Made by a program: the position numbers and the translations under genes. The notes under the pieces are model-generated. The model made no database searches. It saw only the letters and a program-made list of their open reading frames with translations, and was not told where the DNA came from. A stretch of DNA of 64,000 nucleotides from Polyangium sp. 15x6 (GTDB lineage Bacteria > Myxococcota_A > Polyangia > Polyangiales > Polyangiaceae): NCBI RefSeq assembly GCF_029960785.1, contig NZ_JASBQE010000011.1, forward strand, positions 62,001-126,000. The letters are read 5' to 3'. This document shows, piece after piece, positions 1 through 64,000 of this stretch (position 1 is its first letter; every line of letters begins with the position of its first letter).

Positions 1-1614
1 CGCGATCGACTGCGCGAGGTCGTCCCGGGCCTCGCAGGCCCAGTTGTGATGGCGTTTGCGGTGCTTCCAGAGTCGATAACCCGTCGAATACGCCGAGACC
101 GCGGCGCCGGCGAGGAGCGGAACCGGCGCAGTGAAGAAGGGGCGGAGGCGGCCGCTGGGCAAAGCCGAGACGGCGTCGAAGAAGGGTGGAAATGGGGCGA
201 GCAGGGCGCGATAGGAGGAGACGAGCACGCCCGAAAGGAGGAGCGCGGAGACGAGGCCGAGCGCGGCGCCGAGGACGACCATGCGGCGCGGGCGCGGGCG
301 ATGAGAGATGGCCTCCTCCAGCGCGGCGAGTTTTTCCGCGAGCGGCGAGGGCGGGAGTGGCGAGAGCTCGGGAGCTTCGATCGCGCGGACGACCTCGTCG
401 AGATAGCCCTTCGCGCGGGTGCGTGCGTCCCGTAAAACCAGGAGGGCCCGCGCGTGGCCCGTGGGGCGCTCGGCGACGAGCTCGGCGACACTCGTCTCGA
501 TGGCGCGCTCGCCGCCTTCGAGGCGGACCTTGCCGCGCTGTTCGAGGGCGGCCGCGAGTTTGTCCATGCGGAACCGCTCGACCTCGTCCCGAAACGCGCC
601 GATCGTGGCCTCGGCGCGCGCCCGGAAGAGCGAGCCGAACTTGCGTTCGAGGAGCGTCTCGGGGTCGTCGTCCCATTCGATCGGAGGGACGTCGATCGTG
701 GGCGGCCCGAGCAAATCGGCGAGCGGCTCGGCCTCGGCGAGCTCGGTGTCGAGGCGGCTCTGCGTGGGGACGAGCGGCGGGGCGAGGGAGGCGATGTCGA
801 GCGCGGCCGGATCGACGGGGGCGCGGAGGAGCGCGAGGATCTCGCGGCCGAGGCGCGCGGCAGCGATACGGGAGAGCGCCGCGTGATCGAAGGCGAGGCT
901 CGCGCAGGCGAAGGTGGCGAAGGTGCCGGGCGGGCCGTCGTCCTCGACGAGGCGGCGCACGCCGCGATCGTCGTCGCGTACCTGCGACAAGCAGAGCGTC
1001 GAGAGGAATGCCGCGAAGGAGCGGACCATCTCGGCGCGGGAGAGGAGGTATTTGCCGCTCTGGTCCTCGACGAGATAGACGCGGCCGCCGAGGCGCGCGC
1101 GGGCCGAGGACGCGGTTTGTCGGGACAGGTCGGCGAGGGAGGAGGCCGCGCGCGCCATGGCGGCCCGGTCGCCGGTGCGGGGGCAAAAGAGCAAGGGGCA
1201 AACGACGAGCGCGCCGTCACCCGAGCGCAGGATGGCCGAGAAGGCGCGGCGCAGGCCCGAAGCGAGCGCGGCGGCGAGGGGCGCGACGAGGGGCGCGACA
1301 GAGGGCTCGCCGAGGTCGGCGACGACGAGGATGTCGCAAAGCGGGCCGCGTGGGTCGGTCGGGGACGAGGAGCCGAGGTAATGGCCGACGTCGAGGAGCG
1401 CGGCGAGGGCGTCCTCGGCGCGCTTCACGACCGGGGAGTACGGGTCCTTTGCATTCGGATCGAGGGCCGCGCCGTCGGGTTTGCCCTCCTCGCCCACGGC
1501 GATTTCGAGCGCGACGAGCGAGGCGCCGCGAGCCGCGCGCGCGACGTCACGGCCGAAGGCGCCCACGCCGACGAGCAGCGTGGGACGCCTCGTTCGATCG
1601 TCGATCACGCGCAC
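1..1614 (-). CDS. Two-TM protein of unknown function, partner of tubulin-like gene (3' end cut by window)
   Basis: The frame stays open from a GTG at 1614 to the left edge, so the C-terminus lies outside the window (538 codons visible). The start follows a G-rich tract (GGGGGG) about 6 nt upstream and lies 15 bp after the stop of the tubulin-like gene, which implies co-translation. The N-terminus reads RPTLLVGVGAFGRDVAR, a Rossmann/GTPase-like glycine turn. The middle is soluble and helical. Near the visible end are two hydrophobic segments, one around MVVLGAALGLVSALLLSG and one around FTAPVPLLAGAAVSAYS, with a basic tail. I recognise no named family. The GVGAFG turn resembles the start of the neighbouring FtsZ/tubulin-like protein, so a divergent paralogue is possible. 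Inference: membrane-anchored component of the same machine. Confidence 0.8.
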   Translation of the reverse strand, partial: MRVIDDRTRRPTLLVGVGAFGRDVARAARGASLVALEIAVGEEGKPDGAALDPNAKDPYSPVVKRAEDALAALLDVGHYLGSSSPTDPRGPLCDILVVADLGEPSVAPLVAPLAAALASGLRRAFSAILRSGDGALVVCPLLFCPRTGDRAAMARAASSLADLSRQTASSARARLGGRVYLVEDQSGKYLLSRAEMVRSFAAFLSTLCLSQVRDDDRGVRRLVEDDGPPGTFATFACASLAFDHAALSRIAAARLGREILALLRAPVDPAALDIASLAPPLVPTQSRLDTELAEAEPLADLLGPPTIDVPPIEWDDDPETLLERKFGSLFRARAEATIGAFRDEVERFRMDKLAAALEQRGKVRLEGGERAIETSVAELVAERPTGHARALLVLRDARTRAKGYLDEVVRAIEAPELSPLPPSPLAEKLAALEEAISHRPRPRRMVVLGAALGLVSALLLSGVLVSSYRALLAPFPPFFDAVSALPSGRLRPFFTAPVPLLAGAAVSAYSTGYRLWKHRKRHHNWACEARDDLAQSIA

Positions 1615-1629
1615 GCGCCCCCCGGGGCC

Positions 1630-4600
1630 TCAGAGCCCTTTTTCCCGGCGGAACACCACGATGCATTCGAGCTCGCGGGCGAGGTGTTCGAGCTCGGGTT
1701 TGCCGCCCGCCCCGTCGGCGAGTTTGACCAGGCGCTCGATGTCGGTGACGTGCGCTTCGAGGCGCGAGGCGAGCTCGGCGTGATTGCGGTCCTCCTCGAT
1801 CTTGAGGAGGTGCGCCGCATACGCGCGACGCACCCAGGTCTTCTGCGCGTCGACGCGGCCGCGATAACTCGTGAATGCCTGGTCGCGGAATTTGCCGAGC
1901 TTGCGGCGGTCCTCCGGGAGATCGGGGTCCTCGATCCAGTAGACGCCGTCGGCACGGCGGATGACGCCGAAGCAAACCGCGAGCGTGAAATCACGCATGT
2001 CGTCCGTGCGGACCTGCTCCTCGCCGGCCTTCTTGCGGACGTGCGAGATCCGCTCGATCCAGGCGAGCTTGGAGTCGTTCTCGCGCACGCCGTCGATCGA
2101 GATGCGGAAGAGGCGCGTGTCCGGCTCCGGCGCGCCCTCCCAGTTCTTGTCGATGTGCAGCGGGATCTGCGGGACGCCCTTGGGCAAACCCGGGACCTTC
2201 GCGCCCTCGGCGAGCTCCTTGTCCTTCACCGCGCGGTAACGGCGCTCGTAGTCGGACAAACTCTTCACCGCGTGCAGCGGGCAGCCGAGCCGCGCGAGGT
2301 AGAAGATGATCTCGTAGGGGTGATCCGAGGTCACGATCTGCCCGCGATCGACGCGGTGGGTGGCGAGGTGCGCGAGGATCGGCCCGAGCGTGCGCTCGTA
2401 ATCGCCGTGCATGACGACGTACGCCTTGTCCGGCAGGAGCGGCGCGCCCGCGCCGAGCGTGAGGAAAGGCGCGCATTTCGCGGCAGCGAATTCGAGTTTG
2501 TCCTTGATGTACTTCTGGATCTCGTCCTCGGGCGTGCGGCGCGCCTCCTCGATCCACTGCGGATCGGACGCGGGCGGGAGCGGGCCGCCGCGGCGTTCGA
2601 GCCTGCGCGTGGCCGAGACGAGCTGGGCCTCGAAACGAAGCTCCTCGTCGATGCGCAAGCCGCGCTCTTCGAGGCCACCCGCGACGCGGCCGCGCAGCGC
2701 GGCGGAGGCGAGCTGGACGAGGTCGTCGATGATGCGGCGCTCGATGTCCTGCTCGGCGCCGCCCTGGCTCGCGACCGCCGCGAGGCGCGAGAGCGCGCCG
2801 GAGAGCTGGAGATCACTCGGGCGCACGAGGCGCGCATAAAGGTGATCCCAGAGCCGATGGCCAGTGCGGTGGTCCTGGAGGACCTCGACGTCGAGGACGT
2901 AGCGGTTCGCGTCGCCGCCCTCGTGCCGCCGGCCGCCCGCGGCGACGATGCGCGCGGCGCGCTCTTCGAGCCGGCGCTGGATGCGATCGACACGCGCGAA
3001 GAAGTGGAAGCTCGACAGCCGGCGACGATCGAGCTCGCGCAGGACGGCCGCGAAATACTCGATCAAGGCATTCGCGCGGATGCGCGCGCGGAGGCCGTCG
3101 AGCACGTCGCGGTACCAGCCGGCGAAGGCGGCGGCGACCTCGAAGTAATCGTTTTCCCGGCCAGGGAGTTTTTCGAGGAGCGTCTCCGGCGCGGCCGCGG
3201 CGAGCTCGTCGACGCGGCGCTTGAAGTCCTCGCCGAGGCGGCCGTCCGAGAGGACGAGGCCTCGCTCGTAGGCCTTGCGCGCGGTCTCCTGCTCGGCCGC
3301 GACGGCCTGGCGGAGCAAGGCGTGGAAGTAACGCGCCTCGGTCGGGCCCTTGTCCTTCGCGAGCTCGGTGAGCGAGAGCTCGCCAGATTCGGCCGCGACA
3401 CGCAATGCCGCCTCGCGCGCCCGCTCGCGCGCGGCGTCCTCGCTCTTGCCGACCTGGACCTTGAGCGCGGCGAAGGCCTGCGCGGTCTCGGAGCGGACAC
3501 GTTCGGGGTCGCGCTCGAACGCCGAGAGCTCGGCCTCGTCCCAGCCGCGGAGCTTGATGGCCTCGTCGATGCGCTTGGCGACGTCCTCGCGCGTGCGGCG
3601 AAGAAACGCGCCGATCGTGCCCTCGCCGCCGCTGCCGCCGCCACGCGCCCACTCGACGGCGCGGCGATACGGCTCGGCGTCTTCGCCCTTGCCTTCGGCC
3701 TTGCTTTCGAGGCCGCGGACGAAGGCCTGATCGGCCGCGTCGAGATCGGCGCCGTCGCCGAGCGCCGCGCTGCCTCCGGGGACGGCCGCGAGCAAGAGCT
3801 CCGCGCCGAGCTTCAAGGCCGCGTGTTCGAGGACGTCCTCCACGGGCAGGACGAGCGCGCCGATGCCGAAGGAGCCGAACGACTTGGTAAAACCTTGCTC
3901 GTCGAGCTGCATGAGCTCGCGCGTGTCGTTGTCGAGCGTCGAGCCCTCGCGATCGAGGATGGAGGTGAAGATCTGCGCGTGCGCGGCGTCGGCGATCGCA
4001 GGGTAGACCTCCTGCGAGTCGGCGAGGACGACGCCGCTCTCGGTCTTCTCTTCGACGAGATAGATCTGATCGAAGGGCGGCCGATCGACGAGGACCCGCT
4101 CGGGGTTGTCCGGGTCGTAGTGGAACTCGACGGGCGCGGCGGGGCCGGCGCTCTGGAGGAGCTCGAGCTCTTGCAGGGCCGCGTAGCCGTTCGACATGAT
4201 CTTGTCGAACTGGTTCGGCGGGAGGCCCTTGCCGCGGAAAACGTTCGGCAGGACGAACGTGCCGATGATGCGGTGTCCACGCTGGCCGCCGAGGAGGCGC
4301 CGGACGGTGAGGGCCATGGTGGCGAAGCCGCCGGAGCCGGTGCCGCCGGCGAGGGAGGCATAGACGTGGATCTTGGCGGCCTTGTTGGCGCGGAAGGGGT
4401 TGTGGACGTCGTAAGCGCGCCGGATCGCTTTCTCGAGGGTCTCGAGGATCTTGGCGCGATCGTTGCCGAGGTGGTGGTAGAGCGAGAGGCGGCTCTCGAT
4501 GCGGATCTGGCCCGCGCCCTTGCCGCGGTGCGCGCGGGGCTGGTACCACGCGGGCCACCACTGCTCGAAGAGAGGATCGGCCTTGGCGTGGAGCTTTCCA

Positions 4601-4848
4601 CGCTTGAGCTCGACATACTCGGGCTTGTCGAAGTCCGAGAGGACGAACTTGTGGGCCGCGTCGATCCAGACGAGCCGCGCGAGGTCGTCGGCGTCGGTGT
4701 CGAACGCGAAGAAGTGTACGAGGTCCTTGTATCGCTCGAACGAGTCTTCCTGCTTCACCTTGCGGGCGAGCTCGTCGACGATGGCGCCTCCCGCGCCCCC
4801 GAGGCCAATGAAAAATGCGGGGGCGATCTTCTTTTCGCTGAGCGGCAT
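1630..4848 (-). CDS. Tubulin/FtsZ-like GTPase (Tubulin_2-type)
   Basis: Predicted 1072-residue protein. The N-terminus has a Gly-rich nucleotide-binding turn, FIGLGGAGGAIVDEL (residues 13-27). At 168-174 it has GGTGSGG, the tubulin/FtsZ G-box signature that contacts the GTP phosphates. It is much longer than FtsZ (about 400 aa), with a roughly 850-residue helical, charged extension that is not recognisable beyond the family. No signal peptide or TM segment is evident, so it should be cytoplasmic. The start at 4848 is chosen because MPLSEKK directly precedes the conserved domain and has a strong GGAGGGG ribosome site 8 nt upstream; the frame itself extends further 5'. It lies between a small lipoprotein gene and a two-TM gene on the same strand. 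Family knowledge: FtsZ/tubulin relatives polymerise with GTP, and non-division members are linked to membrane remodelling. The role here is unknown. Confidence 0.85.
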   Translation of the reverse strand: MPLSEKKIAPAFFIGLGGAGGAIVDELARKVKQEDSFERYKDLVHFFAFDTDADDLARLVWIDAAHKFVLSDFDKPEYVELKRGKLHAKADPLFEQWWPAWYQPRAHRGKGAGQIRIESRLSLYHHLGNDRAKILETLEKAIRRAYDVHNPFRANKAAKIHVYASLAGGTGSGGFATMALTVRRLLGGQRGHRIIGTFVLPNVFRGKGLPPNQFDKIMSNGYAALQELELLQSAGPAAPVEFHYDPDNPERVLVDRPPFDQIYLVEEKTESGVVLADSQEVYPAIADAAHAQIFTSILDREGSTLDNDTRELMQLDEQGFTKSFGSFGIGALVLPVEDVLEHAALKLGAELLLAAVPGGSAALGDGADLDAADQAFVRGLESKAEGKGEDAEPYRRAVEWARGGGSGGEGTIGAFLRRTREDVAKRIDEAIKLRGWDEAELSAFERDPERVRSETAQAFAALKVQVGKSEDAARERAREAALRVAAESGELSLTELAKDKGPTEARYFHALLRQAVAAEQETARKAYERGLVLSDGRLGEDFKRRVDELAAAAPETLLEKLPGRENDYFEVAAAFAGWYRDVLDGLRARIRANALIEYFAAVLRELDRRRLSSFHFFARVDRIQRRLEERAARIVAAGGRRHEGGDANRYVLDVEVLQDHRTGHRLWDHLYARLVRPSDLQLSGALSRLAAVASQGGAEQDIERRIIDDLVQLASAALRGRVAGGLEERGLRIDEELRFEAQLVSATRRLERRGGPLPPASDPQWIEEARRTPEDEIQKYIKDKLEFAAAKCAPFLTLGAGAPLLPDKAYVVMHGDYERTLGPILAHLATHRVDRGQIVTSDHPYEIIFYLARLGCPLHAVKSLSDYERRYRAVKDKELAEGAKVPGLPKGVPQIPLHIDKNWEGAPEPDTRLFRISIDGVRENDSKLAWIERISHVRKKAGEEQVRTDDMRDFTLAVCFGVIRRADGVYWIEDPDLPEDRRKLGKFRDQAFTSYRGRVDAQKTWVRRAYAAHLLKIEEDRNHAELASRLEAHVTDIERLVKLADGAGGKPELEHLARELECIVVFRREKGL

Positions 4849-4924
4849 GCGGTTCCCCTCCCCGAGAGCGGGGGCCGCAGAGCGTACCAGAGACGGAAGG
4901 GCCGTGGAAAGCGGATCTTTCGGA

Positions 4925-5335
4925 TCAGGGCGCGGCCGTGGTAAACGCGGCGCTGTCGAGCACGTAGCTCTTCGACTTCTCGCCGCCGTCGAGCACGCAG
5001 ATCCACCCCACCTCGAACGTATACGAATGCCCCGGCGCGAAGGGGTAAATGTCGTAGTCGCCACCTTCGTCGAGGCCACTGGACTCCGGGCTGAGGAACT
5101 CCCCGCCAACCCGCAGCATCGAGGTATACCGATCCGGAATGCCGCCCGACCACTGGATCCGAACGTGGACGTCGGTAGGGACGTCGGTCGCGCCGTCCGT
5201 CGGGTCGACGATCGTCGCCGTGTAGGCACGGCCTTCACAGTCGGCGAACGGGTCTTCCTCTACGTCCGAGCCACAGCCGGCAGCAGCGAGCGCGAGGGGA
5301 ATCGCAAAAGCCAAGACAAACTCGTTGGTCCTCAT
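4925..5335 (-). CDS. Small secreted lipoprotein, Ig-like fold suspected
   Basis: A 136-residue protein with a lipoprotein signal: the hydrophobic stretch FVLAFAIPLALAAAG is followed by Cys. The mature part, from SDVEEDPFADC onward, contains a segment (ATIVDPTDGATDVPTDVHVR) typical of bacterial Ig-like domains in surface proteins. Three further Cys could form disulfides. The start at 5335 has GGGAGGA 6 nt upstream; a longer in-frame start at 5404 lacks this. It sits 22 bp after the VWA gene and 76 bp before the tubulin-like gene, all on one strand. Inference: envelope component of that gene row; no enzymatic function is visible. Confidence 0.8.
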   Translation of the reverse strand: MRTNEFVLAFAIPLALAAAGCGSDVEEDPFADCEGRAYTATIVDPTDGATDVPTDVHVRIQWSGGIPDRYTSMLRVGGEFLSPESSGLDEGGDYDIYPFAPGHSYTFEVGWICVLDGGEKSKSYVLDSAAFTTAAP

Positions 5336-5357
5336 AGGTCCTCCCGAGTTCGCTTTC

Positions 5358-7472
5358 TTACCGCGGACTCCACCAGAATACGAGCCCTGTCCCCTCGATC
5401 GCATATTTCACGCCGGGCGAGACGCGGAACCAGCCGTTCACGAGCCGCGGCTCGCGGGGCTCGCCCGCGCTGAAGTCGTCGTCGCGAGGGAGCTCGGTCG
5501 CGCGTTTGCCGGCGGCAGGGCGGGCGAGGACGGCGCCGCCAGGGCCGGCGCGGAGCTCGACGACGCCGCCGCGCGGGACGGGGCCCATCGGGCCGATGGC
5601 GACACACGCCGATCGATAAAGGCCCGCCCGTACCTTGGCTCCGAGCGGGAACTTGGCCTGGCGCGGGAGGTCGGGGTCGCGGCGATCTTCGTAATGGAGG
5701 ATCGCGGTGCGCCGGAACCGCGCCGGAAGCATGAGGCCGATGACGAGGAAGAAGGTGAAGAAGGCGAGGAGGAAGAGCTGGACGTTGCGGCCGTGGCGCT
5801 CCCAGAAGGTGAGCGGGACGATCGTGACCGGGACGCGGACGGAGACGGCGCGATCCTCGAAACCCTGGGGTTTCTTCGGGACGAGGCGGAGCGTGATCTC
5901 GCGCGGGCCGGGCGGCGCGTCGCGGCCGACGCTGAGGGTGACGTCGAAATGCTTCTTCGTGGCAGGTCCGATCTCGACGTCGCGAGGCGAGAGCGACATG
6001 CCCTCGCGGTTGCCTTGGTTTTCGATATCGGCTTCGACATCAGCGAAGATGAGCTCGCCGACGTCGCTGCCTTCCAGGGAAATGCGGGCGCTGGCGCGGC
6101 TGTCCTGTTTGACCGGGCCAAACGGGCTCGCGACAGCGGCTTTCAGGTGAATCGGAGGAATGATGCGGATCGCAGCGCTCTTGACCTCACGCGTGAGGAC
6201 GCCCGCGTCGCCCGGGCTCATGCGGCCGAGGAGGCACAAGGCGCCTTTTTTCGAGGGCGTGATCGTGGCCTCGAACGAGCCGTCCGGGAGGGAGCGGAGA
6301 GGCACGGGCGCCGCCGAGGCGAGGGCCGCGTCGTCGCACGCATTCGCGCCTTCCACGGCCGCGAGGGAAAACGCGTGGCGGTCGAGGAAGGTTTTCGAGG
6401 GGGCTTTGCCGCCCGGGGTCGCGAGGCGAAGCTTCAGGGTGGCGCTCTTCCCGATTTCGAGGACCTCGGGCAAACCCGGGAACGTGAGGTGCAAATCGAG
6501 GTTTTGCAGGACGGCATACCGGCCGCCGGTGCCGCCGCCGGAGACGTCGAGGCGATACGCGCCGGGCTCGGGGGCGTCGAGGCGCAGGAGGCGGTAGGCA
6601 GGGTTGTCCGAGAAATACACGCCGGGACGATCGCCAGCGGTGGAGACCTCCGCGCCCTTCGGGTCGAAGAGGCGCATGCCGAGCTTGGGGGGGCCGACGA
6701 GGACGAGGTCGAGCGAGCTCGCGCCTTCGTCGACCGGGACGGAGATCGAAGGAGAGGACGCGCCCTCGGAGAGGCGGCTGCCAAAGAGGCGGGCGTAGAT
6801 GTCGGCGAAGAGGCGCGGGAGCTCGTCGGGGCGATCGGTGGCGACGCCGATGCCGCCCGTGCGGCGGCCGAGGTCTTCGAGGAAGGCGCGCGGGGCGCTC
6901 TTGGACAAACCAACGGCGTAGATGCGGGTCTTGCCGAGGGAAGGGACGAGGTCGTCCAGGACCTTGGCTTGACAAACCTGTTCGACCTTGGTCTTGCCGC
7001 CGGCGCGCGCGGCGTCGGCGAGCGCGCCGCGCGGGTCCGGATCGCAGCGGCCGTCCGTGAGGAAGACGATGAGGTCCTGATCGCCGGGCGCGCGAGGTTT
7101 GCCCGCGAGGAGGCTGCGCGCGCCTTCGAGTCCGGCCGTGAAATCGGTCCAGTTTCCATCGTTGCCGACGGCGCGGACGGCCTGCTTGATCCGAGCGCGA
7201 TCGTCGGGCGTTCGCACGACGACGAGGGCAGGCATGGCGTCGCGCGCGGCGCCGTCGAAGCCGACGACCGCGAGCTCGTCGCTGTTTCGCGTGAGGTCGA
7301 CGAAGAGCTCGGCCGCGACCTTGCGGAGCTCCTTCGGGTCGGTGCCGCGCATCGACGAGGAGGCGTCGATGACGAGGACCGTGCGGAGCGCGCCGTCGGC
7401 CGAAGCGAGGCGCGGCGCGAGGGTCGCCCCGGCGATCAGCGCGGAAGAGAGGAGCCTCGGGAGAATCTTCAT
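5358..7472 (-). CDS. VWA-domain membrane protein
   Basis: 704 residues. A cleavable signal peptide (residues 1-25, ending near LASADG) is followed at once by a von Willebrand A domain with an intact MIDAS start, DASSSMRGTDP (residue 36 on), and the conserved FLTDGRCDPD strand. Beta-rich domains fill the middle. A single TM helix lies near residues 566-586 (FLLAFFTFFLVIGLMLPARF), followed by a roughly 118-residue cytoplasmic tail. Topology: a large periplasmic VWA module tied to the inner membrane. VWA/MIDAS domains bind protein ligands through a metal ion. The gene is 13 bp downstream of the SulP gene and upstream of the lipoprotein and tubulin-like genes, so it may link an outer component to a cytoplasmic GTPase. 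That link is inferred from context only. Confidence 0.88.
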   Translation of the reverse strand: MKILPRLLSSALIAGATLAPRLASADGALRTVLVIDASSSMRGTDPKELRKVAAELFVDLTRNSDELAVVGFDGAARDAMPALVVVRTPDDRARIKQAVRAVGNDGNWTDFTAGLEGARSLLAGKPRAPGDQDLIVFLTDGRCDPDPRGALADAARAGGKTKVEQVCQAKVLDDLVPSLGKTRIYAVGLSKSAPRAFLEDLGRRTGGIGVATDRPDELPRLFADIYARLFGSRLSEGASSPSISVPVDEGASSLDLVLVGPPKLGMRLFDPKGAEVSTAGDRPGVYFSDNPAYRLLRLDAPEPGAYRLDVSGGGTGGRYAVLQNLDLHLTFPGLPEVLEIGKSATLKLRLATPGGKAPSKTFLDRHAFSLAAVEGANACDDAALASAAPVPLRSLPDGSFEATITPSKKGALCLLGRMSPGDAGVLTREVKSAAIRIIPPIHLKAAVASPFGPVKQDSRASARISLEGSDVGELIFADVEADIENQGNREGMSLSPRDVEIGPATKKHFDVTLSVGRDAPPGPREITLRLVPKKPQGFEDRAVSVRVPVTIVPLTFWERHGRNVQLFLLAFFTFFLVIGLMLPARFRRTAILHYEDRRDPDLPRQAKFPLGAKVRAGLYRSACVAIGPMGPVPRGGVVELRAGPGGAVLARPAAGKRATELPRDDDFSAGEPREPRLVNGWFRVSPGVKYAIEGTGLVFWWSPR

Positions 7473-7485
7473 GGCGCCTGCCGCC

Positions 7486-9723
7486 TCAGTTGAAGAGCGT
7501 CTTCGAGGCGCCCGTCGCGAGGACCATCCGCTCGGCGAGCAGGCAAACGACGAACTGGTGGAACGAGGCCGCGAGGTGCGGCGCTTCGCGGGTCATGCGC
7601 TCGAGGGAGTCGAGCGAGAGGCGGTAGAGGACCGTGGGGCAGAGCGTGACGACCGTGGCCGAGCGGCGCGTGCCGAGGTAGAGGCCCGATTCGCCGACGA
7701 CGGTGCCCGGGCCCATCGTGCGCAAGCGCTTGGTCCTGCCGCCGTCGAGCTCGAGCCAGGCCGTGAGCTCGCCGGACTCGATGAGGTAGAGGTCCTTGGA
7801 GACGTCGCCCTGGCGGTAGATCTGGTAGCCCGCAGGTGCCTCGACACGCTCGAGGTACTCGAGGAAGCGGGAGACGAACTCGCGGGTGCGGAAGACACTC
7901 TCGAGTTCGTCGACGAGCTTCGTCGGCGGGAGCATGCTCGGCGGCGCGGCGCGCAGGATCAAGTTCTCGCACCACTCGAGGCCGTGATCGAGGTCGGGGA
8001 AGAAGCGGACGCGCTTCGATCCGTCGGCAAACCCGCCACGCTCGAGCTGCTTCTTGACCGCGCTCGGGAGGTCGGTGAGGACGAGCGTGACGCCGTTCGA
8101 CTCGGCGAGCTTGCGCAGGCGGACGAAGGAGAGGACCGCCGAGGAGTCGATGCCGTCGACGTGGCGGAAGTCGAGCAAGACGTACCGCGTGGGGCCGGGA
8201 TCGTCGCTGAGCATGCGGTGGTGCACGCTCTTGAGCAGCGAGTAGGAGGTGCCGAAGAAGATGTAGCCCTGGAGCTGGAGGATGTAGAGTTCCCTGCCGC
8301 GCTCCTCCAGCGTGAGCTCATCCCCGGCGCCACGCTCGACGTTGCTGCGGACGTCGGAGCCGACGGCCGCGCGCTTGATGACGTCGATGCGGCTGTAGTT
8401 GACCGCGAAGAGGACGGACGAGACGACGATGCCGACGCCGATGCCCGGGAGGAAGCCGATCCACGCGATGACGACGAGGATGATGACGACGAGGCCGTAC
8501 TCGACACGCGGGAGGCGGAACCAGGAGTCGTAGATGGTTTCGAGGAGGAAACCCGAGCCGAGAAAGACGAGCAGGCCGCCGAGGACGGGCTTCGGGAAGT
8601 ACGAGAAGACCGAGGCGCCGACGAAGAGGGCCGCGGCGCAGATGCACGCAGAGAGGATGCCCGCGACGCGGCTCTCGGCGCCGGCCTTGTGGTTCAAGGT
8701 CGACTCGCTGAGCGAGAGATACCCGACCATGCCGAAGCCGAGGCCCGCCGCGAGGTTCGCGATGCCCGTCGCGCGAAGCTCACGATCGAGGTCGATCTCG
8801 CGCTCGGTCGCGATCTCGAGGCCCGAGGCGTTGAGCAGGATCGAGATCGTCGCGAGCATGGTGATCGCGAGGAGGTTGCCCGCGTTCGCGCCGATCTCGG
8901 CCCAGTCGATGCGCAGCGCATCGGAGGGCGCCATCGGCGGCCAGAGGGCGCCGCTCGGGAAGGGGCCGAGGAGCATGCCGCGCTCGAGGGCCTCGGAGAC
9001 GGTGCCACCCGCCGCATACAGGACGCCGTAAAACATGGCGACGGCGAAGACGAGCAGGCCCGGCAAGAGCAAGAAGTGGTGGTAGCGCCGGAGCAGGATC
9101 GTCAAGAAGGCCCCGAGCGTGAGGCCCGGGACCCAGTTGACGATCGCCTCCGCGCGGAGGAGCAGCGGCAACGACGCGAGGGAGAACTCGGTCCCCGCCA
9201 TGACGGAAATGGATCCCGTGAGGAGGAGCCAGCCCGTGCCCGCGAGGAAGCCGCCAACGACGGGATACGGGATGAAGCGGACGAGGGTGCCGAGGCGAAG
9301 GCCGCCGAGGACGAGGAAGAGGCCACCCGTGACGAGCGCGGAGAGCGAGCAGACCGCGACGATCGTGGGGAACGGGTCGCCGCCCTTGGCCGTGATGTGA
9401 CTGCCGATCGCCGAGGCGACGAGGGCGAGGACGACGGCCGTGTTCTCCTGCGGCGCGGCGATGACGGGGCGGAAGGAGCTGCCGAGGGCGACGATCGCGC
9501 CGATGATGGCCGATCCCGCGAGGGCCATGCCGATGCCCGCCGGCAGGTACTTCGTGAGGTTGCCCGAGAAGATGAGCGCCGCGAGCGTGATGCTGAACGT
9601 AGCGACGAGGGTGCCCGACATGGCGCCCGCGAAGAGGCCGGAGAGGAGGCGCGATCCACGGAGTCCACGCCCGACAGAGGGCGCGGGCGTCGAAGGTATC
9701 GGCGGACTCTGCTGCCCTTCCAT
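7486..9723 (-). CDS. SulP-family anion transporter with STAS and cyclic-nucleotide-binding domains
   Basis: 745 residues. The N-terminal 440 or so residues are multi-spanning and SulP-like (for example LSGLFAGAMSGTLVATFS and the conserved AAPQENTAVVLA region). A STAS domain follows (about 500-610, with VLLDFRHVDGIDSSAVLSF). A C-terminal cNMP-binding domain (about 625-740) carries a recognisable phosphate-binding cassette, GESGLYLGTRRSATV. SulP proteins move sulfate, bicarbonate or dicarboxylates; the substrate cannot be read from sequence. The STAS-cNMP arrangement implies gating by a cyclic nucleotide, and the nearest upstream gene on the same strand encodes a double class III cyclase. It is the first gene of the row leading to the tubulin-like gene, with the VWA start 13 bp beyond its stop. 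The ATG lacks a strong ribosome site. Confidence 0.9.
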   Translation of the reverse strand: MEGQQSPPIPSTPAPSVGRGLRGSRLLSGLFAGAMSGTLVATFSITLAALIFSGNLTKYLPAGIGMALAGSAIIGAIVALGSSFRPVIAAPQENTAVVLALVASAIGSHITAKGGDPFPTIVAVCSLSALVTGGLFLVLGGLRLGTLVRFIPYPVVGGFLAGTGWLLLTGSISVMAGTEFSLASLPLLLRAEAIVNWVPGLTLGAFLTILLRRYHHFLLLPGLLVFAVAMFYGVLYAAGGTVSEALERGMLLGPFPSGALWPPMAPSDALRIDWAEIGANAGNLLAITMLATISILLNASGLEIATEREIDLDRELRATGIANLAAGLGFGMVGYLSLSESTLNHKAGAESRVAGILSACICAAALFVGASVFSYFPKPVLGGLLVFLGSGFLLETIYDSWFRLPRVEYGLVVIILVVIAWIGFLPGIGVGIVVSSVLFAVNYSRIDVIKRAAVGSDVRSNVERGAGDELTLEERGRELYILQLQGYIFFGTSYSLLKSVHHRMLSDDPGPTRYVLLDFRHVDGIDSSAVLSFVRLRKLAESNGVTLVLTDLPSAVKKQLERGGFADGSKRVRFFPDLDHGLEWCENLILRAAPPSMLPPTKLVDELESVFRTREFVSRFLEYLERVEAPAGYQIYRQGDVSKDLYLIESGELTAWLELDGGRTKRLRTMGPGTVVGESGLYLGTRRSATVVTLCPTVLYRLSLDSLERMTREAPHLAASFHQFVVCLLAERMVLATGASKTLFN

Positions 9724-9842
9724 CGTCGTCGAGTGAGGCTCGAGGGGCCGTCATCTTCGGCGAACAGGGGCTCCCCTGGCAAGGGCGGCGCACATGGTCG
9801 CCCTCCGGCGCACAAGCCCGCTGGTCTCTTCTTGGGCCGTGG

Positions 9843-10162
9843 CGCCGGGGCGCCGCCCCGGACCCCGCGGGGGCTGTTCGCCCCTCGACCCGAACCAGCG
9901 CAAGCGCTGGACTCGGGATGGAAGAACTGCGCGTTGCGCAGTTCTTCCATCGGGCCCGTTGGAAGACCAGGGACAGCGTTGCCAGTCGAACGTCAGCGCG
10001 GCTGTCTTGGTTGGCAGGGTCGTCGCCCGTCTTGACTCGGCCTGTGCGATGAACTGCGCGGAGCGCAGTTCATCGTCCCGGGTCCAGCGCTTGCGCTGGT
10101 CCGGGTCCAGGGGCGGATAGCCCCGGTGGGGCCTGGGGCAACGCCCCAGCGAAGCGCCGCCC
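9843..10162. repeat. Intergenic long-inverted-repeat element, copy A
   Basis: This non-coding element fills most of the 454-bp gap between the cyclase and SulP genes. It consists of two half-units of about 105 bp in opposite orientation around a spacer of about 95 bp. The left half contains perfect hairpins: CCGGGGC-N3-GCCCCGG (9845-9861), CCAGCGC-AA-GCGCTGG (9895-9910) and a 15-bp stem ATGGAAGAACTGCGC with a GTT loop (9918-9950). The right half mirrors it with a 13-bp stem around GAACTGCGC (10047-10075), CCAGCGC-TT-GCGCTGG (10084-10099) and CTGGGGC-N3-GCCCCAG (10133-10149). The same modules recur at 15399-15700 (inverted) and 23391-23598 (shortened). There is no ORF with plausible codon use. 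It may be a REP/BIME-like or MITE-like element, or a structured RNA or terminator. Confidence 0.8.
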
Positions 10163-10177
10163 CAATGAGACACATGC

Positions 10178-13100
10178 TCAGCCGAGCTCGCGGGCGATGG
10201 CCTGGGCCTGCTCCTGGAGCGCGACGGCCTCGTTCACGTGGCCCTGCTGGTGGTGCAGGCTGGCGAGGTCTCCCAGGATCTTGCCCTCGTCGCGGCGATT
10301 TCCAACCTTGCGCGCGATGTCGAGGGCCTGCTCGAAGAAGGTGCGCGAGAGTTCGAAGCGGCCTTGCTCCTTGTGCAAGACCGCGAGGCTCTTCAGCGCG
10401 AGCCCCTCGTTCCACAAGCTCTGCGCCTCACGCGCCGTCGTGAGGGCCTGCTCGTAGAAGGCGCGCGCGCTCTCGATGCGGCCCGTCGCCCAGTTGACGC
10501 GGCCGAGGCCGAGGAGGCCGAGCGCCTCGGAGGCGCGATCGCCGAGCTTCTGCGCCTCGTCGAGGACACGCACGTGCTCCTGCATGGCCTCCTCGTGCCG
10601 GCCCTGGAGCTCGAGGACGTCGCGGCCGAACTCGTACCTGACGACGACGCTCTCCAGCGTGGGCTCGGTCGTGAGCTTGAAGTAGGCGCGGTACAGGCGC
10701 TTGGCCTCGCCGTGGGCGTAACGCTCCGCGGCCTTGCGCGCGCCGGCGAGGAAGTACCAGCGGGCGCGCTTCGGATTTCCCGCGCGTTGCCAGTGGCGCC
10801 CGAGCGCCGTCTGCTGACCCGTGAGCTCGTCCTCGTGCACGATCTCGATGGCCTCGGCCGCGCGGCGATGCAGCTCTTGCAAGCGCGCGCGGGACTGCAT
10901 CTCGTACGCCGCGTTCCGGAGGAGCACGTTGCTGAAGCGGTAGCGGCCCTTCGACATCGGCGACCAGATGCACTGCTCCTCGCCGACGCGGACGAGCTCG
11001 GGCAGGAGCGGGTCGTCGTCCATCATGCGCGAGAGGATGCGCAGGTCGAACTCGCGGCCGAGCGTGGCCGCGGCCTGGACGACACGCTTGACCTTGGGCT
11101 CGAGGCGATCGAGCCGCGCGATGAGCAGGCTGTTGACGTCGTTCGGGAGGAGGAAAATGCTCGGCGTCGAGACGCCCGTGTCCTCCTTCTCCTTCTTCTT
11201 GCCCGCGAGCTGATTCGCTTCGAGCCAGAACGTCATGATCTCCTGCGCGAAGAACGGATTGCCGTTCGCGTTTTCGCTCAGGAACATGGCGAGGACGTCG
11301 GAGACGGGGCCGCCCATGAGGCCCTCGGCGAGCTCGCGCAGCTTCTCGCGCGAGAGCGGGCCGAGCGTCACGGCGTACTGCGGGACGTTGTCGTCGAGCT
11401 CGATGCGGAAGGGGCTGCCGTCGTCGTTGTTGCGGCAGGTGCAGAGGATCGCGACGGGGCAATCCTTCACCGCCTGCGCGACGTGGCTGATCGCTTCGAG
11501 CGAGTCGCCGTCGGCCCAGTGCGCGTCTTCGAGGTGGAAGATCACGGGCTGGAGGAGGCTCTCGGCGCGCAGCCAGAGCGAGAGCGCGGAGAGTGCGCCG
11601 GCGAAGCGGAGCTTCGGATCCATGCGCTCGTAGACCGAGCCGTCCCAGCGGATGCCGATCATCGCGGCGAAGATGCTGCGGGCCTTTTCGAGCTCGCGCT
11701 TGAGCAGAGCCTCGCTGTCCGGGAGGCGGTCGATCAAACGATCGAGGGCGTCGTCGAAGTTGACGTGCCGCTCCTCGCGGCCCGTCGCCGACGACTGCGC
11801 GAAGTACTCCTTCAACGCGTACTCGAAGGGGTTCAAGCTCGAGCGGAGCGTCTGATCACAGCGCGCGTCGATCCAGAGGATCGGCCGGTCTTTCTTGTTG
11901 TCCTCGAGCTTGCGGCGGTACGTGTCGACGAGGAAGCTCTTGCCGAGGCCGGGTTCGCCGTCGACGTAGGTGATGCCCGCGTTCTGGCCGGCGAAGATCG
12001 GGCCGAGGTGCGTGGTGAGCGCGAGGAGCTCCTCTTCGCGCCCCACGAGGCCGCGGGCGAGGAACTCGCGCTGCACGGCGACACGCTTGCGATCGAGCGT
12101 GTAGGCGCTGATCGGCTGCTCGAAGCCCTTGAAGAGGTGATCGCCCGTGGGCTTGAAGTGGTGCGTGCCCTGGGCGCGGACGGAGACCTCGCCGTCGCAC
12201 CAGAGTTCCTTCCACGGCGCCTTCATCATGAGGCGCGCCGCGAGGTTCGTCGCGGGGCCGAGGCAGGCGAACTCCTGACGCTCGGTGCCGCCGTTGAAGC
12301 CCGCGTACCGGAGGCCGTGGGTGATGCCCGCGCGGATCTGCATCCCCTTCGGCGCGTTCTTGCGGAGGCCGAGCGCGAAGTCGAGCGCGCGCTCGGTGTC
12401 GTTCTCGTGCGTGATCGGAGCGCCGAAGTGGATGAGGCAGTTGATGCCCTTGTCGCCCGAGTCGACGCTCGTGAACGTGCCGCCGTAGCGGCTCGCCTCG
12501 ACGTCGACGAGCTTGATGAGCTCCTCGAAGCTCGGGATCTGATCGAACGAGAGGAAGACGCTCGTGACGTGGCGGAACTCGCCCTGCGGCGGCATGTCGC
12601 GGATCCCAGGCGGGACGAAGTGCGCGCCGTCGCCGTGCGGGCGGACGCGCGGCACGGGCGGGAGCGGCATGTCGGAGACGTCCGCGAGCTTGAGGACGCC
12701 CTCGGCGACGGGCGTGACGGCGCGGCCCGGGATGCGCTGCTGGAAGGCGTGATCCATGAGGATGTCGCCCTTCTCGGCGTGGTGCTCGATCGAGGCGCAC
12801 TTGTCGATCGCTTGGCCGCGGAAGTAGCTGTACGCGCGCTCGGGCGAGGTGCGGACGATGCCCCATTCGACGGCGCCCCACGAGAGGCCGACCTTGTACG
12901 AGAAGGGGAAGGTGCCGAAGCGCGTGGCGCGGACGGCGCGGCTCAAGAAGAACTGGCGCATCTTGAGCGCCGCGGCGAGCGCGTGCTCGGCGACGTTGCG
13001 CCCCGTCGAGTGCGGGAAGACGGCCGTGAACGCGTCGCCCGCGAAGCCGACGATGATCCCGCCGAGCTCGTGCACCGCCCCGATGAGCGGGTCGAAGTAG

Positions 13101-13273
13101 AAGCGCAACGTGCCGGCGAGGATCTCGGCGCCCTCGCGGCCATGCGGGAAGAGCTTCTCCGTGAGGTTCGTGAAGCCCGGGATGTCGATGAAGAGCGCCG
13201 CCGCCGCGAAGTTGCCTTCGGTCTTCCCCCTCGTGTCCTGGTACAGGATGAAGTCGGGGACGAGCGGGTTCAT
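10178..13273 (-). CDS. Double class III nucleotidyl cyclase - AAA/STAND ATPase - TPR signalling protein
   Basis: 1031 residues from the ATG at 13273 (MNPLVPDF), just before the first domain; an upstream in-frame start adds 70 residues of shadow-like sequence. Cyclase domain 1 (about 20-190) has both metal-binding Asp motifs, ALFIDIPGFTNLTEK (D30) and GFAGDAFTAVF (D80). A second cyclase-like domain (about 233-360) keeps VDSGDKGINCLIHFG but has an altered first motif, VFLSFDQIPS, and may be inactive or regulatory. LVGREEELL begins an ATPase domain with Walker A GEPGLGKS (439-446). The C-terminal third is helical TPR-type repeats. No TM segment is seen. Known architecture: cyclase-ATPase-TPR proteins are common in myxobacteria and produce cAMP or cGMP. 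The adjacent cNMP-binding SulP transporter is a plausible target. Confidence 0.88.
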   Translation of the reverse strand: MNPLVPDFILYQDTRGKTEGNFAAAALFIDIPGFTNLTEKLFPHGREGAEILAGTLRFYFDPLIGAVHELGGIIVGFAGDAFTAVFPHSTGRNVAEHALAAALKMRQFFLSRAVRATRFGTFPFSYKVGLSWGAVEWGIVRTSPERAYSYFRGQAIDKCASIEHHAEKGDILMDHAFQQRIPGRAVTPVAEGVLKLADVSDMPLPPVPRVRPHGDGAHFVPPGIRDMPPQGEFRHVTSVFLSFDQIPSFEELIKLVDVEASRYGGTFTSVDSGDKGINCLIHFGAPITHENDTERALDFALGLRKNAPKGMQIRAGITHGLRYAGFNGGTERQEFACLGPATNLAARLMMKAPWKELWCDGEVSVRAQGTHHFKPTGDHLFKGFEQPISAYTLDRKRVAVQREFLARGLVGREEELLALTTHLGPIFAGQNAGITYVDGEPGLGKSFLVDTYRRKLEDNKKDRPILWIDARCDQTLRSSLNPFEYALKEYFAQSSATGREERHVNFDDALDRLIDRLPDSEALLKRELEKARSIFAAMIGIRWDGSVYERMDPKLRFAGALSALSLWLRAESLLQPVIFHLEDAHWADGDSLEAISHVAQAVKDCPVAILCTCRNNDDGSPFRIELDDNVPQYAVTLGPLSREKLRELAEGLMGGPVSDVLAMFLSENANGNPFFAQEIMTFWLEANQLAGKKKEKEDTGVSTPSIFLLPNDVNSLLIARLDRLEPKVKRVVQAAATLGREFDLRILSRMMDDDPLLPELVRVGEEQCIWSPMSKGRYRFSNVLLRNAAYEMQSRARLQELHRRAAEAIEIVHEDELTGQQTALGRHWQRAGNPKRARWYFLAGARKAAERYAHGEAKRLYRAYFKLTTEPTLESVVVRYEFGRDVLELQGRHEEAMQEHVRVLDEAQKLGDRASEALGLLGLGRVNWATGRIESARAFYEQALTTAREAQSLWNEGLALKSLAVLHKEQGRFELSRTFFEQALDIARKVGNRRDEGKILGDLASLHHQQGHVNEAVALQEQAQAIARELG

Positions 13274-13629
13274 GTCCGTGGATTCCGGCGCTCCGAAAAG
13301 CGGCGGGCTCCCCCACCGCGGCGCCCCGGCGGTCCCCCATGACGCATGGAGCGAAGTGCTCGATGCGTACGTGGGCGCCACGCGACGCCAGACGCCAGAG
13401 TGCAAGGGAAGCGAGCAAAAATCAACGGAAGCTTGACGACAGCACGCACGCGATTCCGCGGGCGTTGGCTGTCCTCCCATCACGCCCGCGGGTGGCAGGA
13501 AAGTGGCGGAGCCGCTCGATACCCCCTTGGCGACCTCTCGGGCCTGGGATACGCAAAAAGTGCCCCCGTCCTTCCGTCGACACGGCGCCGCGACGATGCG
13601 CGGCGACGAGGGGGTGCGTGAAGAGACGC
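13274..13629. promoter_or_regulatory. Divergent intergenic region with a 9-bp inverted repeat
   Basis: This 356-bp gap separates the minus-strand cyclase gene from the plus-strand Pro-rich protein gene. The only clear structure is a perfect inverted repeat, CCGCGGGCG at 13456-13464 and CGCCCGCGG at 13483-13491, with an 18-bp spacer. It could be a regulator site shared by both promoters. The ORFs crossing the gap are Arg-rich and do not look coding. I see no convincing -35/-10 pair. Confidence 0.35.
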
Positions 13630-14226
13630 ATGAGCGCGAGAAGACCCTCGAATTCGGAGCACGACGGCGATCTCATCGATCCCTCGTTCGGGGCGGGGGG
13701 GTCGCCCGAGCCGCCCCCCGTCCTCAGGCCCTCGGCCCCTCCGAACCAGAGCAACGTCCTCGTCGGCGGCGGCGAGCGCGAGGCGCGCGCCTACGTGGGC
13801 CCGACGGCGCTCCCCGCGGCCCACGCGCCGAGCGCCGAGACCGCAGGCAAGGTCGCCATCGCGAGCAGCGTCGATCCGCGGCGTATGCCCACGGTGCGCA
13901 TCTCGCCGGGACGCGGGCGTCCGCCGCTCGCGCCCGGTGAACGCCCCGCGCCGCCCGAGCCGCTCGTCTCCCCGTTCGGCCCGGTGAGCCCGCGCCCGGC
14001 GCCGCCGTCCGCGCTCATCGTGCCGCATTCCGCGCCGCACAGCGCTCCTTCGTCGGCGAAGGTGTCCTCGCGGCCCGGGCCCGCGGCGGGCCCTGCGACC
14101 GCGGTCTGGGTGCTCGCGGTGGTGCTGGCGGCCCTCGTCGGCGCCGGCGTGGCGCTCTACATTCGTCGCAACATGGCGGCGCAGCCGCCGCCGTCCGCGC
14201 CCGCGCCCGCCGTGCCGCACTCCTGA
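13630..14226 (+). CDS. Pro-rich protein with one C-terminal TM helix
   Basis: 198 residues from the ATG at 13630 (MSARRPSNS), which has GAAGAG close upstream; a GTG four codons earlier is also possible. The first 155 residues are disordered, rich in Pro, Ala and Ser (VSPFGPVSPRPAPPSALIV). A single hydrophobic helix, around VWVLAVVLAALVGAGVALY, is followed by a short basic then Pro-rich tail. It therefore looks like a tail-anchored inner-membrane protein with a cytoplasmic low-complexity arm. No domain is recognised. It stands alone, divergent from the cyclase gene and 148 bp before the TM_helix gene. Confidence 0.65.
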   Translation: MSARRPSNSEHDGDLIDPSFGAGGSPEPPPVLRPSAPPNQSNVLVGGGEREARAYVGPTALPAAHAPSAETAGKVAIASSVDPRRMPTVRISPGRGRPPLAPGERPAPPEPLVSPFGPVSPRPAPPSALIVPHSAPHSAPSSAKVSSRPGPAAGPATAVWVLAVVLAALVGAGVALYIRRNMAAQPPPSAPAPAVPHS

Positions 14227-14374
14227 CGTCGCCTCGATTCCGGGTCTTCCGCGCTCGAAACGGCAATCCGCGGAGAAACGGGATGGGCTGGCGCATTTCG
14301 CCGGTCGGACGGAAGAATACGCCCGATCGAGCCGGTCCGCGCATTGCATTCGTGTCCGGGTCGGAGGACCGAAC

Positions 14375-15106
14375 ATGGATCGGAGCACGTATTGGCTCAG
14401 GGCTGCGTGGAACGATTTCCTCGCGTTTCTGCCGGATCTCCTGTGGGGTCTCGCCATCCTGATCGTCGGCTATTTCATCGCGAGGCTGCTCGCCTCGATC
14501 GCGAGGCCGATCCTGCACCGGGTGGGCTTCGACCGGCTGGTCGACAGGCTCGGCATCGCGGTGCGAGCGGACCGGACGGAGCAGGGATCGCGCTGGGGCG
14601 CGTCGATCGTCTTCTGGGTGACGATGCTCATCGTGGTGATGTACGCGGCCGACGCGTGGCGGCTCGGCGCCGTGGCCTCGGGGATCGCGGCGATCATCGC
14701 GTACTTGCCGCACGTGCTGGCGGCGGCGGTGATCTTCGGCGCGGCGCTGCTCTTCGGGAACTGGGTGCGCGCGCGGATGCTGGAGACGAACGGGACGGTC
14801 GTGCCGGGCGAGGCGCCGGCGACGACGACGTCGCAGCGTCCGCTCGTGGCAGGGGCGATCCGGGCGGGCATTCTGGCGCTCGGCGCGTTCATGGCGCTGC
14901 GCGAGCTGCAGATCGCCGAGGAGATCGTGACGCTCGCGTTTTCGCTGACGCTCGGCGCGATCGCGCTCGCCGCGGCGCTGGCCTTCGGGCTCGGCAGCCG
15001 TGAGGTGGCCGGGAAAGTGGCGCGTCGCTGGTACGAGGAGCGGCTCGGCAAGCGGGCCAGCGCGGGGGTGTCGGACGACGAGCACCACATCATCACGCCT
15101 CCCTGA
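14375..15106 (+). CDS. MscS-related small membrane protein (conserved TM-helix family)
   Basis: 243 residues with about five TM helices. The first is LAFLPDLLWGLAILIVGYFI; the last segment, around LAAALAFGLGSREVAGK, resembles the pore-helix repeat of the conserved TM_helix/mechanosensitive channel family. The large cytoplasmic beta domain of MscS is absent, so it is a short member. A GGAGGA ribosome site lies 8 nt before the ATG. Likely location is the inner membrane, possibly in osmotic or ion leak control; function is inferred from the family only. A hairpin terminator follows 31 bp after the stop, so it is probably transcribed alone. Confidence 0.8.
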   Translation: MDRSTYWLRAAWNDFLAFLPDLLWGLAILIVGYFIARLLASIARPILHRVGFDRLVDRLGIAVRADRTEQGSRWGASIVFWVTMLIVVMYAADAWRLGAVASGIAAIIAYLPHVLAAAVIFGAALLFGNWVRARMLETNGTVVPGEAPATTTSQRPLVAGAIRAGILALGAFMALRELQIAEEIVTLAFSLTLGAIALAAALAFGLGSREVAGKVARRWYEERLGKRASAGVSDDEHHIITPP

Positions 15107-15137
15107 ACGAACGATAGAGGACGGACGAGCGAATTCG

Positions 15138-15169
15138 AGGCCCCTTTCGCCCCGCGGCGGGAGGGGCCT
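15138..15169 (+). terminator. Hairpin terminator after the TM_helix gene
   Basis: AGGCCCCT (15138-15145) pairs perfectly with AGGGGCCT (15162-15169) around a 16-nt GC-rich loop. The hairpin is followed by TCGTTTG, a weak T-tract. It lies 31 bp past the stop at 15106. Confidence 0.5.
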
Positions 15170-15398
15170 TCGTTTGCCCCGGGGATGCGCTGGTTTTTCC
15201 CGGTGATGATTGCGGGCTGCTCGGCGACGTCCGGGCGGGAGCGGAGGCAGGAGCGAGCAGGGAGAAGCGCGTGCATCGCATCTTCGGCTCAGGAACCGTG
15301 CGCGCAGTGAACGATTCGACCGCCACCGTTGCATTCGCCATCGGCACCAAGACGCTCGCCCACCGCAAGACCTGAGGCGCATGCGTCCTGAGGCGCAT

Positions 15399-15700
15399 CG
15401 CTGGGGCGTTGCCCCAGGCCCCACCGGGGCTATCCGCCCCTGGACCCGGACCAGCGCAAGCGCTGGACCCAGGGTCGATGAACTGCGCGATGCGCAGTTC
15501 ATCGAACAGGCCGAGTCGAGACCTGCTACGACCGCTGCCACTCAAGACAACGGCGCTGCCCTTTCAACGGGCAACGCCGTCTCACCGGCCCGTTGGAAGA
15601 ACTGCCATCGCGCAGTTCTTCCACCCTCGGTCCAGGCCGTGCCTGGTCCGGGTCGAGGGGCGGACAGCCCCCGCGGGGTCCGGGGCAGCGCCCCGGCGAC
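15399..15700. repeat. Intergenic long-inverted-repeat element, copy B (inverted relative to copy A)
   Basis: Read on the plus strand, this copy matches the reverse complement of copy A along its whole length: CTGGGGC-N3-GCCCCAG, CCAGCGCAAGCGCTGG, the GATGAACTGCGC hairpin, a spacer, the GGAAGAACTG hairpin (one arm slightly decayed), then CCGGGGC-N3-GCCCCGG (15680-15696). The spacer has its own inverted repeat, ACGGCGCTGCCC against GGGCAACGCCGT (about 15550-15580), not present in A. A short direct repeat, CTGAGGCGCAT, sits at the left border (about 15371-15398). It occupies the gap between the TM_helix gene and the glyoxalase-fold gene. The rest of that 681-bp gap (15170-15398 and 15701-15787) shows no gene. 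Confidence 0.8.
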
Positions 15701-15787
15701 GCGCCGTGACCCGGTTCGCGTGATTGCAGACGAAACGGCTTGACCGCTGGAATGCAGAAACTAGCCTTTCGATATCAAGGAGATTGC

Positions 15788-16324
15788 ATGAGCGCACGAC
15801 GGCCGAGCCGGTTGCATCACACGGCATACGTCTCGAAGGATCTCGAAAAGACGCGCGTGTTCTACGAGGAGATCATCGGGCTGCCTCTGGTCGCCACGTG
15901 GTGCGAAGCCGACGAGCTTTTCGGCGAGGTGCGGACCTATTGCCACTGTTTCTTCGGTCTCGAGGACGGGAGCGCGCTCGCGTTCTTCCAGTTCGCCAGC
16001 GGCCGCGATCAGCACCTTTTTGGTCCGCCGATGCCAGCGTCGCCGTTCCACCACATCGCGCTGTCGGTCGACGCCGAGACGCAGCGCGCGATCGAGTCGC
16101 GCATCGAGAAGGCGGGCTATCGCGAGCCGGACACGTACGTGCTCGAGCACGGGTATTGCCGGTCGGTCTACGTGAAAGACCCGAACGACATGATCGTCGA
16201 GCTCACGTGCGACGCCCCGAAGGCGGTCGCTCCGGAGCTCGAGGAGGCGCGGCGCAAGAACGCGCATCGCGAGCTCGCTCGCTGGCTCTCCGGCGACCAC
16301 ACCTCGAACAACACCTACCGGTGA
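15788..16324 (+). CDS. VOC/glyoxalase-fold protein
   Basis: 178 residues starting at MSARRPSRLHH with AAGGAG 5 nt upstream. It has the paired beta-alpha-beta-beta-beta modules of the vicinal oxygen chelate fold: LHHTAYVSKDLEKTRVFYEE opens the first module and FHHIALSVDAETQRAIESRI the second. SVYVKDPNDMIVELTC carries the usual C-terminal metal-binding Glu. The His at 'LHHT' and 'FHHIA' are candidate metal ligands. Such proteins include dioxygenases, glyoxalases and antibiotic-binding proteins; the substrate cannot be assigned. The next gene starts 24 bp downstream on the same strand, so they may be co-transcribed. Confidence 0.85.
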   Translation: MSARRPSRLHHTAYVSKDLEKTRVFYEEIIGLPLVATWCEADELFGEVRTYCHCFFGLEDGSALAFFQFASGRDQHLFGPPMPASPFHHIALSVDAETQRAIESRIEKAGYREPDTYVLEHGYCRSVYVKDPNDMIVELTCDAPKAVAPELEEARRKNAHRELARWLSGDHTSNNTYR

Positions 16325-16348
16325 CGCCGGGTCGAGGCGCGCGCCAGG

Positions 16349-17596
16349 ATGAACAAACATGGCGTGCTCGCCCTCGCGATCGCCGCAACGACAGCGTGCC
16401 GCGCGCCCCCCGCGGCGCCGGGTGCCGCGCCGGTGCGTCTTGCGAAAAGCGCGGCGCCCGTGCGGGTGCAGGAGACGGCGGCGCCCGCCTCCGCGGCCCT
16501 CCGCCCTCCGCCGACCGAGGAGGAGCTCGCCTTGCGGGTCGCGGACGCGTACGACAGGCGTGCTCGCGGCGACACGGAAGCGGCGGCCGCGGCGTTCGAG
16601 GCGCTGGTGAAGGAGCTCCTCTCGCTCGGCCGGGCCAAGGCGCCGGGGCTCGGCGACGCCGGGGATGGCGTCGTCGTGAGGGGACGGATGCACGCCGGTT
16701 TCACGGAGCGGCTGCGGAGCGGCGCGTGGTTCTTCGACATCGAGACCGGCGAGCCATTCGCGTATCTCCCGGGGATGCTGCTGAAGCGCGGCCCGCTGGC
16801 GCTGGATGGCTCGTACTTCGTGACGAGCGAGAGCGCGCAGCTCGGCCTGTTCGATCCCACGCGCAGGCGCTCGGCCAAGCTGCCTGGGGCGCTCGTCTCG
16901 GTGCATCCGGACGGTCGCCGCGCCTATGTGCTCGGTGAGGACTGCCGGCTCCGCGAGGTGGGCCTCGAGACGGAGGAGGTCCTTCGCACCCTGGCCACGC
17001 CCGCGACGAAACGCACGGCGGAGGATTCGGCCGATCGCCCGGAATGCTCCTCCGACGGCTTCAGGGACGCCGCGATCACGGCGGACGGCAAGTGGCTCAG
17101 CACCCGCGTCGGCCGCTGGAACCTGACGAGCGGGGCGCACAGGCCCCTTCCGCGGGGCGGAGCGGAGGACTATGTGCCCGCGATCAGCCCCGATGGGCGG
17201 TACGTCGCGCGCATCGCGTATGCCCCGGGAGCCACCAGCGAGTGGCCGCGCGCCGTGGTCCAGCTCCTCGACCTGGACACGGGTGCCGTGAAGGCGACGA
17301 GCCCCCCCATGAGCCCCATGTCGCACGCGTATCCGCTCTCGTTCGGCTCGGATCCGCCGCGCGTGTGCGTCTTCGATTATGGATTCTCGGCGTTCGAGGT
17401 CCCGTCGCTGCGAACGTTCGAGCCGGGCCATCCCGCCGTGGTCCCCGAAAGGGGTTTTCAGCATTTCGGCGCGGCTAGCTGCGACACGAACTTCGTGCGG
17501 CCGCCTTCGCACCCGGACCTGGCCGCGCGGCTCGCGTCGCGCGTCTGCTACGTGGGCGGCTATCTGGTGCCTGTCGCGCACTGCGGCGCGCCTTGA
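16349..17596 (+). CDS. WD40/TolB-like beta-propeller lipoprotein
   Basis: 415 residues. The short N-terminus MNKHGVLALAIAATTACRA is a lipoprotein signal with Cys at 17. An Ala/Pro-rich linker follows, then a helical segment (about 50-95) and propeller-like repeats seen as VSVHPDGRRAYVLG, AAITADGKWLSTRVG and PAISPDGRYVARIAY, the 'SPDGR' blade motif of WD40/TolB-type proteins. It ends with several Cys, suggesting an oxidising compartment. No catalytic residues are evident. Likely a periplasmic or outer-membrane lipoprotein that binds a partner. It is convergent with the chemoreceptor gene, 31 bp between stops. Confidence 0.75.
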   Translation: MNKHGVLALAIAATTACRAPPAAPGAAPVRLAKSAAPVRVQETAAPASAALRPPPTEEELALRVADAYDRRARGDTEAAAAAFEALVKELLSLGRAKAPGLGDAGDGVVVRGRMHAGFTERLRSGAWFFDIETGEPFAYLPGMLLKRGPLALDGSYFVTSESAQLGLFDPTRRRSAKLPGALVSVHPDGRRAYVLGEDCRLREVGLETEEVLRTLATPATKRTAEDSADRPECSSDGFRDAAITADGKWLSTRVGRWNLTSGAHRPLPRGGAEDYVPAISPDGRYVARIAYAPGATSEWPRAVVQLLDLDTGAVKATSPPMSPMSHAYPLSFGSDPPRVCVFDYGFSAFEVPSLRTFEPGHPAVVPERGFQHFGAASCDTNFVRPPSHPDLAARLASRVCYVGGYLVPVAHCGAP

Positions 17597-17627
17597 ATGG
17601 AACAACGCGGGCACACGCCGGCGCGCT

Positions 17628-19085
17628 TCATCGCGCGGCGCCGGTCAGATCGGCGAGGCGGGTCGCGATTTGCCGCAGCTCTGCGCAGGTCTGCGACAAC
17701 TCCTGGGAGCTCTGCTCTGTGTCCTTTGCGGATCGCGCGAGCTCCGTCATCGAGGCATTGACCTGCGCCACGGCCGTCGTCTGGTGCTTCGTGCTGGCTT
17801 CGATTTCGCGCGTCGCCATGGTCGTGGCGCTGACCTGCCCGTGGATGCGCTCGAAGGAATCGAGGACATGGCCGAATTCGGCGACGATCGCGGCGACGGC
17901 TTTCGTGCCCTCGCTCGTCGCTTTCGTCGTCTGGGTGGTCGCATCGCGGACCGTGTCCGTCAACTGCCGGATGCCGCGGGCCGAGGTGCTCACGCGGCTC
18001 GCCAGGTTGCGGATCTCTTTGGCGACCGTACCGAAGCGCAGCCCCACCTCGCCCGTATTGGCGGCCTCGATGGCCGCGTTGACCGATAGGATGTGCGTCT
18101 GTTCGCTGAGCTCGTTGATGATGTCGACGATACCGACGATTTCCTGGGAGCTTTGGCCGAGCGAGCCCATGCGCTTGACGATCTCGTCGACCCTGGCGCG
18201 CATGACGGCGAAGCTCTCTTGGGCGCGCTTGACGACCTCGTCGCCGTTGCGGGCGCTCGCGCCGGTCTCCGTGGCGATGGCGGCGACGCCCCGCGTCGAT
18301 TCGGCGATTTGCCTGGACGCCGTGAGCAGCGCTTGGAGCGTGGAGCTGATCTCGGTGGCCGCGGAGGACAGCTCGCGCGCGCCGTTCAAGAGCCCCAGGG
18401 CGTTCGCCTCCAGATCGGTCGACGAGCGCCCGAGGCCGCGCAGCACCTCGCCGATTTCGCGCGCAAGCGCGCGGCTGAGAAAGAAACCCAGGCCGAGCGC
18501 GGCGACGACGAGGGCGATCGTGCCCCCAATGGCCGCGGTCGCGGCGGTCTCGGCGCGCGTGACCCGCTCGTTGGCGAGCGTCTCCTGGGCCTCGATGAGC
18601 TTCGAGAGGGTGAGGACGGCTTGCGCCGCGGGCGGGTTCGTCTCTTTCGCGCGGTAGACCTTGGCCTCGTCGAGCTTGCCCGCGTCGATGAGCTCGAAGT
18701 AGCCGGGTCGCGCGCGGGTATAAGCGGCGAACGCGCGACGCCACGCGTCGACGAGCGCTCGCTCCTCGGCCGAGAGCGGCAGCGCCGCATAAGCGTCGAG
18801 GTGCTCCGTGGTTCGCGCGATTCGCAGCTCGCTCGCAGCGGCGATTTCTTCGCGGCTGGCGATGTCCCCGAGCATGTAATTGGGGAGCGCGAAGCGCAGC
18901 TCCCACAAATTACGCTCGGCGCCAGAGAGGTGTAGGGATGCCTGCAGATTCTGGGCGGAGAGCGCCGAGAGCTCGCTCGATACCTCGTGGATGTTCCACG
19001 CTCCGACGCCACCCACGATTGCAGTGAGGAAAAGAAGGAGCCCGAGCAGGCGGCCGATCCTGCCTCGAAAAAAACCTTGCGCCAT
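17628..19085 (-). CDS. Methyl-accepting chemotaxis protein
   Basis: 485 residues from the ATG at 19085; a TTG six codons earlier is possible. TM1 is at about 10-30 and TM2 at about 182-204, framing a roughly 150-residue helical periplasmic sensor of four-helix-bundle type. The cytoplasmic part is a long coiled coil with the conserved receptor tip EQTHILSVNAAIEAANTGE, close to the consensus that binds CheA/CheW. Cytoplasmic methylation helices flank it. No chemotaxis operon is adjacent, so it is an orphan receptor. The sensed ligand is unknown. Confidence 0.92.
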   Translation of the reverse strand: MAQGFFRGRIGRLLGLLLFLTAIVGGVGAWNIHEVSSELSALSAQNLQASLHLSGAERNLWELRFALPNYMLGDIASREEIAAASELRIARTTEHLDAYAALPLSAEERALVDAWRRAFAAYTRARPGYFELIDAGKLDEAKVYRAKETNPPAAQAVLTLSKLIEAQETLANERVTRAETAATAAIGGTIALVVAALGLGFFLSRALAREIGEVLRGLGRSSTDLEANALGLLNGARELSSAATEISSTLQALLTASRQIAESTRGVAAIATETGASARNGDEVVKRAQESFAVMRARVDEIVKRMGSLGQSSQEIVGIVDIINELSEQTHILSVNAAIEAANTGEVGLRFGTVAKEIRNLASRVSTSARGIRQLTDTVRDATTQTTKATSEGTKAVAAIVAEFGHVLDSFERIHGQVSATTMATREIEASTKHQTTAVAQVNASMTELARSAKDTEQSSQELSQTCAELRQIATRLADLTGAAR

Positions 19086-19578
19086 GGTCACCCGAGATAC
19101 CAACTACCGCAAGGGCGTGCCTGGATCCAGGGCTGTGTCGCGAGACGGGGCCGCTCCATCGTCGTTCCAGAAAGGACAGACGAGCGCGAGGTCCGTGTCT
19201 GCCGCCGCGTCCGCTCGCGCGCCTATCCGTCGACGATGCGAATGGGTATCCCATCGAATTCGGTCACACCCGCGGCGCGGAGACGGCTCCGCCTGGCCCA
19301 GTATCACCGACGGTACAAGGTCGAGGGTCGAGCGCGTGCCGCCAGCCCCGCCCGCGCCGCCTCCGCCTCCGCCTCCGCTCCCGTTCACGCGTCCTTGTCC
19401 GCTTCCGTTCACGCTCCCCCTCCCCGAAGTGGTTGGCACCTTGGGCCCCGGCTCGACATGGAGGAACGCGTCTGGATTTCCACCCGCCTGTGGAACTGGC
19501 ACGCGCCTCGCAAGGCGCGCCGGCCCTCGCTTGGAACATTTCCACCCATGTCGGCACATAGAGAATGGAGCGGCTTTG
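19086..19578. promoter_or_regulatory. 493-bp divergent region; possible sigma54-like site and dyad
   Basis: This lies between the chemoreceptor (minus) and the delta-60 lipoprotein (plus). It contains a low-complexity CCGCCTCCGCC tract near 19350-19380. At 19497-19513, TGGCACG-N4-TCGCAA has the GG-N10-GC spacing of a -24/-12 promoter with one mismatch in the second box, about 65 bp before the lipoprotein start. A dyad, TGGAA-CAT-TTCCA, sits at 19532-19544. Both could arise by chance in such GC-rich DNA. No gene with plausible codon use is seen here. Confidence 0.25.
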
Positions 19579-21324
19579 ATGCGATCGATTGCTTACGCAT
19601 GGATTCCCTGTTTCCTCATCCTGGCGACGGCCTGCTCCTCGCAGCCGAACCCGGGTGAAGGCTCCGGCGGCGAAGGCGGCTCCGGAAGCAGCAGCAGCAT
19701 GAGCGCCGGTGGGAGTGGTGGGACTGGCGGGAGTGGCGGGAGCGGGGGTGGCGGGAGCGGGGGAGGCAGCGTCACGCCGGCGTCCCCCGGATCGGTGGAC
19801 ACGTCGTTCGGTGAGAACGGCTATTACAGGGCCCCGACGTCTACGGACGATGTGCGCTTGTTCGCCGACGAGACGGGGTTTGGCGCGCACATGCGCCCCT
19901 ATTTGATGCGCTTCATGCCCGACGGCACGCTCGATCCGAGCATCGACGCGACGCAGTTCAAGGGGAACTACGAGCAGTTCCTGCCGGCGGGCGCCGGAAA
20001 GTGGCTCGGCCGCGGCTTCAACTCGATGTTGGACGTGGTGCTGAAGCGCCTGGACGCGAAGTTCGAGATCGACCCCACGTTCGACGCGACCGCGGCGCTG
20101 GTGGGTATGCCGAAGGAGTTCAATGCGACCGTCGCGCCCGACGACTCCGTGTTCCTCGTCGGCACCACCGGCGTAAATCCTCCGCAAATCATCCTGAGGA
20201 AGCTCACGCCGACGGGCGCGATCGACACGACGTTCGGGGTCGGAGGCACCGTGATCTCGGCGTTTCCCATTGACGCGTGGGGAAAGGAGGTCGCGCTCCA
20301 GAAGGACGGCAAGATCCTGGTCGGCGCGACGTCGGGCCTACGGCCAGCGGTCGCGCGCTTCGCCGCCGATGGCACGGTGGACGAGAGCTACGGTGACAAG
20401 GGCATCGTCACGACGACAGGAACACAACTCTCGGATATCAGGCAGCTCATGCTCGACGAGCAAGGGCGCGCCTTGGTGCTCGCGAGCAATTTCCTGGTTG
20501 CGCGCATCCTGGATACCGGCGTCATGGATCAGAGCTTCGGATTCAACGGCGTCGGCGGGGCGAGCATACCGAAGAGCTCCGGCGAGAACGCGCACTCGAA
20601 GTGGATGGCGCTCCAGCCGGACGGGAAGCTCGTCCTGGGCGGGACGGTCTCGATGGACCCGGATGGCAATGGGGTTCCGAACACGGGCTCGGCGGTGCTC
20701 TCGCGCATGGACACGACGGGCAAGCTCGACACGAGTTTCGGGAAGGACGGCGCGGCCCGCATTCAGCTCGACAAGGCCGGAAAGCTCAGCATCATGGCGG
20801 ATCGTCAGGGCGTCATCTCGCTGCCGGACGGTCGGCTGGCGGTCGGCGGCCTCGAAAGCCCCAATTTTGGCGTCGAGGGTGTCATCGCCGTCGTATGGCA
20901 ATGGCGTAGCTCGTGGGTGGAAAATGGCGGGCAGAGGGTCTCGCTCGGAAACGGCGATCGTACCGATTTCCGTGTCGACGCCTCTGATAGCGTCTCCCTC
21001 ATGCCGAGCGGTACCCCCGACATCGTCAGCGATCGGCGGCGAAGCTCGTGGCCGAAGGAGCCGACGCCGTGCTCGCGCCCGACGGCAAGGTACTGCATGT
21101 GCGCGGGGCCGCGAGCGCTGCGCGCGAGGCCCTTCGACGTGCGGCAATCGCGATCGATCGTGCGCGCGGGCGGCAGCGACGGGAGGACCCGTTCGCGGCG
21201 CTCGACGCGTGGACGGCGCTCACCTCGGGCCGCTGGTCGCTCATCGACAGCTTCGATACCGATGGCAAGCGCTTCGTCCTCGCCATGCCGAACGCGCCGT
21301 CGTCCCCCGACCCACGCGCGCTGA
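19579..21324 (+). CDS. Delta-60 repeat lipoprotein; 3' end abnormal
   Basis: The open frame is 581 residues. The signal MRSIAYAWIPCFLILATACS has Cys 19 as lipidation site, followed by a Gly/Ser linker (about 25-70). At least five delta-60 repeats follow, recognisable as 'D-TFG--G' and 'QPDGKLVLGG' motifs (for example LQKDGKILVGAT, LQPDGKLVLGG, GVISLPDGRLAVGG). Such repeats form beta structures in secreted proteins. Repeat-like sequence ends near 20890 (GVEGVIAVVW). After that the frame merely continues out of register through the LuxR gene until 21324, so the genuine C-terminus has probably been lost or altered. GGAG lies 8 nt before the ATG. Confidence 0.7.
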   Translation: MRSIAYAWIPCFLILATACSSQPNPGEGSGGEGGSGSSSSMSAGGSGGTGGSGGSGGGGSGGGSVTPASPGSVDTSFGENGYYRAPTSTDDVRLFADETGFGAHMRPYLMRFMPDGTLDPSIDATQFKGNYEQFLPAGAGKWLGRGFNSMLDVVLKRLDAKFEIDPTFDATAALVGMPKEFNATVAPDDSVFLVGTTGVNPPQIILRKLTPTGAIDTTFGVGGTVISAFPIDAWGKEVALQKDGKILVGATSGLRPAVARFAADGTVDESYGDKGIVTTTGTQLSDIRQLMLDEQGRALVLASNFLVARILDTGVMDQSFGFNGVGGASIPKSSGENAHSKWMALQPDGKLVLGGTVSMDPDGNGVPNTGSAVLSRMDTTGKLDTSFGKDGAARIQLDKAGKLSIMADRQGVISLPDGRLAVGGLESPNFGVEGVIAVVWQWRSSWVENGGQRVSLGNGDRTDFRVDASDSVSLMPSGTPDIVSDRRRSSWPKEPTPCSRPTARYCMCAGPRALRARPFDVRQSRSIVRAGGSDGRTRSRRSTRGRRSPRAAGRSSTASIPMASASSSPCRTRRRPPTHAR

Positions 21325-21764
21325 CCGAAGCGGAACGTCCGATCATGCATCATGTGGCGAACGGGCACTCGAACAAGCTCATCGCATACGAGCTGGGCAT
21401 ACCCGAGGGCACGGTCGCGACGCACATCCGTTCGATTCGCATGAAGCTCGGCGTGAGGTCTCGGACGGAGCTCGTCGATCGCTACCTGACGCTCCGAGAC
21501 GCGGAGGTCTCGGAGTTCTCGATCTTCGCGTCGCGCGTCATGATCGGGGCCGCCGAGGCGGCCTCTCCAGACGCCGCGTCGCTGACGCCGAGCGAATGCG
21601 ACGTTGCGTCGATGGCCGCGCGCGGCATGTCGAACGCGCGTATCGCGGCTGGGCGTCGATGCTCCACGCGCACCGTGGCCAATCAGCTCGCGAGCGTCTA
21701 TCGAAAGCTCGGCGTCTCCTCGCGCGCCGAGCTCTCGGCCCCCGGCTTTCATCGACGGAAATAG
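21048..21764 (+). pseudogene. 5'-truncated LuxR-type regulator with two HTH domains
   Basis: The frame opens after a TAG at 20988; the only start is a GTG at 21048, already inside conserved sequence. The linker-like part (DAVLAPDGKVLHVRG, then PFAALDAWTALTSGRWSLID) and two C-terminal LuxR HTH units are intact: ALTEAERPIMHHVANGHSNK and SLTPSECDVASMAARGMSN, each with the recognition helix following. From recollection of related Polyangiaceae regulators, an N-terminal sensor of about 180 residues should precede this; here that space is taken by the delta-60 gene in another frame. The most economical reading is a deletion joining the two genes. A short functional DNA-binding protein from the GTG remains possible. 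Confidence 0.6.
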
Positions 21765-21904
21765 AAATGACCATGGATCCTGCCCAGCGCTGGTGGTGAC
21801 GTCGACGTGGCCCTCGTCGGGCGCACCGCGCGTGACTCCTCGATGCAGCGCCGGCGCCCTCGAGCGTCGAAGAGAGCCGTTCCATTCTGCAGGGAGCGAA
21901 TGAC

Positions 21905-23368
21905 ATGCGAGCCATCGAATTTCACCAGACCAGGATCATTCCGGCTCTTCTCCTGAGCCTCGTCACGGCCTGCGGGTCTGCCGTGCCAGACGACCTCGCG
22001 GACATGACCTCGTCCGAGGGTCTCAGCACCGATCCGAATGGCGCCCTTGGTTTCGAGACGACATCACACGAGACGTCCAACAACGGGTTTTGCACGCCCG
22101 CGACGGTCGGCATCTGCGCTCACACGACGACGGGGGCCGGCTGCTCGGCATCCGACGGCGTGAGCGCATTCGGCCCGTTCCTGGGTGGCGCATCCGTGTT
22201 CGCGCAGCCCGAGTGGTCGAACGGCTCCAAATGGGCGACCATCGAGTTCGCAGACGTGAGCGGCGACGGCCGGGACGACGTATGCGGTCGGGGAGCGAGC
22301 GGGATCTCCTGCGCGCTCGGCAGTGCGACCGGCTTCGGAACAGCGACGATCTGGGGCTCGCAATGGACAGACGCGAACCTGTGGGGATCGGCGGACAACA
22401 TCTGGGCGACGCTCCGATTCGTGGACATCACGGGTGACGGGAAGGCAGACGTCTGCGCGCGAGCCTTGGGGGGCATCGCGTGCGCTGTCTCGAACGGTTC
22501 GGGCTTTGGCGCGCTGTCCTTGTGGTCCACCGACTATTCGAACGCGCGGCAGTGGCACACGGACCCCAGCCGATGGGGCACGATCCAGTACCCCGATGTC
22601 GATGGCGACGGTCGGGCCGACGTCTGCGGCCGCGATACGACAGGCATCCGATGCGCCATCTCGAACGGCTCGACGCAATTCGGCTGGAACTTGCTCTGGT
22701 CGACGGAGTTCGGCAACAACTCGAGCTGGACCGACCACGTGGACTTCTGGGCGACGATTCAGTTTCCAGACGTGAACGGCGACGGCAGGGCGGACGTCTG
22801 CGGTCGCCTCACCGACGGCATCAAGTGCGCATTGTCGACGGGATTGGGCTTCGGCGCCTTGTCTTCCTGGAGCGGTGACTTCACGGATACCGGCGAATGG
22901 TACACCACCCCGTCCCGATGGGGCACGATCCAGTTTCCGGACCTCAACGGAGACGGGATGGCGGACGTTTGCGGTCGCTCCAGCAGCGGCGTCCGCTGCG
23001 GGCTCTCGGATGGCACCAAGTTCGCGGGCACCAGCCAGTGGGACACGATGTACAGCGATGCGAACCAATGGCATCACGACTACCACGCCAACACGATCCA
23101 GTTCCCTGATGTCAACGCCGACGGCAAAGCGGATCTCTGCGGGCGAAGTAGCCTCGGAATCCAGTGCTCACTGTCCAGCGGATGGTCCTTCAATGCACCG
23201 ACGCTGTGGACGGTCAACCTGTTCAGCAACGCATGGGGATGGACGGCCAACCAGTACTGGGGAACCATCGACTTCCCGAGGCTCACGGCCGGCACGTGTT
23301 GGCCGATCAACGACCGCACACCACGGCTGCGGCTGATCCAGCGATTCGGCTACCCGTTCAACCTGTAG
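21905..23368 (+). CDS. FG-GAP/VCBS-repeat lipoprotein
   Basis: 487 residues. The signal IIPALLLSLVTACGS gives lipidation at Cys 23. From about residue 100 there are six repeats of 57-58 residues, each with 'W-TIQFPDVNGDGRADVCGR' and a 'GI-CA-S-G-GFG' strand. The DxNGDGxAD loop is the calcium-binding FG-GAP/VCBS motif. Each repeat has two Cys at fixed positions, so one disulfide per blade is likely. This suggests a six- to seven-bladed extracellular propeller, perhaps binding carbohydrate or protein; no enzyme domain is present. The ATG follows GGGAGCG. It is convergent with the PPDK-like lipoprotein, with repeat copy C between the stops. Confidence 0.85.
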   Translation: MRAIEFHQTRIIPALLLSLVTACGSAVPDDLADMTSSEGLSTDPNGALGFETTSHETSNNGFCTPATVGICAHTTTGAGCSASDGVSAFGPFLGGASVFAQPEWSNGSKWATIEFADVSGDGRDDVCGRGASGISCALGSATGFGTATIWGSQWTDANLWGSADNIWATLRFVDITGDGKADVCARALGGIACAVSNGSGFGALSLWSTDYSNARQWHTDPSRWGTIQYPDVDGDGRADVCGRDTTGIRCAISNGSTQFGWNLLWSTEFGNNSSWTDHVDFWATIQFPDVNGDGRADVCGRLTDGIKCALSTGLGFGALSSWSGDFTDTGEWYTTPSRWGTIQFPDLNGDGMADVCGRSSSGVRCGLSDGTKFAGTSQWDTMYSDANQWHHDYHANTIQFPDVNADGKADLCGRSSLGIQCSLSSGWSFNAPTLWTVNLFSNAWGWTANQYWGTIDFPRLTAGTCWPINDRTPRLRLIQRFGYPFNL

Positions 23369-23390
23369 CCTCTCTCTCTGGGAGGCGCTT

Positions 23391-23598
23391 CGCCGGGGCG
23401 CTGCCCCGGACCCCGCGGGGGCTGCCAGTCACGGCGGTCTTGGTTGGCAGGGTCGTCGCCGGTCTTGCCTCGGCCTGTTCGATGAACTGCGCATCGCGCA
23501 GTTCATCGACCAAGGGTCCAGCGCTTGCGCTGGTCCGGGTCCAGGGGTGGACAACCCCTGGTGGGGCCTGGGGCAACGCCCCAGCGCGGCGGCCCCAA
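23391..23598. repeat. Intergenic inverted-repeat element, copy C (internally deleted)
   Basis: Same orientation as copy A. It begins with CCGGGGC-N3-GCCCCGG and the CCCCGCGGGG palindrome, then jumps from GGGGGCT straight to GCCAGTC. It so lacks about 105 bp present in A (the inner part of the left half-unit, including the 15-bp stem). The spacer segment GTCTTGGTTGGCAGGGTCGT and the complete right half follow: the GATGAACTGCGC hairpin, CCAGCGC-TT-GCGCTGG and CTGGGGC-N3-GCCCCAG. It fills the 245-bp gap between two convergent genes, where its hairpins could serve as a bidirectional terminator. Confidence 0.8.
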
Positions 23599-23613
23599 CG
23601 CGCGAGGGCCGGT

Positions 23614-26600
23614 TCAGAGCTGCTTCATCTGCCCGGCCGGGTCGATGGTGCCGATGGTCGTACCGAGCACGTAAATCTGCCGGACGCCCTTTGCCGCGAG
23701 CTCGGTGAGTACCTCCGGGGGCAAGCCCTCCTCGAGGGCCGGCTCGAAGAGGAAATCCTCGGCGAAGTTGTGGTGCTGCGGCCGGTACGTCTGCGAATAA
23801 TGCCCCTTGAGCACGATGGGTGCGGCTGTGAGGCCCTCGATTTGCGTCTCCTCCCAGCGCAGGAGCGGGGCGGTGTATCCGGCGACGACGCCCGTGGGCG
23901 GGGCCGGCCAATAGAACTTCGTCACGATCTTCACGCTGCCCGCCTCGATCGTCCGTGTCTGCATCGACGAGCCCACCGGGAGCGGCCCTTCGTCCGTGCA
24001 CTCGGTGAGGCGCACGGCCTCGTCCCGGATGCGCTTCGCCGGGCTGCCATCCCAGTCGAGATACGGGACCGGCGTCGCATACTCCGCCGCGAGATGGACC
24101 TCCATGTCGCGGAGCGCGAGGATCGGGCCGTCGGACGGCGAGAGCAGCGTGGGCACGGGGTTCGTCATGATCTCGAAGGTCCGCGCGTCCGCGCCGCTGC
24201 CCGACGTGAAGAGATCGAGCGTCTGGTCTGTCATGAAGCTGTGCGTGGCGGAGGGCCACGTCCCCGGGTTGCCCGTGAGGGTTTCCACGCCATTGGCCGA
24301 GAGGTGTGCGAAGGTCACACCGTCATAAAAGGTCTCGGCCGCGAGGCTCGCCGCGTCGACGAACCCCGTCCGCGCCCGGAGCGACGCGCGGGCCTTCAGC
24401 CGATGGAGGGCGAAGACGTCGCTCTGCTCGCCCTGGAACGTGCAGAGCATGCGTTGCTCGGGGACGAGGAAGGGCGTGAGCGAGGCTTTGTCGTCAGGCA
24501 GCGGCAGCTCGCGCACCTGCTTGATGAGCAGCGCCCCGCTCGGCTTCATCTTCTTGTACTCGTAATCGAGCGCGAACGTCTGCTTGCCGGGATGGACCTC
24601 GGCGAACCGATCCGCCACCTTGCCAAGGAGCGCGCCGAGCTTCTCGTAATCGCTCTTCCACTCCATGACGTGGCCTCCGAGCGGCACGAGGCTCGATCCG
24701 GAGACGGTATCGAACGAGGTGCCCCACTGGTATCGGAAGCCGTGGACGACCTCGGGGAGCGCGCCGCCCTCGGGGTTCGTCACGCTGAGCGCGCCGATCT
24801 GCGATACGATTTTCATGTCGTCGATCGGGTCGGTGCGGCGCACGTTCGTGGCCACGCCGTTCGCGATCTCGTCCTCGTCCGGATAGGAGTAATGGACGAG
24901 CACGCCCATGCCGACGTCGCTCTCCTTCACGCCGTAGAGCAGGCGCGCGATGAAGGCGTTGTCGTTGTAGAAGCTCGCGTAGACCTTCTGGAGCGCGCGG
25001 AACACGCCGCGCTCGCCGCTCTGGCCCGCGTCGCAATGGCTCGGGCCGGTGGCGTCGGCGTCGGTGTCGTCGGCGAGGCAGCCGCTCGCGCTGTCGTAGA
25101 GCCCCGCGCCCGTGAATGCGTCGCTGTCCTCGACGTTGGTCGAGCTGCGGAAGCGGATCTTGCGCGCCGGATCGAACGAGGCGAGCGCGGCGATGACCGC
25201 TTGCCGCTGGGCATCCGAGAAGGTCGCGTCGTCCTCGATCCGGGCGCGAATGGCGGCCAGATCGACCTTGAGGGCGGCGAGGTTCGGCGGGTACTGGTAA
25301 CTCGCGAGCCGCTCGCCGATTTCCTGGCGCAGCGTTTTACCGCCCGGCATGGTCTGATCGAGGAAGCCGTCCCATAGATCGAACGAGAACGCGAGGGCCT
25401 CCTGCGAATCGTCGGGGATCACGTCGCGGAGGAGGCCGTAATTGGCCGCCTTGCCGCCGAAATGAATGATGTCGGCCGGGCCGAGATCGTTCGTGTTCGC
25501 GACGATGGCGCCGAGCGTCTGCTTGGGCGAGAAGGCCAGGGGATCCGGCTTTTTCTGCGCGAGCAGCGCGTCACGATCGGCGGCCGTGAGCGCGCCGTCC
25601 ACGTCGAAGAGCCCGGCGTCGCAGCGGGCGTACTGGTTCTTCGCGCGCAGGATGATCTCCTTGCCGTCGAGGGCCTTGGCGTGCTCGCGCTCCGCCTCGC
25701 TCCCGAGGTACACGAACGGGATGCCGAACGAGGTCGCGAGGATGGCGGTGTGCGCATTGGGCGTCGACGGCGAGAGGGAGACGATCCCCGCGAGATAAGG
25801 CAGCTCCGCGGGGATTGCATCGGTGAGGAGGATGTCCTCCGATTTCAGCGTCCCGTTCGTGTAGGCGGCCTCGATCTGATCGGCGGGCACGTAGCGGAGT
25901 TTGCCGAGCGCCCAGCCCGCGGAATAACATTGGCTGCCCCCGATCCATCGATCGACGCTGCTCACGGGGAAGCCCGCATTGGCGAAGAAGCCCTGGTTCT
26001 CCTGCGCGGAGGCGTTCTGCTCGTACGTGGGGAAATAAAACGGCTGAACGCCCGTCTCCGCCACCACGCTCTTTTTCACGAGATCGAGGACGACGCGCGC
26101 CATCTCGGGGTCGTAGGCATCCTGCCGGACGAGCTGGATGCCGTATTCGGGGAAGCGCACCGGATCGGGCGGGATGAGCACGGCGCCGAGGATGGCTTTC
26201 TGGCCTTCGGCGTGCAGCGAGACGTCGTTGAATTCGGCGATCGACATGCCGAAGAACGGATCGAGGCGCTCGACCGCGAAGGGCGCATGGAAGGGGTACG
26301 AAAAGCTGTCCTGGTAATACACCTTCGTCGGGTCGTGCATCAGGACGGTGAACTTGATCCACCGGACGCCGCCATCCATGCTGCTGTAATTGGGCTCCGA
26401 GAGGAAGGGCTCGTAGGGGTACGAGATCTGGTTTTTCCAGGCATCGGACGGGGTGATCGGAATGGGATAGGTGTCGACGGGCCACTCGAACCCGCCGGTC
26501 CCGCCCTGGCCGCCGCCGCCCTGGTCCCCGCCGCCCTGGCCACCGCCGCCCTGATCTCCGCCGCCCTGGTCTCCGCCGCCAGAGCCGGGGTTCGGTTGAC

Positions 26601-26688
26601 CACCGTTATCGCCACAGGCCCAGAGCGCCGAGGTGCTCGAGAGCGCGAGGAGCAAGATTGCGGCGCGCCGCAGAACGCTACGTTTCAT
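23614..26688 (-). CDS. Secreted lipoprotein with PEP-synthase/PPDK-type phosphotransfer domains
   Basis: 1024 residues from the ATG at 26688. The signal RRAAILLLALSSTSALWAC gives lipidation at Cys 25; a Gly/Gln/Asp linker follows (about 28-58). About 250 residues of unrecognised sequence come next. Near residue 311, NAHTAILATSFGIPFVYLG matches the swivelling phospho-His domain of PEP-utilising enzymes, with His in the usual place. Near 411, HFGGKAANYGLL matches the GGKGANL motif, and near 511, RFRSSTNVEDSDAFTG matches the VRSSATAED motif of the ATP-grasp-like PPDK_N domain. The order His domain then PPDK_N is reversed relative to PpsA/PPDK, and no PEP/pyruvate barrel follows. Export of an ATP-dependent phosphotransfer enzyme is odd; it may have another substrate or be a binding protein. 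Confidence 0.75.
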   Translation of the reverse strand: MKRSVLRRAAILLLALSSTSALWACGDNGGQPNPGSGGGDQGGGDQGGGGQGGGDQGGGGQGGTGGFEWPVDTYPIPITPSDAWKNQISYPYEPFLSEPNYSSMDGGVRWIKFTVLMHDPTKVYYQDSFSYPFHAPFAVERLDPFFGMSIAEFNDVSLHAEGQKAILGAVLIPPDPVRFPEYGIQLVRQDAYDPEMARVVLDLVKKSVVAETGVQPFYFPTYEQNASAQENQGFFANAGFPVSSVDRWIGGSQCYSAGWALGKLRYVPADQIEAAYTNGTLKSEDILLTDAIPAELPYLAGIVSLSPSTPNAHTAILATSFGIPFVYLGSEAEREHAKALDGKEIILRAKNQYARCDAGLFDVDGALTAADRDALLAQKKPDPLAFSPKQTLGAIVANTNDLGPADIIHFGGKAANYGLLRDVIPDDSQEALAFSFDLWDGFLDQTMPGGKTLRQEIGERLASYQYPPNLAALKVDLAAIRARIEDDATFSDAQRQAVIAALASFDPARKIRFRSSTNVEDSDAFTGAGLYDSASGCLADDTDADATGPSHCDAGQSGERGVFRALQKVYASFYNDNAFIARLLYGVKESDVGMGVLVHYSYPDEDEIANGVATNVRRTDPIDDMKIVSQIGALSVTNPEGGALPEVVHGFRYQWGTSFDTVSGSSLVPLGGHVMEWKSDYEKLGALLGKVADRFAEVHPGKQTFALDYEYKKMKPSGALLIKQVRELPLPDDKASLTPFLVPEQRMLCTFQGEQSDVFALHRLKARASLRARTGFVDAASLAAETFYDGVTFAHLSANGVETLTGNPGTWPSATHSFMTDQTLDLFTSGSGADARTFEIMTNPVPTLLSPSDGPILALRDMEVHLAAEYATPVPYLDWDGSPAKRIRDEAVRLTECTDEGPLPVGSSMQTRTIEAGSVKIVTKFYWPAPPTGVVAGYTAPLLRWEETQIEGLTAAPIVLKGHYSQTYRPQHHNFAEDFLFEPALEEGLPPEVLTELAAKGVRQIYVLGTTIGTIDPAGQMKQL
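26505..26585. repeat. Minisatellite encoding a Gly-Gln-Asp linker
   Basis: Tandem 15-bp units related to CCGCCGCCCTGGTCC (plus strand) encode the GGGDQ/GGGGQ linker of the lipoprotein just behind its lipidation site. About five units with small variations are visible. Such a tract is prone to length change by slippage and would vary the spacer between membrane anchor and catalytic part. Confidence 0.7.
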
Positions 26689-27200
26689 GCCGGGCGGACG
26701 AGCAATGGCCGTGCCCCGGAGAATTTTCGACACGCGCGGGGCGCCGCGCATCGGGAGGCGCGGCACCGACGCCAGGCGTGGCACAGAGTGGATCAGCGCG
26801 GAATTCCTGCTCGGGGCGCCCTGGGCAGGCGAGGCGTCGGCTGGTACAAGGAGCCTGCCATGCTGGGTTATGGCACCTTCCCTGCCCCGGCCCGCCTGAC
26901 CGCGCACGTCGCAGGCGCGCGGCTGCACATGAAGGCCACCCGCCACGCCCTTCTCGTCGCGCAAGGAAGTTGCCTCGTCGTGTGTACGACCTTCGCCGCT
27001 CGGGGCAATACGTCGGGGATATCGGATGCCGCAAAAGCCGAGGTCTGTCGCCGTGGAAGCTGCGCCACGTGATTTTCATCGTCCTTCACGATCCTTAACA
27101 CGGGCGTCAAACCACGTTTACGCGAATATGCTGAAATATCCCATTCCGCGCGGATGGCCATGGTCGGCGGGCGACCAGCGGATCGCGGATGGGAGACCCG
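26689..27200. promoter_or_regulatory. 512-bp divergent region with an A/T-richer promoter zone
   Basis: This lies between the PPDK-like lipoprotein (minus) and the PAS-STAS gene (plus). The segment 27070-27150 (CCTTAACACGGGCG, TTTACGCGAATATG, GAAATATCCC) is clearly poorer in GC than its surroundings and is the likely promoter zone of the plus-strand gene. I could not fix a -35/-10 pair. A possible small gene at 26860-27072 is listed separately. Confidence 0.35.
26860..27072 (+). CDS. Possible small protein (70 aa), uncertain
   Basis: An ATG at 26860 is preceded by AAGGAG at ideal spacing (6 nt). It opens a 70-codon frame starting MLGYGTFPAPARLTAHVAG and ending RRGSCAT, with three Cys. There is no recognised domain, and codon use is only weakly like the neighbours. 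The good ribosome site is the main support. It may equally be chance within the intergenic region. Confidence 0.2.
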   Translation: MLGYGTFPAPARLTAHVAGARLHMKATRHALLVAQGSCLVVCTTFAARGNTSGISDAAKAEVCRRGSCAT

Positions 27201-28109
27201 GTGTCACAGCACGATCTGGAGCTGGAGTGCAAGGCGTTGCGGGCGCGTGTGGCGGAGCTCGAAGCGCGCCTCCAAAGGGCCGTCCCCGACGAGGCGCCGC
27301 CTTCCATGGGGCCCATTCACAGGCTCGAGATGGCGCAGGTGCTCCGCGTTCTGCTCGATCACCTCGATATCGTCGTGTGGGCCGTGGATGCAAAAGGCAT
27401 CTTCACGTTCCACGACGGCAAGGCGATCGATCGGGTCGGGCACCGGCGGGGCCAGTTCCTCGGTCAAAACGCTTTTGCCGTTCTCGAGGACAAGGGCGCC
27501 ACAGGGCTCCGAAAAGCCCTCTCCGGCGCTCCGGCCCACGAGATCACGGAGTCGTATGGGATCGTGTGGGAAAGTTGGCATACGCCGACATATGACGGCG
27601 AGGGGCGTGTGACGGGGGTCGTCACGCTTTCGCTGGACGTCACGGAGTCCATGCGGACGAAGGCCGAGCTCACCGCCAAGCTCGCGCTCATCGAACGCCA
27701 GCAGGACGTCATCCGGAACCTCGAGACCCCGATCATCCAGGTATGGGATCGCGTGCTGACGGTGCCGATGGTCGGCGTCGTCGACAGCCGCCGCGCCGCG
27801 CGCGTGACGGAGGATCTTCTCGCCGCGGTATCGGATACACAAGCCCGCTTCGCCATTCTCGACCTCACCGGCGTCGACGTGGTGGATACCGCGACCGCGG
27901 GCCACATTTTGAAGATCCTCGGCGCGGTTCGCTTGCTCGGCGCCGAGGGGATCATCACCGGGATCCGGCCCGTCGTCGCGCAGACGATCCTTTCGCTCGG
28001 GCTCGATCTGTCACGCGTGCGCACGCTCGCGACGCTCCGCGACGGGCTCGCCCTGGCCGTTCGAGGCCTCGGCGAGCACGATCGCTTTGGTTTCACGCGT
28101 TCAACCTGA
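27201..28109 (+). CDS. RsbR-like PAS-STAS stress-signalling protein
   Basis: 302 residues from a GTG at 27201 (MSQHDLELECKAL), chosen because GGGAGA lies 5-6 nt upstream; an ATG four codons earlier lacks a good site. An N-terminal coiled coil (about 4-25) leads into a PAS domain (about 50-145: VVWAVDAKGIFTFHDG, and GVVTLSLDVTESMRTK at its end). A C-terminal STAS domain follows, with AILDLTGVDVVDTATAGHIL and GIRPVVAQTILSLGLDLSRV, very close to RsbR/RsbRA-type stressosome scaffold proteins and including Thr residues of the type phosphorylated by RsbT. No RsbS/RsbT/RsbU gene is adjacent. Its 3' end overlaps the RND gene stop by 9 bp, tail to tail. Confidence 0.85.
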   Translation: MSQHDLELECKALRARVAELEARLQRAVPDEAPPSMGPIHRLEMAQVLRVLLDHLDIVVWAVDAKGIFTFHDGKAIDRVGHRRGQFLGQNAFAVLEDKGATGLRKALSGAPAHEITESYGIVWESWHTPTYDGEGRVTGVVTLSLDVTESMRTKAELTAKLALIERQQDVIRNLETPIIQVWDRVLTVPMVGVVDSRRAARVTEDLLAAVSDTQARFAILDLTGVDVVDTATAGHILKILGAVRLLGAEGIITGIRPVVAQTILSLGLDLSRVRTLATLRDGLALAVRGLGEHDRFGFTRST

Positions 28110-31100
28110 TGTTTGTCTCGCCTCGGCCGGCGCGGCTTTCGGGCGCAGCTTCTCCTTGATGTCGTCGGCGACACGATAGAACGCCGGCACCACGAGCAAG
28201 CTGAGCAGCGTCGACACCGTGAGCCCGCCGAGCACCACCACCGCCATCGGGCTCCGCGTCTCCGTTCCCGGCCCGATGCCTAGCACGGCCGGCACGGCGG
28301 CCATCATCGTCGCAATCGTGGTCATCAGGATCGGCCGCAGCCGGAGCGGCCCCGCCTTGCGCATCGCCTCGTGCGCGGACAACCCCTCGTGCTCGCGCAA
28401 TTGATTCGCGTATTCCACGAGCAGGATCGAGTTTTTCTTGACGATCCCCATCAGCAGGAGCACGCCGATCATGCTGAAGATGTTCAGCGTCTTCCCCGTG
28501 ACGAGCAGACCGAGCGCCGCGCCGGAGAGCGCCAAGGGCAGGATCGTGAGCACCGTGACCGGGTGCAGGAAGGAATTGAACTGGCTCGCGAGCACCATGT
28601 ACGCGACGAGGATCCCGATCACGAGCGCGAAGACGAGGCCGCCCGTGGTCTCGTCGAACTGCGACGCCTGTCCGCCGGCCACGGTCCGGTAGCCGAGTGG
28701 CAGCGATTTCGAGAGATCCTTGACCATGTTCATGGCCTCGATCTGCGAATGCCCCGGCGCCACGTTGCCCGAGATCCGGATCGCCCGCTCCCGATCGACG
28801 CGGTTGATCGATTGCAGCACCGCCGTCTCGTTCTGCGAGACGACGAGCGACAGCGGGATCGTGGTCCCATTCTGCGCCCGCACCCGGATCTCGCCGAGAT
28901 CCTCGGGGCGCGAGCGTTGCGTGGCGAGGAGGCGCACGCGGATGTCGACGCGGCGGCCCCCGGTGGAGAACTTGCCGACGATGTTGCCGCCGACGAGCGC
29001 GCTCACCGTGTTCGCCAGGTCGCTCACCGGGACGCCGAGATCCGTGGCGCGGCGGCGATCCGGCACGATCTGCACCTCGGGCGCGCCGATCTGGTAGTCG
29101 GTCGTCAGGTCCGTCACGACGCCGCTCTTTTCGAGGTCGTTCTTCAGCTGCATCGCGGCCGTGACGAGCGTGTCCCAGTCCGCGCCGCGCACCGTGAAGT
29201 CCACCGGATACCCTCGCTGCGCGCCGAAGCTCTGCTGCGAGGGATCCTGCACGGACGCGCGGATGCCGGCGATCCCGCGCAGATCGCGCCGGATTTCGGC
29301 CGCGACCTCCTGCGCGGAGAGCTTGCGCTGGTTCGGCGGGACGAGGGTCAAGCTCATCACGCCGCGCGAAGCGGAGAGCGTCGTGAGGATGCGCGTGACC
29401 TCGGGCCGGGCCGCGAGCTTTTGCTCGGCTGTTTGCAAGAGCGGCGCCGCGGCCTGGACGCTGGTCCCGGTCTCCGTCTGGATGCGGACGTCGAGGCGGC
29501 TCTGATCCTGCGCGGGGACGAACTCGGTGCCGAGCCGCGGGACGACGAACGCCGTGACGCCGAAGAGGACCACCGCGCTGAGCAGCACCTTCCAGGGGTT
29601 CCGGAGCGCCATGCCGAGGACGCGGCCATAGCCACGTTCCAGCGCGGAGAAGCCGCGATCCATGGCCTTGCCGACGGCGCTCCGCCCCTCGCGCGAGGTG
29701 TCGAGGATCTGCGCGCAGCGGGCGGGCGCGAGCGTGATCGCCTCGAAGTACGAGAGCATCACGGCGACCGAGAGCGTCACGCCGAACTGGAAGAAGAAGC
29801 GGCCGATGACGCCGTCCATGAACACGACCGGGAGGAAGATCGCGATGACGGCGACCGTGGCCGCGAGCGCGGCAAACGTGATCTCCTTCGTGCCGTCGGC
29901 GGCGGCCGTGGCGCGCGCCTTCCCCATCTCGGCGTGCCGGTAGATGTTCTCCATGACCATCACCGCGTCGTCGACGACGAGGCCGACGGCGAGCGAGAGG
30001 CCGAGCAGGGTGAACGTGTTCAGCGTGAAGCCGAGGAAGTAGACGACCGCCACGGTGCCGAGCAGCGACATCGGGATCGCGAGGATCACGTTGACGGTGC
30101 TGGAGAGCGAGCCGAGGAAGAGCCAGCAGACGAGCGCCGTGAGGACGAGCGCGAGGCCGAGCTCGATCTCGATCTCGTGCACGGACTCCTCGATGAACGT
30201 CGTGGTGTCGAAGAGGACCTCGACCTTCATGCCCTCGGGCAGGCTGCGCTGGATCTCCGCGACTTTTTCGCGCACCGCGCTCGCCACGGCGACGGCGTTC
30301 GTGCCGCGTTGCTTGAGCACGCCGAGCGCCTGCAAAGGGATGCCGTCGAGCCGCGCGACGGAGTTCACGTCCTCGAAGCCGTCCTCCACGACGGCGACGT
30401 CCTCGAGGTAAACGGGCGTGTTGTTCACGTGCCGCACCACGAGCTTGCGCAGCGCCTCGACGTCGAGCGCCTCGCCGAGGAGGCGGACGTTGAGCTGCCG
30501 GCCGCCCGCTTCGAGCTGGCCGCCGGGGACCTCGACGTGCTCGCGGCGAATGCCGTCGATGACGTCGCTCGCGACGACGCCCTTCTCCGCGAGCCGGCTC
30601 GTGTCGAGCCAGATGCGGATGTTGCGATCGAGGTAGCCGTTCAGCGTGATCTGACCGACGCCCGGCACGGTCTGGAGTTTCTCCTGGACCTGGTAACGCG
30701 CGACGTCGGCGAGGAGCTGGCGCGAGAACGGGCCGGAGACGCCGACGGTGACGATCGGTGTGTCGTCGGGGTTCGACTTGGAGACGGTGGCCGCAGGCAC
30801 GTCGCGCGGGAGCTGCCGCTGGGCCTGCGCGACCTTGGCCTGCACGTCCTGGAGCGCGAGGTCGACGTTGCGCGAGATGTCGAAGCTCGCCGTGATCCGC
30901 GCCGAGCCCTGGCGCGACTGGGACGAGATCTCCTTGACGCCCTCGACCTGCGCGAGGGCCTGTTCGAGCGGCTCGATGATCTCGCGCTCGACGGCCGAGG
31001 GCGAGGCGCCAGGCCAGGAGAGGTTGACGCTGATGTTGGGGTAGTCGACGTCCGGGAACTGGCTGATGCCGATGCGCGTGGCCGCGACGATCCCGAAGAG

Positions 31101-31166
31101 GATCGTGCACGCCATGAGCATCCAGGCGAAGACGGGGTTCTTGATGGAGACGTCGGTGAGGTTCAC
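28101..31166 (-). CDS. RND efflux transporter permease (AcrB/MdtB type)
   Basis: 1021 residues, normal length for a hydrophobe/amphiphile efflux RND pump. It begins with MNLTDVSIKNPVFAWML (TM1) and has the periplasmic porter motifs YPNISVNLSWPGASPSAVE and ISSQSRQGSARITASF. The TM4 proton-relay pair is present in GLSLAVGLVVDDAVMVMENI, and the second half repeats the fold. The GTG start overlaps the stop of the adaptor gene (GTGA), so translation is coupled. Inner-membrane trimer driven by the proton gradient. It is the third gene of an outer-membrane factor, adaptor, permease operon; substrate is unknown. Confidence 0.95.
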   Translation of the reverse strand: MNLTDVSIKNPVFAWMLMACTILFGIVAATRIGISQFPDVDYPNISVNLSWPGASPSAVEREIIEPLEQALAQVEGVKEISSQSRQGSARITASFDISRNVDLALQDVQAKVAQAQRQLPRDVPAATVSKSNPDDTPIVTVGVSGPFSRQLLADVARYQVQEKLQTVPGVGQITLNGYLDRNIRIWLDTSRLAEKGVVASDVIDGIRREHVEVPGGQLEAGGRQLNVRLLGEALDVEALRKLVVRHVNNTPVYLEDVAVVEDGFEDVNSVARLDGIPLQALGVLKQRGTNAVAVASAVREKVAEIQRSLPEGMKVEVLFDTTTFIEESVHEIEIELGLALVLTALVCWLFLGSLSSTVNVILAIPMSLLGTVAVVYFLGFTLNTFTLLGLSLAVGLVVDDAVMVMENIYRHAEMGKARATAAADGTKEITFAALAATVAVIAIFLPVVFMDGVIGRFFFQFGVTLSVAVMLSYFEAITLAPARCAQILDTSREGRSAVGKAMDRGFSALERGYGRVLGMALRNPWKVLLSAVVLFGVTAFVVPRLGTEFVPAQDQSRLDVRIQTETGTSVQAAAPLLQTAEQKLAARPEVTRILTTLSASRGVMSLTLVPPNQRKLSAQEVAAEIRRDLRGIAGIRASVQDPSQQSFGAQRGYPVDFTVRGADWDTLVTAAMQLKNDLEKSGVVTDLTTDYQIGAPEVQIVPDRRRATDLGVPVSDLANTVSALVGGNIVGKFSTGGRRVDIRVRLLATQRSRPEDLGEIRVRAQNGTTIPLSLVVSQNETAVLQSINRVDRERAIRISGNVAPGHSQIEAMNMVKDLSKSLPLGYRTVAGGQASQFDETTGGLVFALVIGILVAYMVLASQFNSFLHPVTVLTILPLALSGAALGLLVTGKTLNIFSMIGVLLLMGIVKKNSILLVEYANQLREHEGLSAHEAMRKAGPLRLRPILMTTIATMMAAVPAVLGIGPGTETRSPMAVVVLGGLTVSTLLSLLVVPAFYRVADDIKEKLRPKAAPAEARQTSG

Positions 31167-32425
31167 GGCCGCACCCCCGCGCTGGCCGATCCGGTCGGCG
31201 TCGGGGGCGGGCTCGGTGCAGGCTCGCCCGATGCAGGATCGGCCGGAGGCGGCGCGCTCGAAGCCGTCGGCTTGGCGCTCGGGGCGGTGGCCGTGAGGAG
31301 CGCTTCTGGTGTGATGGTCGTGGCTTTGACCTTGGCGCCGTCGTTCAGCGCCTCGGCGCCCCGCACGACGAGGACGTCGCCCGCCGCGAGGCCGGAGCGG
31401 ACCTCGACCCAGCCGTCCTGCGTGCTCATCCCGAGCGAGAGCACGCGCTCCTTGGCGACGCCGTTCTCCACGACGTACGCGACGTAGCCGTGATCGGTGG
31501 CGCGCGCGGCGAGACGCGGGATCGTGACGGCCTCGCGCTGACCGCCGATGTCGACGGTGACGTCGCAGAACGAGCCGGGGCGCAGCCAGTACTTGTGGCC
31601 GTCGTCGTCGACCTCGCCCGTGACCGGGACCATGTGCGTCGTCGGATCGGCGGCCGCCGCGATGAGCGTGATCTTCGCGGAGAACTTCCGCAGCGTCTCG
31701 CGCATCGTGAACGTCGCGGTCGTGCCGACCTTCAGGCGCGGCGCTTCGAGCGGCTCGACCTGGAAGCGCAGGAGGAGCGGTTCGCTCTGGAGGAGCGTGG
31801 CCATGACGTAGCCCGCCTGTACGTACTGGCCCGTCTCGACGGTGCGCGTCTGGATGGCACCGGCCATGGGCGCGCGCACGGACGAGTCGCGGAGGTTGAG
31901 CTGCGCCGTGCGGAGCGCCTGGAAGGCGATGTCGCGATCGGCCTTGGCGGTGAGGACCTTGCTCTTGTAACTGTCGAGCTCCTCGCCCGGGATGAGGCCG
32001 GGGTTCATGCCGCTCGCGCCTTCGCGACGCGCCACCATGGCCTCCATGTCGCGGACCGCGGCCTCGGTCTTCGCGAGCGCCGCCTTGGCGCCGTTCACCG
32101 CGAGCAGGTAGCGCTCCGAGTCGATGACGACGAGGACGTCGCCTTTCTTGACCTCCTGGCCCTCGGTGAAGGCCACGCGATCGACGACGCCGGCCACGCG
32201 CGCCGTGACCTGGACCCGCTCGAACGCCTCGATCGTGCCCGGCGCGTTCACCGTGTAGGTGACCTTCTTGGCCTCGACGGGCATGACGTCGACGGCGAAC
32301 GCGAGGCCCCCGCCGCCCTCGCGGCCCGGCTTGCTTCCGCCGGCGGCGCCGCCTTCGGTCGGCTTGCCTTTGCAGGACACGGCGAGGGGCAAGCAAAGGA
32401 GGAAGAGCACACGCGCGAGCTTCAT
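31163..32425 (-). CDS. RND efflux periplasmic adaptor lipoprotein (membrane fusion protein)
   Basis: 420 residues with signal MKLARVLFLLCLPLAVSC, lipidation at Cys 18. It has the usual layout: an N-terminal beta strand and lipoyl half (VQVTARVAGVVDRVAFTEGQ), an alpha hairpin (about 95-165), the second lipoyl half (DSSVRAPMAGAIQTRTVETG), a beta-barrel domain and a membrane-proximal domain. The last 45 residues are a Pro/Ala/Ser-rich tail not needed in the family. It bridges the permease and the outer-membrane factor. The ATG overlaps the stop of the upstream outer-membrane factor gene (ATGA), and its own stop overlaps the permease start. Confidence 0.95.
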   Translation of the reverse strand: MKLARVLFLLCLPLAVSCKGKPTEGGAAGGSKPGREGGGGLAFAVDVMPVEAKKVTYTVNAPGTIEAFERVQVTARVAGVVDRVAFTEGQEVKKGDVLVVIDSERYLLAVNGAKAALAKTEAAVRDMEAMVARREGASGMNPGLIPGEELDSYKSKVLTAKADRDIAFQALRTAQLNLRDSSVRAPMAGAIQTRTVETGQYVQAGYVMATLLQSEPLLLRFQVEPLEAPRLKVGTTATFTMRETLRKFSAKITLIAAAADPTTHMVPVTGEVDDDGHKYWLRPGSFCDVTVDIGGQREAVTIPRLAARATDHGYVAYVVENGVAKERVLSLGMSTQDGWVEVRSGLAAGDVLVVRGAEALNDGAKVKATTITPEALLTATAPSAKPTASSAPPPADPASGEPAPSPPPTPTGSASAGVRP

Positions 32426-33738
32426 TGCGCACCTCCGTTCGTCGCGGCGGAACGTTCGGTGTCGTCGTCGGTGGGTCCTTGGCCGAGCGCGAAGCGCAGC
32501 TCCAGGTAGGCCTGCTCCATCGCGAGCTTCGCCGTGGCGAGGGCGACCTCGGCCTCGAAGCGGCGGGCGTTCGCGTCGACGAGCTCGATCGCCCGCGCGA
32601 GCCCCTGCTGGTAGAGGATCTCGGTCTCGGTCGTGTTCTTCCGCGCGGCCGCGACGGCCTCCTCGGCGATGCGGTAGCTATCGCGCGCGGCCTTGAGCGT
32701 GGCCCGCGCGATGCCGATGTCGGTCGCCACGGAGCGGCGGATCTGCCGCTCGTCGAGGGCCTGGCTCTCGGCCTGCGCGACGCGCGTCTTGCGATCGCCG
32801 TAGCGCGCGCCCGCGTCGAAGATGGGCCACGTGAGGTTCAGTTGCAGCGTCTCGTCGTGGGTCGTGTCGGGCGGCGCGGGCGCGGGGTTGAAGCGCACCT
32901 GCGCCGAGAGCGTGAGCGTGGGCGCGAGGCGATACAGAGGCTCCTGGGCCGACGCGCGGAGGGCCGCGGTGCGCTCCTCGGCGGCGCGGAGATCCGGCCT
33001 TCGCGCCTCGGCCTGCCGGACCTCGTCCTCGCCACGCACGCCTCCGCTCTCCGCGGCGCGCGTCGTGCGATCCGGCGCCGAGAGCGGCCCCGTGACGGGG
33101 CTGCCCACGAGGAAGCCGAGCTCGAGATAAGCGGTGGCGACGTTGCCCTCGGCCTGCGCGACCTCCCTGGCAGCTGCGGCGGTCTCGAGCAGCGCGCGTG
33201 TCACGTCGTTCGTGCTCGCGAGGCCCGCCTGCGCGCGCGCGTCGGCGTTCTGCTGGTTGGCGCGGGCCCGCTCGAGCCTGCGCGTCGCGGCTTCGAGCAC
33301 GCGCTCGCGCGTGAGCACCACGAGGAACGCGCGCGCCGTGTCGAAGGCGAGGCTGCGCCGATCCTCGACCGCGCCCCAGCGCTCGGCCGCGAGCTGGCGC
33401 CGCGCCTGCGTGTACTGCGGGATCGCGGAGGGGTTCAGGATGGGCTGCGTCAACGTGACCGTGCCCGTGCCGAAGAGCTGGCGGCCGATCCGATCCTCGG
33501 TCCCGCGCAGCGTCGCGTTCGCGCCCGCGACCAGGCTCGGCAGGAACGAAGAGCGCGCGCGGTCGAGCTGGCCTTCGGCGGCCTTCACGCGGAGCGGCGC
33601 CTTGCCGGCGCGCTCGTGGTTCGAAAGCGCCTGTTTGACGGCCTGTTCGAGCGTGAGTGATCCGGCGCGCGCGCCGCGTGGGAAGAGCAAGAGAAGCGAG
33701 ACGAGTAGCGTGGGCAAGAACGACCTTCGGACCGTCAT
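32422..33738 (-). CDS. TolC-family outer-membrane efflux protein
   Basis: 438 residues with a signal peptide (FLPTLLVSLLLLFPRGARAG). The two-fold repeated helical pattern of TolC/OEP proteins is visible, with conserved LTLEQAVKQALSNH at the start, QPILNPSAIPQYTQARRQL, and the second half LQLNLTWPIFDAGARYGDRK. A trimeric channel across the outer membrane that docks on the adaptor. First gene of the efflux operon, 128 bp from the divergent histidine kinase gene. Confidence 0.93.
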   Translation of the reverse strand: MTVRRSFLPTLLVSLLLLFPRGARAGSLTLEQAVKQALSNHERAGKAPLRVKAAEGQLDRARSSFLPSLVAGANATLRGTEDRIGRQLFGTGTVTLTQPILNPSAIPQYTQARRQLAAERWGAVEDRRSLAFDTARAFLVVLTRERVLEAATRRLERARANQQNADARAQAGLASTNDVTRALLETAAAAREVAQAEGNVATAYLELGFLVGSPVTGPLSAPDRTTRAAESGGVRGEDEVRQAEARRPDLRAAEERTAALRASAQEPLYRLAPTLTLSAQVRFNPAPAPPDTTHDETLQLNLTWPIFDAGARYGDRKTRVAQAESQALDERQIRRSVATDIGIARATLKAARDSYRIAEEAVAAARKNTTETEILYQQGLARAIELVDANARRFEAEVALATAKLAMEQAYLELRFALGQGPTDDDTERSAATNGGAQ

Positions 33739-33777
33739 CAGGCGTTTCCTCGCCCTCCCCCTCTACCGCCTCTCCGA

Positions 33778-33794
33778 GGGCCGAGGCTCGGCCC
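33778..33794. promoter_or_regulatory. Perfect dyad in the efflux / two-component divergent promoter region
   Basis: GGGCCGAG-G-CTCGGCCC is a 17-bp perfect inverted repeat between the start of the efflux operon (33738, minus) and the histidine kinase (33867, plus). It is well placed to bind a regulator of either or both transcripts, the divergent response regulator being an obvious candidate. Assignment is by position only. Confidence 0.35.
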
Positions 33795-33866
33795 GATCGA
33801 GCCCTGCCCCTGCTTCGTCACGGGCGATGACACCTGTCAGGATTCGGGACATCATTCGCGGGCTGG

Positions 33867-35246
33867 ATGAGGCTCCCGCGTGTTTCGCTGAGGTGGCTGC
33901 TCGGAGCGGTGACGATCCTGGCCTCGCTCGTGTTCGGGGTCTCGGTGGTGTCCGTGAACCGCCTCATCCGCATGTCGAGCGAGCAGCGCCTCGAGCGAGG
34001 CCGCGATCTCGTGCAACGCGAGCTCGCGCGCTGGGCCGAGGAGGCCGACGCAGGCGACGGCCCCGCGCGCTTCACGCTGCTCGGGCTGCGCGGCGGAACG
34101 GCCTTGGATCCGGCCGTCCCGGGAGGGCCGATCCCGATCCGCTCGGGCATCTCGAGCGAAGTTGATCGGGCGCTCTCCACGCTCGCGGCGGTCGCAAAGC
34201 GGGATCGGGCCGAGGTCGGATCACTCGACGTCGAGGAGGGCACGCTCTTCCTCGGGGCGCGGCGGCGCGCGGACGGCCGCTTGATCTGGGCCGCGTACAC
34301 CGTGTCGATGTCGAAGCTCGTCGCCAACTGGCGCCTCATCACGGGCCTGCTCACGTCGGCGACCGTGCTGCTCGGCGTGATCGCGCTCGGCACCGTGATC
34401 GCCGCCACGCGCGGGGCGCGCGGGCTCAAGCGATCGCTCGCGGCGCTGGAGGAGGATCTCTCGGCCGAGGTGCCGCGCCCCGCGATCGCCGAGCTGTCGA
34501 GCGTGGCCGAGGGCGTGGCGAGCCTGGCGGCGAGCCTCGCGGCGGCCGAGCGCGAACACGAGCGCCTCGCCGAGGAGCTCGGCCGCAAGGAGCGCCTCGC
34601 CGCCCTCGGCCGGGTCGTCGCCGGCGTCGCGCACGAAGTAAAAAACCCGCTCGCGTCGATCAAGCTGCGCGTCGACATGGCGCGCACCTCGGAGGGCGTG
34701 CCGGCCGACGTCGTGGCGGAGCTCGACGCGGTGGACGAGGAGATCACGCGGCTCGATCGCCTGCTCACGGATTTCCTCGTCGTCAGCGGTCGCCGGATCG
34801 GACGGCGCGTGGACACGGAGCTCCGGGACGTGGTCGAAAGGCGGCTCGAGCTGCTCGCGACCTGGGCGAAGGAGCGCGGCGTCACCCTGGCCGTGACCGG
34901 CCGCGCGCGCGCCGTCGTCGACCCCGATGCGTGCGCGCGCGCCGTGGACAACCTCGTCAAGAACGGGGTCGAGGCGTCGCCTACGGGCGCCGAGGTGCGC
35001 GTGCGGATCGAGCGGCGCGAGGGATTGTCGGTGCTGACGGTCGAGGACGACGGCCCCGGCGTGCCCGAGGAGCGTATCCCGGAGCTCTTCGAGCCGTTTT
35101 TCACGACCAAACCCGAGGGCACGGGGCTCGGCCTCGCGGTGTCGCGGGCCATCGCGGTCGCGAGCGGCGGGCGCCTCTCGTACCTTCGCGAGGGCGGCGT
35201 CACGCGGTTCGAGCTCTCGGTTCCGGCCGAAGGAGGCGCGGCATGA
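33867..35246 (+). CDS. Membrane sensor histidine kinase
   Basis: 459 residues. TM1 is at about 10-30 (LLGAVTILASLVFGVSVVSV), then a periplasmic sensor of about 130 residues, then TM2 at about 155-180 (LLTSATVLLGVIALGTVIAA). The cytoplasmic part has a linker coiled coil, a dimerisation H-box AGVAHEVKNPLASIK with phospho-acceptor His 256, an N-box (DNLVKNGVEA), a G1 box (VEDDGPGVPEE) and a G2 box (GTGLGLAVSRAIA). All catalytic motifs are intact. Its stop overlaps the start of the response regulator (ATGA). It is divergent from the RND efflux operon, suggesting it controls that pump in response to an envelope signal. Confidence 0.93.
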   Translation: MRLPRVSLRWLLGAVTILASLVFGVSVVSVNRLIRMSSEQRLERGRDLVQRELARWAEEADAGDGPARFTLLGLRGGTALDPAVPGGPIPIRSGISSEVDRALSTLAAVAKRDRAEVGSLDVEEGTLFLGARRRADGRLIWAAYTVSMSKLVANWRLITGLLTSATVLLGVIALGTVIAATRGARGLKRSLAALEEDLSAEVPRPAIAELSSVAEGVASLAASLAAAEREHERLAEELGRKERLAALGRVVAGVAHEVKNPLASIKLRVDMARTSEGVPADVVAELDAVDEEITRLDRLLTDFLVVSGRRIGRRVDTELRDVVERRLELLATWAKERGVTLAVTGRARAVVDPDACARAVDNLVKNGVEASPTGAEVRVRIERREGLSVLTVEDDGPGVPEERIPELFEPFFTTKPEGTGLGLAVSRAIAVASGGRLSYLREGGVTRFELSVPAEGGAA

Positions 35247-36508
35247 GCACGGTGCTCATCGTGGACGACGAAAAAGGCATCCGGCTCGGGCTCGCGACAG
35301 CGCTGGCGCGCGTGGGTCACACGACCGTGGCCGCCGCGAGCCTGGCCGAAGCCCGCACGCGGCTCGAGGAGCCGAACAGCTTCGACTGCGCCCTGGTCGA
35401 CATCCGGCTCAAGGACGGAAGCGGCCTCGAGCTGCTGCGTGAGCTTCGGACGGGCAAGCACCGCGATCTACCGGTGATCGTGGCCACTGCGTACGACGAC
35501 GGCGAACGCACCATCGAGGCGATGCGCGACGGGGCCTTCGACTACCTGACAAAACCTTTTGACCTGCAACGGCTCGTCGCCACCGTCGCGCGCGCCATCA
35601 AGCAGCGGCGTGCGCCTCCGGCGGCCGCTCTGGCGCACGCGGAGAGCACGCCGCTCGTGGGGCGGAGCGCGGCCATGCACGCGGTCTGGAAGCTCATCGG
35701 CCGCGCCGCAGGTTCGCAGGCTCCGGTGCTCGTCAAGGGCGAGGCCGGCGCTGGCAAGGAGCTCGTGGCCCGCGCGATCCACGAGTATTCGAGCCGCGCC
35801 AGCGAGCCGCTCGTGGTGGTGCGCGTCGATCCGTCGACGGACGCCGCCGAGCTCCGAGGCCTCTTCGCGGGCGCGCGCGCGGGCGGGACCCTCCTCGTCG
35901 ACGGCGCCGGGGATCTCACGCCGGCGGCGCAGGGCGCGTTCGCCGCGTGGCTCTCCGAGTCCCCGCCGGTCCGGGTCGTCACGCTGGCGCGCCTCGCGCC
36001 GGGCTCGCTCGAGGTTCCGCTGATTGCCGAGCTCTATTATCAGCTCGCGGTCCTCGAAATCGCGGTTCCGCCGCTGCGCGAGCGCCGGAGCGACGTGCCG
36101 CTGCTCGTCTCGCGGGCGATCGTGGGGACGCGGGCGCGCGCGATCTCCGAGGAAGCCATGGCCGCGCTCGTGCGCCACGACTGGCCGGGCAACGTACGCG
36201 AGCTCTTCCTCGTGGTCCGCCGGGCGGCGGAGATGTGCCATGGCGAGGTCATCGACGAAGGCGCGCTCCCGCCCGAGCTCGCGACCCCTGCCTCTCCGAC
36301 CGAGCCGATGAACCGCTACCTCGGCCTACCGCTGCGCGAGGCCGTGGCGCGCCTCGAGCGGGATCTGCTCGCCTCTGCGCTCCAGCGCGCCGACGGCAAC
36401 CGCACCCTGGCGGCCAAGCTCCTCGGCATTCCGCGCCCGCAGCTCTACGCGAAGCTCGAGGAGCACGGTTTTTCGGAGAAGCGATCGGGGACGCCGTCGG
36501 GAAAATAG
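35243..36508 (+). CDS. NtrC-like response regulator lacking the sigma54-contact loop
   Basis: 421 residues. The receiver domain has phospho-acceptor Asp 53 (CALVDIRLKDG) and the TKPFD motif. The AAA+ domain has Walker A GEAGAGKE (about 166-173) and the conserved PPLRERRSDVPLL and HDWPGNVREL segments. A Fis-type HTH is at the end (RADGNRTLAAKLLGIPRPQL). The roughly 20 residues that should carry the GAFTGA loop between Walker A and B are missing, and Walker B reads GTLLVDGAGDL instead of the usual LDE, losing the catalytic Glu. It therefore probably cannot activate sigma54 polymerase and may act as a repressor or a sigma70-type regulator. Translationally coupled to the kinase. Confidence 0.88.
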   Translation: MSTVLIVDDEKGIRLGLATALARVGHTTVAAASLAEARTRLEEPNSFDCALVDIRLKDGSGLELLRELRTGKHRDLPVIVATAYDDGERTIEAMRDGAFDYLTKPFDLQRLVATVARAIKQRRAPPAAALAHAESTPLVGRSAAMHAVWKLIGRAAGSQAPVLVKGEAGAGKELVARAIHEYSSRASEPLVVVRVDPSTDAAELRGLFAGARAGGTLLVDGAGDLTPAAQGAFAAWLSESPPVRVVTLARLAPGSLEVPLIAELYYQLAVLEIAVPPLRERRSDVPLLVSRAIVGTRARAISEEAMAALVRHDWPGNVRELFLVVRRAAEMCHGEVIDEGALPPELATPASPTEPMNRYLGLPLREAVARLERDLLASALQRADGNRTLAAKLLGIPRPQLYAKLEEHGFSEKRSGTPSGK

Positions 36509-36514
36509 GCTGCG

Positions 36515-37429
36515 CTATGGAGTGATGGGATTCGCCTCCGTGCCCTTCCCGCTCGCATGTGGATCGGGGCGCCTCGTCCCGAGCGTCGCAACCATTGCGC
36601 CCACGACGATCAGCGCGCAGGAGACGGCGAGCGTGATGCTCGGCTCTGCGTGGCCGGCGAGGACGAGGATCGAGGTCGATAGCACCGGCGCGGCATACGA
36701 CGCCACCCCGAGCAGCCGGATGTCCCCGCGCTTCACGCCGATGTCCCACACATAAAACGCGATCCCGACCGGACCGATGCCGAGCGCCAGGAGCGCGAGC
36801 CATTGCGTGATGTTTTCGGGCCAAACGGTCGTTTCGAATGCGAGATGACCGAGGAAGCTCAGGGCGGAGGTCGCGAGGCAGAAGCCCGCCACGGCATCGG
36901 TCGGGACCTCGCCGAAGCGCCGCGAGAGGACGGAATAACCCGCCCACACGAAGGCTGCTGCGAACGCGCAGGCATACCCCGGCAGGTGCTCGGCGCGGGC
37001 GTCGAGGGCTCCACGGCCGAGGAAAAGCACGAGGATCCCGGTGAAGCCGACGAGCGCCCCGCCGATATGGGCCGCGCGCAATCGTTCGCCGGGCAGGAAC
37101 GAGGAAAAGAGCACGATGAGCAGGGGCCAGAGGTAATTGACGAGGCCGGACTCGGCGGGCGGTGCCAGGCGCAATGCCGCGAAATAAAGGGCGTGATACC
37201 CGAAGAGGCCGCCCGTGCCGAGGGCCCAGACGATGGGCGGTTGCCTGAGCGATCGAATCGCGTGCGGCCGCGGGATCCAGGTGGCGACACCCGCGAGGCC
37301 GCCCACGAGAAACGTCATGGCGGCGAGCTGGAATGGCGGGACTTTGCCCGAAGCCGCCGTGAAGAGGGCGAGCAGGGACCAGAGGAGGATGGCCGAGAAG
37401 CCGGTCGCGGTGGCGTTGCGGGAGGACAT
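36515..37429 (-). CDS. DMT-superfamily exporter (EamA; YddG-like)
   Basis: 304 residues with ten predicted TM helices in two EamA repeats: the first begins GFSAILLWSLLALFTAASGK, and the second contains YACAFAAAFVWAGYSVLSRR. The first repeat's AILLWS and LVNYLWPLLIVLFSS resemble YddG-type aromatic amino-acid exporters. Substrate not established. Inner membrane. It is convergent with the response regulator gene, 6 bp between stops. The ATG at 37429 is 159 bp from the divergent radical SAM gene. Confidence 0.85.
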   Translation of the reverse strand: MSSRNATATGFSAILLWSLLALFTAASGKVPPFQLAAMTFLVGGLAGVATWIPRPHAIRSLRQPPIVWALGTGGLFGYHALYFAALRLAPPAESGLVNYLWPLLIVLFSSFLPGERLRAAHIGGALVGFTGILVLFLGRGALDARAEHLPGYACAFAAAFVWAGYSVLSRRFGEVPTDAVAGFCLATSALSFLGHLAFETTVWPENITQWLALLALGIGPVGIAFYVWDIGVKRGDIRLLGVASYAAPVLSTSILVLAGHAEPSITLAVSCALIVVGAMVATLGTRRPDPHASGKGTEANPITP

Positions 37430-37588
37430 CGTCTCGGTTCCCGGCCCGCGGCGCAGATGGTTGGTGCTGCAAGGGATCGCCGTCGCGGGGCGGGAGGCGT
37501 CAGGGCCGGCACGATATCACACCCACAGCGAGGCGGTAGGCCGACCGCTGGCCTCCTCCGCGCAGCTCGTGTAGGCTCCACGCTGGCG

Positions 37589-38461
37589 ATGCGCTACGAA
37601 GGCAAGCTCTACCGTCCGCCCAGCGAGGCGCACTCGTACATCTTGCAGGCCACGATCGGCTGCTCCTGGAACAAGTGCACGTACTGCGACATGTACCGGG
37701 ACAAGGCCTTTCGTATCCGCGACCTCGCCGAGACCCTGCAAGACATCACGTCCGCGGGGGCGGCGTTCGGCGACCACGTGGAGAAGGTCTTCGTCGCCGA
37801 CGGTGATGCCCTCGTCATGCCCCTCGACCATTGGCTCCCCCTTCTCGACGCTTGCCGCCGCGCCTTTCCGAACCTCCGGCAGGTGAGCTGCTACGCGATG
37901 GCGACCAATCTGCTCGAGAAAACCGCGGACGAGCTCCGCGCCTTGCGCGAGCAAGGCCTTTCCCTGCTTTACATCGGCCCCGAATCCGGCGACGACCTCG
38001 TGCTCAAGCGGATTGCCAAGGGCTCCTCGTTCGACGACCACGTCGAGGCCGCGCGCCGCGCCCGCGCCGCGGGCATGAAGACCTCGGCGATCTTCCTCCT
38101 CGGCGCGGGCGGCACCGAGCGCACGGGCGAGCACGCGAGCGCCTCGGCTCGCCTCGCGACCGCGATGGATCCCGAGTACCTCGCGGCGCTCACGCTGACG
38201 GTCGTCCCCGACACACCCCTCGCCACACTCTCGCGCCGCGGCCGATTCGTTTTACCGGACGTACACGGCCTGCTCCGCGAGCTGCGCACCTTCGTCGCCG
38301 AGGCCGCGCCCACGAAGGCGCTTTTCCGGACGAACCACGCCTCGAATTACCTGCCCATCGGCGGACGCCTCCCCCAGGATCGCGCGCGGATCCTCGACGT
38401 CATCGACGCCGCGCTCTCGGGCCGGATCGAGCTCCGGCCCGAGCATACACGCGGGCTTTGA
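37589..38461 (+). CDS. Radical SAM protein with CX4CX2C cluster motif
   Basis: 290 residues from the ATG at 37589 (MRYEGKLYRPPSEAHS), directly before the conserved core; longer in-frame starts only add shadow sequence. ATIGCSWNKCTYCDMYR contains Cys 25, 30 and 33, a CX4CX2C variant of the usual CX3CX2C that binds the [4Fe-4S] cluster; tyrosine precedes the third Cys as usual. The TIM-barrel strands follow, with YIGPESGDD and AIFLLGAGGTERT. The protein is short and lacks an obvious C-terminal accessory domain. Substrate is unknown. This GCSWNKC form is a recognisable subfamily found alone in many bacteria. Confidence 0.85.
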   Translation: MRYEGKLYRPPSEAHSYILQATIGCSWNKCTYCDMYRDKAFRIRDLAETLQDITSAGAAFGDHVEKVFVADGDALVMPLDHWLPLLDACRRAFPNLRQVSCYAMATNLLEKTADELRALREQGLSLLYIGPESGDDLVLKRIAKGSSFDDHVEAARRARAAGMKTSAIFLLGAGGTERTGEHASASARLATAMDPEYLAALTLTVVPDTPLATLSRRGRFVLPDVHGLLRELRTFVAEAAPTKALFRTNHASNYLPIGGRLPQDRARILDVIDAALSGRIELRPEHTRGL

Positions 38462-38466
38462 GCGTT

Positions 38467-38661
38467 TCACCGGCGACGCTCGAGCCGCCGCAGCACGACG
38501 GCTTGCCATGCCACGACCACGAGCAGCACGACCGTCACCGCGGGCCACAGCACGAAGAACATGAACGCATTCGCGTCGCGGTACGTCGCTCCCGCGAGCG
38601 CGGCCGCGCGGATCATGAAGTCCACGCAGGCGGCATAGATGGCGAACCCGATTTCCGTCAC
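38467..38661 (-). CDS. Small two-TM membrane protein (64 aa)
   Basis: The GTG start at 38661 overlaps the stop of the preceding gene (GTGA), which fixes the start. The product is almost entirely two hydrophobic helices, FAIYAACVDFMIRAAALAG and FVLWPAVTVVLLVVVAWQAV, with a basic C-terminus LRRLERRR. No family recognised. It is obligately coupled to the 133-residue membrane protein upstream, so the two probably form a complex. It is convergent with the radical SAM gene, 5 bp between stops. Confidence 0.7.
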   Translation of the reverse strand: MTEIGFAIYAACVDFMIRAAALAGATYRDANAFMFFVLWPAVTVVLLVVVAWQAVVLRRLERRR

Positions 38662-39059
38662 GACGCACCCCGCCGGAGCGCGCGGATCTTGCGCCGCTGC
38701 GACAGCACGAGGAGATAAAGCGCGTACATGATCCCGGGCCACGCGACGCAGAACAGCGCGAGGTTCACGACGCCATAGCCCACGTGGGGCGCGCTCGGCA
38801 CGACAGCCCTTCCCGCGGCCTTGAGCCCCGCGATCGTCTTTCCGTACAGCCCTTCGTCGCCCGCGAGCGCGCGCGGGAGGCGTGGCGCGTGGGAGCAGCC
38901 GTGGTTGTGGCAGTGCCACGTGCAGTGATCCCTTGCATGCGCCTCGATTGGAATCGCGGCGCGGAGCACGGGCGATCCCGTGGCGAGGACCGTGGTGAAC
39001 GCCGCGGGGACCGCGACGAGGGGAGCAATCGCCAGGAGAAACCAAACGTGGCGCTTCAT
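38658..39059 (-). CDS. Membrane protein with Cys/His-rich extracytoplasmic motif
   Basis: 133 residues. The N-terminal hydrophobic segment MKRHVWFLLAIAPLVAVPAA may be a signal or TM helix, and a second TM lies near 92-118 (VVNLALFCVAWPGIMYALYL). Between them, DHCTWHCHNHGCSH (residues 44-57) packs three Cys and four His into 14 residues, a likely metal (Cu, Zn or Ni) site facing the periplasm. The C-terminus is basic. It starts 5 bp after the LysR stop on the same strand and its stop overlaps the 64-aa gene, so LysR and both membrane proteins may be one operon. Function unknown; metal sensing or transport is an inference. Confidence 0.7.
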   Translation of the reverse strand: MKRHVWFLLAIAPLVAVPAAFTTVLATGSPVLRAAIPIEAHARDHCTWHCHNHGCSHAPRLPRALAGDEGLYGKTIAGLKAAGRAVVPSAPHVGYGVVNLALFCVAWPGIMYALYLLVLSQRRKIRALRRGAS

Positions 39060-39064
39060 CGTCG

Positions 39065-39991
39065 TCACACCCCCACCCGCCGAGCTCCGCGAGGCTCCGC
39101 CGGCGCGGGATGACGGAGCGCCTCGATCAACGCCCGCAGGGCCGGCGTGAGCTGACGGCGGCTCGGATAATAAAGGAAACTTCCCGGGAACGGCGGACAC
39201 CAGTCCTCGAGCACTCGGACGAGAGCGCCCGAATGCAGGTGCGGCAATGCGTACGACTCCATCACGTAGGCGAGGCCCATCCCCGCGAGCGCCGCCGTGA
39301 GCAGCGTGTCCGCGTCGTTGGTAATGAAGACCGGCGACGCCTCGACACGCACGAGCCGCCCTCGTTTCTCGAGCTCCCAGCGATAGATCGGTCCCGAGGG
39401 CGAGATCCGCGCGCAGAGACAGCGATGCCGGGCGATGTCCTGGGGCTTCTTCGGCGGGGGAAATCGCTCGAAATAAGCGGGCGAAGCGACGACGGCGCCG
39501 CGCTCGTCCGGGCCGACGCGCACGGAGATCATGTCCTTGTCGACGAGCTCTCCATAACGAACGCCGGCGTCGAAGCGGTTCGCGACGATGTCGGTCAGCG
39601 TGTTGTCGACCGTGATGTCGACGACGACATCGGGATAGGCGCGGGCGAACGCGGGCAAGCGCGGCGCGATCGACTGCATGGCGAGCGAATGCACCGTCAG
39701 GCGCACGTGCCCGGCAGGCTCTCGGCGCAGCGTGTCGAGCGACTCCACCGCCGACGCGACGTCGTCCATGGCCGGCTTCAACGTCGCGAGGAGCCGCTCG
39801 CCGGCCGCCGTCGGGGCGACGCTGCGGGTGGTGCGGCTCAAGAGCCGCACGCCGAGGCGATCCTCGAGGGCGCGCATCGCGTGACTCAACGCCGACGTGG
39901 AGACACCGAGGCGCGCGGCGGCCCGCGTGAAGCTGCGCTCCTCGGCGATCGTCACGAAGGCCGCGAGATCGGGCCAATCTTCTCGTCTCAT
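39065..39991 (-). CDS. LysR-family transcriptional regulator
   Basis: 308 residues. The N-terminal winged HTH (MRREDWPDLAAFVTIAEERS then FTRAAARLGVSTSALSHAMR) is typical, and the effector-binding domain spans about 90-295. It resembles the subgroup that often controls divergent oxidoreductase genes. It is divergent from an aldo-keto reductase gene with a 90-bp gap holding two dyads, so control of that gene and of itself is likely. Two small membrane protein genes follow on the same strand. Confidence 0.93.
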   Translation of the reverse strand: MRREDWPDLAAFVTIAEERSFTRAAARLGVSTSALSHAMRALEDRLGVRLLSRTTRSVAPTAAGERLLATLKPAMDDVASAVESLDTLRREPAGHVRLTVHSLAMQSIAPRLPAFARAYPDVVVDITVDNTLTDIVANRFDAGVRYGELVDKDMISVRVGPDERGAVVASPAYFERFPPPKKPQDIARHRCLCARISPSGPIYRWELEKRGRLVRVEASPVFITNDADTLLTAALAGMGLAYVMESYALPHLHSGALVRVLEDWCPPFPGSFLYYPSRRQLTPALRALIEALRHPAPAEPRGARRVGV

Positions 39992-40001
39992 CGTTGAACC
40001 A

Positions 40002-40044
40002 GGCTCATGAGCCCTTTCCGATCGTGGACTCTACTCGAAAAGTA
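40002..40044. promoter_or_regulatory. Candidate LysR operators between lysR-type and aldo-keto reductase genes
   Basis: Two dyads lie in the 90-bp divergent gap. GGCTCATGAGCC at 40002-40013 is a perfect 12-bp palindrome. TACT-CGAAA-AGTA at 40032-40044 is an inverted repeat in the T-N11-A form bound by LysR proteins. Their spacing, about three helical turns between centres, fits a tetrameric LysR contacting recognition and activation sites. Position and form are seen; binding is inferred. Confidence 0.45.
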
Positions 40045-40081
40045 GGCGCGAGGCTATACGCGCCGTCGGAGGTCGTGATTC

Positions 40082-41128
40082 ATGCGTTACAACAAGCTCG
40101 GGAGCACTGGTCTTTTCGTTTCGGAATTGTGCCTCGGCACCATGACGTTCGGCGGTGAGTGGGCCCTCGGCTACCTCGGTCAGGTCAAGCAGGCGGAGGC
40201 GGACGCGCTCGTGGCGAGGGCGCTCGAGGCGGGCGTCAATTTCATCGACACCGCCGACGTCTATTCGGATGGGCAGTCCGAACGCATCACGGGCCAGGCG
40301 CTCCGGAACCTCGGCGTCCGACGCAGCGAGATCATCGTGGCGACGAAGGTCTTCGGCGAATCGGGGCGTGGCCCGAACCGCCACGGCAGCTCCCGTGGCC
40401 ACATCATGGACGCCGTCCGAGCGAGCCTCGATCGGCTGCAGCTCGACCATATCGATCTTTATCAGCTCCACGGCTTCGACCCGGCCACGCCCATCGAGGA
40501 GTCGCTCGAGGCGCTGACGGATCTCGCGCGGCAAGGGCTCGTCCGCTACATCGGCGTCTCCAACTGGGCGGCCTGGCAGATGACGAAGGCGCTCGGCCTG
40601 TCGGCGCTGCATGGGCTCGCGAAGATCGCCTCGGTGCAGGCTTATTACACGCTCGTCGGTCGGGAGCTGGAGCGCGAGATCGTGCCCATGCTGCAGAGCG
40701 AAGGGCTCGGGCTCCTCGTCTGGAGCCCCCTGGCCGGCGGTTTCCTGAGCGGCAAATATACCCGCGCAATGCAGGAGGTCGAGGGCACGAGGCGCGCGAC
40801 GAACGCGTTCCCGCCGGTGGAGCTCGATCGGGGCTACGACGTCCTCGACGCGCTCGCCGCCATGGCCACGCGCAAAGGCGTCACCGTGGCTCAGCTCGCC
40901 ATCGCGTGGCTCTTGCACCAGAAGACCGTGACGAGCGTCATCCTCGGCGCCAAACGCATCGAGCAGCTCGACGATACGCTCGGCTCCGTCCATGTGACAT
41001 TGAATGCCGACGAGCTCAGGCTGCTCGACGAGGTGAGCAAGCTGCGCGCCGAGTACCCGGGCTGGATGATGGATATCTGGAGCAAGGCGCGCGCCGAGCA
41101 GCATGCCGCCCAGCGCCACCCGCGCTGA
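40082..41128 (+). CDS. Aldo/keto reductase
   Basis: 348 residues, normal for the family. The catalytic tetrad is visible: Asp 56 and Tyr 61 in FIDTADVYSDGQSE, Lys 89 in IVATKVFGESGRG, His 130 in IDLYQLHGFD. LVWSPLAGGFLSGKY and a SVILGAK segment form the NADPH-binding end. The TIM barrel is complete. It reduces carbonyls with NADPH; the subgroup resembles YajO/oxidoreductases of broad specificity. It is divergent from the LysR gene, which likely regulates it. The ribosome site is GGAGG about 9 nt upstream. Confidence 0.93.
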   Translation: MRYNKLGSTGLFVSELCLGTMTFGGEWALGYLGQVKQAEADALVARALEAGVNFIDTADVYSDGQSERITGQALRNLGVRRSEIIVATKVFGESGRGPNRHGSSRGHIMDAVRASLDRLQLDHIDLYQLHGFDPATPIEESLEALTDLARQGLVRYIGVSNWAAWQMTKALGLSALHGLAKIASVQAYYTLVGRELEREIVPMLQSEGLGLLVWSPLAGGFLSGKYTRAMQEVEGTRRATNAFPPVELDRGYDVLDALAAMATRKGVTVAQLAIAWLLHQKTVTSVILGAKRIEQLDDTLGSVHVTLNADELRLLDEVSKLRAEYPGWMMDIWSKARAEQHAAQRHPR

Positions 41129-41194
41129 CCTTCAGCCTTCCTGGGCTTGCTGTGAGCCCAGGATTCATGGCACACCTCACCCGAGGATTTCTGG

Positions 41195-41671
41195 ATGCCC
41201 TCCGAGCTCGCAAAGGACGTTCCCGAGAACGTGACGAAAAGCGTCGAGATCCACGCTTCGCCTGCGGACGTGTGGCGCGCGTTGACCGATCCGCGCTCGA
41301 TCCGAGCGTGGATTGCGGACGACGACGAGATCGAAGTGACGACGAACTGGGAGCTCGGGAGCCCGATCCTCTTCCGCGGAAAGCTGCACGGAAAGATCCC
41401 TTTCGAGAACCGAGGAACGGTTCGAGCGTTCGATCCGGAGCGCATCCTGGAGTACACCCACTGGAGCACGCTCTCCAGGGGAGCGCTCCCCGATGCCCCG
41501 GACAATCACGTCGTCATCAGGTTCGTATCGACCCCGTCGGGCAGCGGCACGCGGCTGGATTTGACGTTGAGCAATCTGGTCGACTACGCGGTATACAAGC
41601 ACCTCGACTTCTACTGGGGAACGACGCTCGGCATCCTGAAGCGATTCTGCGAGCAACAAGCGTCGGCTTAA
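41195..41671 (+). CDS. SRPBCC/AHSA1-family protein
   Basis: 158 residues with the START-like fold of activator-of-Hsp90 homologues: VTKSVEIHASPADVWRALTD opens the domain, ENRGTVRAFDPERILEYTH is the central motif, and the C-terminal helix YKHLDFYWGTTLGILKRFCE closes it. A hydrophobic-ligand-binding cavity is typical, and specificity is unknown. It lies 66 bp after the aldo-keto reductase on the same strand and may be co-transcribed. Its TAA stop shares the four bases TTAA (41668-41671) with the stop of the convergent LysM gene. Confidence 0.85.
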   Translation: MPSELAKDVPENVTKSVEIHASPADVWRALTDPRSIRAWIADDDEIEVTTNWELGSPILFRGKLHGKIPFENRGTVRAFDPERILEYTHWSTLSRGALPDAPDNHVVIRFVSTPSGSGTRLDLTLSNLVDYAVYKHLDFYWGTTLGILKRFCEQQASA

Positions 41672-42768
41672 CGTTGCTTCGCGCCGGGCAGCCACACGAT
41701 ATCGGTATCGTGTGAGCGTCCGAAGAGCACCTTCCCCTTCCCCACCGAGCCCTTGCTCGGAAGGAAGCCGAAGGGGAGCACGCGCCCCGTGCTCGCGTCG
41801 CCGAAGCGGGCGTCCGGCAGGGTCTTGGTCCCCGCATCCGTGCGAATCTTGATCGTCGTGCCGACGTCGACCCGCGAGATCGCGACCACCGTGCCGGACT
41901 GCGTCGGCAGGGTGCGCGGGGCGAGCGGGTCGAAAGGCAGCTCGTAAGCTTGGCCTTCGCCGGCGCGAATGCCCACCATCTCGCGATCGACACGAAGGTT
42001 CGTCGGGTCGAACGTCCGCTCCACGAGGTGAAGCGCCGGGCCCTTCAGCGGATGGGTCACTTCTTCCCAGTGAGCCGAAGCGAGGTGGCACTCGTTCCCC
42101 ACGCGAACGAGCGCCGTCTTCGCGGTGAACGTGCCGCTGTCGTAGCGGAACCATTCCCGGCCGTCGCGAACCACGATGAACTCGCGATACTCTTGGCCGA
42201 GCCCGTTCGACACGGCCCCCAGCGTCGAAAGCATCACCTCGGGCGAGCCGTCGCCGTCGAGGTCGGCAGACGTCACGTCCACGAAGCTCGATCCCCACGG
42301 GTTCCACATCGAAATGCTTGCGGGCCAGCGCAGGGTTTTCCCGTTCGTGGTGAGCGACATCGTCGTCTCCGCCTGATCGTCCCGGCAAAGGCACGCGCGC
42401 CCGCCTCCGGGGCCGGTTCCGCAATAGGCCTCCGTGCAGCCCTTTTCCTGGGCCGCGACGAGCTTCCACGACGTGACCGCACACATCGCGCGCGGCCGCG
42501 CCGGAGCCCAGGGCACGTAGCGCGGCAGCTTCCGTGTCGAGGGAACGTCCGGCAGCACGATGCCGTACCGATGGAAACGGTCCTTGTCCTTGATGCCGTT
42601 CAGGCGCGCGATCTCGTCGACCGGAATGCCGAACTTCGCGGCCACGTGGGAGAGCGTGCTCGGCCTCTCGTAATACGCGAGCCCCGCTTTGGGATCCTTC
42701 GGCGCCGCGGCGGCCGTGGCCAGCGGGACGAGCGCGAGGGCGAGCATCGAAACGAAAAATCGCTGCAT
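41668..42768 (-). CDS. Secreted LysM-domain protein
   Basis: 366 residues from the ATG at 42768. Signal peptide MQRFFVSMLALALVPLATAA. An N-terminal LysM-like motif (about 30-75: STLSHVAAKFGIPVDEIARL, then NGIKDKDRFHRYGIVLP) implies peptidoglycan binding. The remainder is beta-rich with a Cys-rich stretch (about 95-135) and an FG-GAP-like loop, VTSADLDGDGSPEVM. No hydrolase catalytic motif is evident. Likely a periplasmic or surface protein attached to the wall. Divergent from the small lipoprotein gene at 42854. Confidence 0.75.
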   Translation of the reverse strand: MQRFFVSMLALALVPLATAAAAPKDPKAGLAYYERPSTLSHVAAKFGIPVDEIARLNGIKDKDRFHRYGIVLPDVPSTRKLPRYVPWAPARPRAMCAVTSWKLVAAQEKGCTEAYCGTGPGGGRACLCRDDQAETTMSLTTNGKTLRWPASISMWNPWGSSFVDVTSADLDGDGSPEVMLSTLGAVSNGLGQEYREFIVVRDGREWFRYDSGTFTAKTALVRVGNECHLASAHWEEVTHPLKGPALHLVERTFDPTNLRVDREMVGIRAGEGQAYELPFDPLAPRTLPTQSGTVVAISRVDVGTTIKIRTDAGTKTLPDARFGDASTGRVLPFGFLPSKGSVGKGKVLFGRSHDTDIVWLPGAKQR

Positions 42769-42853
42769 GACAGGTTCGTTTCTTAGCACCACGGGAGGGG
42801 GTTCGTACAAACATGTGGCCGCCCGTTCGATTCCGCGTAACATCGGCCGCACG

Positions 42854-43339
42854 ATGACAGCCTCCTCCAACCGTCTCCCCATCGTTCTCGTCGCCGCTGC
42901 CCTCCTCGCGACCCTCGGCCTCGGCTGCGAGGAGCCCAAGCCGGGCACGCCCGTCACGTTCGAGAACGTCTGCGCCGCCGAGTTCGACCCCACCATGGAG
43001 AAGGGCCTGAACGTCACCAAGAAGGTGGCTATCGAGGGCTACGTCGGCGCGCCTCGGAGCATGCTCAAGGTCTGCAGCGACACGTGTGACTTCGACCTCT
43101 TCTCCGAGCCCGGCAACAAGGGCAAACGCGTGAATGCCGACGTGCCGGTCGGCGACGGCAAGAATCAGATCGAGAGGCTGCCGAAGAATTTCACGGACAA
43201 GGACCTCAAGCTCCACACGAAGGACGGCAAGGTCGTGGGCGTGGGCTCGAAGGTGCGGATCACCGGCGGACGCGCGCCGGCCGGGGGCAAGCGCGAAGCC
43301 TGCGCGCTCTGGCAGGTGAGCCTCATCGAGGCGCTCTGA
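42854..43339 (+). CDS. Small lipoprotein of unknown function
   Basis: 161 residues from the ATG at 42854 (MTASSNRLPIVLV). The signal VLVAAALLATLGLGC ends in the lipobox Cys. The mature protein has Cys pairs (KVCSDTCDF) and beta-strand-like segments such as KVAIEGYVGAPRSM and SKVRITGGRAP, reminiscent of an OB-type fold, but I cannot assign a family. It stands alone between a divergent LysM gene and a convergent reductase gene 3 bp away. Confidence 0.75.
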   Translation: MTASSNRLPIVLVAAALLATLGLGCEEPKPGTPVTFENVCAAEFDPTMEKGLNVTKKVAIEGYVGAPRSMLKVCSDTCDFDLFSEPGNKGKRVNADVPVGDGKNQIERLPKNFTDKDLKLHTKDGKVVGVGSKVRITGGRAPAGGKREACALWQVSLIEAL

Positions 43340-43342
43340 CGC

Positions 43343-44545
43343 TCATTGCGGTACGGCGAGCGCCCGCACGGCCTCCCACGCCGTTCCATCCACCACGTGC
43401 TGCCGGTGCTGCCGGGTTTGTTTCACCATGTTCCACCCGAGCACCCCGGTGGCCTTCCCGCGGCTCCCATAAAGCGCGACGAACTGCCGGAGCGCAGGAT
43501 CTCCCTCCACGATCGCCACCTCGGCATCGGCGGGGATGAAGCCGTGCACCTGGATCTTGGCATCGTACTGGTCTGTCCAGAAATACGGCACCGGCGTGTA
43601 CGGCCGATCCTTTCCGAGGATGTTGGCCGCCACCGCCATGGCCTGCTCGACGGCATTGGTCCGGTTCTCCAGCCGCACCCCCGTTCCGAGCCCCTCGTGG
43701 TGCCACCACGCCACGTCGCCGACGGCGTAAATGCCCGCAGCCGCCTGGCACCGCGAATCACACACGATTCCATCGCCGAGCGCGAGCCCGCTGCCCGCGA
43801 GCCATCCCATCGCCGGGCGTGAGCCAATCGCCACCACGACCACGTCCGCGGGCAAGACCTCGCCGTTCGCCAATCGGACGCCCGTGACCCGTCCCTCCGC
43901 GCCGCAGAGCTCCTGCACGCCGATCCCGAGACGAAGCTTCACGCCTTGTTCCTCGTGGAACCTCGCCAGATACCCGCCGACCTGCAATCCGAGCTGACTC
44001 GCGAGCGGCGCCGATTGCGGGCCGACCAACGTGACATCGAGGCCCATGCCTCGCGCGGTCGCGGCGATCTCCGTGCCGAGCACGCCGTCGCCCGCGACGA
44101 CCACCTGCGGCCCCTCGAGCAAATCCGCGCGCAGCGCGAGCGCGTCGTCCACGGTGCGCAGCACGTGCACGCCCGCCCATGCCTCCTGTCCCGGCAGCCG
44201 ACGCACCTCGAGACCCGTCGCCAGCACGACGACGTCCGCGCGCAGGCTACGTCCCGAGGCGGTCGCGACCTCGCGCGCCGCGACATCCAGGCGAATGGCG
44301 GGGTCGCCGAGGACGAACTCCACATCGAGCTTCGCGAGCGCGCTCTCGGGGCGGAGCTGCGCTTGCTCGGGTTTCCAGGCGCCGGACAGCACCTTTTTCG
44401 ACAGCGGCGGCCGGTCGTAGGGCAGATGCCGCTCGGCGCCGAGCAGCGAAATCCGGCCCGCGAACCCTTCGCGCCGCAGCGCCTCCGCGACGGCGAGGCC
44501 GCCCGCGGAGGCGCCCACGACGAGCACGCTCGACGGGCTCGTCAT
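43343..44545 (-). CDS. FAD-dependent ferredoxin reductase
   Basis: 400 residues from the ATG at 44545, which overlaps the ferredoxin stop (ATGA). FAD-binding Rossmann motif VLVVGASAGGLAVAEALR at the start, then RHLPYDRPPLSKKVLSG as in the putidaredoxin/rubredoxin reductase family, NAD(P)-binding VVVAGDGVLGTEIAATARG in the middle, and the second FAD contact GIYAVGDVAWW. The C-terminal dimer domain includes WTDQYDAKIQVHGF. It transfers electrons from NAD(P)H to a small ferredoxin, here clearly the gene directly upstream. The usual final acceptor is a cytochrome P450 or oxygenase, none of which is in the window. Confidence 0.92.
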   Translation of the reverse strand: MTSPSSVLVVGASAGGLAVAEALRREGFAGRISLLGAERHLPYDRPPLSKKVLSGAWKPEQAQLRPESALAKLDVEFVLGDPAIRLDVAAREVATASGRSLRADVVVLATGLEVRRLPGQEAWAGVHVLRTVDDALALRADLLEGPQVVVAGDGVLGTEIAATARGMGLDVTLVGPQSAPLASQLGLQVGGYLARFHEEQGVKLRLGIGVQELCGAEGRVTGVRLANGEVLPADVVVVAIGSRPAMGWLAGSGLALGDGIVCDSRCQAAAGIYAVGDVAWWHHEGLGTGVRLENRTNAVEQAMAVAANILGKDRPYTPVPYFWTDQYDAKIQVHGFIPADAEVAIVEGDPALRQFVALYGSRGKATGVLGWNMVKQTRQHRQHVVDGTAWEAVRALAVPQ

Positions 44546-44739
44546 TGGCCTTCTTCCAGCATGATGGCGGCGCCGGGGCACACCGTGGCGGCTTCGCGCA
44601 CGGCCTTGTGATGCTCCTCCGGCGGCGACGCGTCGAGCAGGATCACCATCCCGTCGTCGCGCTGGTCGAACACCTTCGGCGCGACCAGCACGCACTGGCC
44701 TGCCCCGCAGCACTTATCGAGATCCACGATCACGCGCAT
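44542..44739 (-). CDS. 3Fe-4S ferredoxin (P450-type)
   Basis: 65 residues, full length for the family. MRVIVDLDKCCGAGQCVLVA contains Cys 10, 11 and 16, and ATVCPGAAI supplies the last cluster Cys near residue 54, matching single-cluster ferredoxins that serve cytochromes P450. Its ATGA stop/start overlap with the reductase gene implies matched amounts of the two. It lies 37 bp downstream of the TetR gene, so the three form an operon. Confidence 0.92.
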   Translation of the reverse strand: MRVIVDLDKCCGAGQCVLVAPKVFDQRDDGMVILLDASPPEEHHKAVREAATVCPGAAIMLEEGQ

Positions 44740-44776
44740 GGTTCTTCTCCTCTCACCCGTCCTGCATGAACTCGTT

Positions 44777-45430
44777 TCATGTTTCCGTCACGGAGACCGG
44801 CGCCAGCCATAACCCGACAATCGCGTCCACGAGCCCCACCGCGGCGGCCTCCCACGAGGCGCGCGGCGTCGGCGTGCCCGCTTGCAGCGCGCGTTCTCGC
44901 TCGGCGCAGATGTGCACCATGAGCTGCCGGATCATGTCGCCGCGCTCCGCTCGCACGTCCGCGGGGAGGATCGACGTGTGCTGGTTCAGCCCTTCGATCG
45001 TCGCCTGCATCGACGGCGAGGCGATCGCCTCGCCGATCACGAGCTCTCGGAGCGCGGGGTCCGTCGTCACCTGGGCCATGAAACGTGCATACCAGGTGGG
45101 GCTGCCCAGCGTGGCGAGGTGCTCGGTGGAGGGCCGCACGAGGCAGGAGACCCAGTCCCTGAGGTCGGACGAACCCTTGATCGCCGCGAGCATCTCCTCG
45201 CGCCGCCGCTCGATGGCGGGCGCATGCCGGCGCACGATGGCCAGCACGAGGTCGGCCTTGGTGCCGAAGTGGTAGCCGACGGCGAAGTTGTTCGCCTGTC
45301 CTGCCGCTTCGCTCACCTGCCGGTTCGAGACCGCCGCCACCCCGTGCTCGGCGAAGAGCCGCTCCGCGGCGGCGAGGATGACCTCGCGCGTCTCGCTTCC
45401 GTGCGTCTGCCTGATCCTCGGGCTGACCAT
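44777..45430 (-). CDS. TetR-family transcriptional regulator
   Basis: 217 residues from the ATG at 45430, preceded by GAGG at 5 nt; an ATG three codons earlier is possible. The N-terminal HTH is clear (TREVILAAAERLFAEHGV and SNRQVSEAAGQANNFAVGYH). The C-terminal ligand domain (about 75-215) is of the subgroup often beside redox or efflux genes. First gene of the operon with ferredoxin and ferredoxin reductase, which it probably controls through the dyads just upstream. Confidence 0.9.
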   Translation of the reverse strand: MVSPRIRQTHGSETREVILAAAERLFAEHGVAAVSNRQVSEAAGQANNFAVGYHFGTKADLVLAIVRRHAPAIERRREEMLAAIKGSSDLRDWVSCLVRPSTEHLATLGSPTWYARFMAQVTTDPALRELVIGEAIASPSMQATIEGLNQHTSILPADVRAERGDMIRQLMVHICAERERALQAGTPTPRASWEAAAVGLVDAIVGLWLAPVSVTET

Positions 45431-45469
45431 GATCCTCATCAGCGTACCAGAACTTCGGTCAGGGAGGGT

Positions 45470-45504
45470 TTAAGGCGTGTGACTGATGAAGTCAAGTGAC
45501 TTAA
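45470..45504. promoter_or_regulatory. Nested dyads, candidate TetR operator
   Basis: AAGTCA-AG-TGACTT (45489-45502) is a perfect 14-bp inverted repeat. It overlaps TGACT-N5-AGTCA (about 45481-45495) and sits inside TTAAG...CTTAA (45470-45474 with 45500-45504). The cluster lies 40-75 bp upstream of the TetR start and is AT-richer than its surroundings, as expected for an autoregulated promoter. Confidence 0.5.
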
Positions 45505-45520
45505 ACAGGGCGTCGACAGG

Positions 45521-46573
45521 CTATCCGATCCTCCCATACCCTTCGCCATTCTCATCCACGCCGGTCCCGAGCCCCCCATTCGGCGACTCCACGACCCGGT
45601 CCCAGCCCTGGAGGCCCGGCTGATGCCACGGGACCTGGAGCCGGCTCGGGATCTCGTTCCTCGTCAGCTTCGCCTCCAGCCCATCTTCCGGCTCGGGGAG
45701 CGTCTGCTTCTCGAAAGCCATCCCCACGGCGATCAGCATCATCGCGCCGGCCGCGACGGCGACCACGCCGTACGCCCAATCCAGCAGGGGAAACTGCAGC
45801 ACGATCTGCGCGAGCACGCCGAGCACCACGACAAACCAGAACCCGACGCCGAGCGCGTGCGCGCGCCGTCGCTCCGCGGCGCCCGGGATCGGCCGGCGGA
45901 AAGGTTGCCGCGTGATCAGCATGGGCTTTCCCTCGCGCGGACCGAGGATCCACATCGGAGGGACGACCTCGGGCGCGACGACCTCCCGCGGGGCCGCCAC
46001 GCGATACCCGCCGCCGCCCTTCGTCTCCGGCTCCGGCGCAGGCTCCGGCGGACGCTCCGGCTCGGCGCGCGAGAGCGTGCCCTCGATGAACACCTTGTCC
46101 CCCGGACGCAGCCGGCCCTCGAAGCTGCGGAACAGCTCCGTGTGCTCCACGCAGACATCCATCATGCCGCGGAATTTTACCTCTGCGGGCGGCTCCACCA
46201 AAACCCGCTCGCCGTCCGCGCGGCGCACGAAAAAAGGACGCGCCGCGACCTTTTCGCTCGACGTCTCCCAGTTCGTATAGTGGATCGTCTGGACGTCCCG
46301 CACGTTCTGCGGCGGCGCGTAGTAGAGCTTCTTCGGTGTCCCCGTCTGCGCGATCGTCACCTCGAGCGGGACCGGCTCGTCGGGCGCGAGCTCGACCTCG
46401 CCGCCGATGGCAGCGGGCCCTCGCCGGAGCGCGCCGCGGCCCGCGATGGCCTCGTCGAGGCGCCGAACGGGCCTCCGCGCGAGCACCCACGCGACGAGGA
46501 GCACGAGCGAAAGCACGAGCCAGAGCGCCCCGACGCACAGCGCCGACGAGGGGAGAGCGAGAAGGCGATCCAC
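45521..46573 (-). CDS. Membrane protein with GIDE-like domain
   Basis: 350 residues from a GTG at 46573. TM1 lies near the start (LCVGALWLVLSLVLLVAWVL). A soluble domain, about 55-180, includes KLYYAPPQNVRDVQTIHYTN, FFVRRADGERVLVEPPAEVK and LRPGDKVFIEGTLSR, similar to the GIDE domain of MUL1-like proteins. Two further TM helices follow at about 240-285 (GVGFWFVVVLGVLAQIVL and AYGVVAVAAGAMMLIAVG), then a cytoplasmic tail. No RING or catalytic motif is seen. The family match is by eye and uncertain. It is 40 bp downstream of the GH3 gene on the same strand. Confidence 0.65.
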   Translation of the reverse strand: MDRLLALPSSALCVGALWLVLSLVLLVAWVLARRPVRRLDEAIAGRGALRRGPAAIGGEVELAPDEPVPLEVTIAQTGTPKKLYYAPPQNVRDVQTIHYTNWETSSEKVAARPFFVRRADGERVLVEPPAEVKFRGMMDVCVEHTELFRSFEGRLRPGDKVFIEGTLSRAEPERPPEPAPEPETKGGGGYRVAAPREVVAPEVVPPMWILGPREGKPMLITRQPFRRPIPGAAERRRAHALGVGFWFVVVLGVLAQIVLQFPLLDWAYGVVAVAAGAMMLIAVGMAFEKQTLPEPEDGLEAKLTRNEIPSRLQVPWHQPGLQGWDRVVESPNGGLGTGVDENGEGYGRIG

Positions 46574-46613
46574 GAGGCCAGGCTACACGAGCGGGCGGCG
46601 CGTGGGGGAATCG

Positions 46614-48866
46614 TCATTCGAGGATCCACGATCCCGAAAGACCGCCGATCGACACCTCGAATCGCCCCGGCTCCACGACCCGCGCCATCCGGCGGTCATG
46701 GAGCGCGAGCGACTCGAACGGGATCCGAAAGTGGACGACCCGGCTCTCCCCCGGCGAGAGCCGCACACGCTGAAAGCCGCCGAGCTGCCGCACCGGCCGC
46801 GTCACGCTGGAGACGACGTCGCGCACGAACATGAGCACCACCTCGTCGGCCTCGCGCGCGCCGGCGTTCTGCACGACGACGGAGACCCAGGCGGCCTCCC
46901 CGCGCCGGATTCGCTCGGGGACCCGGAGGTTCGAATAGGCGAACCGCGTATAGCTCAATCCATGGCCGAATGCGTAAAGCGGCTCGGAGCTCTCGTCGAC
47001 GTACGTCCCCTCGGCCGACGGCGGGTGATTGAAATGGACGGGCAATTGCCCCACGGAGCGCGGAATGGACATCGGCAGCCGGCCGCTCGGGCTCACGTCG
47101 CCGAAGAGCACCTCCGCGACGGCCCGGCCCCCGACGAGGCCCGGTTCGAAGGCTTCGAGCACGGCGGGGACGTTTTCCGCGATCCACGGAATCGCGAGGG
47201 GTCGACCGTTGACGAGCACCACGACCGTCGGCGTGCCCGTCTCGACGATCGCCCGGACGAGCTCCATCTGCCGGCCCACGAGCGTCAGATCGGCGCGATC
47301 GGCGCCCTCGCCGCCGGTTCGCTCGCGCCGCGGCCGGTCGAGGACGCCGGCCTCGTCGTAGCGCGTCTCGTTCTCTCCGAGCACCACGATGGCCACGTCG
47401 GCGCCGCGGGCTTGTTCGGCGGCGAGCGCGAGGGCCTCGTTCGTCTCTTCGAACACCCGGCCCGGATCCACGAATCGAACCTCCGTCGCCGGAGACACCG
47501 CCGCGCGAATGCCTTCCAGCACGGTGATCACGTTCTCCGCGGGTTGAGGCACGGTCCAGTCTCCGAGCAAGGCCGTGCTCTCCGCATTCGGGCCGGTCAC
47601 GAGGACCTTCTTCAGGTCCTTGCGCAAGGGCAAGACGCCTCCCTCGTTCCGCAAGAGCACGATGGACTTCCGCGCCGCTTCGAGGGCCACCGTGAGGTGC
47701 TCCGGCGCCGCGAGCACCGAGGAGGCGCGTGACGCGTCCACGTACCGCTGCTCGAACAAGCCGAGCGCGCGCTTCACCCGCAGGATGCGCCCCGCCGCCT
47801 CGTCGATGCGCCACGCAGGCACGGCGCGCTCCCGCACGAGCTCGAGGAGCGGCTCGGAAAACCCCTCGCCTTGCATGTGCATGTCGACGCCGGCGAGCAC
47901 CGCCTGCCGGATCGCGTCCTTCTTCGACGCGGCCACGTGGTGCGTGGTGTGGAGCATCTCGATGGCCCCCCAGTCACTCACGACGAACCCCCGAAAGCCC
48001 CATTCGCGCCGAAGGATGCGCGTGAGCAGCTCACCCGAGGCATGACTCGGCACCCCATTGACCTCGTTGTACGCGGCCATGACCGAGAGCGCCCCCGCCT
48101 CCACGCCGGCCTGGAACGGCGGGAGAAACATCGAGCGCAACGTCCGCTCGGAGACGTCCACCGGCCCCATGTTCCGGCCGCCGAGAGGCACACCCGGGCC
48201 GAGGAAATGCTTGAGGCAAGCAAGAGTGCGGAGATGCGAGCGGTCGGGGCCCTGCAAGCCGCGGACGGTGGCGCGGCCCATCGACGCGACGACGAGAGGA
48301 TCCTCGCCGAACGTCTCCGCCGTCCGGCCCCACCTCGGATCCCGCGCCACGTCGAGGACCGGATAAAACGCCCAATGCATGCCCGTCGCCCGCATCTCGC
48401 GCGCCGTGATCTCCGCGCTGCGCTCCACGAGATCGTCGTCGAACGTCGCGGCCATGCCGATCGGCGTGGGAAAGATCGTCGCGCCGCGCACCGGGGCGAG
48501 GCCATGCACCGCGTCGATGCCGACGATCAGCGGAATTCCGAGCCGAGAGCGCGAGGCCTTCTCCTGCAGCGCGTTCGCCTCCTCGGCATCCGTGACGAAC
48601 AGGAAAGATCCGACGAGCCCCCGCGCGAGCAGATCGTCGAGTTTTTTCGCGAAATCAGGGGAATCGATGCTCCGGGCGTAGATCGGCGCGATGTACTGGT
48701 TCATCTGGCCGACCTTTTCTTCGAGCGTCATGCGATCGAGCAGCGCGCGCACCTGCCGATCTTCCAGGGAGCCCGACGGAGGCGTCGCCGTCTCGGATCG
48801 GCCACCACATCCGAGCAGCGAGGCGAGGAGCGCGAGCCCGATTCCCCCGAACTTCCGCCGCCGCAT
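46614..48866 (-). CDS. GH3-family beta-glucosidase, lipoprotein
   Basis: 750 residues from the ATG at 48866 (GGGGGAGAG just upstream). The signal FGGIGLALLASLLGC indicates an exported lipoprotein. The N-terminal TIM-barrel domain has RDPRWGRTAETFGEDP, CLKHFLG and FRGFVVSDWGAIEML with the nucleophile Asp near residue 297. The alpha/beta sandwich domain follows (SIVLLRNEGGVLPLRKDL), then a C-terminal fibronectin-III-like domain (YAFGHGLSYTRFAYSNLRV). This is the full beta-glucosidase/xylosidase layout. It hydrolyses terminal beta-linked sugars from oligosaccharides, probably at the cell surface; exact sugar not readable. Confidence 0.94.
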   Translation of the reverse strand: MRRRKFGGIGLALLASLLGCGGRSETATPPSGSLEDRQVRALLDRMTLEEKVGQMNQYIAPIYARSIDSPDFAKKLDDLLARGLVGSFLFVTDAEEANALQEKASRSRLGIPLIVGIDAVHGLAPVRGATIFPTPIGMAATFDDDLVERSAEITAREMRATGMHWAFYPVLDVARDPRWGRTAETFGEDPLVVASMGRATVRGLQGPDRSHLRTLACLKHFLGPGVPLGGRNMGPVDVSERTLRSMFLPPFQAGVEAGALSVMAAYNEVNGVPSHASGELLTRILRREWGFRGFVVSDWGAIEMLHTTHHVAASKKDAIRQAVLAGVDMHMQGEGFSEPLLELVRERAVPAWRIDEAAGRILRVKRALGLFEQRYVDASRASSVLAAPEHLTVALEAARKSIVLLRNEGGVLPLRKDLKKVLVTGPNAESTALLGDWTVPQPAENVITVLEGIRAAVSPATEVRFVDPGRVFEETNEALALAAEQARGADVAIVVLGENETRYDEAGVLDRPRRERTGGEGADRADLTLVGRQMELVRAIVETGTPTVVVLVNGRPLAIPWIAENVPAVLEAFEPGLVGGRAVAEVLFGDVSPSGRLPMSIPRSVGQLPVHFNHPPSAEGTYVDESSEPLYAFGHGLSYTRFAYSNLRVPERIRRGEAAWVSVVVQNAGAREADEVVLMFVRDVVSSVTRPVRQLGGFQRVRLSPGESRVVHFRIPFESLALHDRRMARVVEPGRFEVSIGGLSGSWILE

Positions 48867-49021
48867 CTCTCCCCCTTTGCCCGTTCCGCGGGGCCGCGCC
48901 CACGAGCCCCCACGCTTGGTCATGGCTCGCGCCCCGCCTTTCGTAAATGCCTCGCGCTGCCTTCGCGCGCGCGAATCGCATTGACGAAACTTCCTGGATC
49001 GTCGACCTTCCTTCTTCGCTC

Positions 49022-50317
49022 ATGGCGAATTCCCATGGTCCGGCGCGCGCCGCGCGCGCCCTCGTCCCCTCCCTCGTGCTCGGCGCGCTTTCTGCGTGCA
49101 GCGGCTCGCCGCCCCCGCCGCCCCTCCGAGCCCCCGCGGAGCCGCCTCCGCCCACGGACGCGGCCAAGGGCCCCGCCGCGCCGCCGAAGCTGAGCCTTCT
49201 CCAGGGGGACGAACCCCCCTCCGCCGTAACCCTCGCCGCGGGCCCGGTGGCCACGTTCGCGGGCCGCTTCGAGCCGGTGCCGCTGCCGCCGCGGATGCCC
49301 CAGATCGTCGGCGTGGACGCGCGCAATGAGCGCGACGTGTGGATGGTCTCGGTCGACGGGCACGTGCTGCGCTGGGACGGCGCGCGCGTCGACGATCGTG
49401 GCACGCCCCAGTGCTTCACCGATAGCTGCTGCGGCACGCTCGTCGATTGCGCGAAGCAGCCCGCCATGTGCGCCAAGGAGGCCGTGGAGAACTGTCAGCC
49501 CTTCGGCCCGAGCTGCGCGCTGCCGGTCACGTGGAACTCGATCCGGGTCGAGGGCGACGACGTGATCGTCCGCGCCTTCGTGGAGACGGGCGGCATGCGC
49601 GCGAGCGTGGTCGAGTCGCGGCTCGGCAAGAAGGGCCGCTGGGCGTGCGAGCAAGGCGCGGACGACTACGTCTACCCCGGCTCGGAGGGGCGCGGCGACG
49701 GCGGGCATGCCGTCGAAATCTCGGTCGACGGCGCCTCGCTCCGCCTGGAGGGCTCCGCCGTGCTCGTCAATGCGTATGGCGGCAATCTGCTCCTCCTCGA
49801 CGGCCGGCGCGTGCCCCTGCCGAACGACCTGGGATACGGGCCCGACGCGCAAATCGCGGCGCGCGCGCCCGACGACCTCTGGCTCTGGCTGTCCGGCGAC
49901 CGCGCGTGGCGTGGCAATGGCCTCTCCTGGACGCCGCTCGCGCTCGGGCTCGTAGGGGTGAACGACATCTGGTTCGACGCGAAAGAAGCCGCGTGGATCC
50001 TGGGCGCCGAGGGAGAGGGAAAAGAGCAACTCGTCCGGTGGGAGCCCGAGAAAGGCGGCGGGCAGCGCTTCGAAGCGCCCGGCGCCACGTACAGGAAGGG
50101 CGACGGCAAGGATTTCTGGCTGCTCGGCGAGGAGGCGCTGTATCACTGGGACGGCGCCGCGCTGCGCCGCGCCGCGCCTCCGCTTTTGATCGATCACGCA
50201 TGGCGGAGCTCCTCGGGCGAGCTCTGGCTCGTGGGCAGCGACCCCAAGGGGACGACGGGCGAGGGAGAACTCCGCATGGGCGCCGTGTTCCGCGTGCCGG
50301 GAGGGCAGAAACCGTGA
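49022..50317 (+). CDS. Lipoprotein with propeller-like repeats, first of a pair
   Basis: 431 residues from the ATG at 49022 (MANSHGPARAARALV). The signal ALVPSLVLGALSAC gives lipidation at Cys 26; a Pro-rich linker follows. Weak 'DVW' repeats are visible, NERDVWMVSVDGHVLRWDG and APDDLWLWLSGDRAW, of the type found in bacterial Kelch/propeller surface proteins. Six to eight Cys in a central cluster (about 145-190: CFTDSCCGTLVDCAK) suggest disulfides. Function unknown. Its TGA overlaps the GTG of the next, related gene (GTGA), so the two are translated together. Confidence 0.75.
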   Translation: MANSHGPARAARALVPSLVLGALSACSGSPPPPPLRAPAEPPPPTDAAKGPAAPPKLSLLQGDEPPSAVTLAAGPVATFAGRFEPVPLPPRMPQIVGVDARNERDVWMVSVDGHVLRWDGARVDDRGTPQCFTDSCCGTLVDCAKQPAMCAKEAVENCQPFGPSCALPVTWNSIRVEGDDVIVRAFVETGGMRASVVESRLGKKGRWACEQGADDYVYPGSEGRGDGGHAVEISVDGASLRLEGSAVLVNAYGGNLLLLDGRRVPLPNDLGYGPDAQIAARAPDDLWLWLSGDRAWRGNGLSWTPLALGLVGVNDIWFDAKEAAWILGAEGEGKEQLVRWEPEKGGGQRFEAPGATYRKGDGKDFWLLGEEALYHWDGAALRRAAPPLLIDHAWRSSSGELWLVGSDPKGTTGEGELRMGAVFRVPGGQKP

Positions 50318-53172
50318 GGCGCGCGCTCGTCCCTCTCCTCCTCGCCAGCGCGTGCAGCGCCGCGCCGCCGCCGCCGCCCCCCGCGCACGTCCCGGCGCCC
50401 TCGGCTTCGGCCAAGGCTTCCGCGGCCGCCCCCGCGCCTGCGCCTCGCTTGCCGTGGATCGAGCTCTCCGGCACGGACGCCAAGACGGTGCTCACGGGGT
50501 ACGACCCCGACGGCGACGAGCTGTACGAGGCGCCGATCGGGTGGGCGCTCGCGGTGCTCGGCGCGCTGGACGGCGGCGCCTACGCCGTCGTGATGGAGCA
50601 AGCGCCGAAGAACCCCTACACGCCCGTCGTCCTCCGCATCGACGCGCGCGGCCAGGAGACATGGAGGACGTCGCTCCAAAAAGGGGGTTTTACCTGGCGC
50701 CTCTTCCGCGCCGGACCCGCGGGAAAGGCGCTCGCGTCGCCCAACGGCGGCGGCGATCGCCTCTTCGTGTTCGAGTTCTCCGGCCCGAACCCCCAGGGCA
50801 AGAGGCCCCTGCACGTGCTCGACGCAGGAGATGGCAAGCTCCTGCGAGATGTCTCTCTCGGCTTCTCCGACATCGACGCGCGCGCAGGCGTGATGGCCGT
50901 CTCCGACGGGAGCCACGTCTCCCGGCTCGGACCGGACGGCGAGCCCATATGGAGCGTGCACGTCGGCCGCTTCCCTTCGCTCGATCCGACCCTGCCCGAG
51001 GGCTCCCGCAAGGTCGCCGTCGGGACCGACGGCACGGTGCTCACGGGCACCTCCGACGGCTCGCTCGTCGCGCTCGAAGCCGACGGCAAGCCGCTCTACC
51101 AGCTCGGCGTGCGCGGCTCCGTCTCCCGCATCGAAGCTCGCGCCGGTGGAAGCTTCCGCGTGCATACGGACGACGGGGCGGTGCTCGTCGATCGCGGCGC
51201 CGTGCGGGAGACCGCGGAGTCTCGGCCCGTGGAGGGCGTGCGCGTCGTCGAGAAGCGAAAAAACAAGCGGAACGAGGAAGATCCCACGCCCCCGCCGGTG
51301 CCCTGGAAGCCCACGATCGCCTATCGCGCCCAGCGGGAAGGCCTCTCCACGGAAAAACCTTTCGAGCACGTACAATCCGTCGTCGCGGCGGCGCCGAACG
51401 ACGTCTGGGTCCTCGGCAAGCGCGAGCGAGCCCCGGGCGAGGACGCCGATCGGCTCTTCCATTACGACGGCCGGACCTGGTCCGACCTCGGCGTGCCGTC
51501 GATGAGCTTCCCCAAGGAGGTGTTCGCCGAAGGCGCGCCGGCGCGCGCGAGCAGGTTCGTCCCCTTGAACCTCTCGCGCAACCCGACCGGCGCGCTGCTC
51601 GTGCTCGGCGTGCGTGTCGGGGGCGCCGTGCGCCCGTGCGTGCTCGAGCGCGCGGGGGCGGCCTATCGCGAGCGGCGGGAGCTCCGCGCCACCTTCTCGA
51701 AGATCGAGATCGAATACGGGACGAAGCTGACCCACACGGTGAGCGCTGGCGGTCGCGAAGCCCTGTGCAGCAGCGATCCTGCGGTCTGCGTCGAATTCGG
51801 CAGCGGCGTCAAGCCGAGGATCGTCCCGGATGGCGAGGGTCTCGAGATCCCCGATGTCCTCGGCGACCACGAGAGCCCCGTCCCCTCCAGGTCCACGTGG
51901 GCTAGCGGCCGGGACGACGTCTGGGTCACGGGCATCGAAGGCGACGTCGCGCGCTTCGACGGCCAGCGCTGGTGGCGCATCCTCGGGATCGAGCGCATGA
52001 GCGGCCTCTCCGTGACCGGCAGCGGCCGCGGAGACGTGTGGCTCTACGGCGAGGCCGGCCTGTGGCACGTCACGCCCGAGCCCCGGGCCGAGGCCGATCT
52101 CGAAGGCACGACCTCGCCTCCGCCGCCGGCGGCCTCTCCGAGCGTCGCGCTGCCCGTCGCGGGCGCCGATCCGTCCTATCGCCTGGAGCGCGTGGTGCTC
52201 GACGTCGACGGCCAGAAGCCGCTCCGCGCCGCCCTGCACGTCGCCGAGGGCCCGGGCGGCGTCGTCTGGCTGCACGACGGCGCGCGCGTCATCGAATACG
52301 ACGGCGCCCGCACGCGCGTGCTCTACCAGGCGCCCAAGCCGGAGCCGTTCTTCTGCTGGTACGCGCCCGAGCCGGATTGCAACCTCTGCGCGCAATGCAC
52401 CGAGCGAAAACCCAAAGCGCTCGGCTGTCAGCGGTGCGTGGCGCCGACCGCCGCGGGCGAAGGCGCGCTGCTCACGCCGGAGGGATGGCTCCCGGTCCGC
52501 GGCGGACGCGCGTCCCCCGAGCCCGCGCCCCTCGCGGATCTGGCCGCGGTCACCGTCGCGCCCTCGGGCGCGATCTGGGCCGTCTCCGCGGCCGACGACG
52601 ACGGCCCACACGCCGTGATCCAAGGCCCGCGCGGCGTGCGCCTCGTGGCAGGCCTCCCGCCCGCGGCCTACGCCGACGTGGCCGTCCGAGCCGACGACGA
52701 CGCCTGGTTCGCCGGCGGCCTGACGGGCACCCGCATGTCCGACGGCCGCGTGTTGCCCGAGGGCGAGGGCACGCTCGTCCGATTCGACGGCCGCACCTTC
52801 ACGCGCCACCGCGCGCCCGACGGCGCGCTGCTCTCCGTGGCGGCCGCAGGCCCCGGCGAGGCGTGGGCCGTCGGCCTCGCCGGCGCGGTCCTCCACGCAA
52901 AAGGCAACACGGTGGAGGCCTTCCACCTCGAGCGCGACGGCGGCGCGCGGCACCCGGTGCTCCTCCGCAGCGTGGCGGCGACGAAGCCAAACGACGTCTG
53001 GATCGCGGGCGACGGCGCGACGCTCCTGCGCTGGGACGGCAAGGCCCTGCGCCGCGTGGACACGAGCGCGGCCGGGAAAGAAGCGGCGCTCTCGTCGATG
53101 ATCGCGCCGGGGGCGAAGCCAGGCTGGGTGGTCGGTCCCGGCGGGATCTTTAGGATCGTGCCGGCGCGGTAG
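50314..53172 (+). CDS. Large propeller-like lipoprotein, second of a pair
   Basis: 952 residues from the GTG at 50314, fixed by overlap with the upstream stop. Signal MRRALVPLLLASAC (lipidation at Cys 14). The first third has pyrrolo-quinoline-quinone/outer-membrane-assembly-like repeats (TDGTVLTGTSDGSLVALEAD). The rest has repeated 'DVW' blades (APNDVWVLGKRER, GRDDVWVTGIEGD, GRGDVWLYGEAG, KPNDVWIAGDGATLLRWDG). A Cys cluster, CNLCAQCTERKPKALGCQRC, lies near residue 690. Two propellers are likely. The last 23 codons are repeated nearly exactly at 56865-56933, where they form a gene remnant. Confidence 0.78.
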   Translation: MRRALVPLLLASACSAAPPPPPPAHVPAPSASAKASAAAPAPAPRLPWIELSGTDAKTVLTGYDPDGDELYEAPIGWALAVLGALDGGAYAVVMEQAPKNPYTPVVLRIDARGQETWRTSLQKGGFTWRLFRAGPAGKALASPNGGGDRLFVFEFSGPNPQGKRPLHVLDAGDGKLLRDVSLGFSDIDARAGVMAVSDGSHVSRLGPDGEPIWSVHVGRFPSLDPTLPEGSRKVAVGTDGTVLTGTSDGSLVALEADGKPLYQLGVRGSVSRIEARAGGSFRVHTDDGAVLVDRGAVRETAESRPVEGVRVVEKRKNKRNEEDPTPPPVPWKPTIAYRAQREGLSTEKPFEHVQSVVAAAPNDVWVLGKRERAPGEDADRLFHYDGRTWSDLGVPSMSFPKEVFAEGAPARASRFVPLNLSRNPTGALLVLGVRVGGAVRPCVLERAGAAYRERRELRATFSKIEIEYGTKLTHTVSAGGREALCSSDPAVCVEFGSGVKPRIVPDGEGLEIPDVLGDHESPVPSRSTWASGRDDVWVTGIEGDVARFDGQRWWRILGIERMSGLSVTGSGRGDVWLYGEAGLWHVTPEPRAEADLEGTTSPPPPAASPSVALPVAGADPSYRLERVVLDVDGQKPLRAALHVAEGPGGVVWLHDGARVIEYDGARTRVLYQAPKPEPFFCWYAPEPDCNLCAQCTERKPKALGCQRCVAPTAAGEGALLTPEGWLPVRGGRASPEPAPLADLAAVTVAPSGAIWAVSAADDDGPHAVIQGPRGVRLVAGLPPAAYADVAVRADDDAWFAGGLTGTRMSDGRVLPEGEGTLVRFDGRTFTRHRAPDGALLSVAAAGPGEAWAVGLAGAVLHAKGNTVEAFHLERDGGARHPVLLRSVAATKPNDVWIAGDGATLLRWDGKALRRVDTSAAGKEAALSSMIAPGAKPGWVVGPGGIFRIVPAR

Positions 53173-53245
53173 GACCGGTTGGTCCTGGACGAACCTTCGG
53201 TTTGCCCAGGAACGCCTCGGGGTTCGTCCGAGAACAGAGTTCGTC

Positions 53246-53275
53246 TTGACCGCCCTATGCGAGTGGGCGTAGGCT
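53246..53275 (+). promoter_or_regulatory. Possible sigma70-type promoter giving a leaderless mRNA
   Basis: TTGACC (53246-53251) and TAGGCT (53270-53275) are 18 bp apart. The expected start site, about 7 nt past the second box, falls at the ATG of the next gene (53283), which also lacks any purine-rich ribosome site. Leaderless transcription is a reasonable inference. Confidence 0.35.
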
Positions 53276-53282
53276 TGGCTGC

Positions 53283-54296
53283 ATGAATCACCTACGCCTC
53301 GCAAATGCGGTTCTCCTCGCGGTGCTCGTCGTCGGCTTGCCAGCTCGGGCCGATGAGCCCCCCGCTCCGGCGCCCACCGCGGAGCGGCCCATCATCCCGT
53401 ACACGTCGTATACGTCGCGTCGCTCGAAGGAGATGTTTTTTCTCCGGAGCCGCGAGAGCCTCATGAAGGCCCAGGCCCTCGAAAAGGAAGGGCGAATCGA
53501 GGAAGCACTCGAAGCGTACGACAATGCCTTGCACCAACAGCCCCTCATCGACGTACAGGTCGAGGTGGCGCTGGCGCAGGCGCGGGCGGGGAACTACCTG
53601 CCCGCCGCTCGGCGGCTCCAGGAAGTGCTCGCGACGGGGCATGCCTCGGGCCTCACGGTCCACACGAGCGAGGAGTTGTGGACGTATCTGAACGCCATCA
53701 AGCCATTCATCGGGACCATCGCCATCCGGGTGAACGTGCCGGATACACGTATCACCATCGACGGCGAGGAGGTCGCGGAGTGGCCGTATCTCAACGAGTT
53801 TTACGTCGAGCCGGGCAAGCACCACATCAAAGCCACGAAGCTCGGGTTCTGGATGAACCAGACGGCCGTGGAGGTCGGCAAGGGAGAACGGAAGGACCTC
53901 TCGATTGCCATGCAGGAGCGGGTGCACTCGCAGATCATCGGGTTCGAGCGGCCCGTGAACTTCTCGATCAACGCCAACCTGTCGACATCGTCGAAGAACG
54001 ACCATCCCACGTGGCCTCGGAACCTCATGGTTGCGAGCGGCATCGGGATGGGCCTCGGCGTCGGCGCTCTCGTGACCGGGTTGATTATGAACTCGAACGC
54101 TACGAGCGACGCTTCCGCGACGCTGGGGCAAGGCATCGCCTACGCGGGCGGTGGCCTCACGGGGCTCTCCCTGGCCGGCCTCATCATCGGAGCCGCTGGA
54201 ATCGCCAGCCGCCCCACGCCCACCCCGAACGTGATCATTACGCCGCAGATCGCCAAGGACGGCGGCGGCGTCCAGCTCGCTGGATCCATCGAGTAG
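53283..54296 (+). CDS. PEGA-domain protein with TPR-like repeats
   Basis: 337 residues. Signal peptide LANAVLLAVLVVGLPARA. A helical TPR-like region (about 50-110: KAQALEKEGRIEEALEAYDN) is followed by a PEGA domain (about 140-205: RVNVPDTRITIDGEEVAEWP and VEPGKHHIKATKLGF). Two hydrophobic segments come near the C-terminus (MVASGIGMGLGVGALVTGLI and GLTGLSLAGLIIGAAGIA). This signal-TPR-PEGA-two-helix layout is common in myxobacterial envelope proteins. The start probably coincides with the transcript start. Confidence 0.82.
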   Translation: MNHLRLANAVLLAVLVVGLPARADEPPAPAPTAERPIIPYTSYTSRRSKEMFFLRSRESLMKAQALEKEGRIEEALEAYDNALHQQPLIDVQVEVALAQARAGNYLPAARRLQEVLATGHASGLTVHTSEELWTYLNAIKPFIGTIAIRVNVPDTRITIDGEEVAEWPYLNEFYVEPGKHHIKATKLGFWMNQTAVEVGKGERKDLSIAMQERVHSQIIGFERPVNFSINANLSTSSKNDHPTWPRNLMVASGIGMGLGVGALVTGLIMNSNATSDASATLGQGIAYAGGGLTGLSLAGLIIGAAGIASRPTPTPNVIITPQIAKDGGGVQLAGSIE

Positions 54297-54320
54297 GGGG
54301 CGCTGCCGTGGGCGCGCCGA

Positions 54321-55088
54321 TCAGCCTTCCTGCCCCGGCTCTTCGGGCTTCTTCTTCGCGGGCCGCTTGTACAGGGCCGACAGCTCGAACTCCGTCGCGA
54401 TGGCCGGCTCTCCGAGCTCCCGCGCCGCCGCGTCCGCGGCTTCCCTCGCCGTGCGCGCGAGGCTCACGATGATCCCGTCGATGAGGTCCAGCGTCTCGGT
54501 CTCCACGGGCGTCCCCCGCGGCTGCGCCTTCGTCTTCGCCACGTCGCGGAGCGCCTGCGCGCGTGATTCGAGGTCGAGGGCCGCTTGCGGCCCGCCGCGG
54601 GTCTTCGCGGCCTCTGCGACGGGGGGCTCCTTCAAGGCGGCGCGCAGGGCATCGAGCTGCTTGGCCAGCCCTTCGGCGTCGTCGGCGGCCACGGAGTCCC
54701 GGTCGAGCTGCACGGTGATCTTCTGGACCACGCCCGCTTGACCCGCGAGGAGCAGCGCGCGTTTTGATCCGGCGAGCACCGAACGTGCGCGCAATCGAAT
54801 GGCCTGCCCGTCCCGCATCGCCGCCGCGTGCGCGGCTGTATCGACCTTCTTGCTCGTCCGCTTCGACTCGCGCCCGATTCCGGCCTCGATCAAAGCATCG
54901 CGCGCGTCCTTCAGCTCGGCGGCGTCTTCGGCCACGAAGCCGAAGGCGACGAGCTTCGAGCCGTGGGTCAGGTATGCGTTCAAGGTCTGGTTCGCCTGCT
55001 CCAGCGTGTCCTCGGAGCTGAAGCGCTCGCCATCCTTGATGAAGGCCGCGCGAGCTTCCGGAGCAAGAGTCGTCAAATCGAGCGCCAT
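54321..55088 (-). CDS. Conserved helical cytoplasmic protein of unknown function
   Basis: 255 residues starting MALDLTTLAPEARAAFIKDG with GGGAGGA 11 nt upstream. It is predicted wholly helical with coiled-coil character, Ala- and charge-rich (RAQALRDVAKTKAQPRG), with no signal, TM or catalytic motif; a Lys-rich tail (KRPAKKKPEEP). No family recognised. It is convergent with the PEGA gene and divergent from the SitA-like gene, so its partners are not evident. Confidence 0.75.
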   Translation of the reverse strand: MALDLTTLAPEARAAFIKDGERFSSEDTLEQANQTLNAYLTHGSKLVAFGFVAEDAAELKDARDALIEAGIGRESKRTSKKVDTAAHAAAMRDGQAIRLRARSVLAGSKRALLLAGQAGVVQKITVQLDRDSVAADDAEGLAKQLDALRAALKEPPVAEAAKTRGGPQAALDLESRAQALRDVAKTKAQPRGTPVETETLDLIDGIIVSLARTAREAADAAARELGEPAIATEFELSALYKRPAKKKPEEPGQEG

Positions 55089-55187
55089 GTGAAACGTCCT
55101 CCCTGGAGGTTGCGCACGCTACATGAGGGAGCGCACAGGTGTCCAGATGGGAGGCGCGTGGCCTGGACTGTCTGTACACTCCCGAAC

Positions 55188-55922
55188 ATGAACTCCATGG
55201 CAACAAGGCTTACGGCATCCTTGGGGCTCGCCTTCGGCTTGGGCTTTGTCTTCACGCCGCTCGGCTGTGGCAGCGGCCCCATGGGGAACCCGCGGCCGAG
55301 CCATCACGGTTCGGGCGACGGCCCGTCGGTCCCTGCGGCGACGGTCTCGGAGCTCGAGGCGTGCGCCGAGCATGGCGCCGGTCGGCTGAAGGGCACCCAC
55401 TACGCCATCCTCTTCGACGTCGACGTGATGGAGAGCGGAGAGGTCCGCGCGGCCAAGATCCGGGAGTCGGAGATCGGCGATCGGGAGATGGAGGCGTGCA
55501 TGGAGCACGCGCTCCAGGCGATGTCGTTGCCCGGGGTCGTCACGCCGCTGCGGTCCTCGGCGCCGGAGGGCGTGATGCTGTCCCCGCACGCCCGCGGCGC
55601 CCTGGGGAACGTCATGGTCCTCGGGCCCGCCGTGAGCCTGGTGCCGGTGTTGATCGTTGCCGCGGGGGTGACGATCATCGTGGTTGTCACGGTGCATGCC
55701 GTGGAGGAGACGGCCGAGGCGGCCGGTCGGAGGCGCGATATCGAGAGGATGTGCAAAAGGGAGGAGGTTAAATGTCTGGAGTACCGACCACAGCCCGAGT
55801 GGAATCGGAAGAGGTTTGGGGACTGGAAGCAGTGTGGGGACTGTTATTCCGAGTGCCTGAGGGACAGGGAGTGGCCTGACTACAAGTGTCCGCGTCCCGG
55901 CTATCGCCGCCCCCCGAACTGA
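55188..55922 (+). CDS. Candidate SitA-like lipoprotein toxin
   Basis: 244 residues from the ATG at 55188; an in-frame ATG three codons on is possible. The signal SLGLAFGLGFVFTPLGC gives lipidation at Cys 27. A TonB-C/AgmX-like stretch follows (AILFDVDVMESGEVRAAKIR, then DREMEACMEHALQAMSLPGV). A hydrophobic helix (about 145-175, VSLVPVLIVAAGVTIIVVV) precedes a basic Cys-rich C-terminal domain of about 60 residues (CKREEVKC, QCGDCYSECLRD). Lipoprotein anchor, hydrophobic segment and compact variable C-terminus are the plan of myxobacterial SitA toxins passed by outer-membrane exchange. A gene 17 bp downstream fits an immunity role. The assignment is from memory of the family and is not proven; it could be an ordinary lipoprotein. 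Confidence 0.6.
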   Translation: MNSMATRLTASLGLAFGLGFVFTPLGCGSGPMGNPRPSHHGSGDGPSVPAATVSELEACAEHGAGRLKGTHYAILFDVDVMESGEVRAAKIRESEIGDREMEACMEHALQAMSLPGVVTPLRSSAPEGVMLSPHARGALGNVMVLGPAVSLVPVLIVAAGVTIIVVVTVHAVEETAEAAGRRRDIERMCKREEVKCLEYRPQPEWNRKRFGDWKQCGDCYSECLRDREWPDYKCPRPGYRRPPN

Positions 55923-55939
55923 GCCGCCAGGAGTCAATC

Positions 55940-56665
55940 ATGCAATCTCACCCCGATAGCCCTCGATCATGCACGGTCTGCAAGAAGCATCCGGCCGTCG
56001 AGAGGTACATACGCGGCCAAATGGACGAAATCCTTTGTGCCAACTGCCTCGACCGTATGGCCGTGCAAGATGCGATCGAGGACAAGACCATCTACTTGTA
56101 TGAGTTGGCGACGGGTGGACAGTCCGATGAGGCTCTCGCTTGCCTGGACGCCATCTGGGAGGCAAACCGTCATCGCGATCGTGACGGATGGCTGGCTCGA
56201 AGCGTCGCATGGACGCGCGAGTTCATCCTCTACCAAGCGGGGAGATACACCGAGGCGCTGCAAGCCTCGGATGCCGTCGCGCAGCACGGATTCGAGAACG
56301 TCACGTATCGATGGTCGCACGGCAGCGCAAAAGCGCATACCCTGCAAGCGCTCGGGAGGCATCGGGAAGCCTTGGAGGTCTTCGAGGAGGCATTCAGTCA
56401 TCAAGATCCGACGTACGCATCGGGCATTCGTTATTACTTGCCCCGCCTGGTCGAACTCTCCAAGAATCTCGGGCAGCCAGTTGATGAGAAGTGGCGGCGC
56501 GTCGCGGAGGCGGCGGCGGAGGAGTATGCCGTCGACATGCCCGTACGGGATTCGCTCGAAGAAAGCATGCTCGCACTCGCGGAGATGACCCGAGAGCTGC
56601 CGTCGAAGAGGGAGAGGGAGTGGAGAAGGAAACAGGGCGGCGAAGCCGGCAGGGACGCGCCGTGA
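55940..56665 (+). CDS. Zinc-ribbon/TPR protein, candidate immunity partner
   Basis: 241 residues from the ATG at 55940 with AGGAG 7 nt upstream. The N-terminus has two CXXC pairs (CTVC at 11-14, CANC at 33-36) that should bind zinc, followed by about 190 residues of TPR-like helices (TREFILYQAGRYTEALQASD, TLQALGRHREALEVFEEAFS). No signal peptide, so it is cytoplasmic. It lies 17 bp after the SitA-like gene on the same strand. Position and cytoplasmic location suit an immunity or modifying protein; a regulatory role is equally open. Confidence 0.6.
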   Translation: MQSHPDSPRSCTVCKKHPAVERYIRGQMDEILCANCLDRMAVQDAIEDKTIYLYELATGGQSDEALACLDAIWEANRHRDRDGWLARSVAWTREFILYQAGRYTEALQASDAVAQHGFENVTYRWSHGSAKAHTLQALGRHREALEVFEEAFSHQDPTYASGIRYYLPRLVELSKNLGQPVDEKWRRVAEAAAEEYAVDMPVRDSLEESMLALAEMTRELPSKREREWRRKQGGEAGRDAP

Positions 56666-56695
56666 GGGCGATGGCCCTCGCCGGCGCGGTCATCC

Positions 56696-56864
56696 CTACC
56701 TCGACTCCGTCTCCAGAAGCTCCCGCACCACGACCGTCCTCCCGTCCTGCGTCACCGCCGACGTGAACCACCCGGCCGGCGCCTCGAACGACGCCACGTC
56801 GTGCATCCCCTCCCCGTCGAACCCTTGCATCCCCTCGCCCACCAGGATCACCTGATGGGTGCTC
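56696..56864 (-). pseudogene. Remnant: 3' end of an unknown gene
   Basis: On the minus strand, 55 or so codons of protein-like sequence (VILVGEGMQGFDGEGMHDVA, then SFEAPAGWFTSAVTQDGRTV) end in a stop at 56696. Upstream of 56864 the frame runs into sequence coding on the other strand, so there is no plausible start. It appears to be the C-terminal stub of a gene whose 5' part has been removed. Confidence 0.55.
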
Positions 56865-56933
56865 GCACCGGGGGCGAAGCCTGGATGGGTGGTCGGTCCC
56901 GGCGGGATCTTTCGGATCGTGCCGGCGCGGTAG
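56865..56933 (+). pseudogene. Remnant: duplicated 3' end of the propeller lipoprotein gene
   Basis: These 69 bp, including the TAG, match the last codons of the gene ending at 53172 with four differences in 70 positions. They encode the same 22 residues, from APGAKPGWVVGPGG to IFRIVPAR and stop. The similarity begins abruptly at 56865, directly beside the minus-strand remnant. The fragment has no start or upstream coding sequence. Confidence 0.7.
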
Positions 56934-57065
56934 GTTCGGGGGGCCGAAACCGCGGCCTTGACGCACCTCCTTCGGGCTCCATGCACACGGTAGAGCACGT
57001 ATGGCTGCCACTGCGGCGCCCTCCCCGCGAAGGAATGGCGCCGCGGGCTTCAGGAGAGGGGCGAC

Positions 57066-57767
57066 ATGGCCAATCCCGTACCCGGGCACCGCATCACCAC
57101 GCCGTGGAGAAAGCGTGGCAAGAAGTGGGCACGCGGTTATCACACCGGCGCCGACTACGCTTGTCCCAAGGGCACACGGGTCGTCGCCGCGGCCCGGGGC
57201 AAGGTCGTCGCCGCGAACTGGGGCGGCGGTGGCAAAGGGCCCTCGTATGGGTATTGCGTGGTCATCCAGACCGGCAAATACCAGGCCCTCTACGCCCACC
57301 TTTCCCGCATCTCCGTGAAGCGCGGCCAGGTCGTCAAGGCCGGTGAGCTCGTGGGATTCTCCGGCGCGACCGGTAAGGTGACCGGACCGCACCTGCATTT
57401 CGAGGTGCGGAGGTCTCCGTATCGTTACGGCGACGATGTGAACCCTCGGATCCTTGTGGCCGCAAAGGGCGGAGCGCCGAAGCCGCCGCGGCCTCGCGGC
57501 GGCAAGGTCGAGGTGCACTGGAAAGAATTGAAATACGGTCAGAGGAACTCGGACTCGGTCAAGGCGCTCCAGCGAGAGCTCAATGCCCGCGTCGGCGCCA
57601 AGCTGCCCATCACGGGCAACTACCTGACGAAGACGAAGGCTGCGGTGGCCCGGTTCCAGCGCTCCCTGGGGTTCTCGGGGAGCGGCGCGGACGGCCTGAT
57701 GCACCCGGGCGGCCGGGAAACGACGAAACGCCTGTTCCCGGCCAGCCGGTTCGTGATCCGCTGGTGA
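57066..57767 (+). CDS. Leaderless M23 endopeptidase with peptidoglycan-binding domain
   Basis: 233 residues. It starts MANPVPGHRITTPWRKRGKK without a signal peptide; AGGAGAGGGG precedes the ATG. The LytM/M23 zinc ligands are complete: His 26 and Asp 30 in GYHTGADYACP, His 109/111 in GPHLHFEV, with His 78 in YAHLSRI. The C-terminal half (about 150-230) is a PG_binding_1-type domain (NSDSVKALQRELNARVG and TKAAVARFQRSLGF). Together these cut peptide cross-links in peptidoglycan. Lack of an export signal is typical of phage endolysins or of effectors delivered by an injection machine. No other phage gene is nearby. Confidence 0.88.
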   Translation: MANPVPGHRITTPWRKRGKKWARGYHTGADYACPKGTRVVAAARGKVVAANWGGGGKGPSYGYCVVIQTGKYQALYAHLSRISVKRGQVVKAGELVGFSGATGKVTGPHLHFEVRRSPYRYGDDVNPRILVAAKGGAPKPPRPRGGKVEVHWKELKYGQRNSDSVKALQRELNARVGAKLPITGNYLTKTKAAVARFQRSLGFSGSGADGLMHPGGRETTKRLFPASRFVIRW

Positions 57768-57801
57768 TGGGGCCGCGCCGTCGACCGGCGCACGTTCCTC
57801 G

Positions 57802-60438
57802 TCACCTGATCCACTCGGGATCTTTCACTTCGACCCCGCGCTCGTAGAAACGACGCACGAAGGGCTTGCCGGCGATGTAGTCGGTCCACGTTCCATGGTA
57901 CAGGCCGCCCAGAAACTCGCCCTCCTCGGAGATCTTGCCGTCCTCGTCCCAGCGCCGGTAGGGGCCGACCTTCAGCCCCTGCGCGTACGTGCCCTCCTCG
58001 TATTTCTGTCCATTCGAGTGAAATCGCACGTACGGCCCGTGCTCCCGGCCCTTGTCGAAATGCCGTTCGAATGTCAATCGCCCGCTCGGATCGTACTCGC
58101 GCCAAGGGCCGTCGAGGCCGTCGCGGGAGAAGCCGACCTCGTGGTCCTTCGAGCCGTCCTCCCGGAAGAACACGGTCAGCCCCTCGCGGAGCCCTCCCAC
58201 CTGCGGCTGCTCGTACCGCGGCTTGCCGTTCTCGTAGAATTCGCGCAAGGTCCCCGTCCCTCGCTGGAACGGGCCCTCCGCGGCGCGTTTGCCCGACGGA
58301 TACAGCGCGATGAAATCGCCGTCGCGCAAGCCCTCGTGGTACGTGCCTTTTTCGTGGGGCTTGCCGTCCGGATGAAAGGACTCGTACGGGCCGTCGAGCT
58401 CGCCCCCGCGGAAGGAGAAGACGGCGGCGTGCGCGCCGTTCGGGTGGAAACGCGTGAAGGTGCCGACGGGCTCGTCCTCTCGATACGCGCCGCTCATGGC
58501 GCGCTTGCCGTTCGGGTGGAACGTCTCGATGGCGCCTTCGCGAAAGCCGGCCGCGTAGAGCGTCACGCTCGCCTTCGTCCCCGCCTCCTCGTCGTACGCG
58601 ACGACCGGCCCGTTTCGCAGGCCCTCGGCCCAGGTCTCTTCGAGGCGCAGCTTCGATCCTTCGGGCGCATACGTCGTCGATCGTCCGGAGCGCAGGCCGC
58701 GTTCGTAGGGCACCACGGATTCACGCCGCCCGAGCGCGTCGAAATGCGTCCACGTCCCGGCCGGCGCGCCGGCGGCGTACGCGCCCTCGGCGCGGCGCTC
58801 GCCGCTGTCGTGAAAAATCGAAAATGCCCCGTCGAGCACGCCGTCCCGGTATTCGAGGCGCATCCACGGGGGACCCTGATCGTGGTGGTATGTCCACGTG
58901 CCGTGCCGCTTCCCATTGCGTAGCGCGCCCTCGGCGAAGGCGTGGCCGCTCGGGTAGCGGCTCTGGACCAGGGCCCCGGGTTTGGGGAGCGGCGCGAGGT
59001 CGCGCACGCACAGGGCCCGGAAACGCGCGTGGTCTTCGCCTTCGCTCGCGAAGTCGGGCGGCCCGACCGTCGGCTCGGACCAGTACTGCGGCGAGCAGAG
59101 GTTTCGCACCTGGAACGCGCGGCCTTTGTCGCTGGGATGGAGCGTCGACGTCCAGAGCCCCTGCTCGCCCTCCGGGGCGTCCTGCCAGAGGTCCTCGCAG
59201 AGGCTCGCCTCGGACAAGCTCACGAGCTCGCGCGCGGTGGGGAGCCGAAAATCGTCGTGACCAGCCTCGACCTTCGCCTCGCAGAACGTTTTCGCCTCGG
59301 CCCAGCGCATCGGCGCGGCGATCGCGCCTGAAAAACCGAGCCGCTGGAGCGCGTCCTCGACGAGCCCACCCACCTTCCGGTAACGCGCGCCGGGCGGCGC
59401 GGCGCGCAGCGAGGGGCCCTCCGCGGAGCGCACGCAGCGGACGTGGTACTTTCCGTAGGGGCTCGGATCGTCGTAATGGGTCGAATGAAGGTTTCCATCG
59501 GCGACATCGAGGACCCAGTTGGCGCCGGCGTCCTCGGTGCCGGCCCAGAGCAGGCCTTCAGCAGGGCCACGAAACACCGAGGGATCGAGCGCGGGGCTCG
59601 CGCGGCCGTGGTCGACGATGGAGAGCCACTCGAAGAAGCGAGGCAAGCGCCAATCGTCGTGGCCCCCGAGCACGAGGTTTTCACAATGGTGCGTGGCCGA
59701 GACGATCGCGAGCTCTCGTTGCGCGACGCCCCGCTGCCACGCGAGGCCCGTCGCGGCGTCGATCACGACGTCGCCCTCCACGCGCGAGGAGGGTTTTCCG
59801 GCGAGGGGCGAGAGCTGCGCGTCGGTGACGAGCGGCCCGCGCAGGCGCACGATGGCGGGAATCTCGTCCACGTCCGCGACGGCGAGGAGATCCTCGCCGA
59901 GGATGTGGCGATCGTGGAGGGCGTGCGAATTCCAGCGCGAAGCGGGGGGCGAGGGCTCCCGCGCGACCTCGCGGTGCCAGCCCACGAAAAAGACGAGGCG
60001 CTGCCCGACGGCGAGGCGCGACGGCGCGGGCGCGCCGCGATATCCGATCGGTATGCGGGCGCAATCTTTGTTTGCGCCCGCGGCGCGCGGGAAAGACACG
60101 AACAAGGTGTCCCACCGCGGCGTATCGCCGCGGAGGACCATTTCGGTGCGCATTTCGAGGACGAGGTCGACCTCGCAGGGGCGCTTGAAGGCATGGATCT
60201 CGGAGATCGTGCCCACGAGGATCTTGTGGCTCGCCCGGACGGCGTCGGCGAGCGAGGCGGATGGGCTTTCGGCGGGCGGGAGGTCGAAGACCGGTCGCGG
60301 CAGGAGCGAAGCCGCCGACGAGGCGTCGGGCGCGGTCGGCGCGGAGCCGGGGGCCTGCGGGGCGGAGGCCGAGGGCGAGGCGGGGGCGCCGCCGCAGGCT
60401 GCGACGAGGGCGAGGAGGACGAGGGGGGAGCGTTTCAT
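57802..60438 (-). CDS. Lipoprotein with DUF1566-like and MORN/YwqK repeats
   Basis: 878 residues from the ATG at 60438. The signal MKRSPLVLLALVAACGG gives lipidation at Cys 15. The N-terminal 200 residues are unassigned. Two DUF1566/Lcl-like domains follow (about 210-350: VVIDAATGLAWQRGVAQREL, DDWRLPRFFEWLSI; and 355-470: HDDFRLPTARELVSLSEASL). The second half (about 500-870) holds about 14 MORN-type repeats of the YwqK form (AYREDEPVGTFTRFHPNG, SFRGGELDGPYESFHPDGK), expected to form a long beta ribbon. Surface adhesion or protein binding is likely. It begins 28 bp downstream of the CHAT gene on the same strand, probably as an operon. Confidence 0.85.
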   Translation of the reverse strand: MKRSPLVLLALVAACGGAPASPSASAPQAPGSAPTAPDASSAASLLPRPVFDLPPAESPSASLADAVRASHKILVGTISEIHAFKRPCEVDLVLEMRTEMVLRGDTPRWDTLFVSFPRAAGANKDCARIPIGYRGAPAPSRLAVGQRLVFFVGWHREVAREPSPPASRWNSHALHDRHILGEDLLAVADVDEIPAIVRLRGPLVTDAQLSPLAGKPSSRVEGDVVIDAATGLAWQRGVAQRELAIVSATHHCENLVLGGHDDWRLPRFFEWLSIVDHGRASPALDPSVFRGPAEGLLWAGTEDAGANWVLDVADGNLHSTHYDDPSPYGKYHVRCVRSAEGPSLRAAPPGARYRKVGGLVEDALQRLGFSGAIAAPMRWAEAKTFCEAKVEAGHDDFRLPTARELVSLSEASLCEDLWQDAPEGEQGLWTSTLHPSDKGRAFQVRNLCSPQYWSEPTVGPPDFASEGEDHARFRALCVRDLAPLPKPGALVQSRYPSGHAFAEGALRNGKRHGTWTYHHDQGPPWMRLEYRDGVLDGAFSIFHDSGERRAEGAYAAGAPAGTWTHFDALGRRESVVPYERGLRSGRSTTYAPEGSKLRLEETWAEGLRNGPVVAYDEEAGTKASVTLYAAGFREGAIETFHPNGKRAMSGAYREDEPVGTFTRFHPNGAHAAVFSFRGGELDGPYESFHPDGKPHEKGTYHEGLRDGDFIALYPSGKRAAEGPFQRGTGTLREFYENGKPRYEQPQVGGLREGLTVFFREDGSKDHEVGFSRDGLDGPWREYDPSGRLTFERHFDKGREHGPYVRFHSNGQKYEEGTYAQGLKVGPYRRWDEDGKISEEGEFLGGLYHGTWTDYIAGKPFVRRFYERGVEVKDPEWIR

Positions 60439-60466
60439 GGGGCGAACCGGCTTGGCGCGCGAGCGG

Positions 60467-63400
60467 TCATTCGTTCTCGGCCCCGGATGCCGTTTCGATG
60501 GCGGCGCGGATCCGGTCGTCGAGGGCTTCGATGTCCTCGCCTCGGTCGGCGAGGAACTGGCGCAGGGGGGCGAATTCGGGATCCTGGAGGAGGGACGCGA
60601 GAGTGGGCGGGGTGAAGGTTTCACCGCGTGAGGAGGTAAGGTGGTGGTGAAAGGCCAAGGCGCGGAGTGAGGGGTGCACATCAAGGCCAGTCGCGAGACG
60701 GTAAACAAGCCCCGCGAGCCAGTGCCGGGAGCCTTCCATTCCTTTGCCAGTTGCCTGGAGGTAGGCGGCAAGGTTATGGTGCGAGACCGAGCGAGCTTCA
60801 GGAGCGGGCTGCGCATTTCGTACATCGAGCGCCATTTGCTCCTGCTTGAGGGCCTGCGCCGGGTCGCCGAGCCTGGACCAGACGTTGGCCAGTGCGGATC
60901 GCGCAGTGACTTCATGAATGACGTCCCCGGCACCTCGGAAGATGTCGAGGCATTCTTCTAGCAGACGCTTGGCCACTTCGCACAGGCGCCGCTCCTCAGT
61001 CGCGTTTCCCCTGGTAGATGCCTGGCGGGCAAGCTCAAGGAGCGGTTGGTACCGATTGAACCGGGTGCGTGCGAGCGTGTGCATGCTCTCACCACGAGCG
61101 CGGTCCACAGCTTCGATTGCATCAATTCGATCCAGCGCTTCCTGCCACTGTTCGAGGTTAGAGAGGGCTTCGCGCGCGATATCCAGAGCGCTGATCAGGA
61201 CACGGGCAAGCTGCTCAACACCAGGCGCATTTGGAACCTCCTCACCCGTTTGTCGACGCTGCCAGAAGGCGTGCACCTCCCCCAGCCGTGCCTCGATGGC
61301 GGAAAGCACGTCTGCGGCTCGGCCCTGGATCACGTCGATCCGCAGGGCCTCAAGCTCGCTCCCGAGTACATATACGCGGTGCCTGCCTGCCTGTGCCGCT
61401 ACCCTGGCGCTGCGCTGGTACGTTCGCCTCGCCTCTTCGAATTCACCCACACCTACGAGTGCGCATGCCCAGTCTTGGAGGATGATGCTGAGGTCCTCAT
61501 GGTGCCCTGCCTCCTCTGCCTCGGTTGCGGCCTGCTGGAAGACCGTGAGCCCGTCGTTGGGCCGCCCTACATTATCCAGGGCATCTGCCAGTGCTGATCG
61601 CAAGACCCAACGGGCTCTTCCTGGCGGTGTTAGATCGATCACGGCCCGAAGATCCGCGATGATCGGACTTAGCTGTGCGGGGTCCCTTGTGGAGGTGACC
61701 ATTCCCGGCGCAACGCGGGCCAACCCCTCGATCGCCCCTGCCCTCACCAACTCTCGGATTCCACGCCGCCCCGCTTCCAGCGCTTCGACCATCTTACCGC
61801 CCTGCATCCGCGTCCAAAATCGTGACGCGTACCACCCGCCAAATGCCCGCAGGATCCCTGCCTGCTCCGACCCGTCCGCTTCCTTCGCCCGCGCCGCTCT
61901 CCACGCCGCCGTCCGCTCCCCCACCAGCGGATGGAACCCCAGCATCCCATCTCCGCGCTGCACAAGCCCGCTCGTCGAAAGCTCCTCCAACAACTCTTCG
62001 AGCGTCGTTCCTTCCGCAGGCACCCATTCTCGCCAAACGGCTTCGATCATTTCCTCCGGCACGGCCTCCTCCGCCCGCGTGACGACATAACAAAGCCGCC
62101 GCGCTGGCACCGACAGCCGCTCTATCAAACGATCCGCCGCCTTGAAGGCCACTTCCTCCCAATAGGCCTGCGCAGCTTCCCGCTCCGCCCCCGTCACCAC
62201 CGACTCGAAAAACCCCGGCGCTTCCGAGAACCCCTGCACCTCCAGTCCATCCACCACCTGTTCGATCGTTGCCCGCCCCTTCTCCGACAACCCGCGTCCC
62301 GGCCGCACGTGTTGCCTCACCAGCGCATCGAGCTGCGCCAGCACGAATGGATGCCCGCCGCTTCGCGTGAGCATCTTGTCGAGCAGTTCTTTCGTCTCGC
62401 CGCCCGCATCCACCATCGCCTGAAGATGCGGCCGGCCCTGGACGAAGAGCGCAGTCTCCCATTTCGAGAGCGCCCCGATCTGCACCCAGCAAACCTTGCC
62501 AGGTCGGTATGCTTGCAGCACGTGGCGACTCGTGACCAGCACACGCGACGCGCGTCCCGCGAGATCGTCTACGAGCACCCCAAGCAGCGCGTCCCAGCGT
62601 GGATCCAGGCAGGAATACCCACGCTCGGCGCGCTCGGAGCCGAGGTGCGTCTCGAAGTTGTCGAGGACGAGCAGAATCGACTCCCTCCGCATGACGTCGA
62701 GCAGGTTCTGCTGGAGCGCATCGAGCCAGGTGTCAGATGAGAGGTCGCCCGGCTTCTCGAAATGGATCGCGCGTGTCGGGTTCTTCCGAACCGTCTCCCG
62801 GTAATGGGGCAACTCGAGCAGGAGCTTCGTGTGCACCTGTCGGTAAAGCTCGTCGAGCCGCAAAGGCACCGCGCGGCTCTGGAACGCGAGCACCACGCGG
62901 AACCGGTCGTGCCAGAGGTGGATCGCCTCCGCGGCCAGCGTCGTCTTGCCCATGCCGGCGAGCCCCGTCAGGAGCGCCATGGGCTGCGTCGTGCCATCGA
63001 TCCACTCGCGACCGAGCCTGCCGAGCTCGACGGAGCGGCCGAGGAAGCCGTGCGGCGGATCGAGATCCCGTATGGGCCGCGGTAAGAGCGGCGGTGGCCG
63101 AGGATCTCGGCGCTCCATCTGCGCGCTCGCGCCAGAGGCCGGACGAAGTTGCACGCGTCGGGCGCCGAGGATCACGGGATCAGCGTGATCCGCAGGATGG
63201 TACTGCCCGGCGCGCTGCGCGTCGTCGACCAGCTCCTTGCGCGCCAGGGAAAGCGCGACATCCGCCGGATGCAACGCCTCGTCCGCGAGCACATGGCGAA
63301 AGAAACGACGCGCGAGCCTTCGTGCATACACGTCCCGAACCTCGTACCGCATCGCGACGACCTGCTCGACGCCGGCCTCCAGCAAGCCGAGCGCGGTGCC

Positions 63401-64000
63401 GACGTGGCCGCGTGTCTCCTCGACGATCTTCGGCAAGGGCGCGAGCTCCCCGCTGCGCACCTCCTCGCCCATCTCGGGGTGCCTCGCGCGAGCTTGCAAC
63501 GCGGCCCATTCGCTGGCCTCGCGGATGTGGCCACCATGGCACGCGCCGAGGAAAAATAGCGAGGGAAAGAAGCCGCTCTCCCCGAAGATGTCGGCGAGCT
63601 CCTTGCCGCGGAGCGATACGCTCGGGCCGCCGGGCTCGTCGGGCTCGACGAGCAAGCCATCCTGCGTGCCGTGGCCACTCCAGTGGACGACGTGATACCC
63701 GCCGCGGTTCTTGATCTGGGTCGCGAGCCGCGCGCGGGTCACGCCGTGGCAAAGGACGTCGACCTCGACGCGGCGGTGCGGCAGGATCTCGTCGAAGAAA
63801 AGCGCGAGGAGCCGCTCGCGCTCCAGCCGGGCCGCGAGCAGGCGCGAGGAGCCGGGGGCTTCGGCGAAGACGAGCAAGACCTTGAGCGGCTCCTCGGCGC
63901 CGATTTCGACAGGCTCGTTCAGAATCGCATCCGCCGTTCGTCCGAAGGCGACGCGGACGACGAGGTTCCGGTCGAGCAGGCGGAGCGGATCCTCTGGCGC
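60467..64000 (-). CDS. CHAT protease - STAND NTPase - TPR protein (5' end cut by window)
   Basis: The frame is open to the right edge, so the N-terminus is missing; 1177 residues are visible. An N-terminal CHAT (caspase-like) domain shows the catalytic dyad in VVHWSGHGTQDG (His) and LFFLGACHGGH (Cys, about 44 residues on). A NB-ARC/STAND ATPase follows with HGFLGRSVELGRL and Walker A LLTGLAGMGKTTLAAEA, then Walker B-like ILLVLDNFETHL and a winged-helix region (about 600-720). The last 400 residues are TPR repeats (FEEARRTYQRSARVAAQAG, LANVWSRLGDPAQALKQEQM). This is a complete sensor-switch-protease layout resembling plant/animal NLRs and bacterial Avs-like defence proteins: TPRs bind a trigger, the NTPase oligomerises, the CHAT domain cuts a target. 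The downstream MORN lipoprotein is co-directional. Confidence 0.9.
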   Translation of the reverse strand, partial: APEDPLRLLDRNLVVRVAFGRTADAILNEPVEIGAEEPLKVLLVFAEAPGSSRLLAARLERERLLALFFDEILPHRRVEVDVLCHGVTRARLATQIKNRGGYHVVHWSGHGTQDGLLVEPDEPGGPSVSLRGKELADIFGESGFFPSLFFLGACHGGHIREASEWAALQARARHPEMGEEVRSGELAPLPKIVEETRGHVGTALGLLEAGVEQVVAMRYEVRDVYARRLARRFFRHVLADEALHPADVALSLARKELVDDAQRAGQYHPADHADPVILGARRVQLRPASGASAQMERRDPRPPPLLPRPIRDLDPPHGFLGRSVELGRLGREWIDGTTQPMALLTGLAGMGKTTLAAEAIHLWHDRFRVVLAFQSRAVPLRLDELYRQVHTKLLLELPHYRETVRKNPTRAIHFEKPGDLSSDTWLDALQQNLLDVMRRESILLVLDNFETHLGSERAERGYSCLDPRWDALLGVLVDDLAGRASRVLVTSRHVLQAYRPGKVCWVQIGALSKWETALFVQGRPHLQAMVDAGGETKELLDKMLTRSGGHPFVLAQLDALVRQHVRPGRGLSEKGRATIEQVVDGLEVQGFSEAPGFFESVVTGAEREAAQAYWEEVAFKAADRLIERLSVPARRLCYVVTRAEEAVPEEMIEAVWREWVPAEGTTLEELLEELSTSGLVQRGDGMLGFHPLVGERTAAWRAARAKEADGSEQAGILRAFGGWYASRFWTRMQGGKMVEALEAGRRGIRELVRAGAIEGLARVAPGMVTSTRDPAQLSPIIADLRAVIDLTPPGRARWVLRSALADALDNVGRPNDGLTVFQQAATEAEEAGHHEDLSIILQDWACALVGVGEFEEARRTYQRSARVAAQAGRHRVYVLGSELEALRIDVIQGRAADVLSAIEARLGEVHAFWQRRQTGEEVPNAPGVEQLARVLISALDIAREALSNLEQWQEALDRIDAIEAVDRARGESMHTLARTRFNRYQPLLELARQASTRGNATEERRLCEVAKRLLEECLDIFRGAGDVIHEVTARSALANVWSRLGDPAQALKQEQMALDVRNAQPAPEARSVSHHNLAAYLQATGKGMEGSRHWLAGLVYRLATGLDVHPSLRALAFHHHLTSSRGETFTPPTLASLLQDPEFAPLRQFLADRGEDIEALDDRIRAAIETASGAENE

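Follow-up and report, generated by a model that had tools for sequence, protein, structure and literature searches.

Copy A, the element at issue, lies between two minus-strand genes in the window, by which we mean the whole 64-kb stretch of DNA analyzed (C22:62001-126000 of Polyangium sp. 15x6, a soil myxobacterium whose genome comprises 13.38 Mb in 275 contigs). One neighbor encodes a SulP-type sulfate permease with STAS and cNMP-binding domains (7486-9723, minus strand), and copy A is upstream of this gene; the other encodes a guanylate cyclase/AAA/TPR protein (10178-13483, minus strand), the stop codon of which falls inside the right terminal repeat of copy A. The full element spans 9821-10181 on the plus strand, as judged from homologous copies whose ends are intact and from a site that is empty in five relatives. 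The original prediction had set its limits at 9843-10162; this is a real element, but copy A reaches about 20 bp further on both sides, into degraded terminal repeats of 19-24 bp. On the left, the repeat is damaged and has lost its outer bases (9821-9836, plus strand, from by-eye comparison with the consensus CTGAGCATTGGTCTCATCTGGGAG), while the right repeat of 19 bp, CTGAGCATGTGTCTCATTG on the minus strand (10163-10181), matches the ends described below. No gene was called across the element, and the long open reading frames that cross it are mechanical, without a coding look, in line with the earlier claim that it is noncoding.

A family of paired four-hairpin units

Each half of copy A contains four hairpins (h1-h4) in the same order, all given on the plus strand: h1 at 9845-9861, h2 at 9870-9884, h3 at 9895-9910, and h4 at 9917-9951 in the left half, and h4 at 10047-10075, h3 at 10084-10099, h2 at 10110-10124, and h1 at 10133-10149 in the right half. 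Across the family, h1 takes the form GGGGC-NNN-GCCCC with flanks, h2 GGGGC-N5-GCCCC, and h3 CCAG...CTGG (the left h3 of copy A being CCAGCGCAAGCGCTGG; h3 is the hairpin in which an insertion sequence lands in relatives), and h4 has a stem of 13-16 bp with a 3-nt loop. In copy A, the perfect h4 arms measure 16 bp on the left (9917-9932/9936-9951, 3-nt loop) and 13 bp on the right (10047-10059/10063-10075). The outer 76-nt arms (9843-9918 and 10076-10151) pair without gaps at 84% complementarity, and the single-strand fold is far more stable than that of dinucleotide shuffles (z = -12.8), none of 100 shuffles being equally stable. The predicted facing half-units with perfect hairpins were therefore recovered, with four hairpins per half; the longest stem is 16 bp rather than 15 bp, and the halves are diverged relatives, not equal copies.

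Copies B and C, which had been assigned to the same family, proved to be real members. Copy B (15392-15706, minus strand) is 85% identical across the full query, and copy C (23380-23590, plus strand) is an internal deletion derivative without the left-half h3 and h4 and without some of the center. The gap that holds copy B also holds an element in Polyangium fumosum (L236), in the opposite orientation, which suggests either that insertion into this gap happened twice, independently, or that an inversion took place.

A whole-genome search of Polyangium sp. 15x6 with the 320-bp query gave 429 first-look candidates, 40 of which were scored; all 40 were 87-100% identical to the query, and nearly all were full-length. 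Thirty elements in three contigs (C198, C209, and C22; 828 kb) extrapolate to ~480 per genome, and we put the copy number at roughly 400-500. Five other Polyangium genomes, including Polyangium sp. 6x1 and P. fumosum DSM 14668, yielded 100-385 candidates apiece, so that the many genome-wide copies foreseen do exist. In 33 genomes of other genera from the same family or order, there was no clear family match, the marginal ones being in two genomes (G014 and G024). Four matches to the terminal-repeat pattern were found in viral contigs.

Elements are strongly clustered along the chromosome. In Polyangium sp. 15x6, C198 has 23 elements vs. 4 on C209, a contig of equal length. Of the 20-kb stretches taken without selection from contig C1 of genome G005, seven at 6.1-7.6 Mb (L313-L319) contained nine elements, and thirteen at 0-1.9, 9-10, and 11-13 Mb (L303-L312 and L320-L322) contained none. 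The four intact insertion sequence (IS) copies of the same genome are all at 5.3-8.0 Mb.

In addition to paired elements, seven solitary units of ~115 bp were found in 1.2 Mb of Polyangium sp. 15x6 (L091:3105-3221, L093:15245-15358, L119:3612-3727, L119:7744-7858, L240:14196-14310, L250:5048-5161, and L251:13565-13681), mostly between convergent genes. They keep the hairpin order and loop types of the paired element and have another h4 stem, TGCATCGACCGC-ATC-GCGGTCGATGCA; the unit at C198:83108 has an intermediate one. In alignment A2, MAFFT placed their h4 two columns out of register, and a formal pair count that included them was given up for this reason. They may represent a second REP-like family or derivatives of half-elements. 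One further copy (L069:1520-1793) seemingly joins a right-type half-unit to another of its kind, back to back, from which it follows that half-units can recombine.

Transposon ends and a probable Tn5-like helper

We then compared the ends of the family. The complete element is ~360 bp long and noncoding, and it is bounded by 19-bp ends, CTGAGCATTGGTCTCATCT(GGGAG). The outer sequence CTGAGCATTGGTCTCATCTGGGAG is common to many of 30 aligned copies and lies outside the homologues of 9843-10162; all 30 fetched matches to this pattern adjoin a core of the family. In 13 copies retaining both ends, the 9-bp flanks agree at 6.0 of 9 positions, compared to 3.0 when shuffled (maximum 4.46 in 2,000 shuffles), with a sharp peak at exactly 9 bp. 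Most copies are without one or both outer ends, and those without recognizable ends show a flank agreement of 2.3 of 9 and no duplication. A loose search for terminal inverted repeats that allowed indels returned only noise. A general preference for palindromic targets or terminator hairpins found no support (2-3 of 105 sites): flank complementarity in these 105 copies was not above that of permuted pairs (52 of 300 permutations reached the observed value, with crude end-trimming), and the clearly palindromic target sites were limited to L011/L067 and L047.

Relatives provide the corresponding empty sites. Copy A is missing from the syntenic position in all five Polyangium relatives, where the flanks align at ~89-96%, and empty orthologous sites were likewise found for C198:120560, C77:67644, and C77:84544. 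At C77:84544, the empty site in genome G004 is a single copy of the 9-bp target, located at a stop codon; in Polyangium sp. 15x6, the insertion is clean, with the target duplicated, and the terminal repeat provides a new TGA, as read by eye from the frame. The element at C198:120560 is inserted between two stops that are ~11 bp apart in relatives. Judged from relatives, its stop codon is the ancestral one, as is that of the gene ending in copy A.

A search for DDE_Tnp_1 domains across the genus led to an IS whose ends carry the same 19 nt. The copy at L152 (Polyangium sp. 6x1) is 1,503 bp long, ends in CTGAGCACTGGTCTCATC and GATGAGACCAATGCTCAG, is flanked on both sides by AACCAGGGC, and contains a single ORF of 475 aa. 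Helper IS copies measure 1,503 or 1,504 bp and encode transposases of 475-481 aa with Tnp_DNA_bind (PF14706), DDE_Tnp_1 (PF01609), and Dimer_Tnp_Tn5 (PF02281) domains; the protein matches Tn5 transposase structures in the PDB (E 7.7e-31, residues 10-381) and scores above the cut-off of NCBIfam NF033590 (IS4 family transposase). Target duplications are 9 of 9 at L152, L164, and L166 and 8 of 9 at L163. Tn5 has 19-bp ends starting with CTG and duplicates 9 bp of its target. With Tn5-type domains, 19-bp CTG-starting ends, and a 9-bp duplication, the helper belongs to the IS50/Tn5 group of the IS4 family, and it resembles Tn5/IS50 in transposase length as well; the 360-bp element differs in having no transposase, in its ends CTGAGCATTGGTCTCATCT, and in hosting the IS within its own hairpin.

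The helper is unevenly distributed. In genome G005, four copies are intact (84% protein identity); in P. fumosum, the contig ends carry many pieces of it; Polyangium sp. 15x6 and G001 have only remnants, and no helper IS was found in G004. The DDE_Tnp_1 matches of Polyangium sp. 15x6 were rejected as helpers, as they have no matching end pair, with a piece on C144 keeping a degenerate right end. Since only remnants of the helper are present, the copies in Polyangium sp. 15x6 may be immobile today. Remoter transposase relatives (about 29-59% identity) are present elsewhere in the order, in other genera. Among them, IS4/Tn5-like relatives in other Polyangiaceae (L288-L290; 42-46% identity) yielded nothing convincing in a search for similar ends and 9-bp duplications. 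Several P. fumosum contigs (L187-L212) terminate within the helper IS, which probably fragments that assembly.

Type II MITEs share their ends with an IS, without further similarity (PMC10969869). The family described here is shorter than 500 bp, noncoding, and dispersed, with IS-shared terminal repeats, duplications of the helper's length, and empty sites, and it is of type II because the outer 19 nt, and nothing else within the end sequences compared, are common to MITE and IS. Read from sequence, copy A is thus very probably a nonautonomous transposon, a type II MITE, with an identified Tn5-like helper IS. The original prediction was right about a large structured family that is longer and more modular than REP/BIME repeats (~360 bp, two four-hairpin units), and it missed the MITE: the terminal repeats, the 9-bp duplications, the empty sites, and the helper.

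The helper in turn inserts into the MITE. Four of the five intact IS copies sit in h3 of a MITE unit, at the targets AACCAGGGC, GGCACGGCC, or GCCCCTGGC, which argues that the helper uses its own MITE as a target. Another 18 IS ends were located, most of them at P. fumosum contig ends; 16 adjoin MITE sequence and 13 are in h3, the independent insertions being fewer than 18 since ends were counted. These insertion positions show that the MITE hairpins, chiefly h3, are the preferred landing site of the helper IS. ISs of the IS4 family (ISRm22) and others that target REP palindromes are already known (PMC1525189), as is the targeting of QMITE2 by IS1111 in Coxiella burnetii (PMC10969869); unlike the Polyangium MITE, those targets are not described as bearing the ends of the IS that targets them.

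Placement at gene ends and conservation of the hairpins

Genes were called with a simple codon-usage caller in 1.2 Mb of Polyangium sp. 15x6 (coding fraction 0.86-0.90). Of 48 elements placed, 31 are in convergent gaps, compared to 162 of 907 gene pairs overall (18%; Fisher p about 1e-13), in keeping with the preference for gene ends that had been anticipated; 10 are in tandem and 7 in divergent pairs, and one element overlaps a coding sequence by >60 bp. The median distance from the core is 13.5 bp to stops and 92 bp to starts. In a second locus set from the same genome, which partly overlaps the first and in which tandem pairs are commoner, 38 of 58 stops and 0 of 36 starts were within 30 bp, counts that include any insertions truncating the last codons such that the gene now ends in the terminal repeat. 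Stop codons were found within or adjoining MITE terminal repeats at gene 3' ends. Copies lie close to the stop even where a tandem gap is wide (for example, 13/332, 2/253, and 18/218 bp). Part of the placement is accounted for by avoidance of genes and promoters; such wide tandem gaps suggest a further factor besides avoidance, either insertion preference or retention.

Sequence variation was analyzed in 83 oriented copies, with deviation percentages taken from the Polyangium sp. 15x6 copies. Deviation from the consensus amounted to 2.9% of cells in stems, 11.6% in linkers and loops, 24.6% in the variable center between the half-units (9952-10046 in copy A), and 23% in the outer columns, so that stem positions are 4-8 times less variable than linkers and center. 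Cells changed on both sides of a stem with pairing kept numbered 106, compared to an average of 16 (maximum 23) after shuffling of the 3' letters; since cells count sequences rather than events, independent compensations are fewer than 106. Unpaired stem cells numbered 43, vs. 221 in shuffles, and part of the 43 reflect an alternative h3 pairing (GCACGGC). Compensatory pair types stem from several species, and h4 of the two halves differs by matched changes (GGAAG/CTTCC vs. CGATG/CATCG). The compensatory stem changes looked for were therefore present, and neither an absence of further copies nor uncompensated variation with random placement in coding DNA was found. The paired changes may go back to a small number of events in the family or to a mutational process. 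An in situ covariation test on orthologous copies was dropped; the common descent of such copies is unsure because copy B is reversed in P. fumosum and the centers of other pairs are diverged.

Mechanism, alternatives, and related systems

We propose that a Tn5/IS50-like transposase of the IS4 family would move the MITE in trans by cut-and-paste, recognizing the common 19-bp ends and duplicating 9 bp of target, a course of movement inferred from sequence. The interior consists of two REP-like four-hairpin units facing each other, and copies settle at gene 3' ends. There, the hairpins may be kept because they act in both directions, as stem-loops at the 3' ends of mRNAs from the adjoining genes that would terminate, insulate, or stabilize; such a role would make copies harmless or useful in place and leave the helper IS with somewhere safe to land. 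We consider this gene-end role of the hairpins possible, at somewhat under an even chance. No run of T follows any hairpin in the consensus, which makes classical intrinsic termination unlikely; Rho-dependent termination, insulation, or mRNA protection is possible.

Dispersal of REP/BIME-type palindromes by a RAYT (Y1 HUH transposase) would account for the hairpin units, their solo and inverted-pair arrangements, and an extragenic placement in convergent gaps as reported for REPs (PMC1525189). However, the element has terminal inverted repeats common to an IS4-family element and makes 9-bp duplications, whereas HUH enzymes make none, and the single Y1_Tnp match in Polyangium sp. 15x6 has no MITE end or unit at its locus. 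This origin is largely refuted for the 360-bp element, for which we regard it as very improbable, and may still apply to the solo units. An amplified structured RNA family or small-RNA gene would fit the strong stem covariation and the alternative stems of the solo units, but the transposon ends, duplications, and empty sites speak against it, and nowhere in the 64-kb window was there an Rfam match above the gathering score. In h4, moreover, wobble and A-C mismatches on the strand that would be read in from the neighboring gene numbered 2 and 9 (positions 1-14), so there is no RNA signature on that strand and no wobble-pair bias in h4 toward RNA read in from flanking genes. We judge an RNA gene highly unlikely.

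The covariation has one main rival explanation, self-correction of the palindromes, in which template switching at replication copies mutations from one arm to the other. The hairpins would then be unselected and the family purely selfish DNA, its placement at gene ends being a residue of purifying selection. One-sided h4 intermediates are indeed rare (about a dozen of 2,240 cells), although their scarcity fits selection too, and the missing G-U preference on the read-in strand is also consistent with self-correction. Avoidance alone can enrich convergent gaps, because insertion elsewhere would break genes or promoters. On the other hand, copies lie near stops even in wide tandem gaps, and loops hold their orientation, reading GAT or TCC outside-in with inverted forms rare, whereas strand switching tends to invert them; loop inversion as a signal of such switching was not seen, which is mild counter-evidence. 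This reading is a substantial possibility, if clearly short of probable; the conservation of the hairpins may reflect either selection at gene ends or palindrome correction.

Going further than the helper-mobilized MITE itself, IS and MITE might form a reciprocal pair: the IS would spread the MITE to gene 3' ends and then use the MITE hairpin as a near-exclusive landing pad, the MITE family would act as a genome-wide network of safe sites, and the host would have taken over the hairpins as bidirectional gene-end structures kept by compensatory mutation. We offer this full scheme as speculative and, taken as a whole, rather unlikely.

The MITE shares many features with Correia, ERIC, Chunjie, and QMITE2 elements, which are likewise <500 bp, noncoding, and intergenic, have IS-shared repeats and hundreds of copies, and show target duplications in young copies; up to 711 copies have been reported for ERIC (PMC10969869). 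It differs in being GC-rich, in its inverted four-hairpin units with covarying stems, in its position at stop codons, and in its Tn5-type helper. QMITE2 and IS1111 of C. burnetii offer the closer likeness of a MITE palindrome serving as an IS landing site (PMC10969869), but in Polyangium the IS that does the targeting carries the ends of the MITE itself. REP/BIME sequences and ISRm22 in Sinorhizobium meliloti share extragenic hairpins, convergent gaps, and insertion by an IS4-family element (PMC1525189), but REP units are not bounded by IS ends, whereas in Polyangium the two units together form a mobile element with 9-bp duplications. In the open-access literature searched, we found no description of this family and nothing joining Sorangium, MITEs, and inverted repeats, and the papers mentioning Polyangium together with insertion sequences were, by their titles and abstracts, on other subjects; myxobacteria and REPs were named together in one paper. 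The Polyangium MITE represents a new family within a known kind, and its features form an unusual combination.

Bacterial MITEs are usually portrayed as decaying relics. In contrast, this family has hundreds of copies per genome, with multi-hairpin structures preserved through matched changes, lying next to stop codons, and targeted by an IS that carries their own ends. The helper IS may help to explain broken draft assemblies in Polyangium, several P. fumosum contigs ending in it. The family also provides a testable case for the origin of REP-like extragenic palindromes from insertion sequences and their lasting tie to them, and for whether such repeats turn into working 3' ends of host genes.
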